Positions 1-47,886 of a stretch of DNA of 47,886 bases are shown here, piece by piece. This stretch comes from Chitinophaga pinensis (lineage in GTDB: Bacteria > Bacteroidota > Bacteroidia > 2-12-FULL-35-15): the NCBI GenBank assembly GCA_945865315.1, contig CAMBDK010000010.1:1-47886 (forward strand), given 5' to 3'. Under the pieces are notes generated by a model. It had not been told where the DNA came from. It searched no databases and saw nothing but the letters and a program-made list of their open reading frames with translations. Both the position numbers and the translations under genes were made by a program. The first letter of the stretch is position 1; each line of letters opens with the position of its first letter.

Positions 1-2
1 GA

Positions 3-143
3 AGAGAGGTATTCACAAAAGATACTCCAGTTATTGATGGTAAATTTTCATTGTCTTTTGTTAATGGGCTTAATCCAGGAATGTATATGCTGACAGGTAT
101 TGCGAATGGAAAACGATATACTAAGAGGGTTGTTATAAAGTAA
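3..143 (+). CDS. C-terminal end of a T9SS type A sorting-domain protein (partial)
   Basis: This is the last 46 codons of a gene that starts before the window. The readable end contains a short beta-strand-rich stretch (LNPGMYMLTGIANGK) and finishes RYTKRVVIK before a TAA stop. The pattern G-x-Y-x-L followed by a basic K-R-V-V-I-K end is typical of the type A C-terminal sorting domain (Por_Secre_tail). That domain takes proteins through the type IX secretion system and is removed at the cell surface. The passenger domain, and so the function, cannot be seen. A terminator-like hairpin lies about 70 nt downstream. Confidence 0.7.
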   Translation, partial: REVFTKDTPVIDGKFSLSFVNGLNPGMYMLTGIANGKRYTKRVVIK

Positions 144-213
144 TCTGAAAAGCTTCTGCAATTCAGTGTAAGAATTTCATTTTCTGCAACAATTAATTAT
201 GTTCGTCATTGCC

Positions 214-232
214 AAAAACGAAGCGTTTTTTT
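214..232 (+). terminator. Rho-independent terminator of the partial first gene
   Basis: A perfect 7-bp stem (AAAAACG, loop AAG, CGTTTTT) is followed by further T residues, 70 nt after the stop codon of the first gene. The stem is short and AT-rich, so it is plausible rather than certain. Confidence 0.5.
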
Positions 233-261
233 AAAAGTTTCATTAAATTTCCATTTTTTTT

Positions 262-409
262 ATTGTCTTCCATTTCCTCCATACATAACTAATTTCTCAA
301 TGCTATATTTTTCAATTGTTCCTAAACCGCCTGTGTGTATAATTTAAAATACTTTTAGCTCTGATAAAAATACAATTAATAAAAACTTATTTAGGCAATG
401 GAAGATAAT
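262..409. repeat. Imperfect inverted repeat in the 528-bp gap before the PKD gene
   Basis: ATTGTCTTCCATTTCC at 262-277 and GGCAATGGAAGATAAT at 394-409 are inverted copies with 14 of 16 positions matching, 116 bp apart. This could be a decayed MITE-like element or chance in AT-rich DNA. The rest of the 144-671 gap is very AT-rich and shows no open frame or RNA gene I can recognise. A TAGGTTTG at 621-628 fits the Bacteroidota -7 box (TAnnTTTG), but no well-spaced -33 TTG precedes it. Confidence 0.3.
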
Positions 410-671
410 TGAAAATAAATATGAAATGATTATATTTGACAATTGGGGAATGCTATCCTAACATTTTATAAATAATTCTTCCCATTTTTTTTCTGTAAAA
501 ATGAAAATATGTTTTTTTGAAAATTAGGATATAAATAAAAATTAATAGCTATAAATAGTAGTATCGTATTTATATTTTTTGTAAAAAAAGAGGAATAAAA
601 TTTTGAAGAATTTGTTTGAATAGGTTTGTAAATAGAGTATGTATCATCATGAATATTTTAAATAAGTGCTA

Positions 672-3600
672 ATGAAATTTATTAGTAAAATTTTAATAAT
701 AATAATAATACTTATTATCCCAGGAAGTTTGCAATCACAAATATTTCCGCCAGCAGCAAGCCTAACAACGGGCCAAGGTGCTGTAGGGAGCAACGACCCA
801 ATTTGGCTTGCTACCGATTGGTATACTGTTGTTCCTCCTAATCCAATGGGATTGACCTATGCCCCTGCATTAATTAATAATCCATGCGTTACTAATTTTT
901 GGGTTAACCCTTCTACTTTGCCCTCTCCTTTGAATAATGGCAATTGGATAACTGGTTCGGGCGCCCTTTGTTCTGGGCAGACAGGTTATCGGTATTTTAG
1001 ATTACCACTCAATTTGCCAGCAGATTGCAATGGTAATAGTGTTACAACTGTAGGAAACTATGTTTTATATCTTTCTGGTTATGTAGACGATGGAATAATT
1101 GGTGTTTATATTAATGGAAATAGTACAGGTTTTAGCGGGGGAAGTTATGGTGCAGGAGCCCAGTTAAACATGACCTTGGCAGGACCTTGGCTGATAGGTA
1201 TTAATTATGTCGATATTTTAGTTTATAACATAACAGGAGTTTATGGATTATTTGTAGTGGCTAATTCAACAGCTACTTCAATAGCAGATGGTGATGGCGA
1301 CGGCTTATCTGATTTATACGATAATTGCCCTTGCGAAGCAGGCGCTTTAGCCAATGGTTGTAAGGCATCCATACTTGGCAATACTGTTATTTGTCATGGC
1401 GAAGGTACAACACTTACTGCCACAGGAATTGGTTCCTATTTATGGAATACAGGATCTACAAACGCAGCCATTAATGTAAATCCAGCATTGCCTACTGGTT
1501 ATTATGTTATTGTTACAAAACCAAATGGGTTTAAAGACTCCTCCTATGTATATGTAAATCCAGCCCCATTAATATCAGTAAGTGGCGATACGCTTCTGTG
1601 TCAGCCTGAAAATACAGTCCTAACTGCTACGGGTGGGGGTACATATATTTGGAATAATGGTTCTACCAATGCTTCTATTACTGTTAATCCAATGATTTCA
1701 AGTAGCTATGAAGTTATAGTAACATGTACTAACGGCTGCAAAGATACTCTTAACCAGGCTGTTTTTGTTTACCCTAAACCAGTAGCAAATTTTAACTTTA
1801 CAAATAAATGTTTTGGAATTCCTATTCCCTTTAACAGTTCATCTACTATCAATGCAGCAAGTATCCTTACTAATTGGGCTTGGGATTTTGGCGACAATAC
1901 AACAGGTTCCGGCAGCAGCATATCACATTTGTATAATTTGGCAGGGAGCTATAATGTAACTTTAATAGTAAGTAGTAATAAATCATGCTCTGATACTATC
2001 GTTCAGCAAATTACTGTTTATAAAATCCCCCTTGTTAATTATTCGAATGTTGATGTTTGTTTGGGCGACACCATGTTTTTTACCAATAGTTCAACAGTTG
2101 GATCGCCTGCCGCTATTGCTAGCTACCTTTGGGATTTTGACGATAATGGCGCTGCAAGCAGCATCCAAAATCCAACTTATTTTTATCCCAATGCGGGAAC
2201 CTATAATGTAAAATTAATAGCAATAACAGGGGATGGCTGCTCCGATTCTATTATAAGCCCGGTAAATTCTTTTAACCCACCCAGCTCCGCTTTTTCGTTT
2301 AGTAATAGCTGTTTATATGATTCAGCTTTATTTGTAAATAATTCTCTTAATCCGCCCGATGGCACTATTGTTGGCTGGTCGTGGAGTTTTGGCGACGGCG
2401 GGGCACCCAATACCACAGTGTTGAGCCCAAGCCATCTTTATAGTATCGCAGGTAATTACACGGTTACGCTCATCACGCTATCTTCAAATATTGGCTGTCC
2501 CGATACTTTGCAAAAAATAATTACTATTCACCCTATACCTGTTGCTAATTTTAGTTTTATAGATGTTTGTTTAGCTGAAACAGTAAATTTTTATGATTCC
2601 ACAAAAGTTTTAACTGATAATATAATAAGCTGGACTTGGAATTTTGGCGATGGCACAGCACAAGGTTCAACGCAGCATCCAAATCATTTGTATGTAAATC
2701 CAGGAACATATATTGTTAGTTTAATTGCTACAAGTAATAATGGGTGTAACGACACAGTTATAAAAAATGTAGTAGTTCATCCACTGCCAGTGGCATTGTT
2801 TAGCGCATTAAATGTTTGTGCCGATGTAAATACTACTTTTACAGATCAGTCAACAATATTATCTACAGATAATTTGCAATCCTGGGCTTGGGGTTTTGGA
2901 GATGCAAATCCGGTGGGGCCAGGAAATTTGCTTCCCAATACTTTCCATCTCTATACGGATACCGGAACATATTTAGTTAAATTGATAGTGCATTCAAATT
3001 TTGGTTGTGTCGATTCTATTACCAAACCTGTAATTGTTTATGCAAATCCTGTTTCGAATTTCAACAATACAAGTGTTTGTAATAACAGCAATACACAGTT
3101 TACAGATAGCTCCAGCAGCTACTCCGGAAATATAAATTCTTGGCTTTGGGATTTTGACGATGGGGTAGCTCCTGTGAATACTATTTCTAGCCCCTCCTAT
3201 CTTTATAATAATGCCGGAACATATAATGTTACATTAATAGTTAATAGCAGCGTTGGCTGTGCCGATACAATTATAAAAGCTGTTGAAGTTTATTATAATC
3301 CTGTAGCAAATTTTAACCATGTGAATGTTTGCGCAGGCGATACAACACATTTTTTAAATACATCTTCTATTCACAATAGCACCTCAATAGCAAGTTATTC
3401 ATGGATGTTTGGTGATGGGGGTGCTAACAGTATTTTGCAAAATCCAGCACGTTTTTATACAATAGGGACTTATTCCGTTTTGTTATTAACAACCAGTGCC
3501 GAAGGTTGTTTTGATACCGCCTCTTCATTAGCCTATGTTTTTGATGCGCCCATATCTGGTTTTTTATTGAATAATTCCTGCTTGTATGATTCGGCGAAAT

Positions 3601-5108
3601 TTACAAATACTGCTGTTAGTCCCAGCTTAGGGAATATAGCTGGCTGGTCATGGAATTTTGGTGATGGCACACCAATAAACACAGTAGCTTTGAGCCCTAG
3701 TCATTATTATTCAACTGCCGGGGATTATCAAATTACTTTAGTTACTTATTCATCAAATCTCGCTTGCTCCGATACTATCATCGATTCAATTACAATATAT
3801 CCTAAGCCTGCAGCCGATTTCGACTTTGTAGATGTGTGTTTAAATCAGCCGATGAATTTTACTGATCTTTCAAGTGTTGCAGGTGGAACCATAACAAGCT
3901 GGGCCTGGGATTTTAAAGACAACACAGCAATTGGGATTACGCAGGACCCAAGTCATGCCTATAATAGTCAAGGAGTATTCCCTGTTTTATTACTTGTAAC
4001 AGATAATAATAACTGTAATGATACCATATCTAAAAATGCATTAATTCATCCTTTGCCAGTTGTGGCATTTAGTGCATCAAAAACTTGCTTAGGTAGCCTT
4101 GCTGTTTTAACTGATTTATCAACTATTTCGCCCGGAAATAATTTACAGACATGGTCTTGGGATTTTGGCGATAACAGCGCTATTATTAATAATCAAAACA
4201 CAAGCCACCTGTATTCCGCAGTAAATTCCTATCCTGTTGAGTTGCTTGTAAGTTCTAACTTTGGTTGTTCCGATTCAATTACTAAAACAATTGTGATCAA
4301 TCCATATCCAATAGTTGATTTTGCTGCAAATGATTCTATCGGGTGCGAACTTTTTTGTGTCGGATTTCAAGACGCCTCCATTATATCGGGAGGTGTTAAT
4401 GTAAAGTGGCAATGGGATTTTGGTGATGGCAGCATCTCAAATAATTCGCAAAATTTAGACCACTGTTATTCGAATGATTCTGTTACTTCCGCAAATTATT
4501 TTGATGTTACCTTAACGGTTAGTTCCGATAGCGGCTGTGTAAGTGTTTTAACAAAAAGTAATTACATAACTGTATACCCCAATCCTGTTACAGAATTTAT
4601 CGCTCAGCCTAAAACAACAAGCATTATTGACCCTTCCATTTCAGTGGCAAACTTTTCTACTGGAGCTACTTTTTGGAATTGGGATTTCGGTGATTTCACA
4701 AGTTCTAGTTTAAGTAATCCAGAAGCTCATAATTATTCAGATACAGGATCCTATACCATCACTTTAATAGCATTTAATGCAAATGGCTGCAGCGATACTT
4801 CAAAAGAAACCATTATTATTATGCCCGAATATTCATTTTATATCCCCAACTCATTTACACCAAATGGGGATGGGAAAAATGATACATTTTCGGGTAAGGG
4901 CCTTTTTATCAAAGAATATGAAATGACAATTTTTAATCGCTGGGGTAGTCTCATTTTTAAAACAAACGACATTCATATTGGATGGGATGGGAAAACAAAA
5001 ATAAATGGCGAATTAGCAGAGTTGGGCGTATATGTTTATGATATTAATATTACGGATATCAATAAAGAAAGATACAATTATAATGGCACTGTAACTTTAG
5101 TGAGGTAA
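672..5108 (+). CDS. Giant secreted PKD-domain protein with T9SS type B (gliding motility-associated) C-terminus
   Basis: The first possible start is a GTG at 666, but ATG 672 gives a clean signal peptide (MKFISKILIIIIILIIPGS, cut near LQSQ). Mature order, by residue: about 25-205, an unassigned beta-rich domain that may bind ligand; about 207-220, a calcium-binding DGDGDGLSD / DNCP thrombospondin-type-3-like motif; about 225-370, two Ig-like segments with LWNTGST / IWNNGST; about 370-1380, twelve PKD domains, each with a W-x-W-x-F-x-D core such as WAWDFGD; about 1385-1478, the type B sorting domain (IPNSFTPNGDGKNDTF, FNRWG, GTVTLVR), as in the CHU_C / gliding-motility family. The protein should be exported by T9SS and stay at the surface or be released, as an adhesin or matrix scaffold. 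No catalytic domain is visible. PKD units 1-5 and 6-10 look like a tandem block duplication. Family assignment is firm; ligand unknown. Confidence 0.9.
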   Translation: MKFISKILIIIIILIIPGSLQSQIFPPAASLTTGQGAVGSNDPIWLATDWYTVVPPNPMGLTYAPALINNPCVTNFWVNPSTLPSPLNNGNWITGSGALCSGQTGYRYFRLPLNLPADCNGNSVTTVGNYVLYLSGYVDDGIIGVYINGNSTGFSGGSYGAGAQLNMTLAGPWLIGINYVDILVYNITGVYGLFVVANSTATSIADGDGDGLSDLYDNCPCEAGALANGCKASILGNTVICHGEGTTLTATGIGSYLWNTGSTNAAINVNPALPTGYYVIVTKPNGFKDSSYVYVNPAPLISVSGDTLLCQPENTVLTATGGGTYIWNNGSTNASITVNPMISSSYEVIVTCTNGCKDTLNQAVFVYPKPVANFNFTNKCFGIPIPFNSSSTINAASILTNWAWDFGDNTTGSGSSISHLYNLAGSYNVTLIVSSNKSCSDTIVQQITVYKIPLVNYSNVDVCLGDTMFFTNSSTVGSPAAIASYLWDFDDNGAASSIQNPTYFYPNAGTYNVKLIAITGDGCSDSIISPVNSFNPPSSAFSFSNSCLYDSALFVNNSLNPPDGTIVGWSWSFGDGGAPNTTVLSPSHLYSIAGNYTVTLITLSSNIGCPDTLQKIITIHPIPVANFSFIDVCLAETVNFYDSTKVLTDNIISWTWNFGDGTAQGSTQHPNHLYVNPGTYIVSLIATSNNGCNDTVIKNVVVHPLPVALFSALNVCADVNTTFTDQSTILSTDNLQSWAWGFGDANPVGPGNLLPNTFHLYTDTGTYLVKLIVHSNFGCVDSITKPVIVYANPVSNFNNTSVCNNSNTQFTDSSSSYSGNINSWLWDFDDGVAPVNTISSPSYLYNNAGTYNVTLIVNSSVGCADTIIKAVEVYYNPVANFNHVNVCAGDTTHFLNTSSIHNSTSIASYSWMFGDGGANSILQNPARFYTIGTYSVLLLTTSAEGCFDTASSLAYVFDAPISGFLLNNSCLYDSAKFTNTAVSPSLGNIAGWSWNFGDGTPINTVALSPSHYYSTAGDYQITLVTYSSNLACSDTIIDSITIYPKPAADFDFVDVCLNQPMNFTDLSSVAGGTITSWAWDFKDNTAIGITQDPSHAYNSQGVFPVLLLVTDNNNCNDTISKNALIHPLPVVAFSASKTCLGSLAVLTDLSTISPGNNLQTWSWDFGDNSAIINNQNTSHLYSAVNSYPVELLVSSNFGCSDSITKTIVINPYPIVDFAANDSIGCELFCVGFQDASIISGGVNVKWQWDFGDGSISNNSQNLDHCYSNDSVTSANYFDVTLTVSSDSGCVSVLTKSNYITVYPNPVTEFIAQPKTTSIIDPSISVANFSTGATFWNWDFGDFTSSSLSNPEAHNYSDTGSYTITLIAFNANGCSDTSKETIIIMPEYSFYIPNSFTPNGDGKNDTFSGKGLFIKEYEMTIFNRWGSLIFKTNDIHIGWDGKTKINGELAELGVYVYDINITDINKERYNYNGTVTLVR

Positions 5109-5190
5109 GTGATTGGACTTTTTTTGTTGAGGTGTTCTCTAATTATACCAATTATAGTTTCAAAATAGTCCAATCCAAGACCCAACCTAC

Positions 5191-5247
5191 TTTCTCGACT
5201 CCGCTCGAAAATCACCATGCGGGAAGTTAATTCGAGCGAAGTAGAAA
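5191..5247. repeat. Imperfect palindrome with CTCGA core
   Basis: TTTCTCGACTCCGCTCGAA (5191-5209) and TTCGAGCGAAGTAGAAA (5231-5247) form an imperfect inverted repeat with a 21-bp loop. Its GC content is clearly higher than the flanks. It sits between a plus-strand and a minus-strand gene that converge. It could be a dispersed palindromic element; only one copy is seen in this window. Confidence 0.4.
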
Positions 5248-5324
5248 TAGTGCTGCTTAATAAAAATGGACGAATATATATTTACAAATGGTATTATTTA
5301 ACAATCTTTAATATTTTTGTAAAA

Positions 5325-5356
5325 AAAACGCCTGTGTTTTTTTACACAAGCGTTTT
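5325..5356 (-). terminator. Terminator of the secreted T9SS gene at 5.4-7.0 kb
   Basis: The arms AAAACGCCTGTGT and ACACAAGCGTTTT pair over 13 positions with one mismatch, around a short T loop. The A-run at 5321-5328 gives a U-tract on the minus-strand transcript. It begins 25 nt after the stop of the minus-strand gene and may also stop plus-strand readthrough from the PKD gene. Confidence 0.75.
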
Positions 5357-5380
5357 AACGATAAAATGATTTAAAGAATA

Positions 5381-7030
5381 CTATTTAATAACAACCATTT
5401 TTAAATTTTTCTTTGAATTTTCAGAGATAATTGATGCATAATAAATTCCGGAAGGTAAATTAGAGGTATCAATTTTAATAGTATTGCTACCTGAATTCAT
5501 TTCTCCTGAAAATATATTTGCTATAACTTTTCCGGTGATATCATAAACAGTTATCGCAATTTTTGACGCTTCATTTAAATTTACATCAACAGTAGCTTCG
5601 TTAGTAATTGGGTTTGGATATAAATTAATACCGCTGATTTTATTTTCACCTCCGGTAATACCAGCTACCATGTTCCCAAATTTATTATCAGTAAAAGATG
5701 CACCAGTTGCAGCTATTGATGAGGAATCCAAACGATAATCAGGTGTGGAGGATAGCGCTGCTGGGAATCCATTTACCCAAGCGATTGCTGTTGTAGCTTT
5801 TGTTGAATCACTATTATCCTCTGAAAAAATTGTGCTGTACATCAATAGGGAAGCATTTGCATCTGTAGTAATTGCTTTGCTTATATCCGATGCTATTAAA
5901 TTATTTGCAAATACGGCAGAGTCGTTTACAGCAAAGTTGTCAACTGTGCCAGCATCTTTCAAATAGATACCTTTTTCCCAAGAAGCAGCAATGGAGTTAA
6001 ACACCGAAATAGAAGAGTTTCTGCGAATATAAAAAGCTCTTTCAAATTTTTCACCAACAGGTAATGTTACTGTACCATTGCGTTTTGGTCCGATGCTGGT
6101 AATATTAGAGAAGATAGCTTGTGTTCTTGGGAAATTTGCTGTTCCTGTGGCATCGTTATCTGACTCAAAACCGTTTGAATCACCTGCAGCATCAAATAAG
6201 TCAGGATCTCTTACAATCAAACCAAATTGTATACGTCCGCTAAATCCATAATCAGTATCAAAATCATCATCGGTACCACGGAATGCAATGAGGTATTTTG
6301 CATCTACAGTTCCACCAAACCACTCATAACTATCATCACCTGAAAACGAAACTTGCACATGGTCAATCTTTGTTTTTGAACCTACCGAACCAAATGTTAA
6401 GCCATTGATTTCTTTATTTGGTATAAAAGCGATACCCGGAAATTCAATCCTTACATAAGAAAATACTCCGGAACTATCCTGGTCATTTGTTCCGCCATAT
6501 TCACTTTCAGCGGAAACAACAATACCTTCTATATTAGCAATGCCGCCTGGTTGATTGTTTTTTGCATTCCCCAGAATAACAACTCCTCCCCAATCACCTT
6601 CTGCCCTTGAACCGGCAGCTTCACCAGAAGTAAATATAATCGGATTACTTGAGGTACCCTGTGCTATAATTTTTGAACTTTTTGTAATCAGTAAAGTACC
6701 TTGTGTTGCTTTGTCGCCAAGAATAATAACACCCGCTTGAATGGTTAATACAGCATTGTTTTTTACATAAATTTTATTTTGCAACAAAACAATTGTCCCT
6801 GTTGTCCAGGTGGTATTACTTGTGATGTCAGCACTTACTGTCATTGTCGGCGCACCATAAGCTGTATTTTCAGGATCAAAATTTGTCCAGCCATTTGTCC
6901 AGTCTGTTGCTTCTGTGTTATCAGTTACCGGAAATGCTCCTTTATAAATTGTTGGGGTCCAAAAAGCAGTTTGTGCATTTAATGAACCTCCTATTAAGCC
7001 CGCCAAGGCTAGCGTGTAAATTTTTTTCAT
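5381..7030 (-). CDS. Secreted repeat-rich protein with T9SS type A sorting domain, partner of the adjacent TonB receptor
   Basis: An upstream in-frame start exists at 7075, but ATG 7030 begins a standard signal peptide (MKKIYTLALAGLIGGSLNAQ), so 549 residues are preferred. The first half is rich in the alternating V/I pattern of a right-handed beta-helix or similar repeat (for example IYVKNNAVLTIQAGVIILG, with GDWGGVVILGNA and DSYEWFGGTVDAKYLIAF further on). Acidic DDDFDTDYGF and ESDND stretches could bind calcium. The last ~75 residues are a type A sorting domain (INLYPNPITNEATVDVNL, VYDITGKV, LPSGIYYASI). It is expected to be a surface or released protein. It lies directly downstream of a TonB-dependent receptor on the same strand and its upstream region shares a TTAACATTA motif with that receptor's, so a joint uptake role is likely. 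The substrate is unknown. Confidence 0.85.
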   Translation of the reverse strand: MKKIYTLALAGLIGGSLNAQTAFWTPTIYKGAFPVTDNTEATDWTNGWTNFDPENTAYGAPTMTVSADITSNTTWTTGTIVLLQNKIYVKNNAVLTIQAGVIILGDKATQGTLLITKSSKIIAQGTSSNPIIFTSGEAAGSRAEGDWGGVVILGNAKNNQPGGIANIEGIVVSAESEYGGTNDQDSSGVFSYVRIEFPGIAFIPNKEINGLTFGSVGSKTKIDHVQVSFSGDDSYEWFGGTVDAKYLIAFRGTDDDFDTDYGFSGRIQFGLIVRDPDLFDAAGDSNGFESDNDATGTANFPRTQAIFSNITSIGPKRNGTVTLPVGEKFERAFYIRRNSSISVFNSIAASWEKGIYLKDAGTVDNFAVNDSAVFANNLIASDISKAITTDANASLLMYSTIFSEDNSDSTKATTAIAWVNGFPAALSSTPDYRLDSSSIAATGASFTDNKFGNMVAGITGGENKISGINLYPNPITNEATVDVNLNEASKIAITVYDITGKVIANIFSGEMNSGSNTIKIDTSNLPSGIYYASIISENSKKNLKMVVIK

Positions 7031-7122
7031 TTTTTTAATTGGAATTAATGTTTGTTTAAAATATTTTTTGCACAAAAGTAATCTGGAGGTGTTGTGTGAT
7101 AATTAAGAAGAGGTTGTGTGTT

Positions 7123-7151
7123 TCTTATTAAAACTTTATCTTAATGTTAAG
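7123..7151 (-). promoter_or_regulatory. Candidate operator, TTAACA-type 11-bp periodic boxes
   Basis: Reading the minus strand from 7151, CTTAACATTAAG is followed by ATAAAG and ATAAGA at exact 11-bp steps (starts at 7150, 7139, 7128). The first box is identical over 10 bases (CTTAACATTA) to one upstream of the neighbouring TonB receptor. An 11-bp period suits tandem binding by an OmpR/PhoB-class response regulator. The assignment is inference; the second and third boxes are weak. Confidence 0.35.
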
Positions 7152-7205
7152 AGCGAAAAAATGGGAATAACTCTTTTTTGATGACTTGCTTGCAAGATGC
7201 AGGGT

Positions 7206-10061
7206 TTAAAATTTATAAGAAACACCAAGAGAAATGATTTGTCCATAATTGGTGTCAATCATAGTATTATCCTCTGCCTTATCAAATTTGCCATTTTTAT
7301 CGATGTCCTGATAAAAAATTAGATTTTGGGCAAAGACATCCCGTACATTCAATTTTATTTCTAGATTTTCTTTTATTTTTTTTGCAATTTGAAAGTCTAG
7401 AACATTGCGTTGCTTTTCCCAATAATCAGGCTCGCTGGTGCTTCCTACAATATAAATTCTTTTGCCTACTAGGTTGTAAGATGCACTTAAACTTAAGCCA
7501 TTTGTTGGATGAATAAATTGAATTCCTGCATTTACAATAACGGGAGATTGACCTTGCAAGGGGCGTTCAGCAGTAGTGGCTCCGTTTATTTTGCTAACGT
7601 CTACTTTTGATTGTATATATGAAAAATTAGTATATAGGGTGGTAGCGGATAAAAATGGTATAGAATCATTTCGGAACATTGTACTTAATTTAAAACGGTA
7701 TTCTAATTCTACTCCAATGTTAGTTGCTTTTGGAACGTTTACATAATACAGTTCGCGCAAAACATCAGGGCGATTGACTTGCTCAACAGCATTCGTAAAA
7801 TTTTTGTAAAAACCGGAGACAGAAATTAATTGTCCTGCACCGGGATAATATTCAAAGCGTAAATCATAATTATCAATCAACGCCCTTTGTAAATTGGGGT
7901 TTCCGGAAACTGCAAAATCGGTTACAAAATCAAAAAATATAAAAGGTGCTAATTCCCTAAATTCAGGGCGGGATACTGTACGGTAATAGCTGGCTCTGAT
8001 ATTTATTTTATCGGTTAAGGAATATATTAAATTGACGGAAGGTAAAAAATCATTTACCGTTGTATCTATATCAACAGGCGCGTTGCTCCCGTCTTTTATA
8101 GTATGTAACTGCTGATTATAGGATTCAATACGCACACCGTAAATCACTCTCAAGCGTTCAAAAAATTTTGAATCAAACATCGCAAACCCAGCATTTAAAA
8201 GTGAGGATGCAGTATAACTATCGCTGGTTTTGGTGGCTTCATCTAATTTGAACCCCCCGTTATTGGGTCCTGGCTTATCAAGTATTCCCATATTGGTACT
8301 TGCAAAAATTTCCTCTTCAGGCAATAATAACAATTGGCTATTAAATTTTACTGCACTTCCTTTTCTATATTTAGAGAATCCTAAATTACGCGCCTCAAAG
8401 CTTCTGTCTCTGTATTGATGAAATCCTCCAATTTTCAGATCCGTTTTTACTCCTTTAATTGCACAGGGATAATTTGCTTCATATTTAAAACTATAAATGT
8501 TTTCATTTGTTTTTGAAAAAAACATATTTCCTGCCGCATTTGGTATGGTCCCTTCATTTTGTACAATAGCAGCATAAAGATTTGTTGTATCATCTTCCAT
8601 TGTTGCTGTTTTTTGATATACTATTCGCCTCATGTTTGGCACATCACGCTTGATATCACTCAATCCGCCAATCCATTTTATTTTTATTTTAGAATTTGGC
8701 AATAAATGATCTCCACTTAATTGACCTGTATAAAGTATATTCTGAGTAAACCAAAAAAGGGATGATTTTTCCCAAATTTTTTCTGGTTGATCAAATTCAC
8801 GGGCCCCCTTTCTTAAAGTTACTTTATCATCGCTATTTACACTTAATAAATTTTTAAAGTTGATCTGATTGTTATCATTTATTTTGTATCCCATATTCCA
8901 CATTCCACTTGCAAGTATTGCTTGTGTATATTGCTGGTCATTAAGTTCCATACGTTTTATAACGCCAGTTGATTGTTCCTCATACTCACGCCTTATTGTT
9001 TCATTGTAGTTATAATTATTCTGATACGTTAATGCAAAAATGCTACCAATCTCACGATTAAATATTTTGCCAACATTAGCAATACTATACTGAGCATTAA
9101 GGGAAGGTAAAGCATTGATAGTTTTTATTTTCCATGAAGGAGTAAGCTGTTTAGCAAGTTCTCCTTTTTGTTCAACCGACAAATGTGAAAACTCTGCTGT
9201 AGTGGGAAGATTAGAAGGCAATGCTCTTGTTCCATCGTCAATGCCAAGCAAATCATATTTCCCGCCATCATATGTTTTAAATGTTTTAAATGTAGTGATG
9301 GTATTATATGAACCTGCTATAGAGAATATTTGTTCGTTTTTATCAGGTATGCTTTTGGTATTTATTTGAATAATTCCTCCTGCAAATTCTCCAGGCATAT
9401 CGGGCGTAGCAGTTTTTATTATTAGCAAATTATCCAACATATTGGAAGGGAAAATATCAAAGGCAAACGCTTTTCTATCCGACTCCGAACTTGGTAATGG
9501 CGCACCATTAATGTAAGCCGCATTATAACGATCGTTTAATCCTCTGATGATGGCAAATTTATTATCCTGGATGCTAGCACCACTAATTCGTTTTAGTACA
9601 TCACTCGTATTCCTGTCAGGTGTTCTTTTTATTGATTCTGATGAAATCCCATCCGATACCGATGCATTGTTTTTTTGCATCACCAACATAGCATTCGTTG
9701 TTTCTTTGCTCATTGTTGCAATAATTTCAATTACACCCAAATCGGTTGACGCCGTTCCCAAACTGATGCTTATAATTGTTGGTTCGCCTGATTTTACAAT
9801 TACATCAGTAAGTATTTTGGTATTGTAGGAAATTAATTTTGACACCAATGTATATTTCCCAGGCGCTACATTTTTAAATGTAAAAGCACCATCTAGATCG
9901 GTATTGCTGCCTGTAACTGTTCCTTCAATTACAACTATTGCACCAGGTAATGTTTCACCTGTTTTTTCATCAATCACTATTCCTTTTATGCTTGAGTTTT
10001 GCCCACATAGAACCTTTAGAGACAAAATAAAGAGCAGCAGGGAAAATAATTTCAATTTCAT
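7206..10061 (-). CDS. TonB-dependent outer-membrane receptor with CarboxypepD_reg-like domain
   Basis: Of the upstream ATGs, 10061 gives the proper signal peptide (MKLKLFSLLLFILSLKV), making 951 residues. About 25-105: a CarboxypepD_reg-like beta-sandwich (GIVIDEKTGETLPGAIVVIE ... DLDGAFTFKNVAPGKYTL). About 135-245: the plug, with RGLNDRYNAAYINGAPLPSS and ATPDMPGEFAGGIIQINTK. The rest is a 22-strand-type barrel with YRTVSRPEFRELAPF near residue 690 and a terminal phenylalanine (LGVSYKF), the usual BamA signal. It imports a substrate across the outer membrane using TonB energy. The secreted T9SS protein follows 175 bp downstream on the same strand. The TTAAC-type boxes upstream hint at a phosphate-type regulator, but the ligand cannot be read from the sequence. 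Confidence 0.9.
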   Translation of the reverse strand: MKLKLFSLLLFILSLKVLCGQNSSIKGIVIDEKTGETLPGAIVVIEGTVTGSNTDLDGAFTFKNVAPGKYTLVSKLISYNTKILTDVIVKSGEPTIISISLGTASTDLGVIEIIATMSKETTNAMLVMQKNNASVSDGISSESIKRTPDRNTSDVLKRISGASIQDNKFAIIRGLNDRYNAAYINGAPLPSSESDRKAFAFDIFPSNMLDNLLIIKTATPDMPGEFAGGIIQINTKSIPDKNEQIFSIAGSYNTITTFKTFKTYDGGKYDLLGIDDGTRALPSNLPTTAEFSHLSVEQKGELAKQLTPSWKIKTINALPSLNAQYSIANVGKIFNREIGSIFALTYQNNYNYNETIRREYEEQSTGVIKRMELNDQQYTQAILASGMWNMGYKINDNNQINFKNLLSVNSDDKVTLRKGAREFDQPEKIWEKSSLFWFTQNILYTGQLSGDHLLPNSKIKIKWIGGLSDIKRDVPNMRRIVYQKTATMEDDTTNLYAAIVQNEGTIPNAAGNMFFSKTNENIYSFKYEANYPCAIKGVKTDLKIGGFHQYRDRSFEARNLGFSKYRKGSAVKFNSQLLLLPEEEIFASTNMGILDKPGPNNGGFKLDEATKTSDSYTASSLLNAGFAMFDSKFFERLRVIYGVRIESYNQQLHTIKDGSNAPVDIDTTVNDFLPSVNLIYSLTDKINIRASYYRTVSRPEFRELAPFIFFDFVTDFAVSGNPNLQRALIDNYDLRFEYYPGAGQLISVSGFYKNFTNAVEQVNRPDVLRELYYVNVPKATNIGVELEYRFKLSTMFRNDSIPFLSATTLYTNFSYIQSKVDVSKINGATTAERPLQGQSPVIVNAGIQFIHPTNGLSLSASYNLVGKRIYIVGSTSEPDYWEKQRNVLDFQIAKKIKENLEIKLNVRDVFAQNLIFYQDIDKNGKFDKAEDNTMIDTNYGQIISLGVSYKF

Positions 10062-10113
10062 TTTAATCTTTGTTTTATTTGCGTGCAAAGTAATTGGTAA
10101 AAGTTCGAAGCTG

Positions 10114-10141
10114 CGTTAATTAAAAATTAAAATAATGTTAA
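10114..10141 (-). promoter_or_regulatory. Three TTAA(C) boxes at 11-bp spacing upstream of the TonB receptor
   Basis: On the minus strand TTAACA (from 10141), TTAATT (from 10130) and TTAACG (from 10119) are spaced by exactly 11 bp, ending about 53 nt before the receptor start. Tandem 11-bp direct repeats are the architecture of Pho boxes, and TTAACA is the half-site of the Bacillus PhoP box. The flank CTTAACATTA is shared with the upstream region of the secreted partner. The regulator itself is inference. Confidence 0.45.
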
Positions 10142-10349
10142 GGAAATGCTTATTTATCTCCAGTTTAGTAATATTAATATAATCGTAACTTAACATTTGG
10201 ATCATATTTAAAAATCAATTTTATACTAATTTATATACTAAATCATAATAAAATAGGGCATATCAATAAAGACTTGTCAATTCTAAAAATCTTCTTTTTC
10301 CCTTGTTTTCTTTTTTATAATAAATCCCCAAATTATATGTCTATTTTAA

Positions 10350-10357
10350 TATCTTTG
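10350..10357 (+). promoter_or_regulatory. -7 element TATCTTTG
   Basis: This matches the Bacteroidota -7 consensus TAnnTTTG, about 58 nt before the ATG of the small secreted ORF at 10416. No TTG is found at the expected -33 distance. The 10062-10415 gap otherwise holds only the TTAA boxes and AT-rich sequence. Confidence 0.35.
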
Positions 10358-10415
10358 TTTTGTTCAAGTTATTTTAAAAGTTTCACTAATCACCTGATTT
10401 TCAAACACAACTCAA

Positions 10416-10523
10416 ATGCATGAAATAAAAAACTTTGTCTTGCTTTCATTCTTTTTCATAGCGTTAAGCATAAACGCGCAGGAAAATAAATCTCCAAAAC
10501 TTGCACTCATAAAATTTATTTGA
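10416..10523 (+). pseudogene. Truncated secreted-protein gene (signal peptide only)
   Basis: This 35-codon ORF encodes a textbook signal peptide (MHEIKNFVLLSFFFIALSIN, then AQEN) followed by only KSPKLALIKFI and a TGA stop. It has a -7 promoter match upstream. No coding sequence continues in any frame before the next gene at 10585. The simplest reading is the 5' remnant of a deleted outer-membrane or secreted protein gene. A genuine small secreted peptide is possible but less likely. Confidence 0.4.
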
Positions 10524-10584
10524 ACTATTTATTCGTTATTTAAAAATAAACTTCAAAAACAATTTAAATATTAATTTCAAAAAA

Positions 10585-11166
10585 TTGAAAAAAACACCCC
10601 AGTTTTATAAAGCAAAATTCTTTTATATTGTAATCTTATTGTTTTTTTCTTCTATAACAAGGGGAAATGAAGCTGATACTGTTAAAAAAAATCAATTGTT
10701 TGAATTGAGTTTTGGTCAATCACTGTTATTTATTTCAGATAGTAAAGTAGCGAATTTGCGAAATAGGGAGGCTGTAATTATTCCAACAAATGCAATACTT
10801 TTTTTTGCTGAATTCTTTCCTCAAAAAAAAATTAGGATTCCTGTATTTTTCAATTTACCAACAGAAACTAAACAGTTTTTGATAAATAATTTACTAGTAA
10901 ATGAGCGCGCAAATCCATCTTTTGGTTTTGGAATAGAATATAATTTTTTTCAAATAAAGTTAGACTCGAAGTCCAAACTGGAATTTGAAATTGGACCTTT
11001 GGCAACTTTTGTTTTAGATAAAAACAATACGATAAGGGTACTTCCTACTTTAGCAGGCCGACTGCGCATCATGCGAGGGGAAGATTTTGTAATGTATATT
11101 GGTACAAGTTATTCAGTTGGGATTAATAGCTGGGGATTACTTTATGGAACAGGGACTGTTTTTTAA
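10585..11166 (+). CDS. Small outer-membrane beta-barrel protein, hypothetical
   Basis: The 193-residue frame starts with TTG. No in-frame ATG follows until late in the protein, and the TTG gives a good signal peptide (basic MKKTPQFYKAK, then FFYIVILLFFSSITRG). The mature part alternates hydrophobic and polar residues in strands ending with aromatic residues (FGFGIEYNFFQIKL, FEIGPLATFVL, LAGRLRIMRG, MYIGTSYSVGINSWGLLYG) and terminates in phenylalanine. This is the pattern of an 8-stranded barrel. I recognise no named family. It is transcribed divergently from the TonB receptor. A strong hairpin follows it. Confidence 0.65.
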   Translation: MKKTPQFYKAKFFYIVILLFFSSITRGNEADTVKKNQLFELSFGQSLLFISDSKVANLRNREAVIIPTNAILFFAEFFPQKKIRIPVFFNLPTETKQFLINNLLVNERANPSFGFGIEYNFFQIKLDSKSKLEFEIGPLATFVLDKNNTIRVLPTLAGRLRIMRGEDFVMYIGTSYSVGINSWGLLYGTGTVF

Positions 11167-11282
11167 TTATTTGTTACGGAATTACTAATGATATTCATTA
11201 GCGTACGAAACAAGTTTTTAAAATAAGGGAGTAAAAATTAAAACACGCTCTAAATAGAGTCCTTCCTGAGGAAGTGAAAAAG

Positions 11283-11314
11283 GGAAGCACAGCATTTCAG
11301 ATGTGCTTCCTTTT
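11283..11314. terminator. Bidirectional terminator between the barrel protein and tRNA-Arg
   Basis: A perfect 9-bp stem (GGAAGCACA / TGTGCTTCC, 10-nt loop) has TTTT on the plus side and CCCTTTTTC on the minus side. It can therefore end both the plus-strand barrel gene and the minus-strand tRNA. It starts 5 nt beyond the tRNA 3' end. Confidence 0.8.
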
Positions 11315-11318
11315 CAAG

Positions 11319-11390
11319 TAGTTTCGAGAGGAATCGAACCTCCATCAAAGCTTTAGGAAAGCCCTATTCTGTCCATTGAACTACGAAACC
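11319..11390 (-). tRNA. tRNA-Arg (anticodon CCT)
   Basis: A full cloverleaf can be drawn on the minus strand in 72 nt. Acceptor GGTTTCG pairs with CGAAACT (one G-U at the end) with discriminator A. D arm: GTTC/GAAT. Anticodon stem: GGGCT/AGCTT with loop TTCCTAA, giving anticodon CCT, which reads AGG. Variable loop: TGAT. T arm: GGAGG/CCTCT with TTCGATT. CCA is not encoded. A consensus promoter lies upstream and a strong hairpin downstream, so it is probably a single-gene transcript. Confidence 0.93.
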
Positions 11391-11428
11391 AAAAATACAT
11401 TATAAAAAAAGAACACATTTCCCTCGCA

Positions 11429-11458
11429 CAAAGATATACTTTCAAATACTTATTTCAA
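11429..11458 (-). promoter_or_regulatory. Promoter of tRNA-Arg, TTG-N19-TATCTTTG
   Basis: On the minus strand TTG (11458-11456), 19 nt, then TATCTTTG (11436-11429) match the Bacteroidota sigma-A consensus TTG-N17-23-TAnnTTTG in both boxes. The predicted transcription start is about 30 nt ahead of the tRNA 5' end. Confidence 0.7.
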
Positions 11459-11480
11459 GCCATTTAAAAAGATAAATTTA

Positions 11481-12749
11481 TCAGCATAAATTTACATTAA
11501 AACCTGCTGATTTTAAATCTTCCCAAAATTGAGGGTAAGATTTTGAAACAACTTCGGGTTTTTCAATTCGAATTTCCTTGTAAAGTATTGATAATGGGGC
11601 AAATGACATTGCCATGCGGTGGTCGTTATAGGTTGATACAGTTACTGTTGCAAACTCATTATTTGTTAGGCCTGCGTTTTGCCATTTGTGCGCCGCTTCT
11701 TTTATCTCTATTGAATTGTCAGTAATATTAACAAGGGCTCCAAATTTTTCTAATTCTGTTTTTAATCCAACAATTCTGTCACTTTCTTTCAGTTTTAAAG
11801 TTTTTAAACCTGTTAATTTAGCTTTGATGCCTAGAGCAAAACAAGTAATTGCAACTGTTTGGGCGATATCCGGACAATCTGTAAAATCGTATTCAAAACT
11901 CGATGTGATGTTTGCATTTTTTGTAAGTATTAAGTCGTTATTTTTAAAGTTTGAGCTCACTCCCAATTGCATGTATATTTCAGTTAATATAGCATCAGCT
12001 TGTGAAGATTTATTTTTTAATCCAGTTAAAATAATTTCCCCTTTATTACAAATAGCAACAATGCTAAACCAGTAGGAAGCAGATGACCAATCCGATTCAA
12101 TACTGTAAATAGTAGATTTAGGAGGAGCTATTAAAGATTTGGAAACATTTATTGTATTTAAATTTTTGCAAACAATAAGTCCGAATTCAGTTAAAATATC
12201 TATTGTCATTTGAATATATGGCCAAGAAACGATATTGTTTTTTAATGTGAGTGTTATTCCATTTTCAAATGTAGGGGCAATTAATAATAATGCTGAAATA
12301 AACTGACTGCTTACACTTCCGTCAATTTCTATTTTACCGCCTTTTAATATTTTACCATTTATTTTTAAAGGTGGAAAATTTTCTTTTTCTAAAAAAACAA
12401 TATCGGCACCTAAAGATTTTAAGGCTTTTACCAAATCACCAATAGGGCGATCTTTCATACGCTCCGAGCCTGTTAAAGTCCATTCGCCTTCTTTAGTTGA
12501 TAAATAGGCTGTTAAAAAACGCATATCAGTGCCAGCGTGATGAATATTTATTGTAGCACTTTTTTTGTTTTTTATTTGTGAAAGGGCATTTTTTAAAAGT
12601 AAGGAGTCTTCGGAAGTAGAATTGTTTTGAAAAATTAAATCTAATTCAAGTATTTCATTTAATATTAATAAACGATTATTAATACTTTTTGAGCCAGTAA
12701 GTTTAATGGTTGAATTTACAATATTTTTAGTGGAAGAAAGGGTCAGCAT
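11481..12749 (-). CDS. aroA: 3-phosphoshikimate 1-carboxyvinyltransferase (EPSP synthase)
   Basis: The enzyme joins shikimate-3-phosphate and phosphoenolpyruvate to make EPSP, the sixth step of the shikimate pathway, in the cytoplasm. Length 422 fits the family. Visible conserved features are the N-terminal substrate loop GSKSINNR (about residue 19), SSQFISALL, the DCPDIAQT catalytic region, LKLKESDRI (about residue 320), NDHRMAMSFA and the C-terminal VSKSYPQFWEDL. Its ATG overlaps the TAA of aroB by one base (TAATG), so the two are translationally coupled. The residues normally needed for catalysis all appear present. Confidence 0.95.
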   Translation of the reverse strand: MLTLSSTKNIVNSTIKLTGSKSINNRLLILNEILELDLIFQNNSTSEDSLLLKNALSQIKNKKSATINIHHAGTDMRFLTAYLSTKEGEWTLTGSERMKDRPIGDLVKALKSLGADIVFLEKENFPPLKINGKILKGGKIEIDGSVSSQFISALLLIAPTFENGITLTLKNNIVSWPYIQMTIDILTEFGLIVCKNLNTINVSKSLIAPPKSTIYSIESDWSSASYWFSIVAICNKGEIILTGLKNKSSQADAILTEIYMQLGVSSNFKNNDLILTKNANITSSFEYDFTDCPDIAQTVAITCFALGIKAKLTGLKTLKLKESDRIVGLKTELEKFGALVNITDNSIEIKEAAHKWQNAGLTNNEFATVTVSTYNDHRMAMSFAPLSILYKEIRIEKPEVVSKSYPQFWEDLKSAGFNVNLC

Positions 12750-13810
12750 TAAAAAGTGGAATTATAAAAATCAATAGCTTTTTTTATTTGACTGTCGGAT
12801 ATGATAACATCAAATTTACAAGAACCAATTTTATCAATTAGTGCAAATTGAAATTTATTGCCTTGTGATTTTTTATCGTTTTTCATTAATTCGATAATTG
12901 AAGTTAAATTGAGTTCATTTATTTTTTGTGGCTCAAATACTTTTTTTAATAAAGAAAAAACTTCCTGTAATTCTTTTTTTGACAGCAACTTTTTTTGAAA
13001 GGATAAGTGGCTTTCCACCATCATACCAATTAATATTGCTTCGCCATGTAATAATTCGTTATTAGTTCCTAATAGTATCGATTCTATTGCGTGACCAATA
13101 GTGTGTCCAAAGTTTAATATTTTTCTGTTGCCATTATCAAAGGGGTCTTTTAAGACTATTTTGTTTTTTAATGTTACACTTTTTAATAGCAATAGCTCCT
13201 TGGAAGATTTAGTAACTGTATTTTTTAATTCGTTCCAGAAATTTTTGTCGCAAATAAGGGCTATTTTAAAAATCTCAGCCAAGCCATTTTTATAATGCTG
13301 CTCAGGCAATGTGTTTAAATAATCCGGATTAATAAATACCCCTTTTGGTTGAGAAAAAGTACCAAGGGCATTTTTTAAAACACTTAAATTAATTCCAGTT
13401 TTGCCGCCTATGCTTGCGTCAGCCATTGCTAATAAAGTAGTTGGGATATTAATAAAATCGATTCCTCGTTTATAAATGGATGCGCAAAATCCCCCCAAAT
13501 CACTTACCACCCCACCGCCTAAATTGATAATAACAGCGTTTTTATCTGCCTTGTTTTCAATGAGAGTTTCCCAAACATAGGTGCTAATATTAATTGCCTT
13601 GCTTGCTTCGCCGCTTTCTAACTCAATTATATGTGCATCTCTTAAATTTGGACATTTATGTATTAAACTTGGCAAACAGAACTGAAAAGTATTTTCGTCG
13701 CAAATAATAAAGTGCGACGAATATTTATTTTTAGTGATTAATGAAGAAATGGATTTAAATATTTTTGTTCCAATTTCTACATTGTATCCATTTGATTTAA
13801 TTAAATACAT
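12749..13810 (-). CDS. aroB: 3-dehydroquinate synthase
   Basis: This NAD- and metal-dependent enzyme converts DAHP to 3-dehydroquinate, step two of the shikimate pathway. Of 353 residues, the NAD-binding core reads GGGVVSDLGGFCASIYKRG, followed by NIPTTLLAMADASIGGKTGI. The metal-binding histidine region LNFGHTIGHAIE and the LLHGEAILIGM motif come later. It is the first gene of the aroB-aroA pair, with pheA upstream on the same strand after a 224-bp gap. That gap has a small hairpin (13871-13892) but no clear promoter. Confidence 0.95.
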   Translation of the reverse strand: MYLIKSNGYNVEIGTKIFKSISSLITKNKYSSHFIICDENTFQFCLPSLIHKCPNLRDAHIIELESGEASKAINISTYVWETLIENKADKNAVIINLGGGVVSDLGGFCASIYKRGIDFINIPTTLLAMADASIGGKTGINLSVLKNALGTFSQPKGVFINPDYLNTLPEQHYKNGLAEIFKIALICDKNFWNELKNTVTKSSKELLLLKSVTLKNKIVLKDPFDNGNRKILNFGHTIGHAIESILLGTNNELLHGEAILIGMMVESHLSFQKKLLSKKELQEVFSLLKKVFEPQKINELNLTSIIELMKNDKKSQGNKFQFALIDKIGSCKFDVIISDSQIKKAIDFYNSTF

Positions 13811-14034
13811 ACCAAATTTAATTATTAATTATTTAAATTATTGTATTAAGCAATTGTGCGCTACTTGCTAATGCCTTCTGTGTGAAGGGCATCCATTTGA
13901 ATTTTTTTTATAAGCTTAGTTCAACATCCTTTTTGTTTAATCTTTTTAAGAATTTAATTATAAGCCAATGATAAAATCGCCTTTAATATTCAGCAATAAC
14001 TTTTGCAATTTTTACTCTGTTAAAGACTGTTTTT

Positions 14035-14868
14035 TTAAATGGACTCTGTTTTTTTATTTTTATACACACCTAGTATTTTTACGTGGTGCGTTTCCTTTGC
14101 TAATTCTTGCATGGTTTTTTCAAAGTTAAGCCTTTCTTCAAACTCAATATCCAAATGAAAAGAATAGGATTTTGTATTATTAGGAATAGGAACGCTTTGG
14201 ATTTTTGTTAAGTTTAATCCATTATTTTTTATAATAACCAATACATCCGATAGTTTTCCTGGTTCATTATTAGTTTGTAAAGTAATAGATGCTTTGTCAG
14301 GGTCGCTAACATAATCTTCGCATTTACTTAAAATATAAAATCTCGTAAAGTTTTGCTCCACATCACTTACTGATTCTATTAAAGTTTCCAAATTATATTG
14401 AATTGCAATTGCTGGTCCGCCTATTACTGCAAGTCTTCCACTAGAATCTTCGGAAACTAATTTGGCGCATGTAGAAGTATCTTTGTATTCTGTTATAACC
14501 ACCCCTTCAAGTTGCGAAAGGAAATTTTGACTTTGTCCTAAGGCCATCGGGTGCGAAATAATTTCAGTTAAATGTGTCAGTTTTGTTCCTGGCACAGCTA
14601 AAAGCTTTAACTCAATGGGCAAATAAATTTCACCAATTATTTTTAAGTCGTATTTTTCTATTAATTGGTAATTTAATAGTATGCTTCCTGCTATTTTGTT
14701 TTCAATGGCAATAATACCGTAATCGGCTTTGTTATTTACAATTTTATCGCACACCTCTTTAAATGAACCGCATTGTAAAGTAGATACGGTTTGACCGAAA
14801 TATTTTTTAGCCGCTAAATCGTGAAAGGATGCTACAGAGCCTTGAATGGCTATTAAATGATTTCTCAT
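14035..14868 (-). CDS. pheA: Prephenate dehydratase with C-terminal ACT domain
   Basis: It converts prephenate to phenylpyruvate in the phenylalanine branch. The 277 residues split into a catalytic domain (about 1-185), with the hallmark NFTRFYIL motif carrying the catalytic threonine, and an ACT regulatory domain (about 195-270). In place of the E. coli GALV and ESRP feedback motifs it has GKLS (NEPGKLSDVL) and QSVP (TKIQSVPIPN), so phenylalanine inhibition may differ. It is a stand-alone dehydratase, with no chorismate mutase domain fused. It is co-oriented with aroB/aroA. Confidence 0.92.
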   Translation of the reverse strand: MRNHLIAIQGSVASFHDLAAKKYFGQTVSTLQCGSFKEVCDKIVNNKADYGIIAIENKIAGSILLNYQLIEKYDLKIIGEIYLPIELKLLAVPGTKLTHLTEIISHPMALGQSQNFLSQLEGVVITEYKDTSTCAKLVSEDSSGRLAVIGGPAIAIQYNLETLIESVSDVEQNFTRFYILSKCEDYVSDPDKASITLQTNNEPGKLSDVLVIIKNNGLNLTKIQSVPIPNNTKSYSFHLDIEFEERLNFEKTMQELAKETHHVKILGVYKNKKTESI

Positions 14869-14890
14869 AGGATAATATTTAATGTTTTGT

Positions 14891-14978
14891 TTGTTTTAAT
14901 TTTCAATTAATTATCTTTGTCTAATGCCGGTTTTTCTTTCTCCAATTCTATCGTCCTGAAAAAAGTCTGCACTTTTTT
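14891..14978 (+). promoter_or_regulatory. Plus-strand promoter followed by a short hairpin
   Basis: TTG (14891-14893), 18 nt, then TATCTTTG (14912-14919) fit the Bacteroidota promoter well. About 40 nt later a perfect 8-bp hairpin (AAAAAAGT, loop CTGC, ACTTTTTT at 14959-14978) could act as an attenuator or early terminator. In between an ATG (14924) opens an 11-codon frame ending at a TGA. This lies 340-250 bp before the DUF6089 gene and points away from pheA. Confidence 0.45.
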
Positions 14979-15030
14979 ATTAATAATCCTGTTACAAGTT
15001 TACACATTTTTTTTAATCCTAAATAGGGTT

Positions 15031-15099
15031 TACATTTGTTTTACCAGAAGAAAGGGAAACGAACTCTGCTGAGGAGCAACTCGCTAGGAATAATCTGGT
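15031..15099 (+). ncRNA. Candidate small structured RNA or structured 5' leader
   Basis: The -7 box TACATTTG (15031-15038) is followed, at the distance expected for a transcription start, by a closed structure. ACCAGA (15043-15048) pairs perfectly with TCTGGT (15094-15099). Inside, CGA/TCG and a TGCT-GAGG-AGCA tetraloop hairpin can form. The segment is visibly richer in G and C than the surrounding intergenic DNA. I compared it by eye with SRP RNA, 6S, TPP, SAM and other common riboswitch cores and found no match. It may be an independent sRNA or the leader of the downstream envelope cluster. No -33 TTG is seen. Confidence 0.35.
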
Positions 15100-15201
15100 C
15101 AGATGAGCATTTGGATATTATTGCGGTTTTACAAAATTAATCTTTTGACAATTTCAATTTTAATTAACCAAATTTAACAATATTTAATAGGTAAAATCCG
15201 T

Positions 15202-15209
15202 TATATTTG
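15202..15209 (+). promoter_or_regulatory. -7 element TATATTTG before the DUF6089 gene
   Basis: A perfect TAnnTTTG, 21 nt before the TTG start at 15231. The expected transcription start leaves a leader of about 15 nt. No -33 TTG at the right distance. Confidence 0.45.
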
Positions 15210-15230
15210 TATTCCTTTAGGAACAAATAA

Positions 15231-16100
15231 TTGCCACATTTTACAATTTATAACAAATTGAAGAGTTTTTTTTTAATATTATTTATTGCTATAGTTTCAA
15301 CATTTACTGCGCTTTCGCAGCCCAAAAACAGAAGTTCTGAATTGGGCCTGTTTTTAGGTGCCAATTATTATATTGGGGACTTAAATCCACTTGGTCATTT
15401 TAATCAGTTTACAAAACCTGCTGGGGGGGTGGTTTTTCGCTATAATTTTAATGAGAGGTTAGCAGCTCGGGGTAATTTGTATTATGGAAGTATTGAAGGT
15501 GATGACTCCTTTTCAAACTCAGCCTCCCAGCAGCAGCGTAACTTAAGCTTTAATTCAAAAATTATAGAATTATCCTCGCAATTAGAATTTAATTTTTTAA
15601 ACTATTTGATAGGTGACGATAATAAACTGTTTTCCCCATATATTTTTGCTGGACTCGCAGGTTTTAAATTTAACCCTAAAGCAAATATTAATGGCAGTTG
15701 GGTAGAATTACAACCTCTTGGCACCGAAGGCCAAGGTTTAAATAATGGAGCAACAAAAAGAAAATATAAGCGCACCCAAATATCAATTCCTTTTGGAGTA
15801 GGTATTAAAACTAATTTATCAGCGCGTATTGGCCTTTCGGTTGAATGGGGCATGCGTAAAACATTTACTGATTATATCGACGATGTAAGTAAGCGGTATT
15901 ATGACCCTGCTGTTTTGGCTGTCAAACGCGGCGCAACAGCAGCTAATTTGTCTGACCCAAGTATTGGTACCGACCCTAATTTTAGTAATGTTGGCCGTCA
16001 GCGAGGAAATGCTATAACAAAAGATTGGTATGTATTTAGTGGAATAGCTTTAACAGTAAAGTTTAAGCAAAAAATAAAAAAATGCTACGGCGTTTATTAA
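15231..16100 (+). CDS. DUF6089-family outer-membrane beta-barrel protein
   Basis: 289 residues from a TTG start at 15231. A second TTG at 15258 would begin directly at KSFFLILFIAIVS, a tighter signal peptide ending TALSQ; neither has an ATG alternative. The mature N-terminus SELGLFLGANYYIGDLNP is the signature of the DUF6089 family, found beside uppS and bamA in Bacteroidota. Strand-like segments (VVFRYNFNERLAARGNLYYG, ISIPFGVGIKT, IGLSVEWGMRKTFTDYIDDV) suggest a barrel. The role is unknown; the neighbours suggest outer-membrane assembly. It is the first gene of the plus-strand cluster, 80 bp before uppS. Confidence 0.8.
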   Translation: MPHFTIYNKLKSFFLILFIAIVSTFTALSQPKNRSSELGLFLGANYYIGDLNPLGHFNQFTKPAGGVVFRYNFNERLAARGNLYYGSIEGDDSFSNSASQQQRNLSFNSKIIELSSQLEFNFLNYLIGDDNKLFSPYIFAGLAGFKFNPKANINGSWVELQPLGTEGQGLNNGATKRKYKRTQISIPFGVGIKTNLSARIGLSVEWGMRKTFTDYIDDVSKRYYDPAVLAVKRGATAANLSDPSIGTDPNFSNVGRQRGNAITKDWYVFSGIALTVKFKQKIKKCYGVY

Positions 16101-16180
16101 TTAGTAGGGCTGAAATTATTTATCAAATTAGTAGCTTAATAATTGCTTAGGCATTTATTAAATTAAAAAAAAATAATGTT

Positions 16181-16924
16181 TTGAGTTTAAAAGACAAAAT
16201 CGATCCTTCAAAATTACCTGAACATATTGCAATAATTATGGATGGTAATGGAAGGTGGGCAAAACAAAAGGGTGAAGAACGTATCTTTGGTCATGAAAGT
16301 GGCGTGAAATCAGTGCGCGATAGTGTGGAAGCTGCAGCCGAAATAGGAATTAAATTTCTTACGCTATATGCATTCTCTACCGAAAATTGGAATAGGCCAA
16401 AGGAAGAGGTGATTGCCCTTATGCAACTGCTCGTTTATAGTATAAATGCAGAAACGGAGACACTTAATAAAAACAGCATCTGCTTAAAAGCTATTGGCGA
16501 TTTAAAAAGTTTACCCAGCGATTGTTATAACGAACTGATGGAAGCTATTGATAAAACAAAAAACAATACCCGATTAACGCTTGTGCTTGCATTAAGCTAT
16601 AGTTCGCGGTGGGAGATTTTAAATGCGATGAAAAAAATTGCCCTTGAAATAGAAAATAAAACGCTTTCGGCAGCGGCAATTGATGAAAGCTGCATCCAAA
16701 AACACTTGTGCACTGTAAATATACCCGATCCCGAATTAATGATTCGCACTAGCGGTGAGCACCGAATTAGTAATTTTTTATTATGGCAAATAGCTTATTC
16801 TGAACTTTATTTTACAGATAAGCTCTGGCCCGATTTCGGTAAAGAAGATTTATACGAAGCTATACTCGATTATCAAAATAGGGAACGCCGCTTTGGAAAA
16901 ACTAGTGAACAGTTGATTTTATAA
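16181..16924 (+). CDS. uppS: Isoprenyl transferase (undecaprenyl diphosphate synthase)
   Basis: This cytoplasmic cis-prenyltransferase extends farnesyl diphosphate to the C55 lipid carrier used for peptidoglycan and surface glycans. The 247-residue protein starts with TTG; the nearby ATG upstream runs into a TGA at once. Family motifs are intact: HIAIIMDGNGRWAKQKG (catalytic Asp, P-loop), FSTENWNRPKEEV, and the C-terminal RTSGEHRISNFLLWQ with ELYFTDKLWPDF. It stands 68 bp before bamA in the conserved envelope order. Confidence 0.96.
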   Translation: MSLKDKIDPSKLPEHIAIIMDGNGRWAKQKGEERIFGHESGVKSVRDSVEAAAEIGIKFLTLYAFSTENWNRPKEEVIALMQLLVYSINAETETLNKNSICLKAIGDLKSLPSDCYNELMEAIDKTKNNTRLTLVLALSYSSRWEILNAMKKIALEIENKTLSAAAIDESCIQKHLCTVNIPDPELMIRTSGEHRISNFLLWQIAYSELYFTDKLWPDFGKEDLYEAILDYQNRERRFGKTSEQLIL

Positions 16925-16992
16925 GATGAAAAAAAACAATCTTGATTAATCATTAATTTCTGAATACTTAAAGCCTCTTAATTAAAAGTACA

Positions 16993-19545
16993 ATGTATAA
17001 AAAATTAAATATCCTGTTTTTTCTTTTCATTATTACAATAGCTTTAAAAGCTCAGGTTTCACTGGGTGGCGGGGATTCAACAATTGTTAGTTTTTCAGCA
17101 CCAAAAGAATTTGAAATAGGAGGTTTAACTTTGTCGGGAGCAAATCATTTAGATCAAAATGTAATTATTTTGTTGTCAGGATTAAGCGTTGGAGATAAAG
17201 TTCAGGTGCCTGGCGATAAGTTCTCTAATGCTATTGAAAACTTATGGAAACAAGGGCTTTTTGAGGATGTGAAAATTACTGCCAATAAAATTCAAGGTTC
17301 TACCATTTTTATAAATATTGATGTATTGGAGAGGCCTCGCTTATCTAAATTTTCTCTTAAAGGCATGACAAAAAGTGAAGCTGACGATATTCGTGAAAAA
17401 ATTAAATTAATTAAAGGTAAAGTTGTCACGGATGGCTTATTGTCCTCCACTACTGTTAAAGTAAAAGAGTTTTTTATTAATAAGGGGTATTTGGATGTGA
17501 AAATTGATATTAGAAAAGAAAAAGATGAAAGGCTTGACAATAGTGTTATTCTTATTATAGAAGTGGTTAAGCAGGATAAAATACGGATTAAGGAAATAAA
17601 TATTGCAGGAAACAATTCTATAGAAACATGGAAGTTGCGGAGAGCTTTTAAAGAAACAAAACGCAGACGTTGGTTCAACCCCTTTAACTCTGCTAAGTTT
17701 GACGAGGATAATTATATAAAAGATAAAAAAGCATTAATAGCAAAGTACAATGCTAAAGGGTTTCGCGATGCTAAAATTGTAAAGGATACATTGTATCGTA
17801 TTGAAAACAGTAGAATTAATATTGATTTAATTATTGATGAAGGCCTTCGGTATTACTTTCGCGACATTAATTGGGTGGGCAATAGCAAATATACTGCAAA
17901 AGATTTGAATAATGTTTTTGGAATCAAAAAAGGAGATATTTATGATCAATCTCAATTAGATGCAAAACTATTTATGAACCCCAATGGGAATGATATCAGC
18001 TCATTATATATGGATGACGGGTATTTGTTTTTTAATGTTACACCTGCTGAAATCATGGCAACAAACGATTCTATTGATCTTGAAATGCGTATTTATGAAG
18101 GTAAACAAGCTACAATAAACAAAGTAACAGTTGTTGGAAATTCGAAGACTAATGACAGGGTAGTGATGCGGGAGATACGCACCAAACCAGGTCAGTTATT
18201 TCGCAGGTCAGATATTATCCGCACCCAGCGTGAATTGTCTCAATTAGGGTATTTTGATCCCGAAAAAATGAATGTTGTACCTACTCCAAATCCTGCAACA
18301 GGAACTGTTGATATAGAATATACGGTAGAGGAAAAGCCATCCGATCAGATAGAACTTTCAGGAGGTTACGGTGGAGGTCGCATTGTTGGAACATTGGGTA
18401 TTTCATTTAATAATTTTTCGGGAAGAAATTTTTTCAAAAGCGAATCCTGGCGGCCTTTACCTTCGGGTGATGGACAAAGATTGAGTGTTAGGGCACAATC
18501 AAATGGTTTGTTTTTTCAGTCCTATAATATTTCTTTTACTGAACCTTACTTAGGAGGTAAAAGGCCCAACTCATTAAGCGTTACAGCTTATTATTCTATT
18601 CAATCAAATGGTCAACTTAAAACGGTAAAAACCAATGGCGAAAAAGTTGTTAATCCTTTACGTCAATCACTCGATATATTTGGTTTTTCTGTTGGATTAG
18701 GAAAACGCTTAAAAAAACCAGACGATTATTTTACGATGTACCAGGAGCTTAATTATCAATATTATACCCTAAATAATTTCAATTCTATTTTTTCTTTTAG
18801 CAAAGGGTATTCAAATAATATTTATTATAAAATTTCAATTCAACGTAACTCAATTGACAAACCAATATTTGAAACACGAGGTTCACAATTAGCACTTACC
18901 GGGCAATTTACTCCCCCGTACTCGGTTTTTAATAATAAAGATTATTCAAGTTCAACCTTAACCGATCAGCAGCGATATAAGTTTGTAGAGTATCAAAAAT
19001 ATAAATTTACGGCAAAGTTTTTTACTCCAATTACTAATAAAAGAGGAACAGATGGCAAAGAAGCACGTAATTTGGTATTACGAACATCCGCAGGTTTTGG
19101 CTTTTTAACTTCATACAACAGTAAAGTAGGTGTCGCACCATTTGAGCGCTTTTATTTAGGTGGTAGTGGATTAACAGGCTTTGCTCTTGATGGCAGAGAA
19201 ATAATTGCTTTAAGAGGTTATGACGATCAATCCGTATCTGTAAGAACAGGCGCTGCATTTATTACTAAATATTCAATGGAATTGCGTTTCCCGGTCTCAC
19301 TTAACCCGCAAGCTACTATTTATATTCTTGGTTTTGCCGAAGCAGGAAATTCATGGGATAAAACAAATAATTTTGACCCTTTTAATGTGAAGAGATCTAC
19401 TGGAATGGGTGTTAGAATATTTTTGCCCATGTTTGGATTACTAGGCTTTGATTATGGATGGAGATTAGATGATATTCCATCAAATTTAGGAATGCAAAAA
19501 GGGCAGTTTCATTTTACAATTGGCGCTGCCATTGGCGAGTTGTAA
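16993..19545 (+). CDS. bamA: Outer-membrane protein assembly factor BamA
   Basis: BamA folds and inserts beta-barrel proteins into the outer membrane. Of 850 residues, the signal peptide (MYKKLNILFFLFIITIALKA) is followed by about five POTRA domains (roughly 30-440), for example LSGLSVGDKVQVPGDKFSNA, KGMTKSEADDIREKIK and FRDINWVGNSKYTAKDLNNV. The Omp85 barrel then carries the conserved loop-6 arginine motif LRGYDDQSVS near residue 740. The C-terminus is FTIGAAIGEL, so it lacks the usual terminal Phe/Trp. The two OmpH/Skp chaperones follow after a gap with its own promoter. Identification is firm from domains and context. Confidence 0.95.
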   Translation: MYKKLNILFFLFIITIALKAQVSLGGGDSTIVSFSAPKEFEIGGLTLSGANHLDQNVIILLSGLSVGDKVQVPGDKFSNAIENLWKQGLFEDVKITANKIQGSTIFINIDVLERPRLSKFSLKGMTKSEADDIREKIKLIKGKVVTDGLLSSTTVKVKEFFINKGYLDVKIDIRKEKDERLDNSVILIIEVVKQDKIRIKEINIAGNNSIETWKLRRAFKETKRRRWFNPFNSAKFDEDNYIKDKKALIAKYNAKGFRDAKIVKDTLYRIENSRINIDLIIDEGLRYYFRDINWVGNSKYTAKDLNNVFGIKKGDIYDQSQLDAKLFMNPNGNDISSLYMDDGYLFFNVTPAEIMATNDSIDLEMRIYEGKQATINKVTVVGNSKTNDRVVMREIRTKPGQLFRRSDIIRTQRELSQLGYFDPEKMNVVPTPNPATGTVDIEYTVEEKPSDQIELSGGYGGGRIVGTLGISFNNFSGRNFFKSESWRPLPSGDGQRLSVRAQSNGLFFQSYNISFTEPYLGGKRPNSLSVTAYYSIQSNGQLKTVKTNGEKVVNPLRQSLDIFGFSVGLGKRLKKPDDYFTMYQELNYQYYTLNNFNSIFSFSKGYSNNIYYKISIQRNSIDKPIFETRGSQLALTGQFTPPYSVFNNKDYSSSTLTDQQRYKFVEYQKYKFTAKFFTPITNKRGTDGKEARNLVLRTSAGFGFLTSYNSKVGVAPFERFYLGGSGLTGFALDGREIIALRGYDDQSVSVRTGAAFITKYSMELRFPVSLNPQATIYILGFAEAGNSWDKTNNFDPFNVKRSTGMGVRIFLPMFGLLGFDYGWRLDDIPSNLGMQKGQFHFTIGAAIGEL

Positions 19546-19708
19546 AACAGTTAATTACCAAAGTTTTTTTCGATCTGCTTCGTTTTTAATAAGATAAATC
19601 TATTGCCATTAATTAGGAGTTTTGGTAAATAATGTTAAAAAATACTAAATTGTAATACTTATTCAATATTTTGTTAAATTTGCTTCGTAAAATATGTTTT
19701 GAAAAGTA

Positions 19709-19739
19709 TTGTTTAGTATTTTTAAATAAAATATATTTG
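19709..19739 (+). promoter_or_regulatory. Promoter of the ompH pair, TTG-N20-TATATTTG
   Basis: TTG (19709-19711), 20 nt, then TATATTTG (19732-19739) match both Bacteroidota promoter boxes. Transcription would begin around 19746. That rules out the earliest in-frame TTG at 19741 as a start and favours ATG 19765 or 19777 for the first ompH. Confidence 0.7.
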
Positions 19740-19764
19740 TTTGTTTAATTTTATAATTTTTAAA

Positions 19765-20328
19765 ATGAAAATTAAAATGAGAAAATCAATTTTTATAATT
19801 TGTATTTTTTTAACAATTAATACGCTTGCATTTAGTCAAAAATTTGCCTTTGTCGACACAGAGTATATTTTAGCTCAAGTCCCAGAATATAAGGCTGCAC
19901 AAACCGATTTAGATAAAGTGTCGGTTCAGTGGCAAAAGGAAATAGAAGCAAAGTATGCCGAAATTGACAAAATGTACAAAGCTTATCAGGCGGAACAGAT
20001 TTTGCTTACTGAAGATATGAAGAAAAAGCGCGAGGGCGACATCGTTTCAAAAGAAAAAGAAGCTAAGGAATTACAAAAAATTCGTTTTGGTGTGGATGGC
20101 GAATTATTTAAAAAACGCCAAGAGCTAGTTAAGCCCATACAGGATAAAGTGTACGCCTCTGTTAAAGCTATTGCCGATAAAGGAACCTACTCCATAATTT
20201 TTGATAAATCAAGTGATTTAACCATGCTTTATGCAAACTCAAAGCTCGATAAAAGCGATGCGGTGTTAGAGCATATGGGTTATAAAGTTGGAAATACTGG
20301 GGCAAAAGCAACAGTAATAAAAAAGTAA
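19765..20328 (+). CDS. OmpH/Skp-family periplasmic chaperone, copy 1
   Basis: Skp-like chaperones hold unfolded outer-membrane proteins on their way to BamA. ATG 19765 gives 187 residues (MKIKMRKSIFIICIFLTINT, signal cut near AFSQ); ATG 19777 is an equally good start. The mature protein begins KFAFVDTEYILAQVPEYKAA, the family's typical first strand. A long, highly charged coiled coil follows (about residues 50-125, for example KEAKELQKIRFGVDGELFKK), then the body strand YSIIFDKSSDLTMLYA. It lies 68 bp before a second ompH, in the bamA cluster. Confidence 0.9.
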   Translation: MKIKMRKSIFIICIFLTINTLAFSQKFAFVDTEYILAQVPEYKAAQTDLDKVSVQWQKEIEAKYAEIDKMYKAYQAEQILLTEDMKKKREGDIVSKEKEAKELQKIRFGVDGELFKKRQELVKPIQDKVYASVKAIADKGTYSIIFDKSSDLTMLYANSKLDKSDAVLEHMGYKVGNTGAKATVIKK

Positions 20329-20396
20329 TATATAATCAATAAACAATAAACAATTAGCAATAAACAATTAATAATAAAAATTAAAAAATAAAAAAC

Positions 20397-20945
20397 ATGA
20401 AGAATATCGTAAAAAAAACTGCATTAGGAGTTGTATTAATCGCTAGTTCATTTACTACTGTAAATGCACAAAAAATAGCGCATGTAAATTTGGATTCATT
20501 AATACGAATTATGCCAGAATCAAAAGTTGCACAGCAAGGTGTTCAAGCATATGCAAAACAATTGGAACAACAAGTTACAGCGATGCAAGATGAGCTAAAA
20601 ACTAAATATACTGAATTTCAAGAAAAATCAAAAGATTTAGCTGAGGTGGTGCGTGCTTCAAAAGAAAAAGAATTAAACGATTTAAATACACGTATTCAAG
20701 AGTTTCAGCAACAAGCACAAGCTGATTACCAAAAGAAAACTGCTGAATTGTCGAGACCAGTTTACGATAAAGCAAAAAAAGCAATTGATTTAGTTGCTAA
20801 AGAAAATGGTTATAAATATGCATTGGACTCAAGTTCTGGTGCTATAATATACAGCGAACCAGCTGACGATATCCTTTCATTGGTTATTAAAAAATTAGGA
20901 ATAACTAATCCTCAGCCGATATCACAATTGCCAAATACTAAATAA
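20397..20945 (+). CDS. OmpH/Skp-family periplasmic chaperone, copy 2
   Basis: 182 residues with signal peptide MKNIVKKTALGVVLIASSF ending VNAQ. It has the same architecture as the preceding gene: first strand KIAHVNLDSLIRIMPESKVA, charged coiled coil (about 45-120), then YKYALDSSSGAIIYSEPADD. It is a diverged paralogue rather than a recent copy. The 68-bp spacer upstream contains tandem CAATAAACAA-like units and no clear promoter, so both ompH genes are probably one transcript, ended by the terminator just downstream. Confidence 0.9.
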   Translation: MKNIVKKTALGVVLIASSFTTVNAQKIAHVNLDSLIRIMPESKVAQQGVQAYAKQLEQQVTAMQDELKTKYTEFQEKSKDLAEVVRASKEKELNDLNTRIQEFQQQAQADYQKKTAELSRPVYDKAKKAIDLVAKENGYKYALDSSSGAIIYSEPADDILSLVIKKLGITNPQPISQLPNTK

Positions 20946-20970
20946 GAATAATTACAATACTGTTTATAAC

Positions 20971-21006
20971 AAAAGCCTCGCCACGATTATTCGGGGCGAG
21001 GTTTTT
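20971..21006 (+). terminator. Strong terminator after the ompH pair
   Basis: A GC-rich 7-bp stem CCTCGCC / GGCGAGG (20976-20982 and 20995-21001) is flanked by AAAA on the left and TTTTT on the right. It begins 26 nt after the second ompH stop and separates that unit from murI. Confidence 0.85.
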
Positions 21007-21087
21007 GGCATTTATATAATTGTTGATTTTTGAAATTTGTTTTAACAATATAGAAATTAAAATAATTGAATTTTATAATTAATTAAA

Positions 21088-21921
21088 GTGCTAGACAATA
21101 AAAAATCACCAATAGGAATTTTTGATTCGGGCTATGGAGGGCTTACAGTTTTAGAGGAAATAGTGAAACACTTGCCTCAGTACGACTATATATACTTAGG
21201 TGATAATGCACGCGCTCCATACGGTACAAGGTCTTTTGAAACAGTTTATGAATACACGCTTCAATGTGTGCGTCAATTATTTTCTATGGGCTGCGAATTG
21301 GTGATTCTGGCATGCAATACATCCTCTGCAAAAGCATTGCGCAGCATACAGCAAAATGATTTGCCATTAATTTCACCTATTAAAAGAGTTTTAGGGGTAA
21401 TTCGACCAACTACTGAAATAGTTGGGAAATATTCTAAAAATGGACATGTTGGTATACTGGGAACGGCAGGGACAATTGCATCCAACTCTTATCCAATTGA
21501 AATTAAAAAGTTCTTCCCTCATTTTGAAGTAGTTCAAGAGGCTTGCCCAATGTGGGTTCCCTTAGTAGAAAATAATGAGTTTAATAATGAAGGAGCCGAT
21601 TATTATATTCAAAAAAATATTATTTCTCTGCTTTCAAAAGATAAAGATATTGATACTGTTATATTGGGCTGTACGCATTATCCTTTATTGATAAACAAAA
21701 TAAAAAAATATTTGCCCCCACATATTTCAATTCTTTCTCAAGGAGAAATTATTGCAAATAGTTTAGCAGATTATTTAAAACGACATTCCGACTTAGAGAA
21801 AAAATGCAGCAAAGGTGGCGGAGATATCGAGTTTTATACTACTGATGCTCCCGATAATTTTAATAATGCCGCTTTATTATTTTATGGAAGAGTTATCAAA
21901 TCAATGCATATAAATTTATAA
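21088..21921 (+). CDS. murI: Glutamate racemase
   Basis: It makes D-glutamate for peptidoglycan from L-glutamate by a cofactor-free two-cysteine mechanism. The start is GTG 21088 (MLDNKKSPIGIFDSGYGG), giving 277 residues; no ATG fits the conserved N-terminus. Visible motifs: FDSGYGGLTVL with the catalytic-site Asp, YLGDNARAPYGTRS, first cysteine in LACNTSSAKALR (about residue 74), second in ILGCTHYPLL (about residue 193). It closes the envelope cluster but sits behind the terminator, so it needs its own promoter; none was convincing. Confidence 0.95.
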   Translation: MLDNKKSPIGIFDSGYGGLTVLEEIVKHLPQYDYIYLGDNARAPYGTRSFETVYEYTLQCVRQLFSMGCELVILACNTSSAKALRSIQQNDLPLISPIKRVLGVIRPTTEIVGKYSKNGHVGILGTAGTIASNSYPIEIKKFFPHFEVVQEACPMWVPLVENNEFNNEGADYYIQKNIISLLSKDKDIDTVILGCTHYPLLINKIKKYLPPHISILSQGEIIANSLADYLKRHSDLEKKCSKGGGDIEFYTTDAPDNFNNAALLFYGRVIKSMHINL

Positions 21922-22141
21922 TATATTATTATAACGTGAAACCCATCAGGTATAAAATTATTTGGTTTTAGTATAATTTTTTACTTAATAGACCATAAGT
22001 TTTACAATGTCAATAAATAAGGGCAATTAAAGAGAAGAAAAAATGTAAATTTGTTGCCGAATTTAATTCTGTATTTATTGTATTTGATAAATCTAAATTA
22101 AAATTCAAAATCCTTTTTAAACGTAAACATTTTTATTTTAA

Positions 22142-23788
<1,647 letters not shown>

Positions 23789-23793
23789 TATTA

Positions 23794-23840
23794 TACCCTT
23801 TTTAAAAATGCCTGTTTTAAAAAATATTCAGGGTAATTTT
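23794..23840. terminator. Bidirectional terminator between the ABC-F and SDR genes
   Basis: TACCC / GGGTA (23794-23798 and 23831-23835) enclose a TTTTTAAAA / TTTTAAAAA inner stem, followed by a T-run on the plus side. It sits in the 62-bp gap between two converging genes. The structure is AT-rich, so confidence is moderate. Confidence 0.45.
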
Positions 23841-23850
23841 TTTGTAGGAT

Positions 23851-24639
23851 TTATAAACAGCCCGTTCTTCCTCCATCCACAGGTAAATTAATACCTGTAA
23901 TATAGGACGCTGCCGGACTAGCTAAAAAAGCTACTGCATTTGCAATTTCTGAGGGATCAGCAAAGCGAGCTAAAGGAATTTCCCCTTGCATTTCTTTTTT
24001 AATTTCGTTCAAGGAATCTCCAGAGTTTTTAGATTTATTTTCTATTATATTTTGTAATCTACCAGTTAATGTTGCACCAGGGAGTACGTTATTCACAGTA
24101 ATTCCGAATGGAGCCACTTCATTTGATAATGTTTTAGACCAATTAGCTACTGCAGCGCGGATGGTATTGGATACGCCCAAGTTTTTTAATGGTATTTTAA
24201 CTGATGTGCTTATAATGTTAATTATTCTACCATATTTCTCTTTTTTCATCCCTTCAAGAACTGCTTGAGTTAATATGTGGTTACATACTAAATGATCATT
24301 AAAAGCTTGAAGAAAATCCTCCACTTTAGCATTGCCAATAGTTCCGCTTGGTGGTCCTCCTGTGTTATTTACTAAAATATGTAAGGCTCCTTGTTTAGCC
24401 ATAAAATTTTCTATTATTTCTTTTAGTAAATGGGGCTGATGGAAATCGGCACACAAAAAAGTATGCGACTGTCCGTTAGAAACATCTAACTCGCATAAGG
24501 TGTTTTTTAATGCAACTTCATCACGTGCAAGCAATATTACATTTGCCCCTAGTAAAGCAAGTTCAATGGCAGTTGCTTTTCCAATACCTTGTGTGCTTCC
24601 ACAAACAAGGGCTGTTTTTTTATTTAAATTTAAATTCAT
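23851..24639 (-). CDS. SDR-family oxidoreductase with altered active site
   Basis: 262 residues with a Rossmann fold of the FabG-like short-chain dehydrogenase class. Cofactor loop: CGSTQGIGKATA (Gly-rich, residues 13-24). NAG-like motif: LVNNTGGPP. The catalytic serine region IINIISTS is present. Where the Tyr-x-x-x-Lys pair should be, alignment gives Ser-Asn-Thr-Ile-Arg (LGVSNTIRAAVANWSKTL), so Tyr is replaced by Ser and Lys by Arg. I recall a group of SDR proteins with this SNTIR-type site, so it is probably a subfamily trait. The C-terminus ASYITGINLPVDGGRTG is normal. The substrate is unknown. A -7 match (TAATTTTG) lies just upstream, touching repeat copy A. Confidence 0.85.
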   Translation of the reverse strand: MNLNLNKKTALVCGSTQGIGKATAIELALLGANVILLARDEVALKNTLCELDVSNGQSHTFLCADFHQPHLLKEIIENFMAKQGALHILVNNTGGPPSGTIGNAKVEDFLQAFNDHLVCNHILTQAVLEGMKKEKYGRIINIISTSVKIPLKNLGVSNTIRAAVANWSKTLSNEVAPFGITVNNVLPGATLTGRLQNIIENKSKNSGDSLNEIKKEMQGEIPLARFADPSEIANAVAFLASPAASYITGINLPVDGGRTGCL

Positions 24640-24649
24640 AAATCAAAAT

Positions 24650-24888
24650 TAGTGAAGTTTTCGAAATAACTCCCGCAAATTAAATGGTTCAAAAACTGTG
24701 TATTTTTCTTTTGTCTTGATAAAAAAGAAACAAAAAATCAAGAACAAACGATTCCTCCCCACCAGCAACACTGCATCGCGTTTGTTCATTTTCCACACGC
24801 GTTTTCATAAGGATATTTTTTGCAAAAAAATGAAATCATCTGTTTTTATTAATATATATGTTTTGTCGAAATTATTTTGAAAGCTTTA
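24650..24888 (+). repeat. Interspersed ~240-bp repeat, copy A
   Basis: One of three copies (with 28591-28830 and 32724-32960) in the same orientation, roughly 85% identical by eye. Internal structure: TCTTGAT / ATCAAGA (24714-24720 and 24737-24743), and a perfect 9-bp inverted repeat GAACAAACG / CGTTTGTTC (24742-24750 and 24779-24787). It starts within 11 bp of the SDR start codon. A 60-codon frame inside is broken by indels in copy B, so it is not considered coding. The remaining sequence to 25054 shows nothing recognisable. Confidence 0.85.
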
Positions 24889-25054
24889 CTTAATTAATAA
24901 TACGCACAATGTATACCGTATAAATTGCATTTTTTTTGTTCTTTTTGAAATTTTACGGTTTCAGTTTCTTAGTTTAAAACAATTCAATTAAGAGCAAGAA
25001 CTTTCGTTTTCTACAAAACTTTAATTATTATCCTCGCAATGACCTGTAGTGTTA

Positions 25055-25579
25055 TTATTTAGCATTTTCCTTAAACCACCCACTATACATTATATAATTA
25101 TTTGCAATGCGATTTATTTCACCATTTATTAAATCCGGATTAATATCTTTTACTTTTTTCCCAGGAATACCAGCATAAATTACACCTGCTGGAACTTTAG
25201 TGTTTTCTAGAATTACCGAACCTGCAGCAATGATTGTATTACTACCTATTTCGCAATTATCCATAATGATGGCACCCATTCCAATCAATACATTGTCGTG
25301 TATAATGCAGCCATGCAGTATGGCATTGTGTCCTATTGAAACATTATTACCAATAAATACTTTTGTCTTTTCATACGTACAATGTATAACAGCCCCATCT
25401 TGTACATTTACTTTATTTCCTATGCGAATAGAATTTACATCACCTCTAACAACAGAATTAAACCAGAAGCTGCATTGGTTTCCTGTAATTACATCTCCCA
25501 CTATAGTAGAGTTCTCAGCTAAATAACAATCGTCGCCAAATTTTGGTAATATTCCTTTAACAGGTTTTATTAATGCCAT
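25055..25579 (-). CDS. Gamma-carbonic anhydrase-like left-handed beta-helix protein
   Basis: 174 residues composed of hexapeptide repeats (for example IRIGNKVNVQDGAVIH, VSIGHNAILHGC, VLIGMGAIIMD) that fold as a left-handed triangular helix and trimerise. The three zinc-ligand histidines of the gamma-CA family are all present: VIHCTY, SIGHNA and ILHGC. The Arg/Asp pair RGDVNSI is also kept. It may hydrate CO2 or, like many YrdA/PaaY relatives, have another or no activity. Minus strand, downstream of the heavy-metal-associated gene by 79 bp; a TAAATTTG -7 match (25641-25634) suggests separate transcription. Confidence 0.88.
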   Translation of the reverse strand: MALIKPVKGILPKFGDDCYLAENSTIVGDVITGNQCSFWFNSVVRGDVNSIRIGNKVNVQDGAVIHCTYEKTKVFIGNNVSIGHNAILHGCIIHDNVLIGMGAIIMDNCEIGSNTIIAAGSVILENTKVPAGVIYAGIPGKKVKDINPDLINGEINRIANNYIMYSGWFKENAK

Positions 25580-25658
25580 TATTTAAATTTTAATATTTTC
25601 AGTTTAAAAATTTATAAATTTTATAATTTAAGCCAAATTTATTGAACATGAAAAGAGT

Positions 25659-26093
25659 TTATTCTTCATGGATAGGATTGTCTTTTTTACAACAAGCGCT
25701 TAATTTATTATACGCTTTTGGGCTAGCTGCTAGTTCATCCGCATCATATCCTGTATTTGATATTGCAACACGGATTTTTTCTGGGCTTGTTTTTTTTGAG
25801 TTATATAAAATTGTTATAATTTGAGATTTTACATCCAAATTTGATTTTTTTATTCCTTTTTCAAAAGCCAATGCAGTTTCAATTGTTTCTTTACACATGC
25901 CGCAAACAGCAGAAGTTTTTACTTTTAGTTCTTTATTTTTAGCGTCCTGCGCCTTTAATACCGGAGAATAGAAAACTAAAAATAGTATTACAGGGATAGT
26001 TAATAATAAATGAATAAAGAACTTTTTGGAATCTTTATTAATTGTCGCTCTTCCGAATTTCTTATTCAATATTTTAGGGATTTCACTTTTCAT
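25659..26093 (-). CDS. Exported heavy-metal-associated (HMA) domain protein
   Basis: 144 residues. A basic N-terminus of about 25 residues precedes a single hydrophobic segment (FFIHLLLTIPVILFLVFYS) and a likely cleavage site at LKAQ. The HMA fold follows (about 55-125) with metal-binding loop SAVCGMCKETIE, a CxxC. A C-terminal SACCKKD adds a second cysteine pair. It should act in the periplasm, binding Cu(I) or a similar soft metal. It lies 102 bp downstream of a TonB receptor on the same strand, a pairing common in Bacteroidota. Whether it serves uptake or detoxification cannot be told. No alternative internal ATG would preserve the export signal. Confidence 0.85.
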   Translation of the reverse strand: MKSEIPKILNKKFGRATINKDSKKFFIHLLLTIPVILFLVFYSPVLKAQDAKNKELKVKTSAVCGMCKETIETALAFEKGIKKSNLDVKSQIITILYNSKKTSPEKIRVAISNTGYDADELAASPKAYNKLSACCKKDNPIHEE

Positions 26094-26195
26094 ATTTGAG
26101 ATTAGATTTTTAAAATTAAAAACAAAAAAATAATTATTTTATATATTTCTTGATGCAATTATTAATATTAATAGATTTTACTTTTCATCCAGCAT

Positions 26196-28415
26196 TTATT
26201 TAATACTAATTCGGAAACCGGTATAAATAATTCGTCCCTCTATGGGAGCATAAATCATTGATGCGTCAAAATTATTACCAAATGGTTTGTCTGGAGCAAT
26301 TATTGGATTCTTTTGCGTAAAATTTAATATATTTTCACAGCCTAAATATAACTCAAATTTCCTGAATTTTTTTGTGATTTGGGTATTCATTAAAAAATAT
26401 TTTTCCGAATAGGCATTTAGTTGATATTGTATTGGATTTAATAATGTATTAGGGATTCTACTTACACCTAACCAATTGGCGGTAAAATCAAATTTCCATA
26501 TATCCATATAGGTTGAATAAGCGGCATTTAACATGATACGATTTTTTGGAACATAAGGTTTGTCAAGTAACATATCATTATAAGTTGTTTTAATCTCATA
26601 CCATTTATAAGCTAATTTTATATCTAACATTTTAATAGGTGTAAAAGCAAAATCAATCTGCAGGCTGTTAGAGTAGGACTTCCCTTTTAAGTTATAAAAT
26701 ATTATTTTATTTACATGCTGGTCGAAATCAACGATTACTTGATTTTGAAAATCGGTTCTAAAAAAATCAATATTTATAAATGATTCATTGCTTAATAGTT
26801 TAAATTTCTGATTGATGCTTATTCCATAATTCCAGGCTACTTCAGGGTTTAATTTTTCTTTTATTACTACCACGCGTGAGCTTGCTAATACCGATTGATT
26901 CTCTATAAATATGTTAGCAGTTCTGAACCCTCTCCCTCCAGATAATCGTAAAGTAGTTGATTTTGTTGCGTTGTATCGTATGTGCAATCGTGGAGTAAGC
27001 TGCAGACCTATTAAATTGTGATAATCAGCTCTACCACCAGCTACCAATGAGAAATTATTAGGATTTGAATAGGTGTATTCAGCGAATACTCCAGGAACAC
27101 TTTCAATGCGGTTTAAAACAGAATCGTTGTATTTCTCCTTGTAATTATCTAGTATATAGCTGGCTCCTAATTTATATTTATGATTGGTGTTATTTATAAT
27201 GTTGGCAAAGATTGCATTCAAATATATGTTTTTTTGTTCCCCATCATATTTTCTTATACCAAAATACATATTCTGTTGTTGCCATTTTCCCGAAGTTTGA
27301 ATCCCTATACTTTTATATGGATTAGAAGGGAATAAAAAACCTGTTTTTGAAAAGTATTCGATTACATTGGTATTAATACCTATTCCATAAACGGTGTTTT
27401 TCCCAAAATCTGTTTTGTAATTAAAATTTGTTTGCCCACCCCTACGTATTTCTAGCAGGGCCTTTATTCCAAATTGCGCCTCGAAATTTTTTTGATTATG
27501 AAAATTCCATCTGTTAAATAAATTATATTGACGCGTTAATGCCATGTCTAAAAAGGAGTCTTTGTTCATATCATTTTTCATACTTAAATCGCTGGCATGA
27601 GCAAATAAAAGTGTACTCCATTTTGTGTTTATTTTTTTTGCAAAATGCAAATTGCTTTCTGCTCTCCCTTTTGCATTGGCATAAATATTAAGGAAAAATC
27701 TTTTTTTTTGTTCTTCAGGTTTTAAAAATTCAATATTAATTTGGCCTGAAATACTTTCGTACCCATTTATTACAGACCCTGTACCCTTAGTAACTAATAT
27801 GTTTTCAATCCATGTTCCTGGTATATAATTTAATCCATATGCAGAAGATAAGCCACGTAACATTGGCATGTTTTCGGATAAAATTTGCGTATAAATCCCA
27901 TCCAATCCCAACATTTGTATTTTTTTAGCACCAGAAACGGCATCAGTAAATGCTACATCTACAGAAGAGTTGGTGCTGAAACTTTCCGAAAGGTTGCAAC
28001 ATGCTGCTTTTAATAATTCTTTCCCACTTATTACCTCTGTATTAATAGGATTAAAAGAGGAATACATGGTTGTATTTTGTCTTGTTTCTATATTTATTTC
28101 TTTAAGGTTTACCTCATATTCCAATACCACCTTTATATCTTTGGTGTTTTGTTGTTTTATAAGTACCTCGCTACTTTTAAAGCCTACCACGCTTACAATT
28201 AATTTTGCTGGGAATGTTGTATGGTTTACTAATTGAAATTTTCCGGAAGAATCCGCAGATGTCCCTGTAGTTGTTCCTTGCCAATATAAATTAGCACCAG
28301 GTAACTCTTCTGTAGTTCCATTATCCTTTGTTCCAAAAACCTTGCCTGTACAATATTGTGCAGCAGCAGTTTTTGTAATTAGTACGAAGGACATCAAATA
28401 TAATAATCGTTTCAT
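26196..28415 (-). CDS. TonB-dependent receptor of the HMA-associated type
   Basis: 739 residues. Signal peptide MKRLLYLMSFVLITKTAAAQ; CarboxypepD_reg-like domain (about 22-95: GTKDNGTTEELPGANLYWQG, DSSGKFQLVNH). The plug (about 110-230) contains the unusual LKAACCNLSESF double cysteine, then VAFTDAVSGAKKIQMLGLDG and GSVINGYESISGQINIE. The barrel continues to the C-terminus (GRIIYTGFRISIK), which ends in lysine rather than Phe. Plug motifs are those of Bacteroidota receptors encoded next to HMA proteins, so a metal or metallophore substrate is the best guess. It opens a two-gene unit with the HMA gene. No matching -7 box was seen upstream. Confidence 0.88.
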   Translation of the reverse strand: MKRLLYLMSFVLITKTAAAQYCTGKVFGTKDNGTTEELPGANLYWQGTTTGTSADSSGKFQLVNHTTFPAKLIVSVVGFKSSEVLIKQQNTKDIKVVLEYEVNLKEINIETRQNTTMYSSFNPINTEVISGKELLKAACCNLSESFSTNSSVDVAFTDAVSGAKKIQMLGLDGIYTQILSENMPMLRGLSSAYGLNYIPGTWIENILVTKGTGSVINGYESISGQINIEFLKPEEQKKRFFLNIYANAKGRAESNLHFAKKINTKWSTLLFAHASDLSMKNDMNKDSFLDMALTRQYNLFNRWNFHNQKNFEAQFGIKALLEIRRGGQTNFNYKTDFGKNTVYGIGINTNVIEYFSKTGFLFPSNPYKSIGIQTSGKWQQQNMYFGIRKYDGEQKNIYLNAIFANIINNTNHKYKLGASYILDNYKEKYNDSVLNRIESVPGVFAEYTYSNPNNFSLVAGGRADYHNLIGLQLTPRLHIRYNATKSTTLRLSGGRGFRTANIFIENQSVLASSRVVVIKEKLNPEVAWNYGISINQKFKLLSNESFINIDFFRTDFQNQVIVDFDQHVNKIIFYNLKGKSYSNSLQIDFAFTPIKMLDIKLAYKWYEIKTTYNDMLLDKPYVPKNRIMLNAAYSTYMDIWKFDFTANWLGVSRIPNTLLNPIQYQLNAYSEKYFLMNTQITKKFRKFELYLGCENILNFTQKNPIIAPDKPFGNNFDASMIYAPIEGRIIYTGFRISIK

Positions 28416-28590
28416 AAATTAAAATTGTATGAATATATAATTTGTAAAACTATTGAAGCATTCATAAAATGGACCGATTTGGCTAAAGAATATTAATTTT
28501 ATTTGAATTAAAAATTATTGTTTTTAATCGGACTTTTTTATTTAAATCATTTTTTTTATTGCGAATTATATTTTTTTAATAAATGCACCA

Positions 28591-28830
28591 TAGTAAAGTT
28601 TTCGAAATAAATCCGCAAATTAAATGGTTCAAAAACTGTGTGTTTTTCTTTTGTCTTGATACTAAAGAAACAAAAAATCAAGAACAAACGATTTCTCCAC
28701 ACCTGGCAACCCTGCGTCGCTTTTATTCATGCTTCACGAGCGTTTTCATAAGGATATTTTTTGCGAAAAAAATGAAATCATCTATTTTTATTAATAGGCC
28801 TGTTTTGTCGAAGTTATTTAGAAGGCTTTA
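28591..28830 (+). repeat. Interspersed ~240-bp repeat, copy B
   Basis: Aligned with copies A and C end to end, from TAGTAAAGTTTTCGAAATAA to GAAGGCTTTA. The CTTGAT / ATCAAG hairpin is kept, but the right arm of the 9-bp repeat has changed to CTTTTATTC, so this is the most decayed copy. It ends 19 bp past the stop codon of the minus-strand GT-C/TPR gene. The rest of the 28416-28590 gap is AT-rich; TTTTTAATCGGAC (28521-28533) resembles the terminal repeat of the MITE at 32.4 kb with one inserted base. Confidence 0.85.
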
Positions 28831-28848
28831 CATAGTTTTTAATATTTA

Positions 28849-30855
28849 TTATTTATTTTGATTTATTTTTCTTAATTCATTGATATAGTTTTTGTCAATG
28901 GCATAATTCAAACGTTCTGCGTTTAAAGCATCTTCCAAAGCAATTTTATAGTTCCCTAAGCCCTTATTAATAATAGATCGATTAAAATAAGCTGCGCTAT
29001 ATTCAGGATTTAATTGAATTGCGTATGTATTATCTGCTAACGCTGCTGTAGTTTTTTGTGTTTTATAATATGCGAAAGCTCTATAAAAATAATAGTTTGC
29101 ATTATTTGGCTTTATTTCCATCAATTCATTCAAATCTGCAATGGCTTTTTCATACTCCCCATTATCCACATATGCATATGCTCTATTTTCTTTTGCTATA
29201 ATTAGTGATGGATTTAATCTTAGTGCTTTACTGTAATCCTCTAATGCATTATTATACTGTTTCATGATGCTGTATGTAATAGCGCGATTGAAAAATGTTT
29301 GTGCATCAGTACTATCTAATTTAATTGCACTAGAGTAATCACTTAGCGCTAATTCAAATTGGTTTTTTAATCCATATATATTTGCCCTATTAATAAATAC
29401 TTTTGAATTAGTTGCACACATTTTAATTGAAATATTAAAATCCTGCAATGCTTTGTCATATTCATTTTCATCCACCCTTTTCGACCCTAAATCATAGTCC
29501 GTTTTATTTACTAAATAACTGCCCCTGTTTCTATAGGCTTCGCTGCTTGGGTATTTACTTATTGCATCGGTCCACAAAATAGCGCTGTTTTTCCATATTT
29601 TATTGCGCTCATAGGTGTAGAAAATAGAAATGGGAATACAAATAAATAATAATAGGGAGGCGATTTTTTTAAATACAATTAAATATTTGATAGTTTGCTG
29701 TTGCAGCCAATCATAAGCCATTGCAATTGTAAAAAGTAAACCAACATAGGGGAGGTAGGAGTATCTATCTGCCATAATTACCTGACCTACTGATATGAAT
29801 TGTAAAACCAACGCGATGGTGAAAAAATAAAATAAAAAACCAAATGCTAAAAATTTGTTTCTCTTAATGCTAATAAAAATTATTGTAAATAAAACTATTA
29901 CAATAAATGAAGTAACGTAAAATATAATAGGAAGGTGTCCGCTAACAAGGTTTGGGTATGGATAAAAACAAGAAAGGTTTAGTGGTAGTATTAATTTGAT
30001 AATATAATTTATCATGCCGTAGGATGCGAATGAAAATCGTTGTACCCATGTGAAGGTTTCTAATTTAGCGATAGCACCCGATTGTATTTCCGAGGCCAGT
30101 ATCCCGAAAAATAGAGAAAGAGCAAAAAATGGTATTTTCTCTAAAAAAACATACTTACTAATTTTACGTGTTTTGTAATAGTCTAATAATAATAGAACCA
30201 CTGGCAGAACAACAGCCATCGCTTTGGATAATATGGAGAATAAAAAGAATAATAAAGTAATAATATAAAGCGTGGTTTTTCTCTTCCCTTGTGCTGATAT
30301 ATATTTATAATAACTTATTAGTGCCGCCATAAAAAAGAATGTATATAAAATGTCTTTACGCTCCGATATCCATGCAACAGACTCAACATGCATGGGGTGT
30401 ATTCCAAAAAATATTGCTACAATAGCAGCAACAACAATTTTTTTATCACTCAATAAAAATATAAACCAGAATACAAGTATTGTATTTAATAAATGGAACA
30501 ACAGGTTGGTGATATGGAACGTTTTGGCCTTGTATCCCGATAATTTATAATCAAGTGCTAATGATAGTATGGTGATAGGGTGGTAATTATTTGATACCGC
30601 AAAGTCGGGATTAAATATTTTTTTAATATTTTCTGCTGAAAAATCTTTAATAAGCATATTTTCTCCAATATAAACATTGTCGTCCCAATTGGTGAAACCG
30701 TTTTTTAGTGAAGGAGAAAAGGCTATATAGGTTAAAATGATTATCCCTAAAAGCCAGATAAAAATAGTTTTGTTGTTATTTTGCTTCGTTGTTAAGGCTA
30801 CTTTAGTAGGAGTTTTTTTATCTTTTATGGTTTTATTTAGTTTTAAATTACTCAT
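28849..30855 (-). CDS. GT-C-fold membrane glycosyltransferase-like protein with C-terminal TPRs
   Basis: 668 residues. About 30-430: roughly ten to twelve hydrophobic membrane segments. The first outside loop has the acidic NWDDNVYIG motif, and later NNYHPITILSLALDYKLSG and HPMHVESVAWISERKDILYT. These resemble the O-mannosyltransferase (TMTC/PMT-like) GT-C fold, where the acidic loop pair takes part in sugar transfer from a lipid-phosphate donor. About 450-660: six TPR units such as ALQDFNISIKMCATN, ALSDYSSAIKLDST and ALEDYSKALRLNPS. Its role may be protein glycosylation at the periplasmic face. Function is inferred from architecture only. Flanked by repeat B and by a palindromic element. Confidence 0.75.
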   Translation of the reverse strand: MSNLKLNKTIKDKKTPTKVALTTKQNNNKTIFIWLLGIIILTYIAFSPSLKNGFTNWDDNVYIGENMLIKDFSAENIKKIFNPDFAVSNNYHPITILSLALDYKLSGYKAKTFHITNLLFHLLNTILVFWFIFLLSDKKIVVAAIVAIFFGIHPMHVESVAWISERKDILYTFFFMAALISYYKYISAQGKRKTTLYIITLLFFLFSILSKAMAVVLPVVLLLLDYYKTRKISKYVFLEKIPFFALSLFFGILASEIQSGAIAKLETFTWVQRFSFASYGMINYIIKLILPLNLSCFYPYPNLVSGHLPIIFYVTSFIVIVLFTIIFISIKRNKFLAFGFLFYFFTIALVLQFISVGQVIMADRYSYLPYVGLLFTIAMAYDWLQQQTIKYLIVFKKIASLLLFICIPISIFYTYERNKIWKNSAILWTDAISKYPSSEAYRNRGSYLVNKTDYDLGSKRVDENEYDKALQDFNISIKMCATNSKVFINRANIYGLKNQFELALSDYSSAIKLDSTDAQTFFNRAITYSIMKQYNNALEDYSKALRLNPSLIIAKENRAYAYVDNGEYEKAIADLNELMEIKPNNANYYFYRAFAYYKTQKTTAALADNTYAIQLNPEYSAAYFNRSIINKGLGNYKIALEDALNAERLNYAIDKNYINELRKINQNK

Positions 30856-30926
30856 AATAGGAATAAGTGTTCTCGTGCTTTATTTAGTATCTGTCTATAA
30901 TGTCGGTAGTCTAAGTCATAATGTTC

Positions 30927-31024
30927 GAGTTCGAGGCTTGCGCAGTTTTGAAAATTAAGGAGTTTGCTTTTGCAAATGACTGTTTTCAGAACGAGCATAA
31001 CGAAGTCCCGATTGAAACGAACTC
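30927..31024. repeat. Nested palindromic element
   Basis: Outer arms GAGTTCG (30927-30933) and CGAACTC (31018-31024) enclose a second imperfect pair (TTTTGAAAA around 30950 and TTTTCAGAA around 30985) and a central perfect hairpin TTTGC-TTTT-GCAAA (30963-30976). The element is higher in GC than its surroundings and fills most of the 260-bp gap between two minus-strand genes. It could be a small mobile palindrome or a structured transcript end. Only one copy in this window. Confidence 0.4.
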
Positions 31025-31115
31025 AGGAATACATTTTAAAATAATATATTTATGAGTAAAATCTGACATTATGGACATACTCTATTTAAAACTATTTATA
31101 TTTTAATAATACGTG

Positions 31116-32336
31116 TTAGTTCAAATTAAAATGTTCTGTTGCCATTTCTTGAATCGCATTTCCAATGGCCAATGATGCTGTAGCTGCTGGCGATGGTGCG
31201 TTTAATACATGTATTGCATTACCATTTATTTCTATTTTAAAGTCGTCGATCATGTTGCCTTCTGGTGCTAGCGCCATGGCGCGAACGCCGGTACGGCCGG
31301 GTTTTAAATCATCCATTTCTAAGGTAGGGATTAATTTGCGTAAACGTTTTAAAAAAAATGTTTTAGAAAAAGCACCATGGTACTCATCCAAAGCAAATTG
31401 TATGTTTTTTGCAAAAAATTTCCATGTGCCACCAAATGAAAGTGCTTCCGCTGTGTCTTTCATTGAGAAGTCCGTTCTATTATATCCTTCGCGTTTAAAT
31501 ACAAATACAGCATTTGGCCCGCATTCCACACCTCCATGTATCATTCGGGTAAAATGGACGCCTAGAAAAGGATATTTCGAATTAGGTATGGGATATATTA
31601 AGTTGCGCAATTTACTCATGCCTTTATCACTTAAATCGTAGTAGTCTCCTCTGAATCCGACAATAGCTGTTTCAATTTTTGCGCCTTCTTTCTTGGCAAT
31701 TCTATCACTTTGTAAACCTGCGCAAGTAATAATATAGGAGCCGCTATATTTTCCTTTTGTTGTTATTACATCTGTATAAAACTGATGCTTTTCAAATCCA
31801 ATTACTTCATGCTCGAGCAGTACTTTACTACCTTCAAATTTCGATTGTATTAATTCTACATATTTTCGTGAAACATCCGTATAGTCAATAATTCCAGTAC
31901 AAGGCACCCACAAGCCCTCTATACCCTCACAATAAGGCTCTATGTCTTTTATTTGTTGTGCATTAATTTTTTCAATACCTTCTACACCATTCGCTAGCCC
32001 ATTATTTAAAACACGATTCATCTGCTCTAATTCGGATTTCTCAGTTGCGACTACTATTTTACCACAAATATCATGCGGGATGTGATGTTCCTTTGCAAAT
32101 GCAACAAGCTCTCTTCTCCCATCAACACAGGTTTTGGCTTTGTATGAGCCTGGTTTATAATACAATCCTGAGTGAATTACTCCTGAGTTATGTCCTGTTT
32201 GATGAAAAGCAATTTTGTTTTCTTTTTCAAGAACAAGGATTTTTTTATTTGGATATTTTAAATTGATTTTATATGCTGAGGCTAAGCCTACGATACCTCC
32301 TCCAATGATGATGATATCAAATCTATTGTTTTCCAT
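31116..32336 (-). CDS. lhgO: L-2-hydroxyglutarate oxidase (FAD-dependent)
   Basis: It oxidises L-2-hydroxyglutarate to 2-oxoglutarate, passing electrons to quinone or oxygen. 406 residues with a DAO-type FAD fold: dinucleotide motif DIIIIGGGIVGLASAY (residues 7-22), then the LhgO signature HQTGHNSGVIHSGLYYKPGS (about 45-64) and GRRELVAFAKEHHIPHDICG. The C-terminal FAD loop is NAPSPAATASLAIG. A -7 match TATTTTTG (32360-32353) lies 17 nt upstream. It is monocistronic, between the palindromic element and a mobile-element scar. Confidence 0.92.
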   Translation of the reverse strand: MENNRFDIIIIGGGIVGLASAYKINLKYPNKKILVLEKENKIAFHQTGHNSGVIHSGLYYKPGSYKAKTCVDGRRELVAFAKEHHIPHDICGKIVVATEKSELEQMNRVLNNGLANGVEGIEKINAQQIKDIEPYCEGIEGLWVPCTGIIDYTDVSRKYVELIQSKFEGSKVLLEHEVIGFEKHQFYTDVITTKGKYSGSYIITCAGLQSDRIAKKEGAKIETAIVGFRGDYYDLSDKGMSKLRNLIYPIPNSKYPFLGVHFTRMIHGGVECGPNAVFVFKREGYNRTDFSMKDTAEALSFGGTWKFFAKNIQFALDEYHGAFSKTFFLKRLRKLIPTLEMDDLKPGRTGVRAMALAPEGNMIDDFKIEINGNAIHVLNAPSPAATASLAIGNAIQEMATEHFNLN

Positions 32337-32352
32337 TTAATTATTTTTTCTG

Positions 32353-32360
32353 CAAAAATA
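32353..32360 (-). promoter_or_regulatory. -7 element TATTTTTG of lhgO
   Basis: Minus-strand TATTTTTG fits TAnnTTTG, 17 nt ahead of the ATG. No -33 TTG at the proper spacing. Confidence 0.35.
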
Positions 32361-32402
32361 CTAATTATTCTAAGTTTATAACTTTAGATTTTTTCACATT
32401 GT

Positions 32403-32518
32403 TGTCCGATAAAAAATAAAAAAGATGGGGTAAAAAGTCCACCTCCTCTTAATCCTGCTTTTGAAGCCTACCACACCTAAAAAGTAGCGATAATCAAAAA
32501 TACGGTTTTTATCGGACA
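32403..32518. mobile_element. 116-bp MITE-like element or IS scar with 13-bp terminal inverted repeats
   Basis: TGTCCGATAAAAA (32403-32415) and TTTTTATCGGACA (32506-32518) are perfect inverted repeats of 13 bp. One further G matches two bases outside each end. The inside is non-coding. No clear target-site duplication can be seen. It is followed directly by a broken transposase frame, so it may be the end of that insertion sequence after an internal deletion, or a separate MITE. Confidence 0.65.
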
Positions 32519-32724
32519 GCCGATATTCAATCAGTTGTTATTATTTTTCATAAGAAAATCGGATATACAGGTTATAGCAAATCGGTACAAGGCAGAACGC
32601 TATGTAAAAAAATCACAAGGTACAACCATGTTGTTGTAATGTTGTTTGTAGCATGTGAAAGTTATAATTCAATTAGGGAATTGATAGTGGGCTTATTAAC
32701 CAATGCTCAGAAACTTTCTCACCT
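32519..32724 (+). pseudogene. Remnant of an IS4-type (DUF4372-like) transposase N-terminus
   Basis: The frame from 32519 ends with YNHVVVMLFVACESYNSIRE and LIVGLLTNAQKLSHL, which fits the N-terminal domain of IS4-family transposases (pattern Y-x-H-L-V-x-M-L-F ... N-S-I-R-E ... K-L-x-H-L-G). The stretch before it matches the family better in another frame (SDIQVIANRYKAERYVKK), so at least one frameshift has occurred, probably at the A-run near 32611. The match stops at LSHL, exactly where repeat copy C begins. The start codon and the whole catalytic domain are missing, so it is inactive. Confidence 0.6.
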
Positions 32725-32960
32725 AGTAAAATTTTCAAAATAAATCCACAAATTAAATGGTTCAAAAACTATGTATTTTTCTTTTGTCTTGATACAAAAA
32801 AAACAAAAAATCAAGAACAAACGATTCCTCCCCACCTGCAACCCTGCATCGCGTTTGTTCATTCCTCACGCGCGTTTTCATAAGCATATTTTTTACAAAA
32901 AAAATGAAATTATCTGTTTTTATTATTATATCTCTTTTATCGAAATTGTTTTGAACCCTA
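32724..32960 (+). repeat. Interspersed ~240-bp repeat, copy C
   Basis: Third copy, same orientation as A and B. It has the most complete structure: CTTTTGT (32781-32787) can pair with ACAAAA (32794-32799). Alternatively TCTTGAT (32787-32793) can pair with ATCAAGA (32810-32816), and the two stems exclude each other. The downstream GAACAAACG / CGTTTGTTC pair (32815-32823 and 32852-32860) is perfect. The left edge coincides with the truncated transposase. Nothing else is recognisable up to the dnaX promoter. Confidence 0.85.
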
Positions 32961-33016
32961 TTCCTAAGGCCTTTTTAAAAGTTTTAAACAATTTTAACTA
33001 GTTTAATTTTATTTTT

Positions 33017-33024
33017 TAAATTTG
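33017..33024 (+). promoter_or_regulatory. -7 element TAAATTTG of dnaX
   Basis: Fits TAnnTTTG, 21 nt before the dnaX ATG; no well-spaced -33 TTG. Confidence 0.4.
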
Positions 33025-33045
33025 TAATCTTGATTAAAACACATT

Positions 33046-34884
33046 ATGGATAGCTTCGTAGTATCAGCACGTAAATATAGGCCGGCAAAGTTTAATTCCG
33101 TTGTTGGGCAGAATCATATTACCAACACTTTAAAAAATGCTATCCTTACAGATCATTTAGCACAGGCTTTTTTGTTTTGTGGTCCGCGAGGGGTTGGGAA
33201 AACTACTTGTGCCCGTATTCTTGCCAAAACGATTAATTGTACCAATAGAACTGAAAATACAGAATCATGCGATAATTGTGAATCCTGTAAATCCTTTAAT
33301 GAAGGAGCTTCTCTTAATATTTCGGAATTAGATGCAGCGTCTAACAATTCTGTTGATGATATTAGAAATTTGGTGGATCAAGTGCGGTATGCTCCGCAGT
33401 TAGGTAAATTTAAAGTATATATTATTGATGAAGTTCACATGCTTTCTCAAAGTGCTTTTAATGCCTTTTTGAAAACCCTTGAGGAGCCACCCAAGCATGC
33501 TATTTTTATATTGGCTACTACCGAAAAGCATAAAATTATTCCAACAATACTTTCTCGTTGTCAAATATTTGATTTTAATCGCATTCAGATCGAAGATATA
33601 GCCAACCACCTGCATTATATTGCAAAATGTGAGAATGTAATGGCCGAGCCAGACGCATTGCATATTATTGCTCAAAAAGCGGATGGAGCATTGCGTGATG
33701 CATGTTCTATTTTCGACCAGATTGTTAGTTTTTCCGGTAACAATGTTACTTATAAAGCTGCAATTGAGAATCTTAATATTCTGGATTACGATTATTATTT
33801 TAAAGTTACAGATGCTATTATAGAGGAACATGTTTCAGCTGCATTACTTTTGTTTAATGAGATTTTGAACAATGGTTTTGATGGTCATAATTTTGTTGCA
33901 GGCATGGGGGATCATTTACGTAATCTTTTGGTTAGTAAAGATCAGGAAACAATCCAATTACTTGAAGTTGGAAATAATATTAAAGAAAAGTATGCTTTAC
34001 AGTCAAGTAAATTTTCTTTGTCTTTTTTAATACAAGGCTTAACTATTCTAAATAAATGTGACATACAATATAAATCTAGCAAAAATCATCGACTACAGGT
34101 CGAATTAGCATTAATGCAGCTTTGTTCCATTAACAAAATAGGTGTTGGCAATGCTGATGCCGAAAAAAAAAACGACTATCCTAAGCCTGCGCCAATACAG
34201 CAAAGTATAACAAACAAAAAAATAGAAGACAATACTTCTGCAATTAAAACTTCCAATGGGGTAGCTGAAGCTACTCCTAGTATTACTGTTGCTCCCCAAT
34301 TAAATACAATAAATAGTGCTGTAATAGGTAATAATGTAATAGTTAATGGTGGCAATATTCAAAAGGATTTAGGCTCATCCATTATTGCTGTTAAAAAGCC
34401 TCTCATTAAAACATCATCCCCGTCTATAAATCAGAGTTTTAAAAGCGTAGTAATAACGGAACAAATTAAAGATAATTCCATTGAACAAAAAAACAATATT
34501 GTTAATGCGGCAAAGGAAGCCTTTACACAGCAGGAACTTGAAGCAACTTGGGATAAGTATGCTGAGGAGTTAAATGCAAAAGGTAGAGCAAATTTATCCT
34601 TAGCATTATTAAGCAAACGCCCTGTTTTGATAAATGAGACTATTATCGAATTCACTGTTAATAATAAAGCTTTGGAAGAAACTATCAATGAGGATAAAAT
34701 GAATTTTTTGAGCTTTCTGCGCAGGGCCCTAAATAATTTTGATATTCAGTTGAACCTTTCTGTTGCTATGTTGGAAGAAAAAACAAATTTATATACCGCT
34801 ACCGATCGCTTTAGATACCTTGCCGAAAAAAATCCAGCAATCAATAAATTACGTCAGGCTTTTGATTTAGATATAGAGTTTTAA
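33046..34884 (+). CDS. dnaX: DNA polymerase III subunit tau/gamma
   Basis: Clamp-loader ATPase that ties the replication machinery together. 612 residues. The AAA+ domain has Walker A GPRGVGKTTC (residues 46-55), a zinc module with four cysteines (INCTN ... ESCDNCESC), Walker B IIDEVHML (about 126), an LKTLEEPPKHA stretch and sensor ATTEKHKIIPTILSRCQ. The domain III helical collar ends near residue 362 (LQVELALMQLC). A low-complexity Ser/Asn/Ile-rich linker (about 370-490) leads to a tau-specific C-terminal domain with ATWDKYAEEL. An A10 tract at codons 373-376 could yield a short gamma form. Its strand is opposite to that of the neighbouring nuo genes. Confidence 0.95.
   Translation: MDSFVVSARKYRPAKFNSVVGQNHITNTLKNAILTDHLAQAFLFCGPRGVGKTTCARILAKTINCTNRTENTESCDNCESCKSFNEGASLNISELDAASNNSVDDIRNLVDQVRYAPQLGKFKVYIIDEVHMLSQSAFNAFLKTLEEPPKHAIFILATTEKHKIIPTILSRCQIFDFNRIQIEDIANHLHYIAKCENVMAEPDALHIIAQKADGALRDACSIFDQIVSFSGNNVTYKAAIENLNILDYDYYFKVTDAIIEEHVSAALLLFNEILNNGFDGHNFVAGMGDHLRNLLVSKDQETIQLLEVGNNIKEKYALQSSKFSLSFLIQGLTILNKCDIQYKSSKNHRLQVELALMQLCSINKIGVGNADAEKKNDYPKPAPIQQSITNKKIEDNTSAIKTSNGVAEATPSITVAPQLNTINSAVIGNNVIVNGGNIQKDLGSSIIAVKKPLIKTSSPSINQSFKSVVITEQIKDNSIEQKNNIVNAAKEAFTQQELEATWDKYAEELNAKGRANLSLALLSKRPVLINETIIEFTVNNKALEETINEDKMNFLSFLRRALNNFDIQLNLSVAMLEEKTNLYTATDRFRYLAEKNPAINKLRQAFDLDIEF
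34163..34172 (+). other. A10 slippery tract inside dnaX
   Basis: Ten A residues run through codons GAA AAA AAA AAC, directly after the end of conserved domain III. A -1 shift reads CGA CTA TCC TAA and stops at 34184; the other frame stops within 13 codons. Slippage would therefore produce a ~378-residue gamma-like product. In Thermus thermophilus dnaX an A9 run makes gamma by transcriptional slippage; here this is inference. Confidence 0.45.
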
Positions 34885-34917
34885 GTGCATTTTTTTTTGA
34901 TTATACAAAATCATTAA

Positions 34918-36291
34918 TTAAAGCAGCCGAATAATAAAATCGGGAAATATACCTAATGCGATAATTGCAAAAGCAACCACAACTAATAATATTTTTTGAT
35001 TCATTGTTGCTTGGATAGTTTCGTTTGTACTGTCTTTAAAATACATAGCAATAATTATTTTGAAGTAATAATAAACCCCAACTAAGGAAGCAAAAATTGC
35101 AATTAATACCAGGTAGATAAAACCACTTTTAAATACTGCTGTAAAAACATAATACTTCGCAAAAAAACCTGCTGTTGGAGGTATTCCTGCTAAGGATAGC
35201 AATGCTAATGTCATTACGAAAGCTAATAACGGATTTGATTTTCCTAAACCATTAAACGAATTTATATTGTCGTTGCCATAAGTGTTTATGATAATATTTA
35301 ATATACAAAAGGTAACTATCGAACCGAATGAATAAGCAGTAACATAAAATAAAATTGCGCTGCTAGAATAGCTGTTGTCTGCCAAAAGCGCTAGCAACAT
35401 ATAGCCGGTATGCGCTACACTTGAGAATGCTAATAGCCGCTTTGTGCTTGTTTGTGCTACTGCTGTGATATTTCCTACTAGTAATGTAAGCGCTGTCATT
35501 ACCCAAACAATATTCACCCAGGTGGCGGTAATATCTGAAAAACTTATCGAAAATAAGCGCAAGAATGCTGCAAATGCAGCTGTTTTAACTATTGTGGCCA
35601 TAAAAGCAGTTATCACAGTAGGTGCTCCCTGATATACGTCTGGCGCCCAAAAATGAAATGGTGCAGCAGATACCTTGAAGGATAAGCCAATTAGCATGAG
35701 CAAGACTCCAACATAAAATATAGAAGGCACAGTGCTTTCACGGGCTGTAATAAATTCTTTTATTTCATTTATATCAAAAGAACCAGTAGCGCCATAAATA
35801 AGTGCTATACCGAATAGTAAAAAGCCCGTTGAAAAAGCTCCCATTATTAAATATTTAAATGCCGCCTCATTTGAATTCAAGTCGTCTTTTAATGTTCCTG
35901 TTAAAATATACATCGATATAGATAGAATTTCAATTCCCAAAAACAGCATCGCCATATTTGTATAGGATACCATGATAACTGCCCCAGCTAAAGCAAATAA
36001 AACTAAGGATAAACGATCGGTGCGGTTAGTTTCTTCTTTAAAAAAGCTTTCAGACATTATAAACCACAAAATGGCTGTAATTAATATGACGGAGCTAAAC
36101 GCAACAGCATAATGGTCATATTGCATCATGCCGAAAAAAATATTCGGTGCTAAATTCCAATCGAGCAAATTAACAAAAAATATGGTGATTAACCCTAAAA
36201 GTGAAATTAGGAATATTCGCTTTTTAAAACCAAATATTTCAGCTAATAATGCTAATGTACCTAATGAAGAAAGTAATATTAATGCTTTCAT
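34918..36291 (-). CDS. nuoN: NADH-quinone oxidoreductase subunit N
   Basis: One of three antiporter-like proton-pumping subunits in the membrane arm of Complex I. 457 residues, about 14 hydrophobic helices. Family landmarks include FLGIEILSISMYIL with the helix-5 glutamate (about residue 120), AAFKYLIMGAFSTGFLLFG, and SAAPFHFWAPDVYQGAPTVI (about residue 210), which carries the discontinuous helix 7. LLAFSSVAHTGYMLL is the helix-8 region. It is last in the nuo order and separated from nuoM by 112 bp. Confidence 0.95.
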   Translation of the reverse strand: MKALILLSSLGTLALLAEIFGFKKRIFLISLLGLITIFFVNLLDWNLAPNIFFGMMQYDHYAVAFSSVILITAILWFIMSESFFKEETNRTDRLSLVLFALAGAVIMVSYTNMAMLFLGIEILSISMYILTGTLKDDLNSNEAAFKYLIMGAFSTGFLLFGIALIYGATGSFDINEIKEFITARESTVPSIFYVGVLLMLIGLSFKVSAAPFHFWAPDVYQGAPTVITAFMATIVKTAAFAAFLRLFSISFSDITATWVNIVWVMTALTLLVGNITAVAQTSTKRLLAFSSVAHTGYMLLALLADNSYSSSAILFYVTAYSFGSIVTFCILNIIINTYGNDNINSFNGLGKSNPLLAFVMTLALLSLAGIPPTAGFFAKYYVFTAVFKSGFIYLVLIAIFASLVGVYYYFKIIIAMYFKDSTNETIQATMNQKILLVVVAFAIIALGIFPDFIIRLL

Positions 36292-36403
36292 AAGAAACTG
36301 CTATAAAGCCCATCTTGTTTATTAAAAGTGGACTTGTGTGTGTATTTATTTATAATTTTTTATTTATTAGTTTTCCAATAGTTCAGTTCATTTGTAAAAT
36401 GTA

Positions 36404-37858
36404 CTATTGAGTAATTGTTGTAACTAATTTGATAACAGCCGGTTCGGATATATCTAACAAAGGTTTTGGATATATTCCAAATGTAATTATCGCAAGGCAT
36501 AAAATTGCTAATACAATTTTTTCGTTGTTCGATAGTTTGCCAAAAGAGGAGGTGATAGCATTTGTTTCTCCTAACATTACCGATTGGTAGCTGCGCAACA
36601 TGTATACAGCACCCAGAATAACACTTAAGCCAGCAAATGCAGCTAACCAAGGACTGTATTGGTAAACAGCATTGAGCAATAAGAATTCACCTATAAACCC
36701 ATTCGTTAAAGGCAATGCAACGCTGCCTAACAAAACGATTAAAAATAAAACTGCAAATTGAGGGTTTACATTTCTAATTCCTCCAAGGGATTCAAAGTCG
36801 CGTTTGCCTGTTCGCTGCTGAATAATATCAATGATAAAGAATAATCCAATTACATTAATACCATGACTTAACATTTGAGCCATTGCTCCTTGCAATCCTT
36901 GCACATTAAAGGCTAAAATACCTGCTGCAATTAAACCTACGTGAGCAATAGACGAATAAGCGATTAAACGTTTAAAATCTTTTTGAGTGATTGCAATACA
37001 CGATGCATACACAATGCCAGTTACTGAAAGTACAATTGCTAAATTACCCCACTCCTGCACCCCTAGTGGTACAACAGGCAATAACCATCGTATTAATCCA
37101 TATGTACCCATTTTTAACATAATTCCAGAAAGCATCATGGTTCCTGCAGTTGGCGCTGTTGTATAGGTGTCGGGTTGCCAGGTATGAAATGGGAAAATAG
37201 GGATTTTAATGGCGAAAGCCATAAAAATAGCAATAAAAATATACCCTTGATGGATAGCATCTAATCCTCTTCCTGCTAAATAAAGCGCTTCAATATCAAA
37301 TGAATGAGTTCCTGGAGTATTTTGGTACAAATAAATTAAACCAATTAACATTAACAAACTACCGGCAAGGGTATATATAAAAAATTTAAATGTAATTTTT
37401 GCTCTGTTATCTCCTCCCCAAAGTAAACATATAAAGTAGATTGGTATTAAGGCTAATTCCCAGAAAACATAAAACAAAAAACCGTCAAGTGATACAAAAA
37501 CTCCTATTAATGCCATTTGCATTAAAAATATCAAGGAATAAAAAATAGAAGGGTTTTTGTAATTGGAGTTGAATGATGCAAGAATAATGATGGGAACCAG
37601 AAAAGTGGTTAGTAAAACTAATAACAAAGAAATGCCATCTATGCCAACATGGAAATGGATACCCAATGATTTTATCCAGGCGTAATTTGCTTCGAATTGC
37701 ACATTGGCATTATAATGAAATTGAGAAAGAGCAAAAATGGAGATTGCAAACTCTATAATCGCTGCAATCATTGCAATTTTTACCACTTGTTCACCTTTAA
37801 TTAATACCAGCAATAATGCAGCTAGCAAAGGGAATAATATCAGAAATATTGTAATCAT
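36404..37858 (-). CDS. nuoM: NADH-quinone oxidoreductase subunit M
   Basis: Second antiporter-like pump subunit. 484 residues with about 14 membrane helices. Landmarks: FHVGIDGISLLLVLLTTFLV, VFWELALIPIYFICLLWGG with the essential helix-5 glutamate (about residue 133), IKIPIFPFHTWQPDTYTTAP, LKMGTYGLIRWLLP, and RLIAYSSIAHVGLIAAG. Separated by 181 bp from nuoL upstream. No unusual residues noticed. Confidence 0.96.
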   Translation of the reverse strand: MITIFLILFPLLAALLLVLIKGEQVVKIAMIAAIIEFAISIFALSQFHYNANVQFEANYAWIKSLGIHFHVGIDGISLLLVLLTTFLVPIIILASFNSNYKNPSIFYSLIFLMQMALIGVFVSLDGFLFYVFWELALIPIYFICLLWGGDNRAKITFKFFIYTLAGSLLMLIGLIYLYQNTPGTHSFDIEALYLAGRGLDAIHQGYIFIAIFMAFAIKIPIFPFHTWQPDTYTTAPTAGTMMLSGIMLKMGTYGLIRWLLPVVPLGVQEWGNLAIVLSVTGIVYASCIAITQKDFKRLIAYSSIAHVGLIAAGILAFNVQGLQGAMAQMLSHGINVIGLFFIIDIIQQRTGKRDFESLGGIRNVNPQFAVLFLIVLLGSVALPLTNGFIGEFLLLNAVYQYSPWLAAFAGLSVILGAVYMLRSYQSVMLGETNAITSSFGKLSNNEKIVLAILCLAIITFGIYPKPLLDISEPAVIKLVTTITQ

Positions 37859-38039
37859 ATATTAAATCGTTCTTGTTATTGCATTTACCAATTTATTTGC
37901 CAAAAAATTGGCTCCTTTTTTTTAATAAGGCAATAATTTTATAATGTTTTACTATTCAGTTTTTTTGTAAATCCAGCTTAGCGAACATAATAAATTCTAA
38001 ATATTTATTAAAGTTTACTAAATAAATTAAAGCAGTTAT

Positions 38040-39944
38040 TTATATCATTTGGGTAAATAATATAAGAACAATGCTGATAACCATTACAAAAATATAAAAG
38101 CCTATGTTTCCTGTTTGTACAAGCCTTATCTTAGTACTGGCCCAATTTACAATAGTTCCAATGCCATTAATAATACCATCTACAAGTTGATTTTCCATGA
38201 TTTTATGTAATCCGCCAGAAATTAAATTTAATGGCTTGGTAATCAATGTGTTGTATAGCTCGTCTACTAAATATTTTTTATAAATTAATTGATGCCAAGG
38301 GTTTAACTTCTCTCCTTCTTCAGCTGGCAATGTTTTGTTTTTAAAATAAATTGTGTATGCATAAAATAAGGAAGCTGCCATCACAAATGTAGTTGCAGCC
38401 ATTAGTCCGTATTCTGTATTGTGGGAAAGCTGGTGTGTAATGCGCAGGGAGGAGCCTTCAAATACAGGCTTTAAAAACTCTTCCAAAAAATGATGCCCAC
38501 CCAATACTTCAGGAATACCAATAAACCCGCCAAAAACAGAAAGTGCCGCCAAAATAATTAATGGAATGGTCATGCTTTTTGGAGATTCGTGCAAATGTTC
38601 TTTCTGATGGTTACTACCTCTGAAATTACCTGTGAATGTTAAGAAAAATAATCGAAACATATAGAAGGTAGTCATTGCAGCGGCCAATATGCCTAAAAAC
38701 CATAGTAGTTTATTGCTCTCATAAGCAGCTGCTAAAATCTCATCTTTAGAAAAGAAGCCGGAAAAACCAGGAAATCCAACAATAGCAAGTGTCCCAAGTA
38801 AAAATGTAAGTTGGGTGATGGGTAAATATTTTTTTAGCCCCCCCATCTTACGGATATCTTGAGCACCGCTCATGGCATGAATTACGCTTCCGGCACCAAG
38901 AAACAACAGCGCCTTAAAAAATGCGTGCGTCATAACGTGAAAAACAGCTCCAGTATAAGCCCCTACACCTAAGGCAAGAAACATAAAACCTAACTGAGAA
39001 ACTGTAGAATAAGCTAATATTTTTTTTATATCATTTTGCGCCAGACCTATAGTAGCAGCAAATAGGGCTGTGCAAACACCAACTATTGCTACCACATCCA
39101 TGGTTATTGGCGCCATTGTAAATAGTAAATTGGATCGGGCAATCATGTATATACCTGCTGTAACCATTGTTGCCGCATGTATTAATGCCGACACTGGTGT
39201 GGGGCCTGCCATTGCATCTGGAAGCCATGTGTATAATGGAAGCTGCGCACTTTTGCCGATCGCACCTACAAATAACAATAAAGTGATAGCCGTTATAACA
39301 GGTGTTCCCGAAACGTAACTTCCGGATATTAAAAACTGACCTACCTCATAATATCCAACACTTCCAAACGTAACATAAATTAATATTATCCCCAATAAAA
39401 AACCTAAGTCCCCAATACGGTTCATAATAAATGCTTTTTTTGCCGCATCATTATAGGCTGTATTTTTAAACCAAAAACCTATTAAAAGATAGGAGCACAA
39501 TCCAACCCCTTCCCAGCCTACAAACATAATTAGGTAGTTAGACCCTAAAACTAAAATTAACATAAAAAAGATAAAAAGATTCAAATACGCGAAAAAAGTG
39601 GAAAATCCTTCGTCCTTACTCATGTATCCTGTTGAATACAAGTGTATTAGAAATCCAATGCCGGTAATGATTAATAAAAATAAGGAAGAAAGCGGATCTA
39701 CTAAAAATGAAAATGGTATAGAAAGTTTGCCAGCACTTATCCAACTGAATAAATCAATTGTATAGCTTTTTTCAACCCTACCTATTAACTCGATAAATAT
39801 AGCCAAGGATATTGCAAATGAAGCAAAAACGGATCCGCAACCGATTGCGCTAACCCACCCTTTCGATAATTTTTTTCCGAACAACCCTATAACTAAAAAT
39901 CCAATCAAAGGAAGTAAAGGTACTAAGCAAACTAGTTTTAACAT
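38040..39944 (-). CDS. nuoL: NADH-quinone oxidoreductase subunit L
   Basis: Distal antiporter-like subunit with the long lateral helix that couples proton channels. 634 residues. Landmarks: FSFLVDPLSSLFLLIITGIG, FVGWEGVGLCSYLLIGFW (helix-5 Glu), AGPTPVSALIHAATMVTAGI, KILAYSTVSQLGFMFLALG, and GFPGFSGFFSKDEIL. The C-terminal part (about 480-634), with TNKPLNLISGG-like amphipathic segments ending in a hydrophobic helix (GFYIFVMVISIVLILF), is the lateral arm. 81 bp after nuoK. Confidence 0.96.
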   Translation of the reverse strand: MLKLVCLVPLLPLIGFLVIGLFGKKLSKGWVSAIGCGSVFASFAISLAIFIELIGRVEKSYTIDLFSWISAGKLSIPFSFLVDPLSSLFLLIITGIGFLIHLYSTGYMSKDEGFSTFFAYLNLFIFFMLILVLGSNYLIMFVGWEGVGLCSYLLIGFWFKNTAYNDAAKKAFIMNRIGDLGFLLGIILIYVTFGSVGYYEVGQFLISGSYVSGTPVITAITLLLFVGAIGKSAQLPLYTWLPDAMAGPTPVSALIHAATMVTAGIYMIARSNLLFTMAPITMDVVAIVGVCTALFAATIGLAQNDIKKILAYSTVSQLGFMFLALGVGAYTGAVFHVMTHAFFKALLFLGAGSVIHAMSGAQDIRKMGGLKKYLPITQLTFLLGTLAIVGFPGFSGFFSKDEILAAAYESNKLLWFLGILAAAMTTFYMFRLFFLTFTGNFRGSNHQKEHLHESPKSMTIPLIILAALSVFGGFIGIPEVLGGHHFLEEFLKPVFEGSSLRITHQLSHNTEYGLMAATTFVMAASLFYAYTIYFKNKTLPAEEGEKLNPWHQLIYKKYLVDELYNTLITKPLNLISGGLHKIMENQLVDGIINGIGTIVNWASTKIRLVQTGNIGFYIFVMVISIVLILFTQMI

Positions 39945-40025
39945 ATGAACTTTTGACGTATATTATTTAATTTTTTTTGCGATTTTTTTTTATTTCCTTT
40001 TAGGATATAATAAAAGTGAAATCAT

Positions 40026-40343
40026 TTACCACTTTAATTTATTCAAAATATTAATATCTGTAGTTTTTGTGTTTCTATAAACCATCATCAATATAGCAAG
40101 GCCCACAGCAACTTCAGCTGCAGCTACAGCCATAATAAAGAAAACAAAAACTTGCCCCTTACTATCGGACAAATAGCTAGAAAAAGCTACAAACAATAGA
40201 TTTACAGCATTTAACATTAGTTCTATCGACATGAAAATAATAATAGCATTTCTTCTAAAAAGAACACCTAATACACCTATTGTGAATAATACGGTACTTA
40301 ATAATAAATACCAGTTTAGAGGAATAACTTGAATTGCCGACAT
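40026..40343 (-). CDS. nuoK: NADH-quinone oxidoreductase subunit K
   Basis: Small three-helix subunit (105 residues) of the E-channel. Helix 2 has the essential glutamate in [20 protein letters not shown] (about residue 38), and helix 3 has [20 protein letters not shown] with its conserved Glu (about residue 73). It is separated from its expected neighbour nuoJ by a 2.4-kb T9SS gene. The 89 bp upstream hold a stable hairpin and that gene's terminator, so nuoK needs a promoter of its own; I could not find a good match. Confidence 0.95.
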
Positions 40344-40365
40344 AAATGTGTTTTATAATTAAACC

Positions 40366-40387
40366 CTATGGCCATTTATGACCATAG
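40366..40387 (-). other. 10-bp hairpin upstream of nuoK
   Basis: CTATGGTCATAAATGGCCATAG on the minus strand (22 nt) folds into a 10-bp stem with one T-G wobble and an AA loop. It has no U-tract, so it is more likely a leader or mRNA-processing structure than a terminator. It lies 23 nt ahead of the nuoK start. Confidence 0.4.
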
Positions 40388-40405
40388 CGTAAAAACTTTA
40401 TATTT

Positions 40406-40427
40406 TAAAAAAAACAACAAGGTTTTT
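40406..40427 (-). terminator. Terminator of the T9SS gene lodged in the nuo operon
   Basis: On the minus strand AAAAAC, loop CTTGTT, GTTTTT followed by more U, starting 6 nt past the stop. Short and AT-rich but correctly placed. Confidence 0.5.
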
Positions 40428-40432
40428 ATTCC

Positions 40433-42805
40433 TTATTCTTTCACAATTTCTTGAACACTAACACTATTTCCCGAAACAAGTTTAACAATATAAATGCCTT
40501 TTGCTAATTGTTCCATATTTATTGCTGCAGTATATGTTCCCGCTGTTTTTTTCTCATTAACAAGCGTTTTTATTTCGCGACCCGTTATATCATTTAATGT
40601 AATAAGTACATTGCCACTTGATAAAATTGAATAGGATATTGTTGAAGTGTTTTTTATCGGATTTGGATAAACTATCAGTTGGTTTTTTAATTCGATAGTT
40701 TTTACCAATTTATTTGAATTGCTTGTTGTAATGGAATCGCTATGGCTTCTTTGACTTTGCAAGCCTGTACCTGTTCCAACTAATAATTCATCAAAATAAA
40801 GGAAGTTAATCTCATTACCTACCGGATAGGTGTATCCCAAGGTCCATAAAGAACTTGTTAAAGGGTAATAATAAATTTCGTTGTCTACTGCACAATAAGC
40901 AGTATCATTACCTACAGTAAATGCTTTTCCAACACTACCAGGTGAATTAGGGAAACCTATTACTGGAAATGGCGCCCATTTGTTTAAACCGCTAATTTTT
41001 TTTGAATATACGTGAGGCTCGTTAAGTCCGGCATCAGTTCCGCATGCATATAAAGTATCTCCCGTTACGCTTCTGTATAAATCATTTATAGTAGCAGTAA
41101 TTTGATAACCAACAGTAGTATTAGCTGCATCAAAGTTTTGCGATACATTCCAGGTAGTATTGTTTTTTACAAGTCTGTAAACGCTTTTTCCTTGCGGTGC
41201 TGATAAGTCGTATTCAACTCCTATGTATGCAACAGTGTCAGCACCTTCAATATTAAAAATAATATCTCTTACATCCACATCTTGCCCTAATGCTGTAGCT
41301 TCTATAGGCACTTGATTCCATGATGCCCCAGCATCCATTGTATAAAATAATCCTCCCTTGGCAGTACCTTCTGCATAATACCCTGCGAAAACTATATCTG
41401 AATTATATTGACAAACTTCAAGCGCTTTAACATAAAACCCAACACTATTAAAACTGTAAGGTGTAGCTTCAGCCGAAAATGACATTGTCCAGGTTGTTCC
41501 AGCATCATTTGTTTTATAAATTCTTGCGTTGCCTGCATACAATTTGCTTGCATTTCCATTTATCATGGCTACTGAATAATAGGGTGAGCCGTCACCGTTA
41601 GGGAACATGGCATTGGTCCAAGTTGGAACAGATTGGTAGTTAGTTACTTCTCTTATTCCTGATTTAGAGGCAATCCAGGCTGTGTTTTTATCTGCTGTCA
41701 TGTCAATGTCTTTTACCTGAACTGCTTCCACACCATTATCTATTTCATAAATATTTGAACCGCTAGTATGAGACGCGCCTATACCTTGATCTGTAGTCAT
41801 GTAAACTACACTTACATTATTTGGGTCGGCAAATACAGCTCCATCATTGGGGTGTGTTTCAAATCCTCCTGGTGTTCCAAAGTTATCCCATGAAGAGGTG
41901 CCATTTAAATCGCTATAAATGCTGGCATAATATACTGTATAATTAGTGGAATCGCCAGCAAAAGCAATATTTGATCCTGAAGTACCATTGATACCTGTAG
42001 GAATTTCATTCCATAAAGAAATAGTATCAGAATATGCTATAAATTTAGTGCTTGAGCTCCCTCCTCCAATAAATTTGCGGCCGTCAGGAGCAATACCAAA
42101 TGCTTTCCAGCTATAAGATGCTGTTAAAGTTGTGGGCGAAATATTTGAAAAAGCAGACATTGAAGTTAAATTAGTGTAAGGGGCTGTACTTTCAAATAAT
42201 TGCGGTGCACCACCTTCTTGAAATAAATATACCAAAGAATCTATTTTATTTATAACGATACTTGTCATCCCCATTCCTCCTAATGGATTTACAATTGGCG
42301 CACCTGAATTAATTGTTAAACTGCCTGTCCCATCCAATGTACCCCAGTAAAAGCTACTGCCTGAAGTGTATAAGAGGGTAGATCCTTTAATTGTAAATGC
42401 ATTAACTCCCAACGCAACTGTATTAACAGCAGTGGAAGAGGGGTGGGTACTTAATAAAATATTGTTATGTATAAAGAATACTTTTCCTGAAATTTTATGT
42501 GCCGCTATACTTTTAATAGCTCCTCCGTAACCTGAAGAAGCATCAGCTCCTGGAAGTGCAGTAAATGAACCAAAAATAGGAGCTATCCCAGCAGGTACAT
42601 AAGCGTCGGCATAAAACAATGAATTTGCACTTTCCGTTGCAATAAATATTCTGCTGGTATCTAGTCCAGTCTTTATTCCTGTAATAGCGTTTATCCTGCC
42701 GCCATATATATTCTCGGTTGATAGCACAGTTAATTGTGCAAATGCATTTGTAAAGCTTGCAGACAAGGCTACAAAAAAAAGTAGAAAGGGTAAGTTTTTT
42801 TTCAT
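40433..42805 (-). CDS. Secreted T9SS type A protein with Asp-box (BNR-like) beta-propeller
   Basis: 790 residues. Signal peptide MKKNLPFLLFFVALSASFTN (cut near AFAQ). The body consists of WD/propeller-like blades. Two good Asp-box motifs (S/T-x-D-x-G-x-x-W) occur: YKTNDAGTTWTMSF and FYTMDAGASWNQVP. Related repeats (VVYMTTDQGIG, SYSWKAFGIAPDGRKF) suggest a sialidase/Vps10-like propeller without visible catalytic residues. The last ~75 residues are the T9SS sorting domain (LIVYPNPIKNTSTISYSI, LNDITGREI, LAKGIYIVKLVSG). It separates nuoJ from nuoK, has its own terminator and no link to respiration. Function unknown; probably cell-surface binding. Confidence 0.85.
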   Translation of the reverse strand: MKKNLPFLLFFVALSASFTNAFAQLTVLSTENIYGGRINAITGIKTGLDTSRIFIATESANSLFYADAYVPAGIAPIFGSFTALPGADASSGYGGAIKSIAAHKISGKVFFIHNNILLSTHPSSTAVNTVALGVNAFTIKGSTLLYTSGSSFYWGTLDGTGSLTINSGAPIVNPLGGMGMTSIVINKIDSLVYLFQEGGAPQLFESTAPYTNLTSMSAFSNISPTTLTASYSWKAFGIAPDGRKFIGGGSSSTKFIAYSDTISLWNEIPTGINGTSGSNIAFAGDSTNYTVYYASIYSDLNGTSSWDNFGTPGGFETHPNDGAVFADPNNVSVVYMTTDQGIGASHTSGSNIYEIDNGVEAVQVKDIDMTADKNTAWIASKSGIREVTNYQSVPTWTNAMFPNGDGSPYYSVAMINGNASKLYAGNARIYKTNDAGTTWTMSFSAEATPYSFNSVGFYVKALEVCQYNSDIVFAGYYAEGTAKGGLFYTMDAGASWNQVPIEATALGQDVDVRDIIFNIEGADTVAYIGVEYDLSAPQGKSVYRLVKNNTTWNVSQNFDAANTTVGYQITATINDLYRSVTGDTLYACGTDAGLNEPHVYSKKISGLNKWAPFPVIGFPNSPGSVGKAFTVGNDTAYCAVDNEIYYYPLTSSLWTLGYTYPVGNEINFLYFDELLVGTGTGLQSQRSHSDSITTSNSNKLVKTIELKNQLIVYPNPIKNTSTISYSILSSGNVLITLNDITGREIKTLVNEKKTAGTYTAAINMEQLAKGIYIVKLVSGNSVSVQEIVKE

Positions 42806-42891
42806 GATTTTAATTGGTTTTTTTAGATTGTTTTTTTATTGTTTTTAATTCCTAAAATATATTATTTATATTTTACTTTATTATTCTTACT

Positions 42892-43392
42892 TTATTTAAC
42901 ACTTCTTTTTCCCAGCATAACAGCACCAACCATTGCTACCAATAACAAAATAGAAGTTATTTCAAAAGGCAATAAAAAATCGCTGAATAAAGTTATTCCA
43001 AGGTTTTCTATTAATCCAATATTAGGGTTAAACGCATTGGTTACAACCACACTTTCAGCGCCTTTTAAGGAACCCACCAAAACAACTAATAACAAGCCAG
43101 ATACTATTGCCGCTATTGCTTTTAGCCAATTACTTTTATTAGGTTCTGTTTCTTTATTGAGGTTTAGGAGCATGATAACAAATAGAAATAAAACCATAAT
43201 AGCCCCTGCATATACTATTATGTGAACCGCCGCTAAAAACTGTGCGTTAAGCAATACATAATGGCCTGCAATAGTAAAAAAAGTTAATACCAGATAAAGA
43301 ACACTATGCACAGGGTTTCTGGAAAAAACTACCATTAATGCACACATGATGGCAAGGAAAGAAAGAAAATAAAATAAATAGCTTGTTATCAT
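42892..43392 (-). CDS. nuoJ: NADH-quinone oxidoreductase subunit J
   Basis: 166 residues, five membrane helices. Helix 3 has the family pattern AAVHIIVYAGAIMVLFLFVI (about residue 55), forming the pi-bulge region near the E-channel. SRNPVHSVLYLVLTFFTIAG precedes it. Order relative to nuoI is normal, with a 135-bp gap. The next nuo gene, nuoK, lies beyond the inserted T9SS gene. Confidence 0.94.
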   Translation of the reverse strand: MITSYLFYFLSFLAIMCALMVVFSRNPVHSVLYLVLTFFTIAGHYVLLNAQFLAAVHIIVYAGAIMVLFLFVIMLLNLNKETEPNKSNWLKAIAAIVSGLLLVVLVGSLKGAESVVVTNAFNPNIGLIENLGITLFSDFLLPFEITSILLLVAMVGAVMLGKRSVK

Positions 43393-43527
43393 AATTGAAC
43401 TCCTTTAGTCATAAATTTTTTCGACTATTTTTTTAACTAATACTATTGTCTTTGTTTAGTGTTTTTTTAATTCAATTAACCCCAAAAAATGCTTGCCATT
43501 AATATTGAATAATATAATTTTTAATAA

Positions 43528-44103
43528 TTATATTTTATTGTGCGCAAAGTCTTTATTTTTCTTAAACGCTATTACTTCCTCTTTTTCTCGCAAACTAATA
43601 TCTACAAGATCCTTTTTTTCTATTCCTTCCACCAATATATCTTTTCCGTAAATTAATTCGGCTCTGGTATAAAGACTATCCACTTTTCTGTCGGTTAAAA
43701 AAATTGCTTCCTTAGGGCAGGCCTCTTCACAATCACCACAAAAAATACATCTTAACATATTAATTTCATAGGTAGCAGCGTATTTTTCTTCACGGTATAA
43801 ATGCTCCTCGCCTTGCTTGCGCTCGGCTGCCACCATCGTAATTGCTTCGGCCGGACAAGCAACTGCACATAAGCCGCAAGCGGTGCAACGTTCTGCACCT
43901 ATTTCGTCGCGCTTTAAAACATGCTGGCCTCTGTATATTTTACTGAACTCCCTTTTTTGTTCGGGATATTGGATGGTTACCTTTTTTTTGAATAAATGTT
44001 TGAAGGTAATTATCATCCCGCTGAAAATAGCAGGAATATAAAGCTTTTCGACAAGCGTCAACTCTTTTTTAACAACAACTTTTGATCTGTTTGTTAATTG
44101 CAT
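43528..44103 (-). CDS. nuoI: NADH-quinone oxidoreductase subunit I (8Fe ferredoxin)
   Basis: It carries clusters N6a and N6b between the peripheral arm and the quinone site. 191 residues. Two complete 4Fe-4S motifs: CTACGLCAVACPAEAI and CIFCGDCEEACPKEAI. The N-terminal FSGMIITFKHLFKKKVTIQY is the usual amphipathic lead-in. Its start lies 8 bp after the nuoH stop, so the two are probably translated together. Confidence 0.95.
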   Translation of the reverse strand: MQLTNRSKVVVKKELTLVEKLYIPAIFSGMIITFKHLFKKKVTIQYPEQKREFSKIYRGQHVLKRDEIGAERCTACGLCAVACPAEAITMVAAERKQGEEHLYREEKYAATYEINMLRCIFCGDCEEACPKEAIFLTDRKVDSLYTRAELIYGKDILVEGIEKKDLVDISLREKEEVIAFKKNKDFAHNKI

Positions 44104-44111
44104 TTTTATTA

Positions 44112-45158
44112 TTAATTAAAAAACAACTGAATAATCTCTTTTCGCATCATTAATGCGCCAGTTATCAATATATTTATTATCGACAAAGGTATTAATATTT
44201 TCCAACCTAAATTCATTAATTGGTCGTAACGGAATCGAGGTAAGGTCCATCGCACCCACATAAATACAAAAATAAAAAACAGTATTTTTACAAACAAAAA
44301 TAAAACGCCTAATATCGCCAAGTGATTTGGATTTTGAATAAAACGCCCAATAAGAGGCATGTTATAACCTCCAAAATAAAAGGTGGCAATTACTGCCGAT
44401 GAAATAAACATATTAATATATTCGGCAAATAAGAAGAAGCCTAATTTCATGGAGCTGTACTCTGTATGATAGCCCCCTACTAATTCTGTTTCACATTCCG
44501 GTAAATCGAATGGGGCACGATTGGTTTCTGCAAAGGCACAAATAAAAAAAATAAAAAATCCTAATGGCTGTACCAATATATTCCAATGCCAGCCCTGCTG
44601 CTGTTCAACTATTTGACCTAGACTTAAGGTGCCTGTTGTCATCACCAATGCAATAATGGATAGGCCCATCGCTACTTCATAACTAATCATTTGCGAGGAG
44701 GCTCTTATAGCACCAAGTAAAGAGTATTTATTGTTGGACGCCCACCCTCCTATCATTATTCCATAAACACCGATAGAGATTACGCCAAACAAATAAAGTA
44801 TACCAATATTTACATCTGCAATTTGAAGAGGATAAACAGTACCATTAATTATTAATGGCGCTCCCCAAGGAATTACAGCGCCAGTCATGCAGGCTGTTAA
44901 AAGCACCAGTGAAGGGCCTAAAATAAATAATGATTTATTAGAAGCGCCAGGGATTACCTCCTCCTTCATAAACATTTTTATACCATCCGCCAATGGTTGT
45001 AAAATACCAAAGGGGCCTGCTCTGTTAGGTCCTATCCTGTCCTGAAGAAAAGCTGCTACCTTGCGCTCTGCATAGGTACTATACATTGCAACAAATAAGG
45101 TGACAAGAAAAACGGTGAGCACTAAAATTAATTTGTAAATTAAAAATGAAAATGTCAT
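44112..45158 (-). CDS. nuoH: NADH-quinone oxidoreductase subunit H
   Basis: Membrane subunit that lines the quinone chamber. 348 residues, eight or nine helices. Landmarks: AAFLQDRIGPNRAGPFGILQ (about residue 35), LADGIKMFMKEE, ETNRAPFDLPECETELVGGY with conserved acidic residues (about residue 210), MKLGFFLFAEYINMF, and RWTLPRFRYDQLMNLGWK. 56 bp after nuoG. Confidence 0.96.
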   Translation of the reverse strand: MTFSFLIYKLILVLTVFLVTLFVAMYSTYAERKVAAFLQDRIGPNRAGPFGILQPLADGIKMFMKEEVIPGASNKSLFILGPSLVLLTACMTGAVIPWGAPLIINGTVYPLQIADVNIGILYLFGVISIGVYGIMIGGWASNNKYSLLGAIRASSQMISYEVAMGLSIIALVMTTGTLSLGQIVEQQQGWHWNILVQPLGFFIFFICAFAETNRAPFDLPECETELVGGYHTEYSSMKLGFFLFAEYINMFISSAVIATFYFGGYNMPLIGRFIQNPNHLAILGVLFLFVKILFFIFVFMWVRWTLPRFRYDQLMNLGWKILIPLSIINILITGALMMRKEIIQLFFN

Positions 45159-45214
45159 AAATAAAATTCCTCCAATCCCATTTTTAATAGGGCTTTTGCT
45201 AAATCTTTGTTTTG

Positions 45215-46186
45215 TTAATTTTTTTTATTCAGTTGGTTTTGCTGTTTAGAAATATCTAGCTTTAAAGATGATAAGTTTTCGTAATGATTTGCTGAAATTA
45301 CCGAATGTTTATCAATAGCGGTAGGCCCTTCAATTACCCAATCTTTCAGGTCTTTTTTCTCAAAACGACAGTCGTTACAGATCCACTCTTCTACTTCCCC
45401 CCATTTATCTTTGCGTGCCGAAATGCGCAATACCTCATCGGCTTTAAGCCACATGGTAACTTCCCCTTTACATTTAGTGCAATTGCGATGTGCATCCATC
45501 GGTTTCGAAAACCATACACGACTTTTAAATCGCCATGTTTTATCAGTTAAAGCCCCAACCGGACAAACATCAATAACGTTACCAGAAAAATCGTTTTCAA
45601 CTACATTTTCAATAAGCGTACTTATTTCAGAAACATCCCCTCTGTTCAGTACACCGTGAACACGGCCATCTGTAATTTGCTCAGCCACTTTAACGCAACG
45701 ATAACAAAGGATACATCGCGTCATGTGCAGTTTAATATAAGGGCCAATATCTATTTTGTTAAATACCCTGCGAGTAAAATCATAACGTGTTTTTGATAAA
45801 CCATGCTCAAACCCCAAGTCTTGTAGGTGGCACTCGCCAGCTTGATCGCAAATAGGACAGTCTAGCGGGTGATTGATTAATAAAAATTCAACAACGGCTT
45901 TACGGGATTCTAATAAATCAGCGGAGCTTTTGTTTTGAACTTCCATGCCATCTGCTACTGGTGTGCGGCACGATGCAACAGGCTTAGGAATTGGTCGCGG
46001 ATCTTTTTCAGAACCTTTTGAAACTTTTACAATGCAAGTGCGACAATAACCTCCACTGGTTTTTAATTTTGAATAATAGCACATTGCAGGTGGCACAATA
46101 TCGCCTCCTATTAGTCTAGCTGCCTGAAGTATGGTTGTGCCTTCAGGAACTTCTATGCTGTGCCCATCTATCGTTACTTTTAGCAT
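45215..46186 (-). CDS. nuoG: NADH-quinone oxidoreductase subunit G, short form
   Basis: It holds electron-transfer clusters in the peripheral arm. 323 residues only. N-terminal [2Fe-2S] ferredoxin domain: CYYSKLKTSGGYCRTC with a later CRTP cysteine. Then the His-Cys motif HPLDCPICDQAGECHLQ. Then 4Fe-4S ligands CILCYRC and VIDVCPVGAL. Finally a CTKC ... CNDC pair, the start of the molybdopterin-type module. The large C-terminal molybdopterin-like domain of E. coli NuoG is absent. I believe short NuoG of this size is usual in Bacteroidota, so this is not a truncation. First nuo gene here; its promoter is just upstream. Confidence 0.93.
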   Translation of the reverse strand: MLKVTIDGHSIEVPEGTTILQAARLIGGDIVPPAMCYYSKLKTSGGYCRTCIVKVSKGSEKDPRPIPKPVASCRTPVADGMEVQNKSSADLLESRKAVVEFLLINHPLDCPICDQAGECHLQDLGFEHGLSKTRYDFTRRVFNKIDIGPYIKLHMTRCILCYRCVKVAEQITDGRVHGVLNRGDVSEISTLIENVVENDFSGNVIDVCPVGALTDKTWRFKSRVWFSKPMDAHRNCTKCKGEVTMWLKADEVLRISARKDKWGEVEEWICNDCRFEKKDLKDWVIEGPTAIDKHSVISANHYENLSSLKLDISKQQNQLNKKN

Positions 46187-46226
46187 CCTCTAGTTTGTTG
46201 CGTTCAATTCTGCAATTTATTTTTTA

Positions 46227-46259
46227 CAAAGTTATTATTTTAATAATATTTTTGTTCAA
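46227..46259 (-). promoter_or_regulatory. Promoter of the nuoG operon, TTG-N22-TAACTTTG
   Basis: Minus strand: TTG (46259-46257), 22 nt, TAACTTTG (46234-46227), leaving a leader of about 35 nt before nuoG. Both boxes fit the Bacteroidota consensus, supporting nuoG as the first gene of this transcript. Confidence 0.65.
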
Positions 46260-46446
46260 ATAATTCGCAAAAATAAGTATTTTCTTTAGAATAGCAATTA
46301 CTAAATTGATACCCCAAAAAAATATTTCATTATTGCCTTTTTTGTGTTTATATATTTTTTTGAAATTTATTATTTTTAAATACTTGTATTCAAGGTGCTT
46401 TTAACCATACACCATAATTGAAGCTTTCGAAATGCGATGAGATTAT

Positions 46447-46454
46447 TATATTTG
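46447..46454 (+). promoter_or_regulatory. -7 element TATATTTG of pheS
   Basis: Fits TAnnTTTG, 19 nt before the pheS ATG. The nearest upstream TTG (46418-46420) is 26 nt away, slightly too far for the consensus. Confidence 0.5.
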
Positions 46455-46473
46455 CATAAATTATTTCCAATAA

Positions 46474-47496
46474 ATGAAAAACAAAATTGAAGAATTGCTA
46501 AACGAAATTGAAACTTTTGCAGCTGAAAGCAGCGAAAGTGTTGAAGAGTTCCGCATTAAAATTTTAAGTAAAAAGGGCAAGGTAACCGAATTGTTTGCCG
46601 AGTTTAAAAGTGTTGCACCCGAAATGCGCAAAGAGGTTGGCGAGATGTTGAACGAGCTGAAAAATAAAGCCCAGGAAAAGGTAAATGCTTTAAAAGAAAA
46701 GTTTAAATATAAAGAGGATGGAGGGAAATCAAGCCTTGACTTAACACTTCCTGCTGAATTAGTTGCTATGGGTTCGCGGCATCCTTTATCAATTGTTCGC
46801 AATCAAATTGTAGATATTTTTTCACGAATAGGTTTTACCATTTCGGATGGGCCTGAAATAGAAGATGATTGGCATAATTTTACTGCGCTTAACACCCCCG
46901 CAGATCATCCGGCAAGAGATATGCAAGACACCTTTTATTTAAGTGAAAATCCGGATATCGTTTTGCGAACACAAACATCTTCAGTGCAGGTTCACGTGAT
47001 GGAAAATACAAAGCCTCCTATTCGTACTATTTCTCCAGGCCGAGTTTACCGTAATGAGGCTATTTCTGCAAGGGCGCACTGTCAGTTTCATCAGGTGGAG
47101 GGCTTGTATATTGATAAAGGCGTTTCATTTGCCGACCTTAAGCAGGCGCTGCTTTATTTTTCCAAAGAAATGTTTGGTGAAGAAACTAAAATTCGTTTGC
47201 GCCCTTCTTTTTTTCCTTTTACCGAAATAAGCGCCGAAATGGATATATCATGCCCTTTCTGTAAAGGTAATGGTTGTAATATATGCAAGGGTGCTGGATG
47301 GGTTGAAATTTTAGGATGCGGTTTGGTTGACCCTGCCGTACTTGAAAACTGTAAAATTGACAGTAAAATATACAGCGGTTTTGCTTTTGGTATGGGAATT
47401 GAAAGAATAACAATGTTGAAATATCAGGTAAAAGATTTGCGTTTGTTTTTCGAAAATGATATGCGTTTTCTGAAACAGTTTAATGCCGTAATTTGA
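46474..47496 (+). CDS. pheS: Phenylalanine--tRNA ligase alpha subunit
   Basis: Catalytic subunit of the alpha2beta2 enzyme that charges tRNA-Phe. 340 residues. About 1-85: the tRNA-binding coiled coil (EEFRIKILSKKGKVTELFAE). Class II catalytic core: motif 1 region HPLSIVRNQIVDIF, TPADHPARDMQDTFYL, motif 2 RVYRNEAISARAHCQFHQVE, and motif 3 GFAFGMGIERITMLKY. A CPFCKGNGCNICKGAGW cysteine cluster lies near residue 255. pheT does not follow within the window, as is common in this phylum. It is divergent from nuoG. Confidence 0.96.
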   Translation: MKNKIEELLNEIETFAAESSESVEEFRIKILSKKGKVTELFAEFKSVAPEMRKEVGEMLNELKNKAQEKVNALKEKFKYKEDGGKSSLDLTLPAELVAMGSRHPLSIVRNQIVDIFSRIGFTISDGPEIEDDWHNFTALNTPADHPARDMQDTFYLSENPDIVLRTQTSSVQVHVMENTKPPIRTISPGRVYRNEAISARAHCQFHQVEGLYIDKGVSFADLKQALLYFSKEMFGEETKIRLRPSFFPFTEISAEMDISCPFCKGNGCNICKGAGWVEILGCGLVDPAVLENCKIDSKIYSGFAFGMGIERITMLKYQVKDLRLFFENDMRFLKQFNAVI

Positions 47497-47708
47497 AAAT
47501 CAATAGGCCTTAATTTTAGTCATTTACCCAGCTCCTTTTTTAATGTCACTCCTCTCTTCTTTTTTAATGGCGTAGGATTAAATATTTATTAGTCTTCATT
47601 TTAAGCAAACAATCATTGACACGCAGAGACGGGCTGAAATAGATACCCAGCAATTTCCTTAATATTAAGAATCCAAAAACACGCTTTTCCCCCTAAGAAA
47701 TTCATTTC
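47497..47708. other. Non-coding tail after pheS
   Basis: No open frame or RNA gene recognised here or from 47741 to the window end. Small AT palindromes such as CTTAATATTAAG (47658-47669) are present and of uncertain meaning. Confidence 0.5.
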
Positions 47709-47740
47709 AATAAAAACACAATGAAATAAGGGTTTTTATT
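47709..47740 (+). terminator. AT-rich terminator-like hairpin downstream of pheS
   Basis: A perfect 9-bp stem AATAAAAAC / GTTTTTATT with a 14-nt loop is followed by TTTATTT. It is about 210 nt after the pheS stop, and no nearer candidate is seen. Confidence 0.4.
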
Positions 47741-47886
47741 TTTATTTAGAGATTTGTTTTATTAACTTTAGCTTCAAATTAAGTTTCTGCATTAAATTTC
47801 CATTAATAAATTCTTAATTAACTAGGATATTAAGAATATGTTTATTAAATTTATCCGGAAAAAATTAATTTAATTCAACTAAATAG

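Follow-up and report, generated by a model that had tools for sequence, protein, structure and literature searches.

The genes for a TonB-dependent receptor and its secreted partner, both encoded in the 47,886-nucleotide stretch of Chitinophaga pinensis DNA analysed here (the window), very probably form, judging from sequence comparisons, a phosphate-starvation uptake pair of the Pho regulon that is activated by PhoB, in a genome that encodes PhoB, PhoR, and a PiT permease and in which PstB and PhoU were not detected. Both genes are preceded by arrays of TTAAC-type units at 11-bp steps, and such an array appears to be the switch that this bacterial group uses for phosphate-starvation genes. 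The original prediction, i.e. a Pho-box geometry and joint control, perhaps by phosphate limitation, gains support from box scans, conservation, and, independently, gene neighbourhoods.

The receptor (7206..10061, minus strand, 951 aa) contains a CarboxypepD-reg domain, a plug, and a barrel according to Pfam and NCBIfam, and its best NCBIfam match, TIGR01782 (TonB-Xanth-Caul), lies below the curated cut-off (217.5 vs 310 bits). The partner (5381..7030, minus strand, 549 aa) consists of a signal-like N-terminal segment, a right-handed beta-helix spanning approximately residues 55–415, and a C-terminal T9SS type A sorting domain (residues 470–547; 5390..5623, minus strand; PF18962, E 9.4e-15; TIGR04183, E 5.4e-12). 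In VIA-align, the AlphaFold model of the partner (pLDDT 86.4) matched many beta-helix proteins (Z 17–22), which for this model indicates the fold and says nothing on the substrate; the matches from Foldseek by itself were weak or partial, and a sequence search of the PDB returned the tail as the sole match (E 0.013). In 64 of the 76 named loci, the partner has a receptor homologue no more than 1.5 kb away on its own strand. Three plasmid homologues were inspected; the one in Hymenobacter adjoins a TonB receptor gene and the one in Marinobacter does not.

Upstream of the receptor gene, the Pho-type box TTAACA-N5-TTAATT-N5-TTAACG (10114..10141, minus strand) comprises three units at exactly the 11-bp steps that had been described. 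When the 200 nt upstream were dinucleotide-shuffled, 6 of 1,000 shuffles reached its score, and steps of 9, 10, 12, and 13 bp gave p-values of 0.175 to 0.95 in the same test (here and for the partner promoter, each p-value applies to a single step and unit number, several steps and lengths having been tried). The box is conserved in eight same-genus loci together with its spacing to the -7 promoter element TTACTTTG (10086..10093, minus strand), the last G of which stands at a distance of exactly 55 nt from the first base of the box; box scoring found no good triple in the receptor promoter of locus L050. The decamer CTTAACATTA, said to precede both genes on the same strand, is indeed present in two minus-strand copies in the window (7142–7151 and 10133–10142). 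Two or more copies also occurred in 4 of 100 shuffled windows, and the decamer is not enriched genome-wide (22 copies vs 29 of the reversed control); after these counts, it was dropped as evidence on its own.

The partner promoter contains a longer array, i.e. six 11-bp units (TTAACA, ATAAAG, ATAAGA, ACAACC, TTAATT, and ACAACA; 7085..7150, minus strand), which in the shuffle test is significant at the 11-bp step (p 0.009) and at no other step with six units. The pattern had been described as weaker before the partner, which is true of the first three units, the part that this description covered: with three units, the 11-bp step falls short of significance (p 0.157) and a 10-bp step scores better (p 0.037). 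The array in fact extends to 7085, and the three-unit reading was replaced by the six-unit one. This six-unit stretch aligns without gaps across eight same-genus loci, with weaker arrays in L053 and L054, where the units by themselves do not score significantly. The distance from the first base of the box to the last G of the -7 element TTACTTTTG (7073..7081, minus strand) is exactly 77 nt. Conservation at orthologous loci, which had been proposed as a check, was therefore observed for both promoters.

The strict pattern TTAAC-N6-TTAAN-N6-TTAAC, put forward for a scan of the genome, did not serve that purpose: an exact match was found at the receptor only, and the pattern was judged too crude and dropped because its matches with up to one mismatch numbered 9 vs 28 for the reversed control. 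A weighted profile (R1), constructed from the receptor boxes of 14 relatives with the window excluded, works where the strict pattern fails. Among its 28 matches in the same genome as the window, the receptor ranked first (E 0.003) and phoB second (E 0.015), and an OprP-type porin gene (fifth, E 0.85) and a DUF47-PiT permease gene (twelfth, E 4.9) followed at ranks where E-values alone make the matches weak. Of these matches, 24 could be placed; six are in sense orientation no more than 400 nt upstream of an ORF of at least 100 aa, and the receptor, phoB, oprP, and DUF47-PiT genes account for four of the six. The third-ranked match precedes an rpiB-like gene (C57) and the fourth lies inside a gene; for the matches before the rpiB-like gene and inside a folP-like gene (C22), we have no account, or they are due to chance. 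The matches of profile R2 in this genome did not include phoB. The arrays consist of tandem direct repeats in 11-nt units, as PHO boxes do, and similar boxes are present before other phosphate genes of the genome, i.e. phoB and, with weak E-values, oprP and DUF47-PiT.

A scan of 29 genomes of the genus with a threshold of E 0.5 per genome, at which up to approximately 14 matches may be due to chance, yielded 40 matches. Among the 32 inspected, 24 are located before receptor, PiT, pst, or phoB genes: 11 before receptor genes (7 of them from the profile training set), 10 before DUF47-PiT genes, and 1 each before phoB, pstS, and pstC, with 8 lacking a clear assignment. When the receptor matches are set aside, 13 of the 21 inspected matches precede PiT, pst, or phoB genes; these counts, like the others over relatives, come from related genomes and not from independent samples. 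The enrichment at phosphate genes expected of a Pho box was thus observed both in the own genome and in the genus. In L246 and L249 (two of the ten PiT matches), the box ends only approximately 16 nt from the start codon and no -7 element follows, and in L248 an in-phase match precedes the gene for a 476-aa protein. The gene names DUF47, PstA, rpiB, nadA, folP, trmB, YwqK, and ppk are presumptive, having been assigned by eye from translations.

Application of R1 to the 76 named loci gave 29 matches at E 3 or less, including 16 sense-upstream of receptor (8), partner (3), PhoB-labelled (4), and OprP (1) genes, a result that carries no weight because the loci had been selected for carrying the pair and six of the eight receptor matches come from training loci. 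A box score of at least 12 of 15 was reached by 76 of 149 receptor and partner promoters, the other 73 having no good box, vs 21 of 401 other, crudely called promoters of the same loci. This comparison of promoters speaks against a periodicity that arose by chance in an AT-rich genome or that reflects curved DNA as a common property of strong promoters. Such an origin would suit the G+C content of the window (33%) and the lack of enrichment of the decamer and of the strict pattern, but it is already hard to hold against the conservation of the boxes, with exact spacing across species, and their association with phosphate genes, and we regard it as highly improbable.

The PhoB protein of the genome combines a receiver domain (PF00072) with a winged helix (PF00486), the architecture of PhoB-type regulators, and is 78% identical to the phoR-linked PhoB of L054; the two PhoR proteins are 68% identical. 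PhoB scored below the curated NCBIfam cut-offs (TIGR02154, 218.6 vs 296.2 bits; NF053854, 217.3 vs 270 bits), as did the phoR-linked PhoB of L054 (221.8 and 218.4 bits, respectively), and PhoR was also below its cut-off. The phoR and phoB genes (G000:C2 and G000:C22) are unlinked, and the pair in the window has no phoB neighbour. In eight same-genus loci (L048, L049, L051, L053, L054, L058, L059, and L065), the receptor gene is divergent from phoB, with phoR next in six of them, and the pair adjoins oprP-pstS-pstC-pstA in L050 and oprP-pstSCAB-phoU in L052. Over the 76 named loci, a PhoB-like gene (at least 54% identity) is near the pair in 18, OprP, PstS, or PhoU in 5, and either in 21.

A complete pst-phoU system was looked for in the genome, a 98% complete draft of 195 contigs, and not found: PhoU gave no match, no PstB exceeded the cut-off (best, 163.5 vs 343.2 bits), and the genes after the OprP gene on C104, judged by eye, are not pst genes. 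Together with the separation of phoB and phoR, this would fit a former member of the Pho regulon that has kept its boxes while PhoR–PhoB answers another signal, the pair no longer being controlled by phosphate; the available text on Riemerella anatipestifer likewise describes PhoP/PhoR as affecting many genes not tied to phosphate (PMC9603813). We consider this unlikely. The box and its phase persist before the PiT permease and OprP-type porin genes, the absence of PstB and PhoU rests on a draft assembly, and plant-associated Bacteroidetes without PstSABC are described, in the available text of another report, as having low-phosphate-inducible TonB receptors (PMC8115612).

A PhoB paralogue, PhoB2 (G000:C74:4563-5246), may read the arrays instead of or along with PhoB. 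PhoB2 has a glutamate in place of the PhoB aspartate, which we take to be the phospho-acceptor, and might therefore act independently of phosphate. It is 51% identical to the PhoB of a relative, with a nearly identical recognition helix; three of the top 14 R2 matches in the genome lie on C74 around PhoB2 and its neighbour; the box of its own promoter is conserved in L050 and L051; and in these two loci a PhoB2-type gene is located within approximately 5 kb of the pair. However, the PhoB2 of L050 and L051 retains the aspartate, the outer units of the PhoB2 box are TTTACA and not TTAACA, phoB itself is the second R1 match, and it is PhoB from which the receptor is divergent in the eight same-genus loci. 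A role of PhoB2 is thus decidedly unlikely, and activation by PhoB remains the preferred reading.

The arrays also stand in a fixed relation to the promoter. TAnnTTTG is the type of -7 promoter element used in Bacteroidota, and in all five Pho promoters of the genome, the last G of the element TAn(n)TTTG is a whole multiple of 11 nt (44–77) from the first box base; the PiT permease and OprP-type porin genes carry a box of the same kind in the same phase. The phoB promoter contains one additional, out-of-phase -7 element. Overall, 21 of 23 TA..TTTG elements are in phase, and at other loci the phase holds for 25 of 29 scorable elements, made up of 12 of 16 in receptor promoters and 13 of 13 in partner promoters, vs 9.1% for random placement. 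This 11-nt phase between the box start and the last G of the -7 element is new here. There is an even chance, in our view, that many Bacteroidota share a Pho promoter code in which the last G is located 44, 55, 66, or 77 bp from the array start and units are gained or lost whole with the register unchanged, as if PhoB were a ruler of variable length whose end always abuts RNA polymerase. Box scores are low in several named genera, so that the code may not extend to the whole phylum: receptor promoters in the Larkinella loci and in most loci of Spirosoma, Dysgonomonas, and Parabacteroides reach only 10–11 of 15. The receptor promoter of Fibrisoma limi BUZ 3 reaches 14 of 15, and a search for a phased -7 element there found none.

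The PHO box of PhoB/PhoP has been described, in the available text, as 11-nt direct repeats bound in tandem in several bacteria (PMC4415409), and the arrays of the window share such units with the boxes of E. coli, B. subtilis, and others. They differ in having three to six units set against the Bacteroidota -7 element at whole multiples of 11, and the unit is TTAACATTnnn, whereas that of E. coli is of the CTGTCAT type. The unit presumably resembles the PhoP box of B. subtilis. PhoB is known to act in Bacteroidota, but a literature search found no Pho box sequence defined for this phylum. As far as the available text goes, the PhoB of Bacteroides fragilis binds the promoter of pstC, assayed as a 512-bp fragment, and both pst genes and a putative phosphate permease are PhoB-dependent, with no box sequence given for comparison with the units found here (PMC3547664); putative Pho boxes were computed and marked on gene maps for plcP clusters of marine bacteria, flavobacteria included, with neither the sequence nor the flavobacterial clusters concerned being specified (PMC4796936). 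The DAP-seq motif of Riemerella anatipestifer PhoP, derived from 583 peaks, has TTTAACA as its most conserved nucleotides; autoregulation is reported, 50 target genes changed in the mutant, and EMSA-tested targets include a TonB receptor promoter, but the available text describes no 11-bp array or phosphate genes (PMC9603813).

Similar pairs are known from other systems. In Flavobacterium johnsoniae, the receptor Fjoh_0545 and the lipoprotein FII (Fjoh_0546), encoded beside phoBR, are strongly induced at low phosphate, and the cluster, compared by the description in the paper only, contains a TonB receptor and a secreted pectin-lyase-fold protein like the pair in the window; Fjoh_0545 is listed with another barrel domain (pf14905), Fjoh_0546 is a lipoprotein, unlike the partner, and the term 'pho box' is absent from the available main text (PMC8115612). 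Caulobacter ElpS is made under phosphate starvation, and its gene adjoins that of the TonB receptor cc0171, which, unlike elpS, is reported in the available text to be constitutive (PMC2996285). The order ElpS (cc0170), cc0171, and gsp genes is reproduced in the alphaproteobacterium Indioceanicola profundi, where homologues of the partner (31% identity) and the receptor (26%) adjoin type II secretion (gsp) genes, a likeness of layout. In contrast to ElpS, the partner has a T9SS tail and its N-terminus, MKKIYTLALAGLIGGSLNAQ, has no lipoprotein cysteine, and the receptor precedes the partner in the window.

We propose that scarcity of phosphate would cause the sensor kinase PhoR to phosphorylate PhoB, which would bind the 11-bp TTAAC-type units head-to-tail, at least three in the receptor promoter and six in the partner promoter, and induce rather than repress both genes. 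The fixed register between the end of the array and the -7 element would position the last bound PhoB for recruitment of the Bacteroidota-type RNA polymerase. The cell would then make the outer-membrane receptor and the T9SS-exported beta-helix protein, which together, presumably in physical partnership, would probably capture and import a phosphate-bearing compound. Since PstB and PhoU were not detected in the genome, phosphate would reach the cytoplasm through the PiT permease, the promoter of which carries a box of this kind.

A usable profile and phase rule would make the phosphate regulons of Bacteroidota, an abundant phylum, readable directly from genomes, and a widespread, uncharacterised TonB receptor/beta-helix pair could be assigned, on the basis of sequence, to phosphorus acquisition. 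The phase is a simple promoter rule open to experiment and, if true, would allow the phosphate regulon to be identified in genomes of uncultured bacteria, even those that lack Pst and PhoU and whose phoB and phoR genes have become separated.

The TonB-dependent receptor gene (10061-7206, minus strand) and the gene for its secreted partner (7030-5381, minus strand) are both preceded by CTTAACATTA, at 10142-10133 and 7151-7142 of the minus strand, respectively, as originally noted. Two or more copies of this decamer occurred in 4 of 100 window shuffles, which is not very rare, and its genome-wide count showed no excess (22 copies vs 29 of the reversed control). The better signal is the 11-bp array. 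The proposed recurrence of TTAAC-type boxes at 11-bp steps was borne out for the receptor triple TTAACA/TTAATT/TTAACG, the score of which was matched by 6 of 1000 shuffles; steps of 9, 10, 12, and 13 were unremarkable there. In the partner promoter, three units at step 11 were not significant (p 0.157, the triple at step 10 being better, with p 0.037) and six were (p 0.009; six units at other steps not significant). All p-values are uncorrected for the choice among five steps and two array lengths. The six units (TTAACA, ATAAAG, ATAAGA, ACAACC, TTAATT, and ACAACA) run from 7150 to 7085 on the minus strand. A 193-aa ORF adjoining the receptor (10585-11166, plus strand) gave no Pfam match and a weak, below-cut-off NCBIfam match, and a tRNA-Arg gene (anticodon cct) lies at 11318-11390 on the minus strand.

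The partner is present in 24 of 41 genomes (our own Chitinophaga pinensis genome, G000, and relatives), and stretches around 20 places were retrieved (L numbers denote loci). Eight same-genus receptor promoters have box scores of 14-15 of 15; in most of them, the box is TTAACACTATTTTAATTTTTGATTAACG or close to it, and TTACTTTG or a near match follows 20 nt after it. The receptor promoter of locus L050 scored 12 (p 0.155). Partner promoters from eight loci align without gaps across all six units to the -7 element, TAn(n)TTTG, and the unit score was not significant in L053 (p 0.147) and L054 (p 0.32). The best box lies on the coding strand in 64 of 72 receptor promoters of near and far relatives, the window counted, many of these 64 scoring low (only 10-11 in the Larkinella loci and in most Spirosoma, Dysgonomonas, and Parabacteroides loci). 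With crude gene calling, a box of 12 or more was found in 76 of 149 receptor/partner promoters and 21 of 401 other promoters.

Register was taken as the distance between the first box base and the final G of TAn(n)TTTG. In our genome, the distances are all multiples of 11, i.e. 55 for the receptor, phoB, and oprP (porin gene), 77 for the partner, and 44 for the phosphate permease gene PiT; the phoB promoter has one further element out of phase, at 67. Of 23 elements in own, receptor, PiT, and pst promoters, 21 are in phase, with an exception in one PiT relative (76). The element is lacking in two PiT relatives and in our YwqK-like promoter, and three receptor relatives show no more than a half-match, at 55. 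In loci of any genus outside this set, a box of 12 or more was present in 34 receptor and 38 partner promoters, of which 16 and 13 had a scorable -7 element; 12 of 16 and 13 of 13 elements, respectively, are in phase (distances of 44, 55, 66, and 77; 26 of 34 in a wider count), as against 9.1% of randomly placed boxes, these counts not being independent because several loci are close relatives. Only two elements could be scored in the other promoters with a box, neither in phase, which is too few for a comparison of phase. Since different loci use different multiples, the register is not easily explained by common descent alone. Pure chance or AT-richness as the origin of the arrays is hard to hold against their conservation, enrichment, and register.

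The proposed reading of the arrays as Pho boxes under phosphate control was supported by profile R1, derived from relatives' receptor boxes (14 in all, the window excluded), which recovers phosphate-gene promoters in our genome and in relatives. It gave 28 own-genome matches at E 10 or less: the receptor ranked first (E 0.003), phoB second (0.015), oprP fifth (0.85), and DUF47-PiT 12th (4.9), with an array upstream of an rpiB-like gene third (0.15) and an intragenic site fourth (0.65). The third match (G000:C57:16248-16274) lies in a long nadA-like/rpiB-like intergenic region without a -7 element of the scored type. Positions could be assigned to 24 matches, the other four falling within shortened loci. 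Six of the 24 precede an ORF of at least 100 aa in the sense direction by no more than 400 nt, and the four phosphate-set promoters (receptor, phoB, oprP, and DUF47-PiT) are among these six. Across 29 genus genomes (own included), R1 gave 40 matches at E 0.5 or less per genome, up to about 14 of which could be chance. The 32 inspected comprise 11 receptor (7 from the R1 training set), 10 DUF47-PiT, 1 phoB, 1 pstS, 1 pstC, and 8 unclear matches; with receptor matches removed, 13 of 21 are at phosphate genes. Two PiT matches (L246 and L249) stop about 16 nt short of the start codon and are not followed by a -7 element. Only one of the eight unclear matches has a phased element: the box of L248 (G012, near 1501-1524, minus strand), at exactly 55, stands before a candidate new Pho gene, which encodes a 476-aa protein with a signal-like N-terminus.

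Profile R2, built from relatives' receptor, PiT, oprP, pst, and partner boxes, ranked our receptor first, oprP second, and PiT fifth; phoB was missing from its 33 own-genome matches. Three R2 sites on contig C74 (G000:C74:4398-6447, L074) surround a YwqK-like gene and a PhoB paralogue. The paralogue has a near-identical recognition helix and a glutamate replacing the presumed phospho-acceptor aspartate, and could share the receptor and partner sites. Its own promoter box, with TTTACA outer units, recurs in L050 and L051; a double TTAACA-type box lies upstream of the YwqK-like gene in C74 and L050.

The PhoB orthologue itself (78% identity) is at G000:C22:27136-27819, PhoR (68%) at G000:C2:32064-33068, PiT on contig C31, and an OprP-type porin on C104. 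PhoU had no match, and no ABC ATPase exceeded the PstB cut-off (best 163.5 vs 343.2 bits); both are likely absent, though not certainly, the assembly being a 98% complete draft of 195 contigs. On a rival reading, what PhoR senses could have shifted with the loss of Pst and PhoU. In eight same-genus loci (L048, L049, L051, L053, L054, L058, L059, and L065), the receptor is divergent from a PhoB-type regulator, followed in six by a PhoR-type kinase. It adjoins oprP-pstS-pstC-pstA in L050 and precedes oprP-pstSCAB-phoU in L052. In representative neighbours checked with Pfam and NCBIfam, OprP (Pfam), PstS, PstC, PstB, and PhoU exceeded a model's cut-off, PhoB and PhoR scored below NCBIfam cut-offs, and the PstA label was assigned by eye. 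In 64 of 76 named loci, the receptor is within 1.5 kb of the partner on the same strand; a PhoB-like gene (54% identity or more) occurs in 18 of the 76, OprP/PstS/PhoU in 5, and either in 21. In seven relatives (L048, L049, L053, L054, L058, L059, and L065), the phoB-receptor intergenic region holds a second triple array closer to phoB, which perhaps serves phoB itself and, TTAA being a palindrome, can be read on either strand. A trmB-like gene, phoR, phoB, and the receptor form a single stretch in L051 and L053; our phoB and phoR are unlinked and our phoR still adjoins a trmB-like gene, so this block has apparently been split.

The receptor combines CarboxypepD-reg, plug, and barrel domains, its nearest model being TonB-Xanth-Caul (score under cut-off). 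The partner carries a T9SS sorting tail and is predicted to form a right-handed beta-helix, which matched the best chain with Z 22.1 and an rmsd of 3.4 A over 276 residues. Several acidic residues, among them D232, D233, E236, D254, D255, D258, and D260, do not vary among 39 partner sequences and may mark a metal or catalytic site. A tblastn search of plasmids matched 22 records, three of which were inspected: Indioceanicola profundi has a partner homologue (31% identity, E 1e-47), TonB receptor (26% to the window receptor, E 5e-72), gspN, gspD, and gspE, in this order; in Hymenobacter, the homologue is followed by a TonB receptor; and in Marinobacter, no TonB receptor adjoins it. In Caulobacter, elpS (cc0170) and the TonB receptor gene cc0171 lie directly upstream of type II secretion genes; ElpS is produced under phosphate starvation and cc0171 appeared constitutive (Le Blastier et al. 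2010, PMC2996285). The likeness to our pair lies in the published gene arrangement. Lidbury et al. (PMC8115612) describe the receptor Fjoh_0545 and lipoprotein FII (Fjoh_0546) within the phoBR cluster as strongly induced at low phosphate, and FI/FII/FIII as 31-36% identical to the Caulobacter lipoprotein across about half the length. FI/FII have been modelled as polygalacturonase-like.

Earlier work has already established PHO boxes, PhoB in Bacteroidota, and phosphate-regulated receptor/ElpS-like pairs. Our literature search yielded no defined Pho box sequence for Bacteroidota combined with a register rule; the nearest precedents are a TTTAACA motif for Riemerella PhoP (PMC9603813) and the putative Pho boxes annotated in plcP clusters (PMC4796936). 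Head-to-tail binding to tandem 11-nt PHO box units is established (PMC4415409). In the simplest account, PhoB bound in tandem would activate the receptor and partner, with its last protomer held at a fixed place adjoining RNA polymerase; we infer activation rather than repression because the box stands just ahead of the -7 element and published work reports induction of the analogous F. johnsoniae genes. The receptor and its extracellular beta-helix partner would then serve the uptake of a phosphate-bearing compound.
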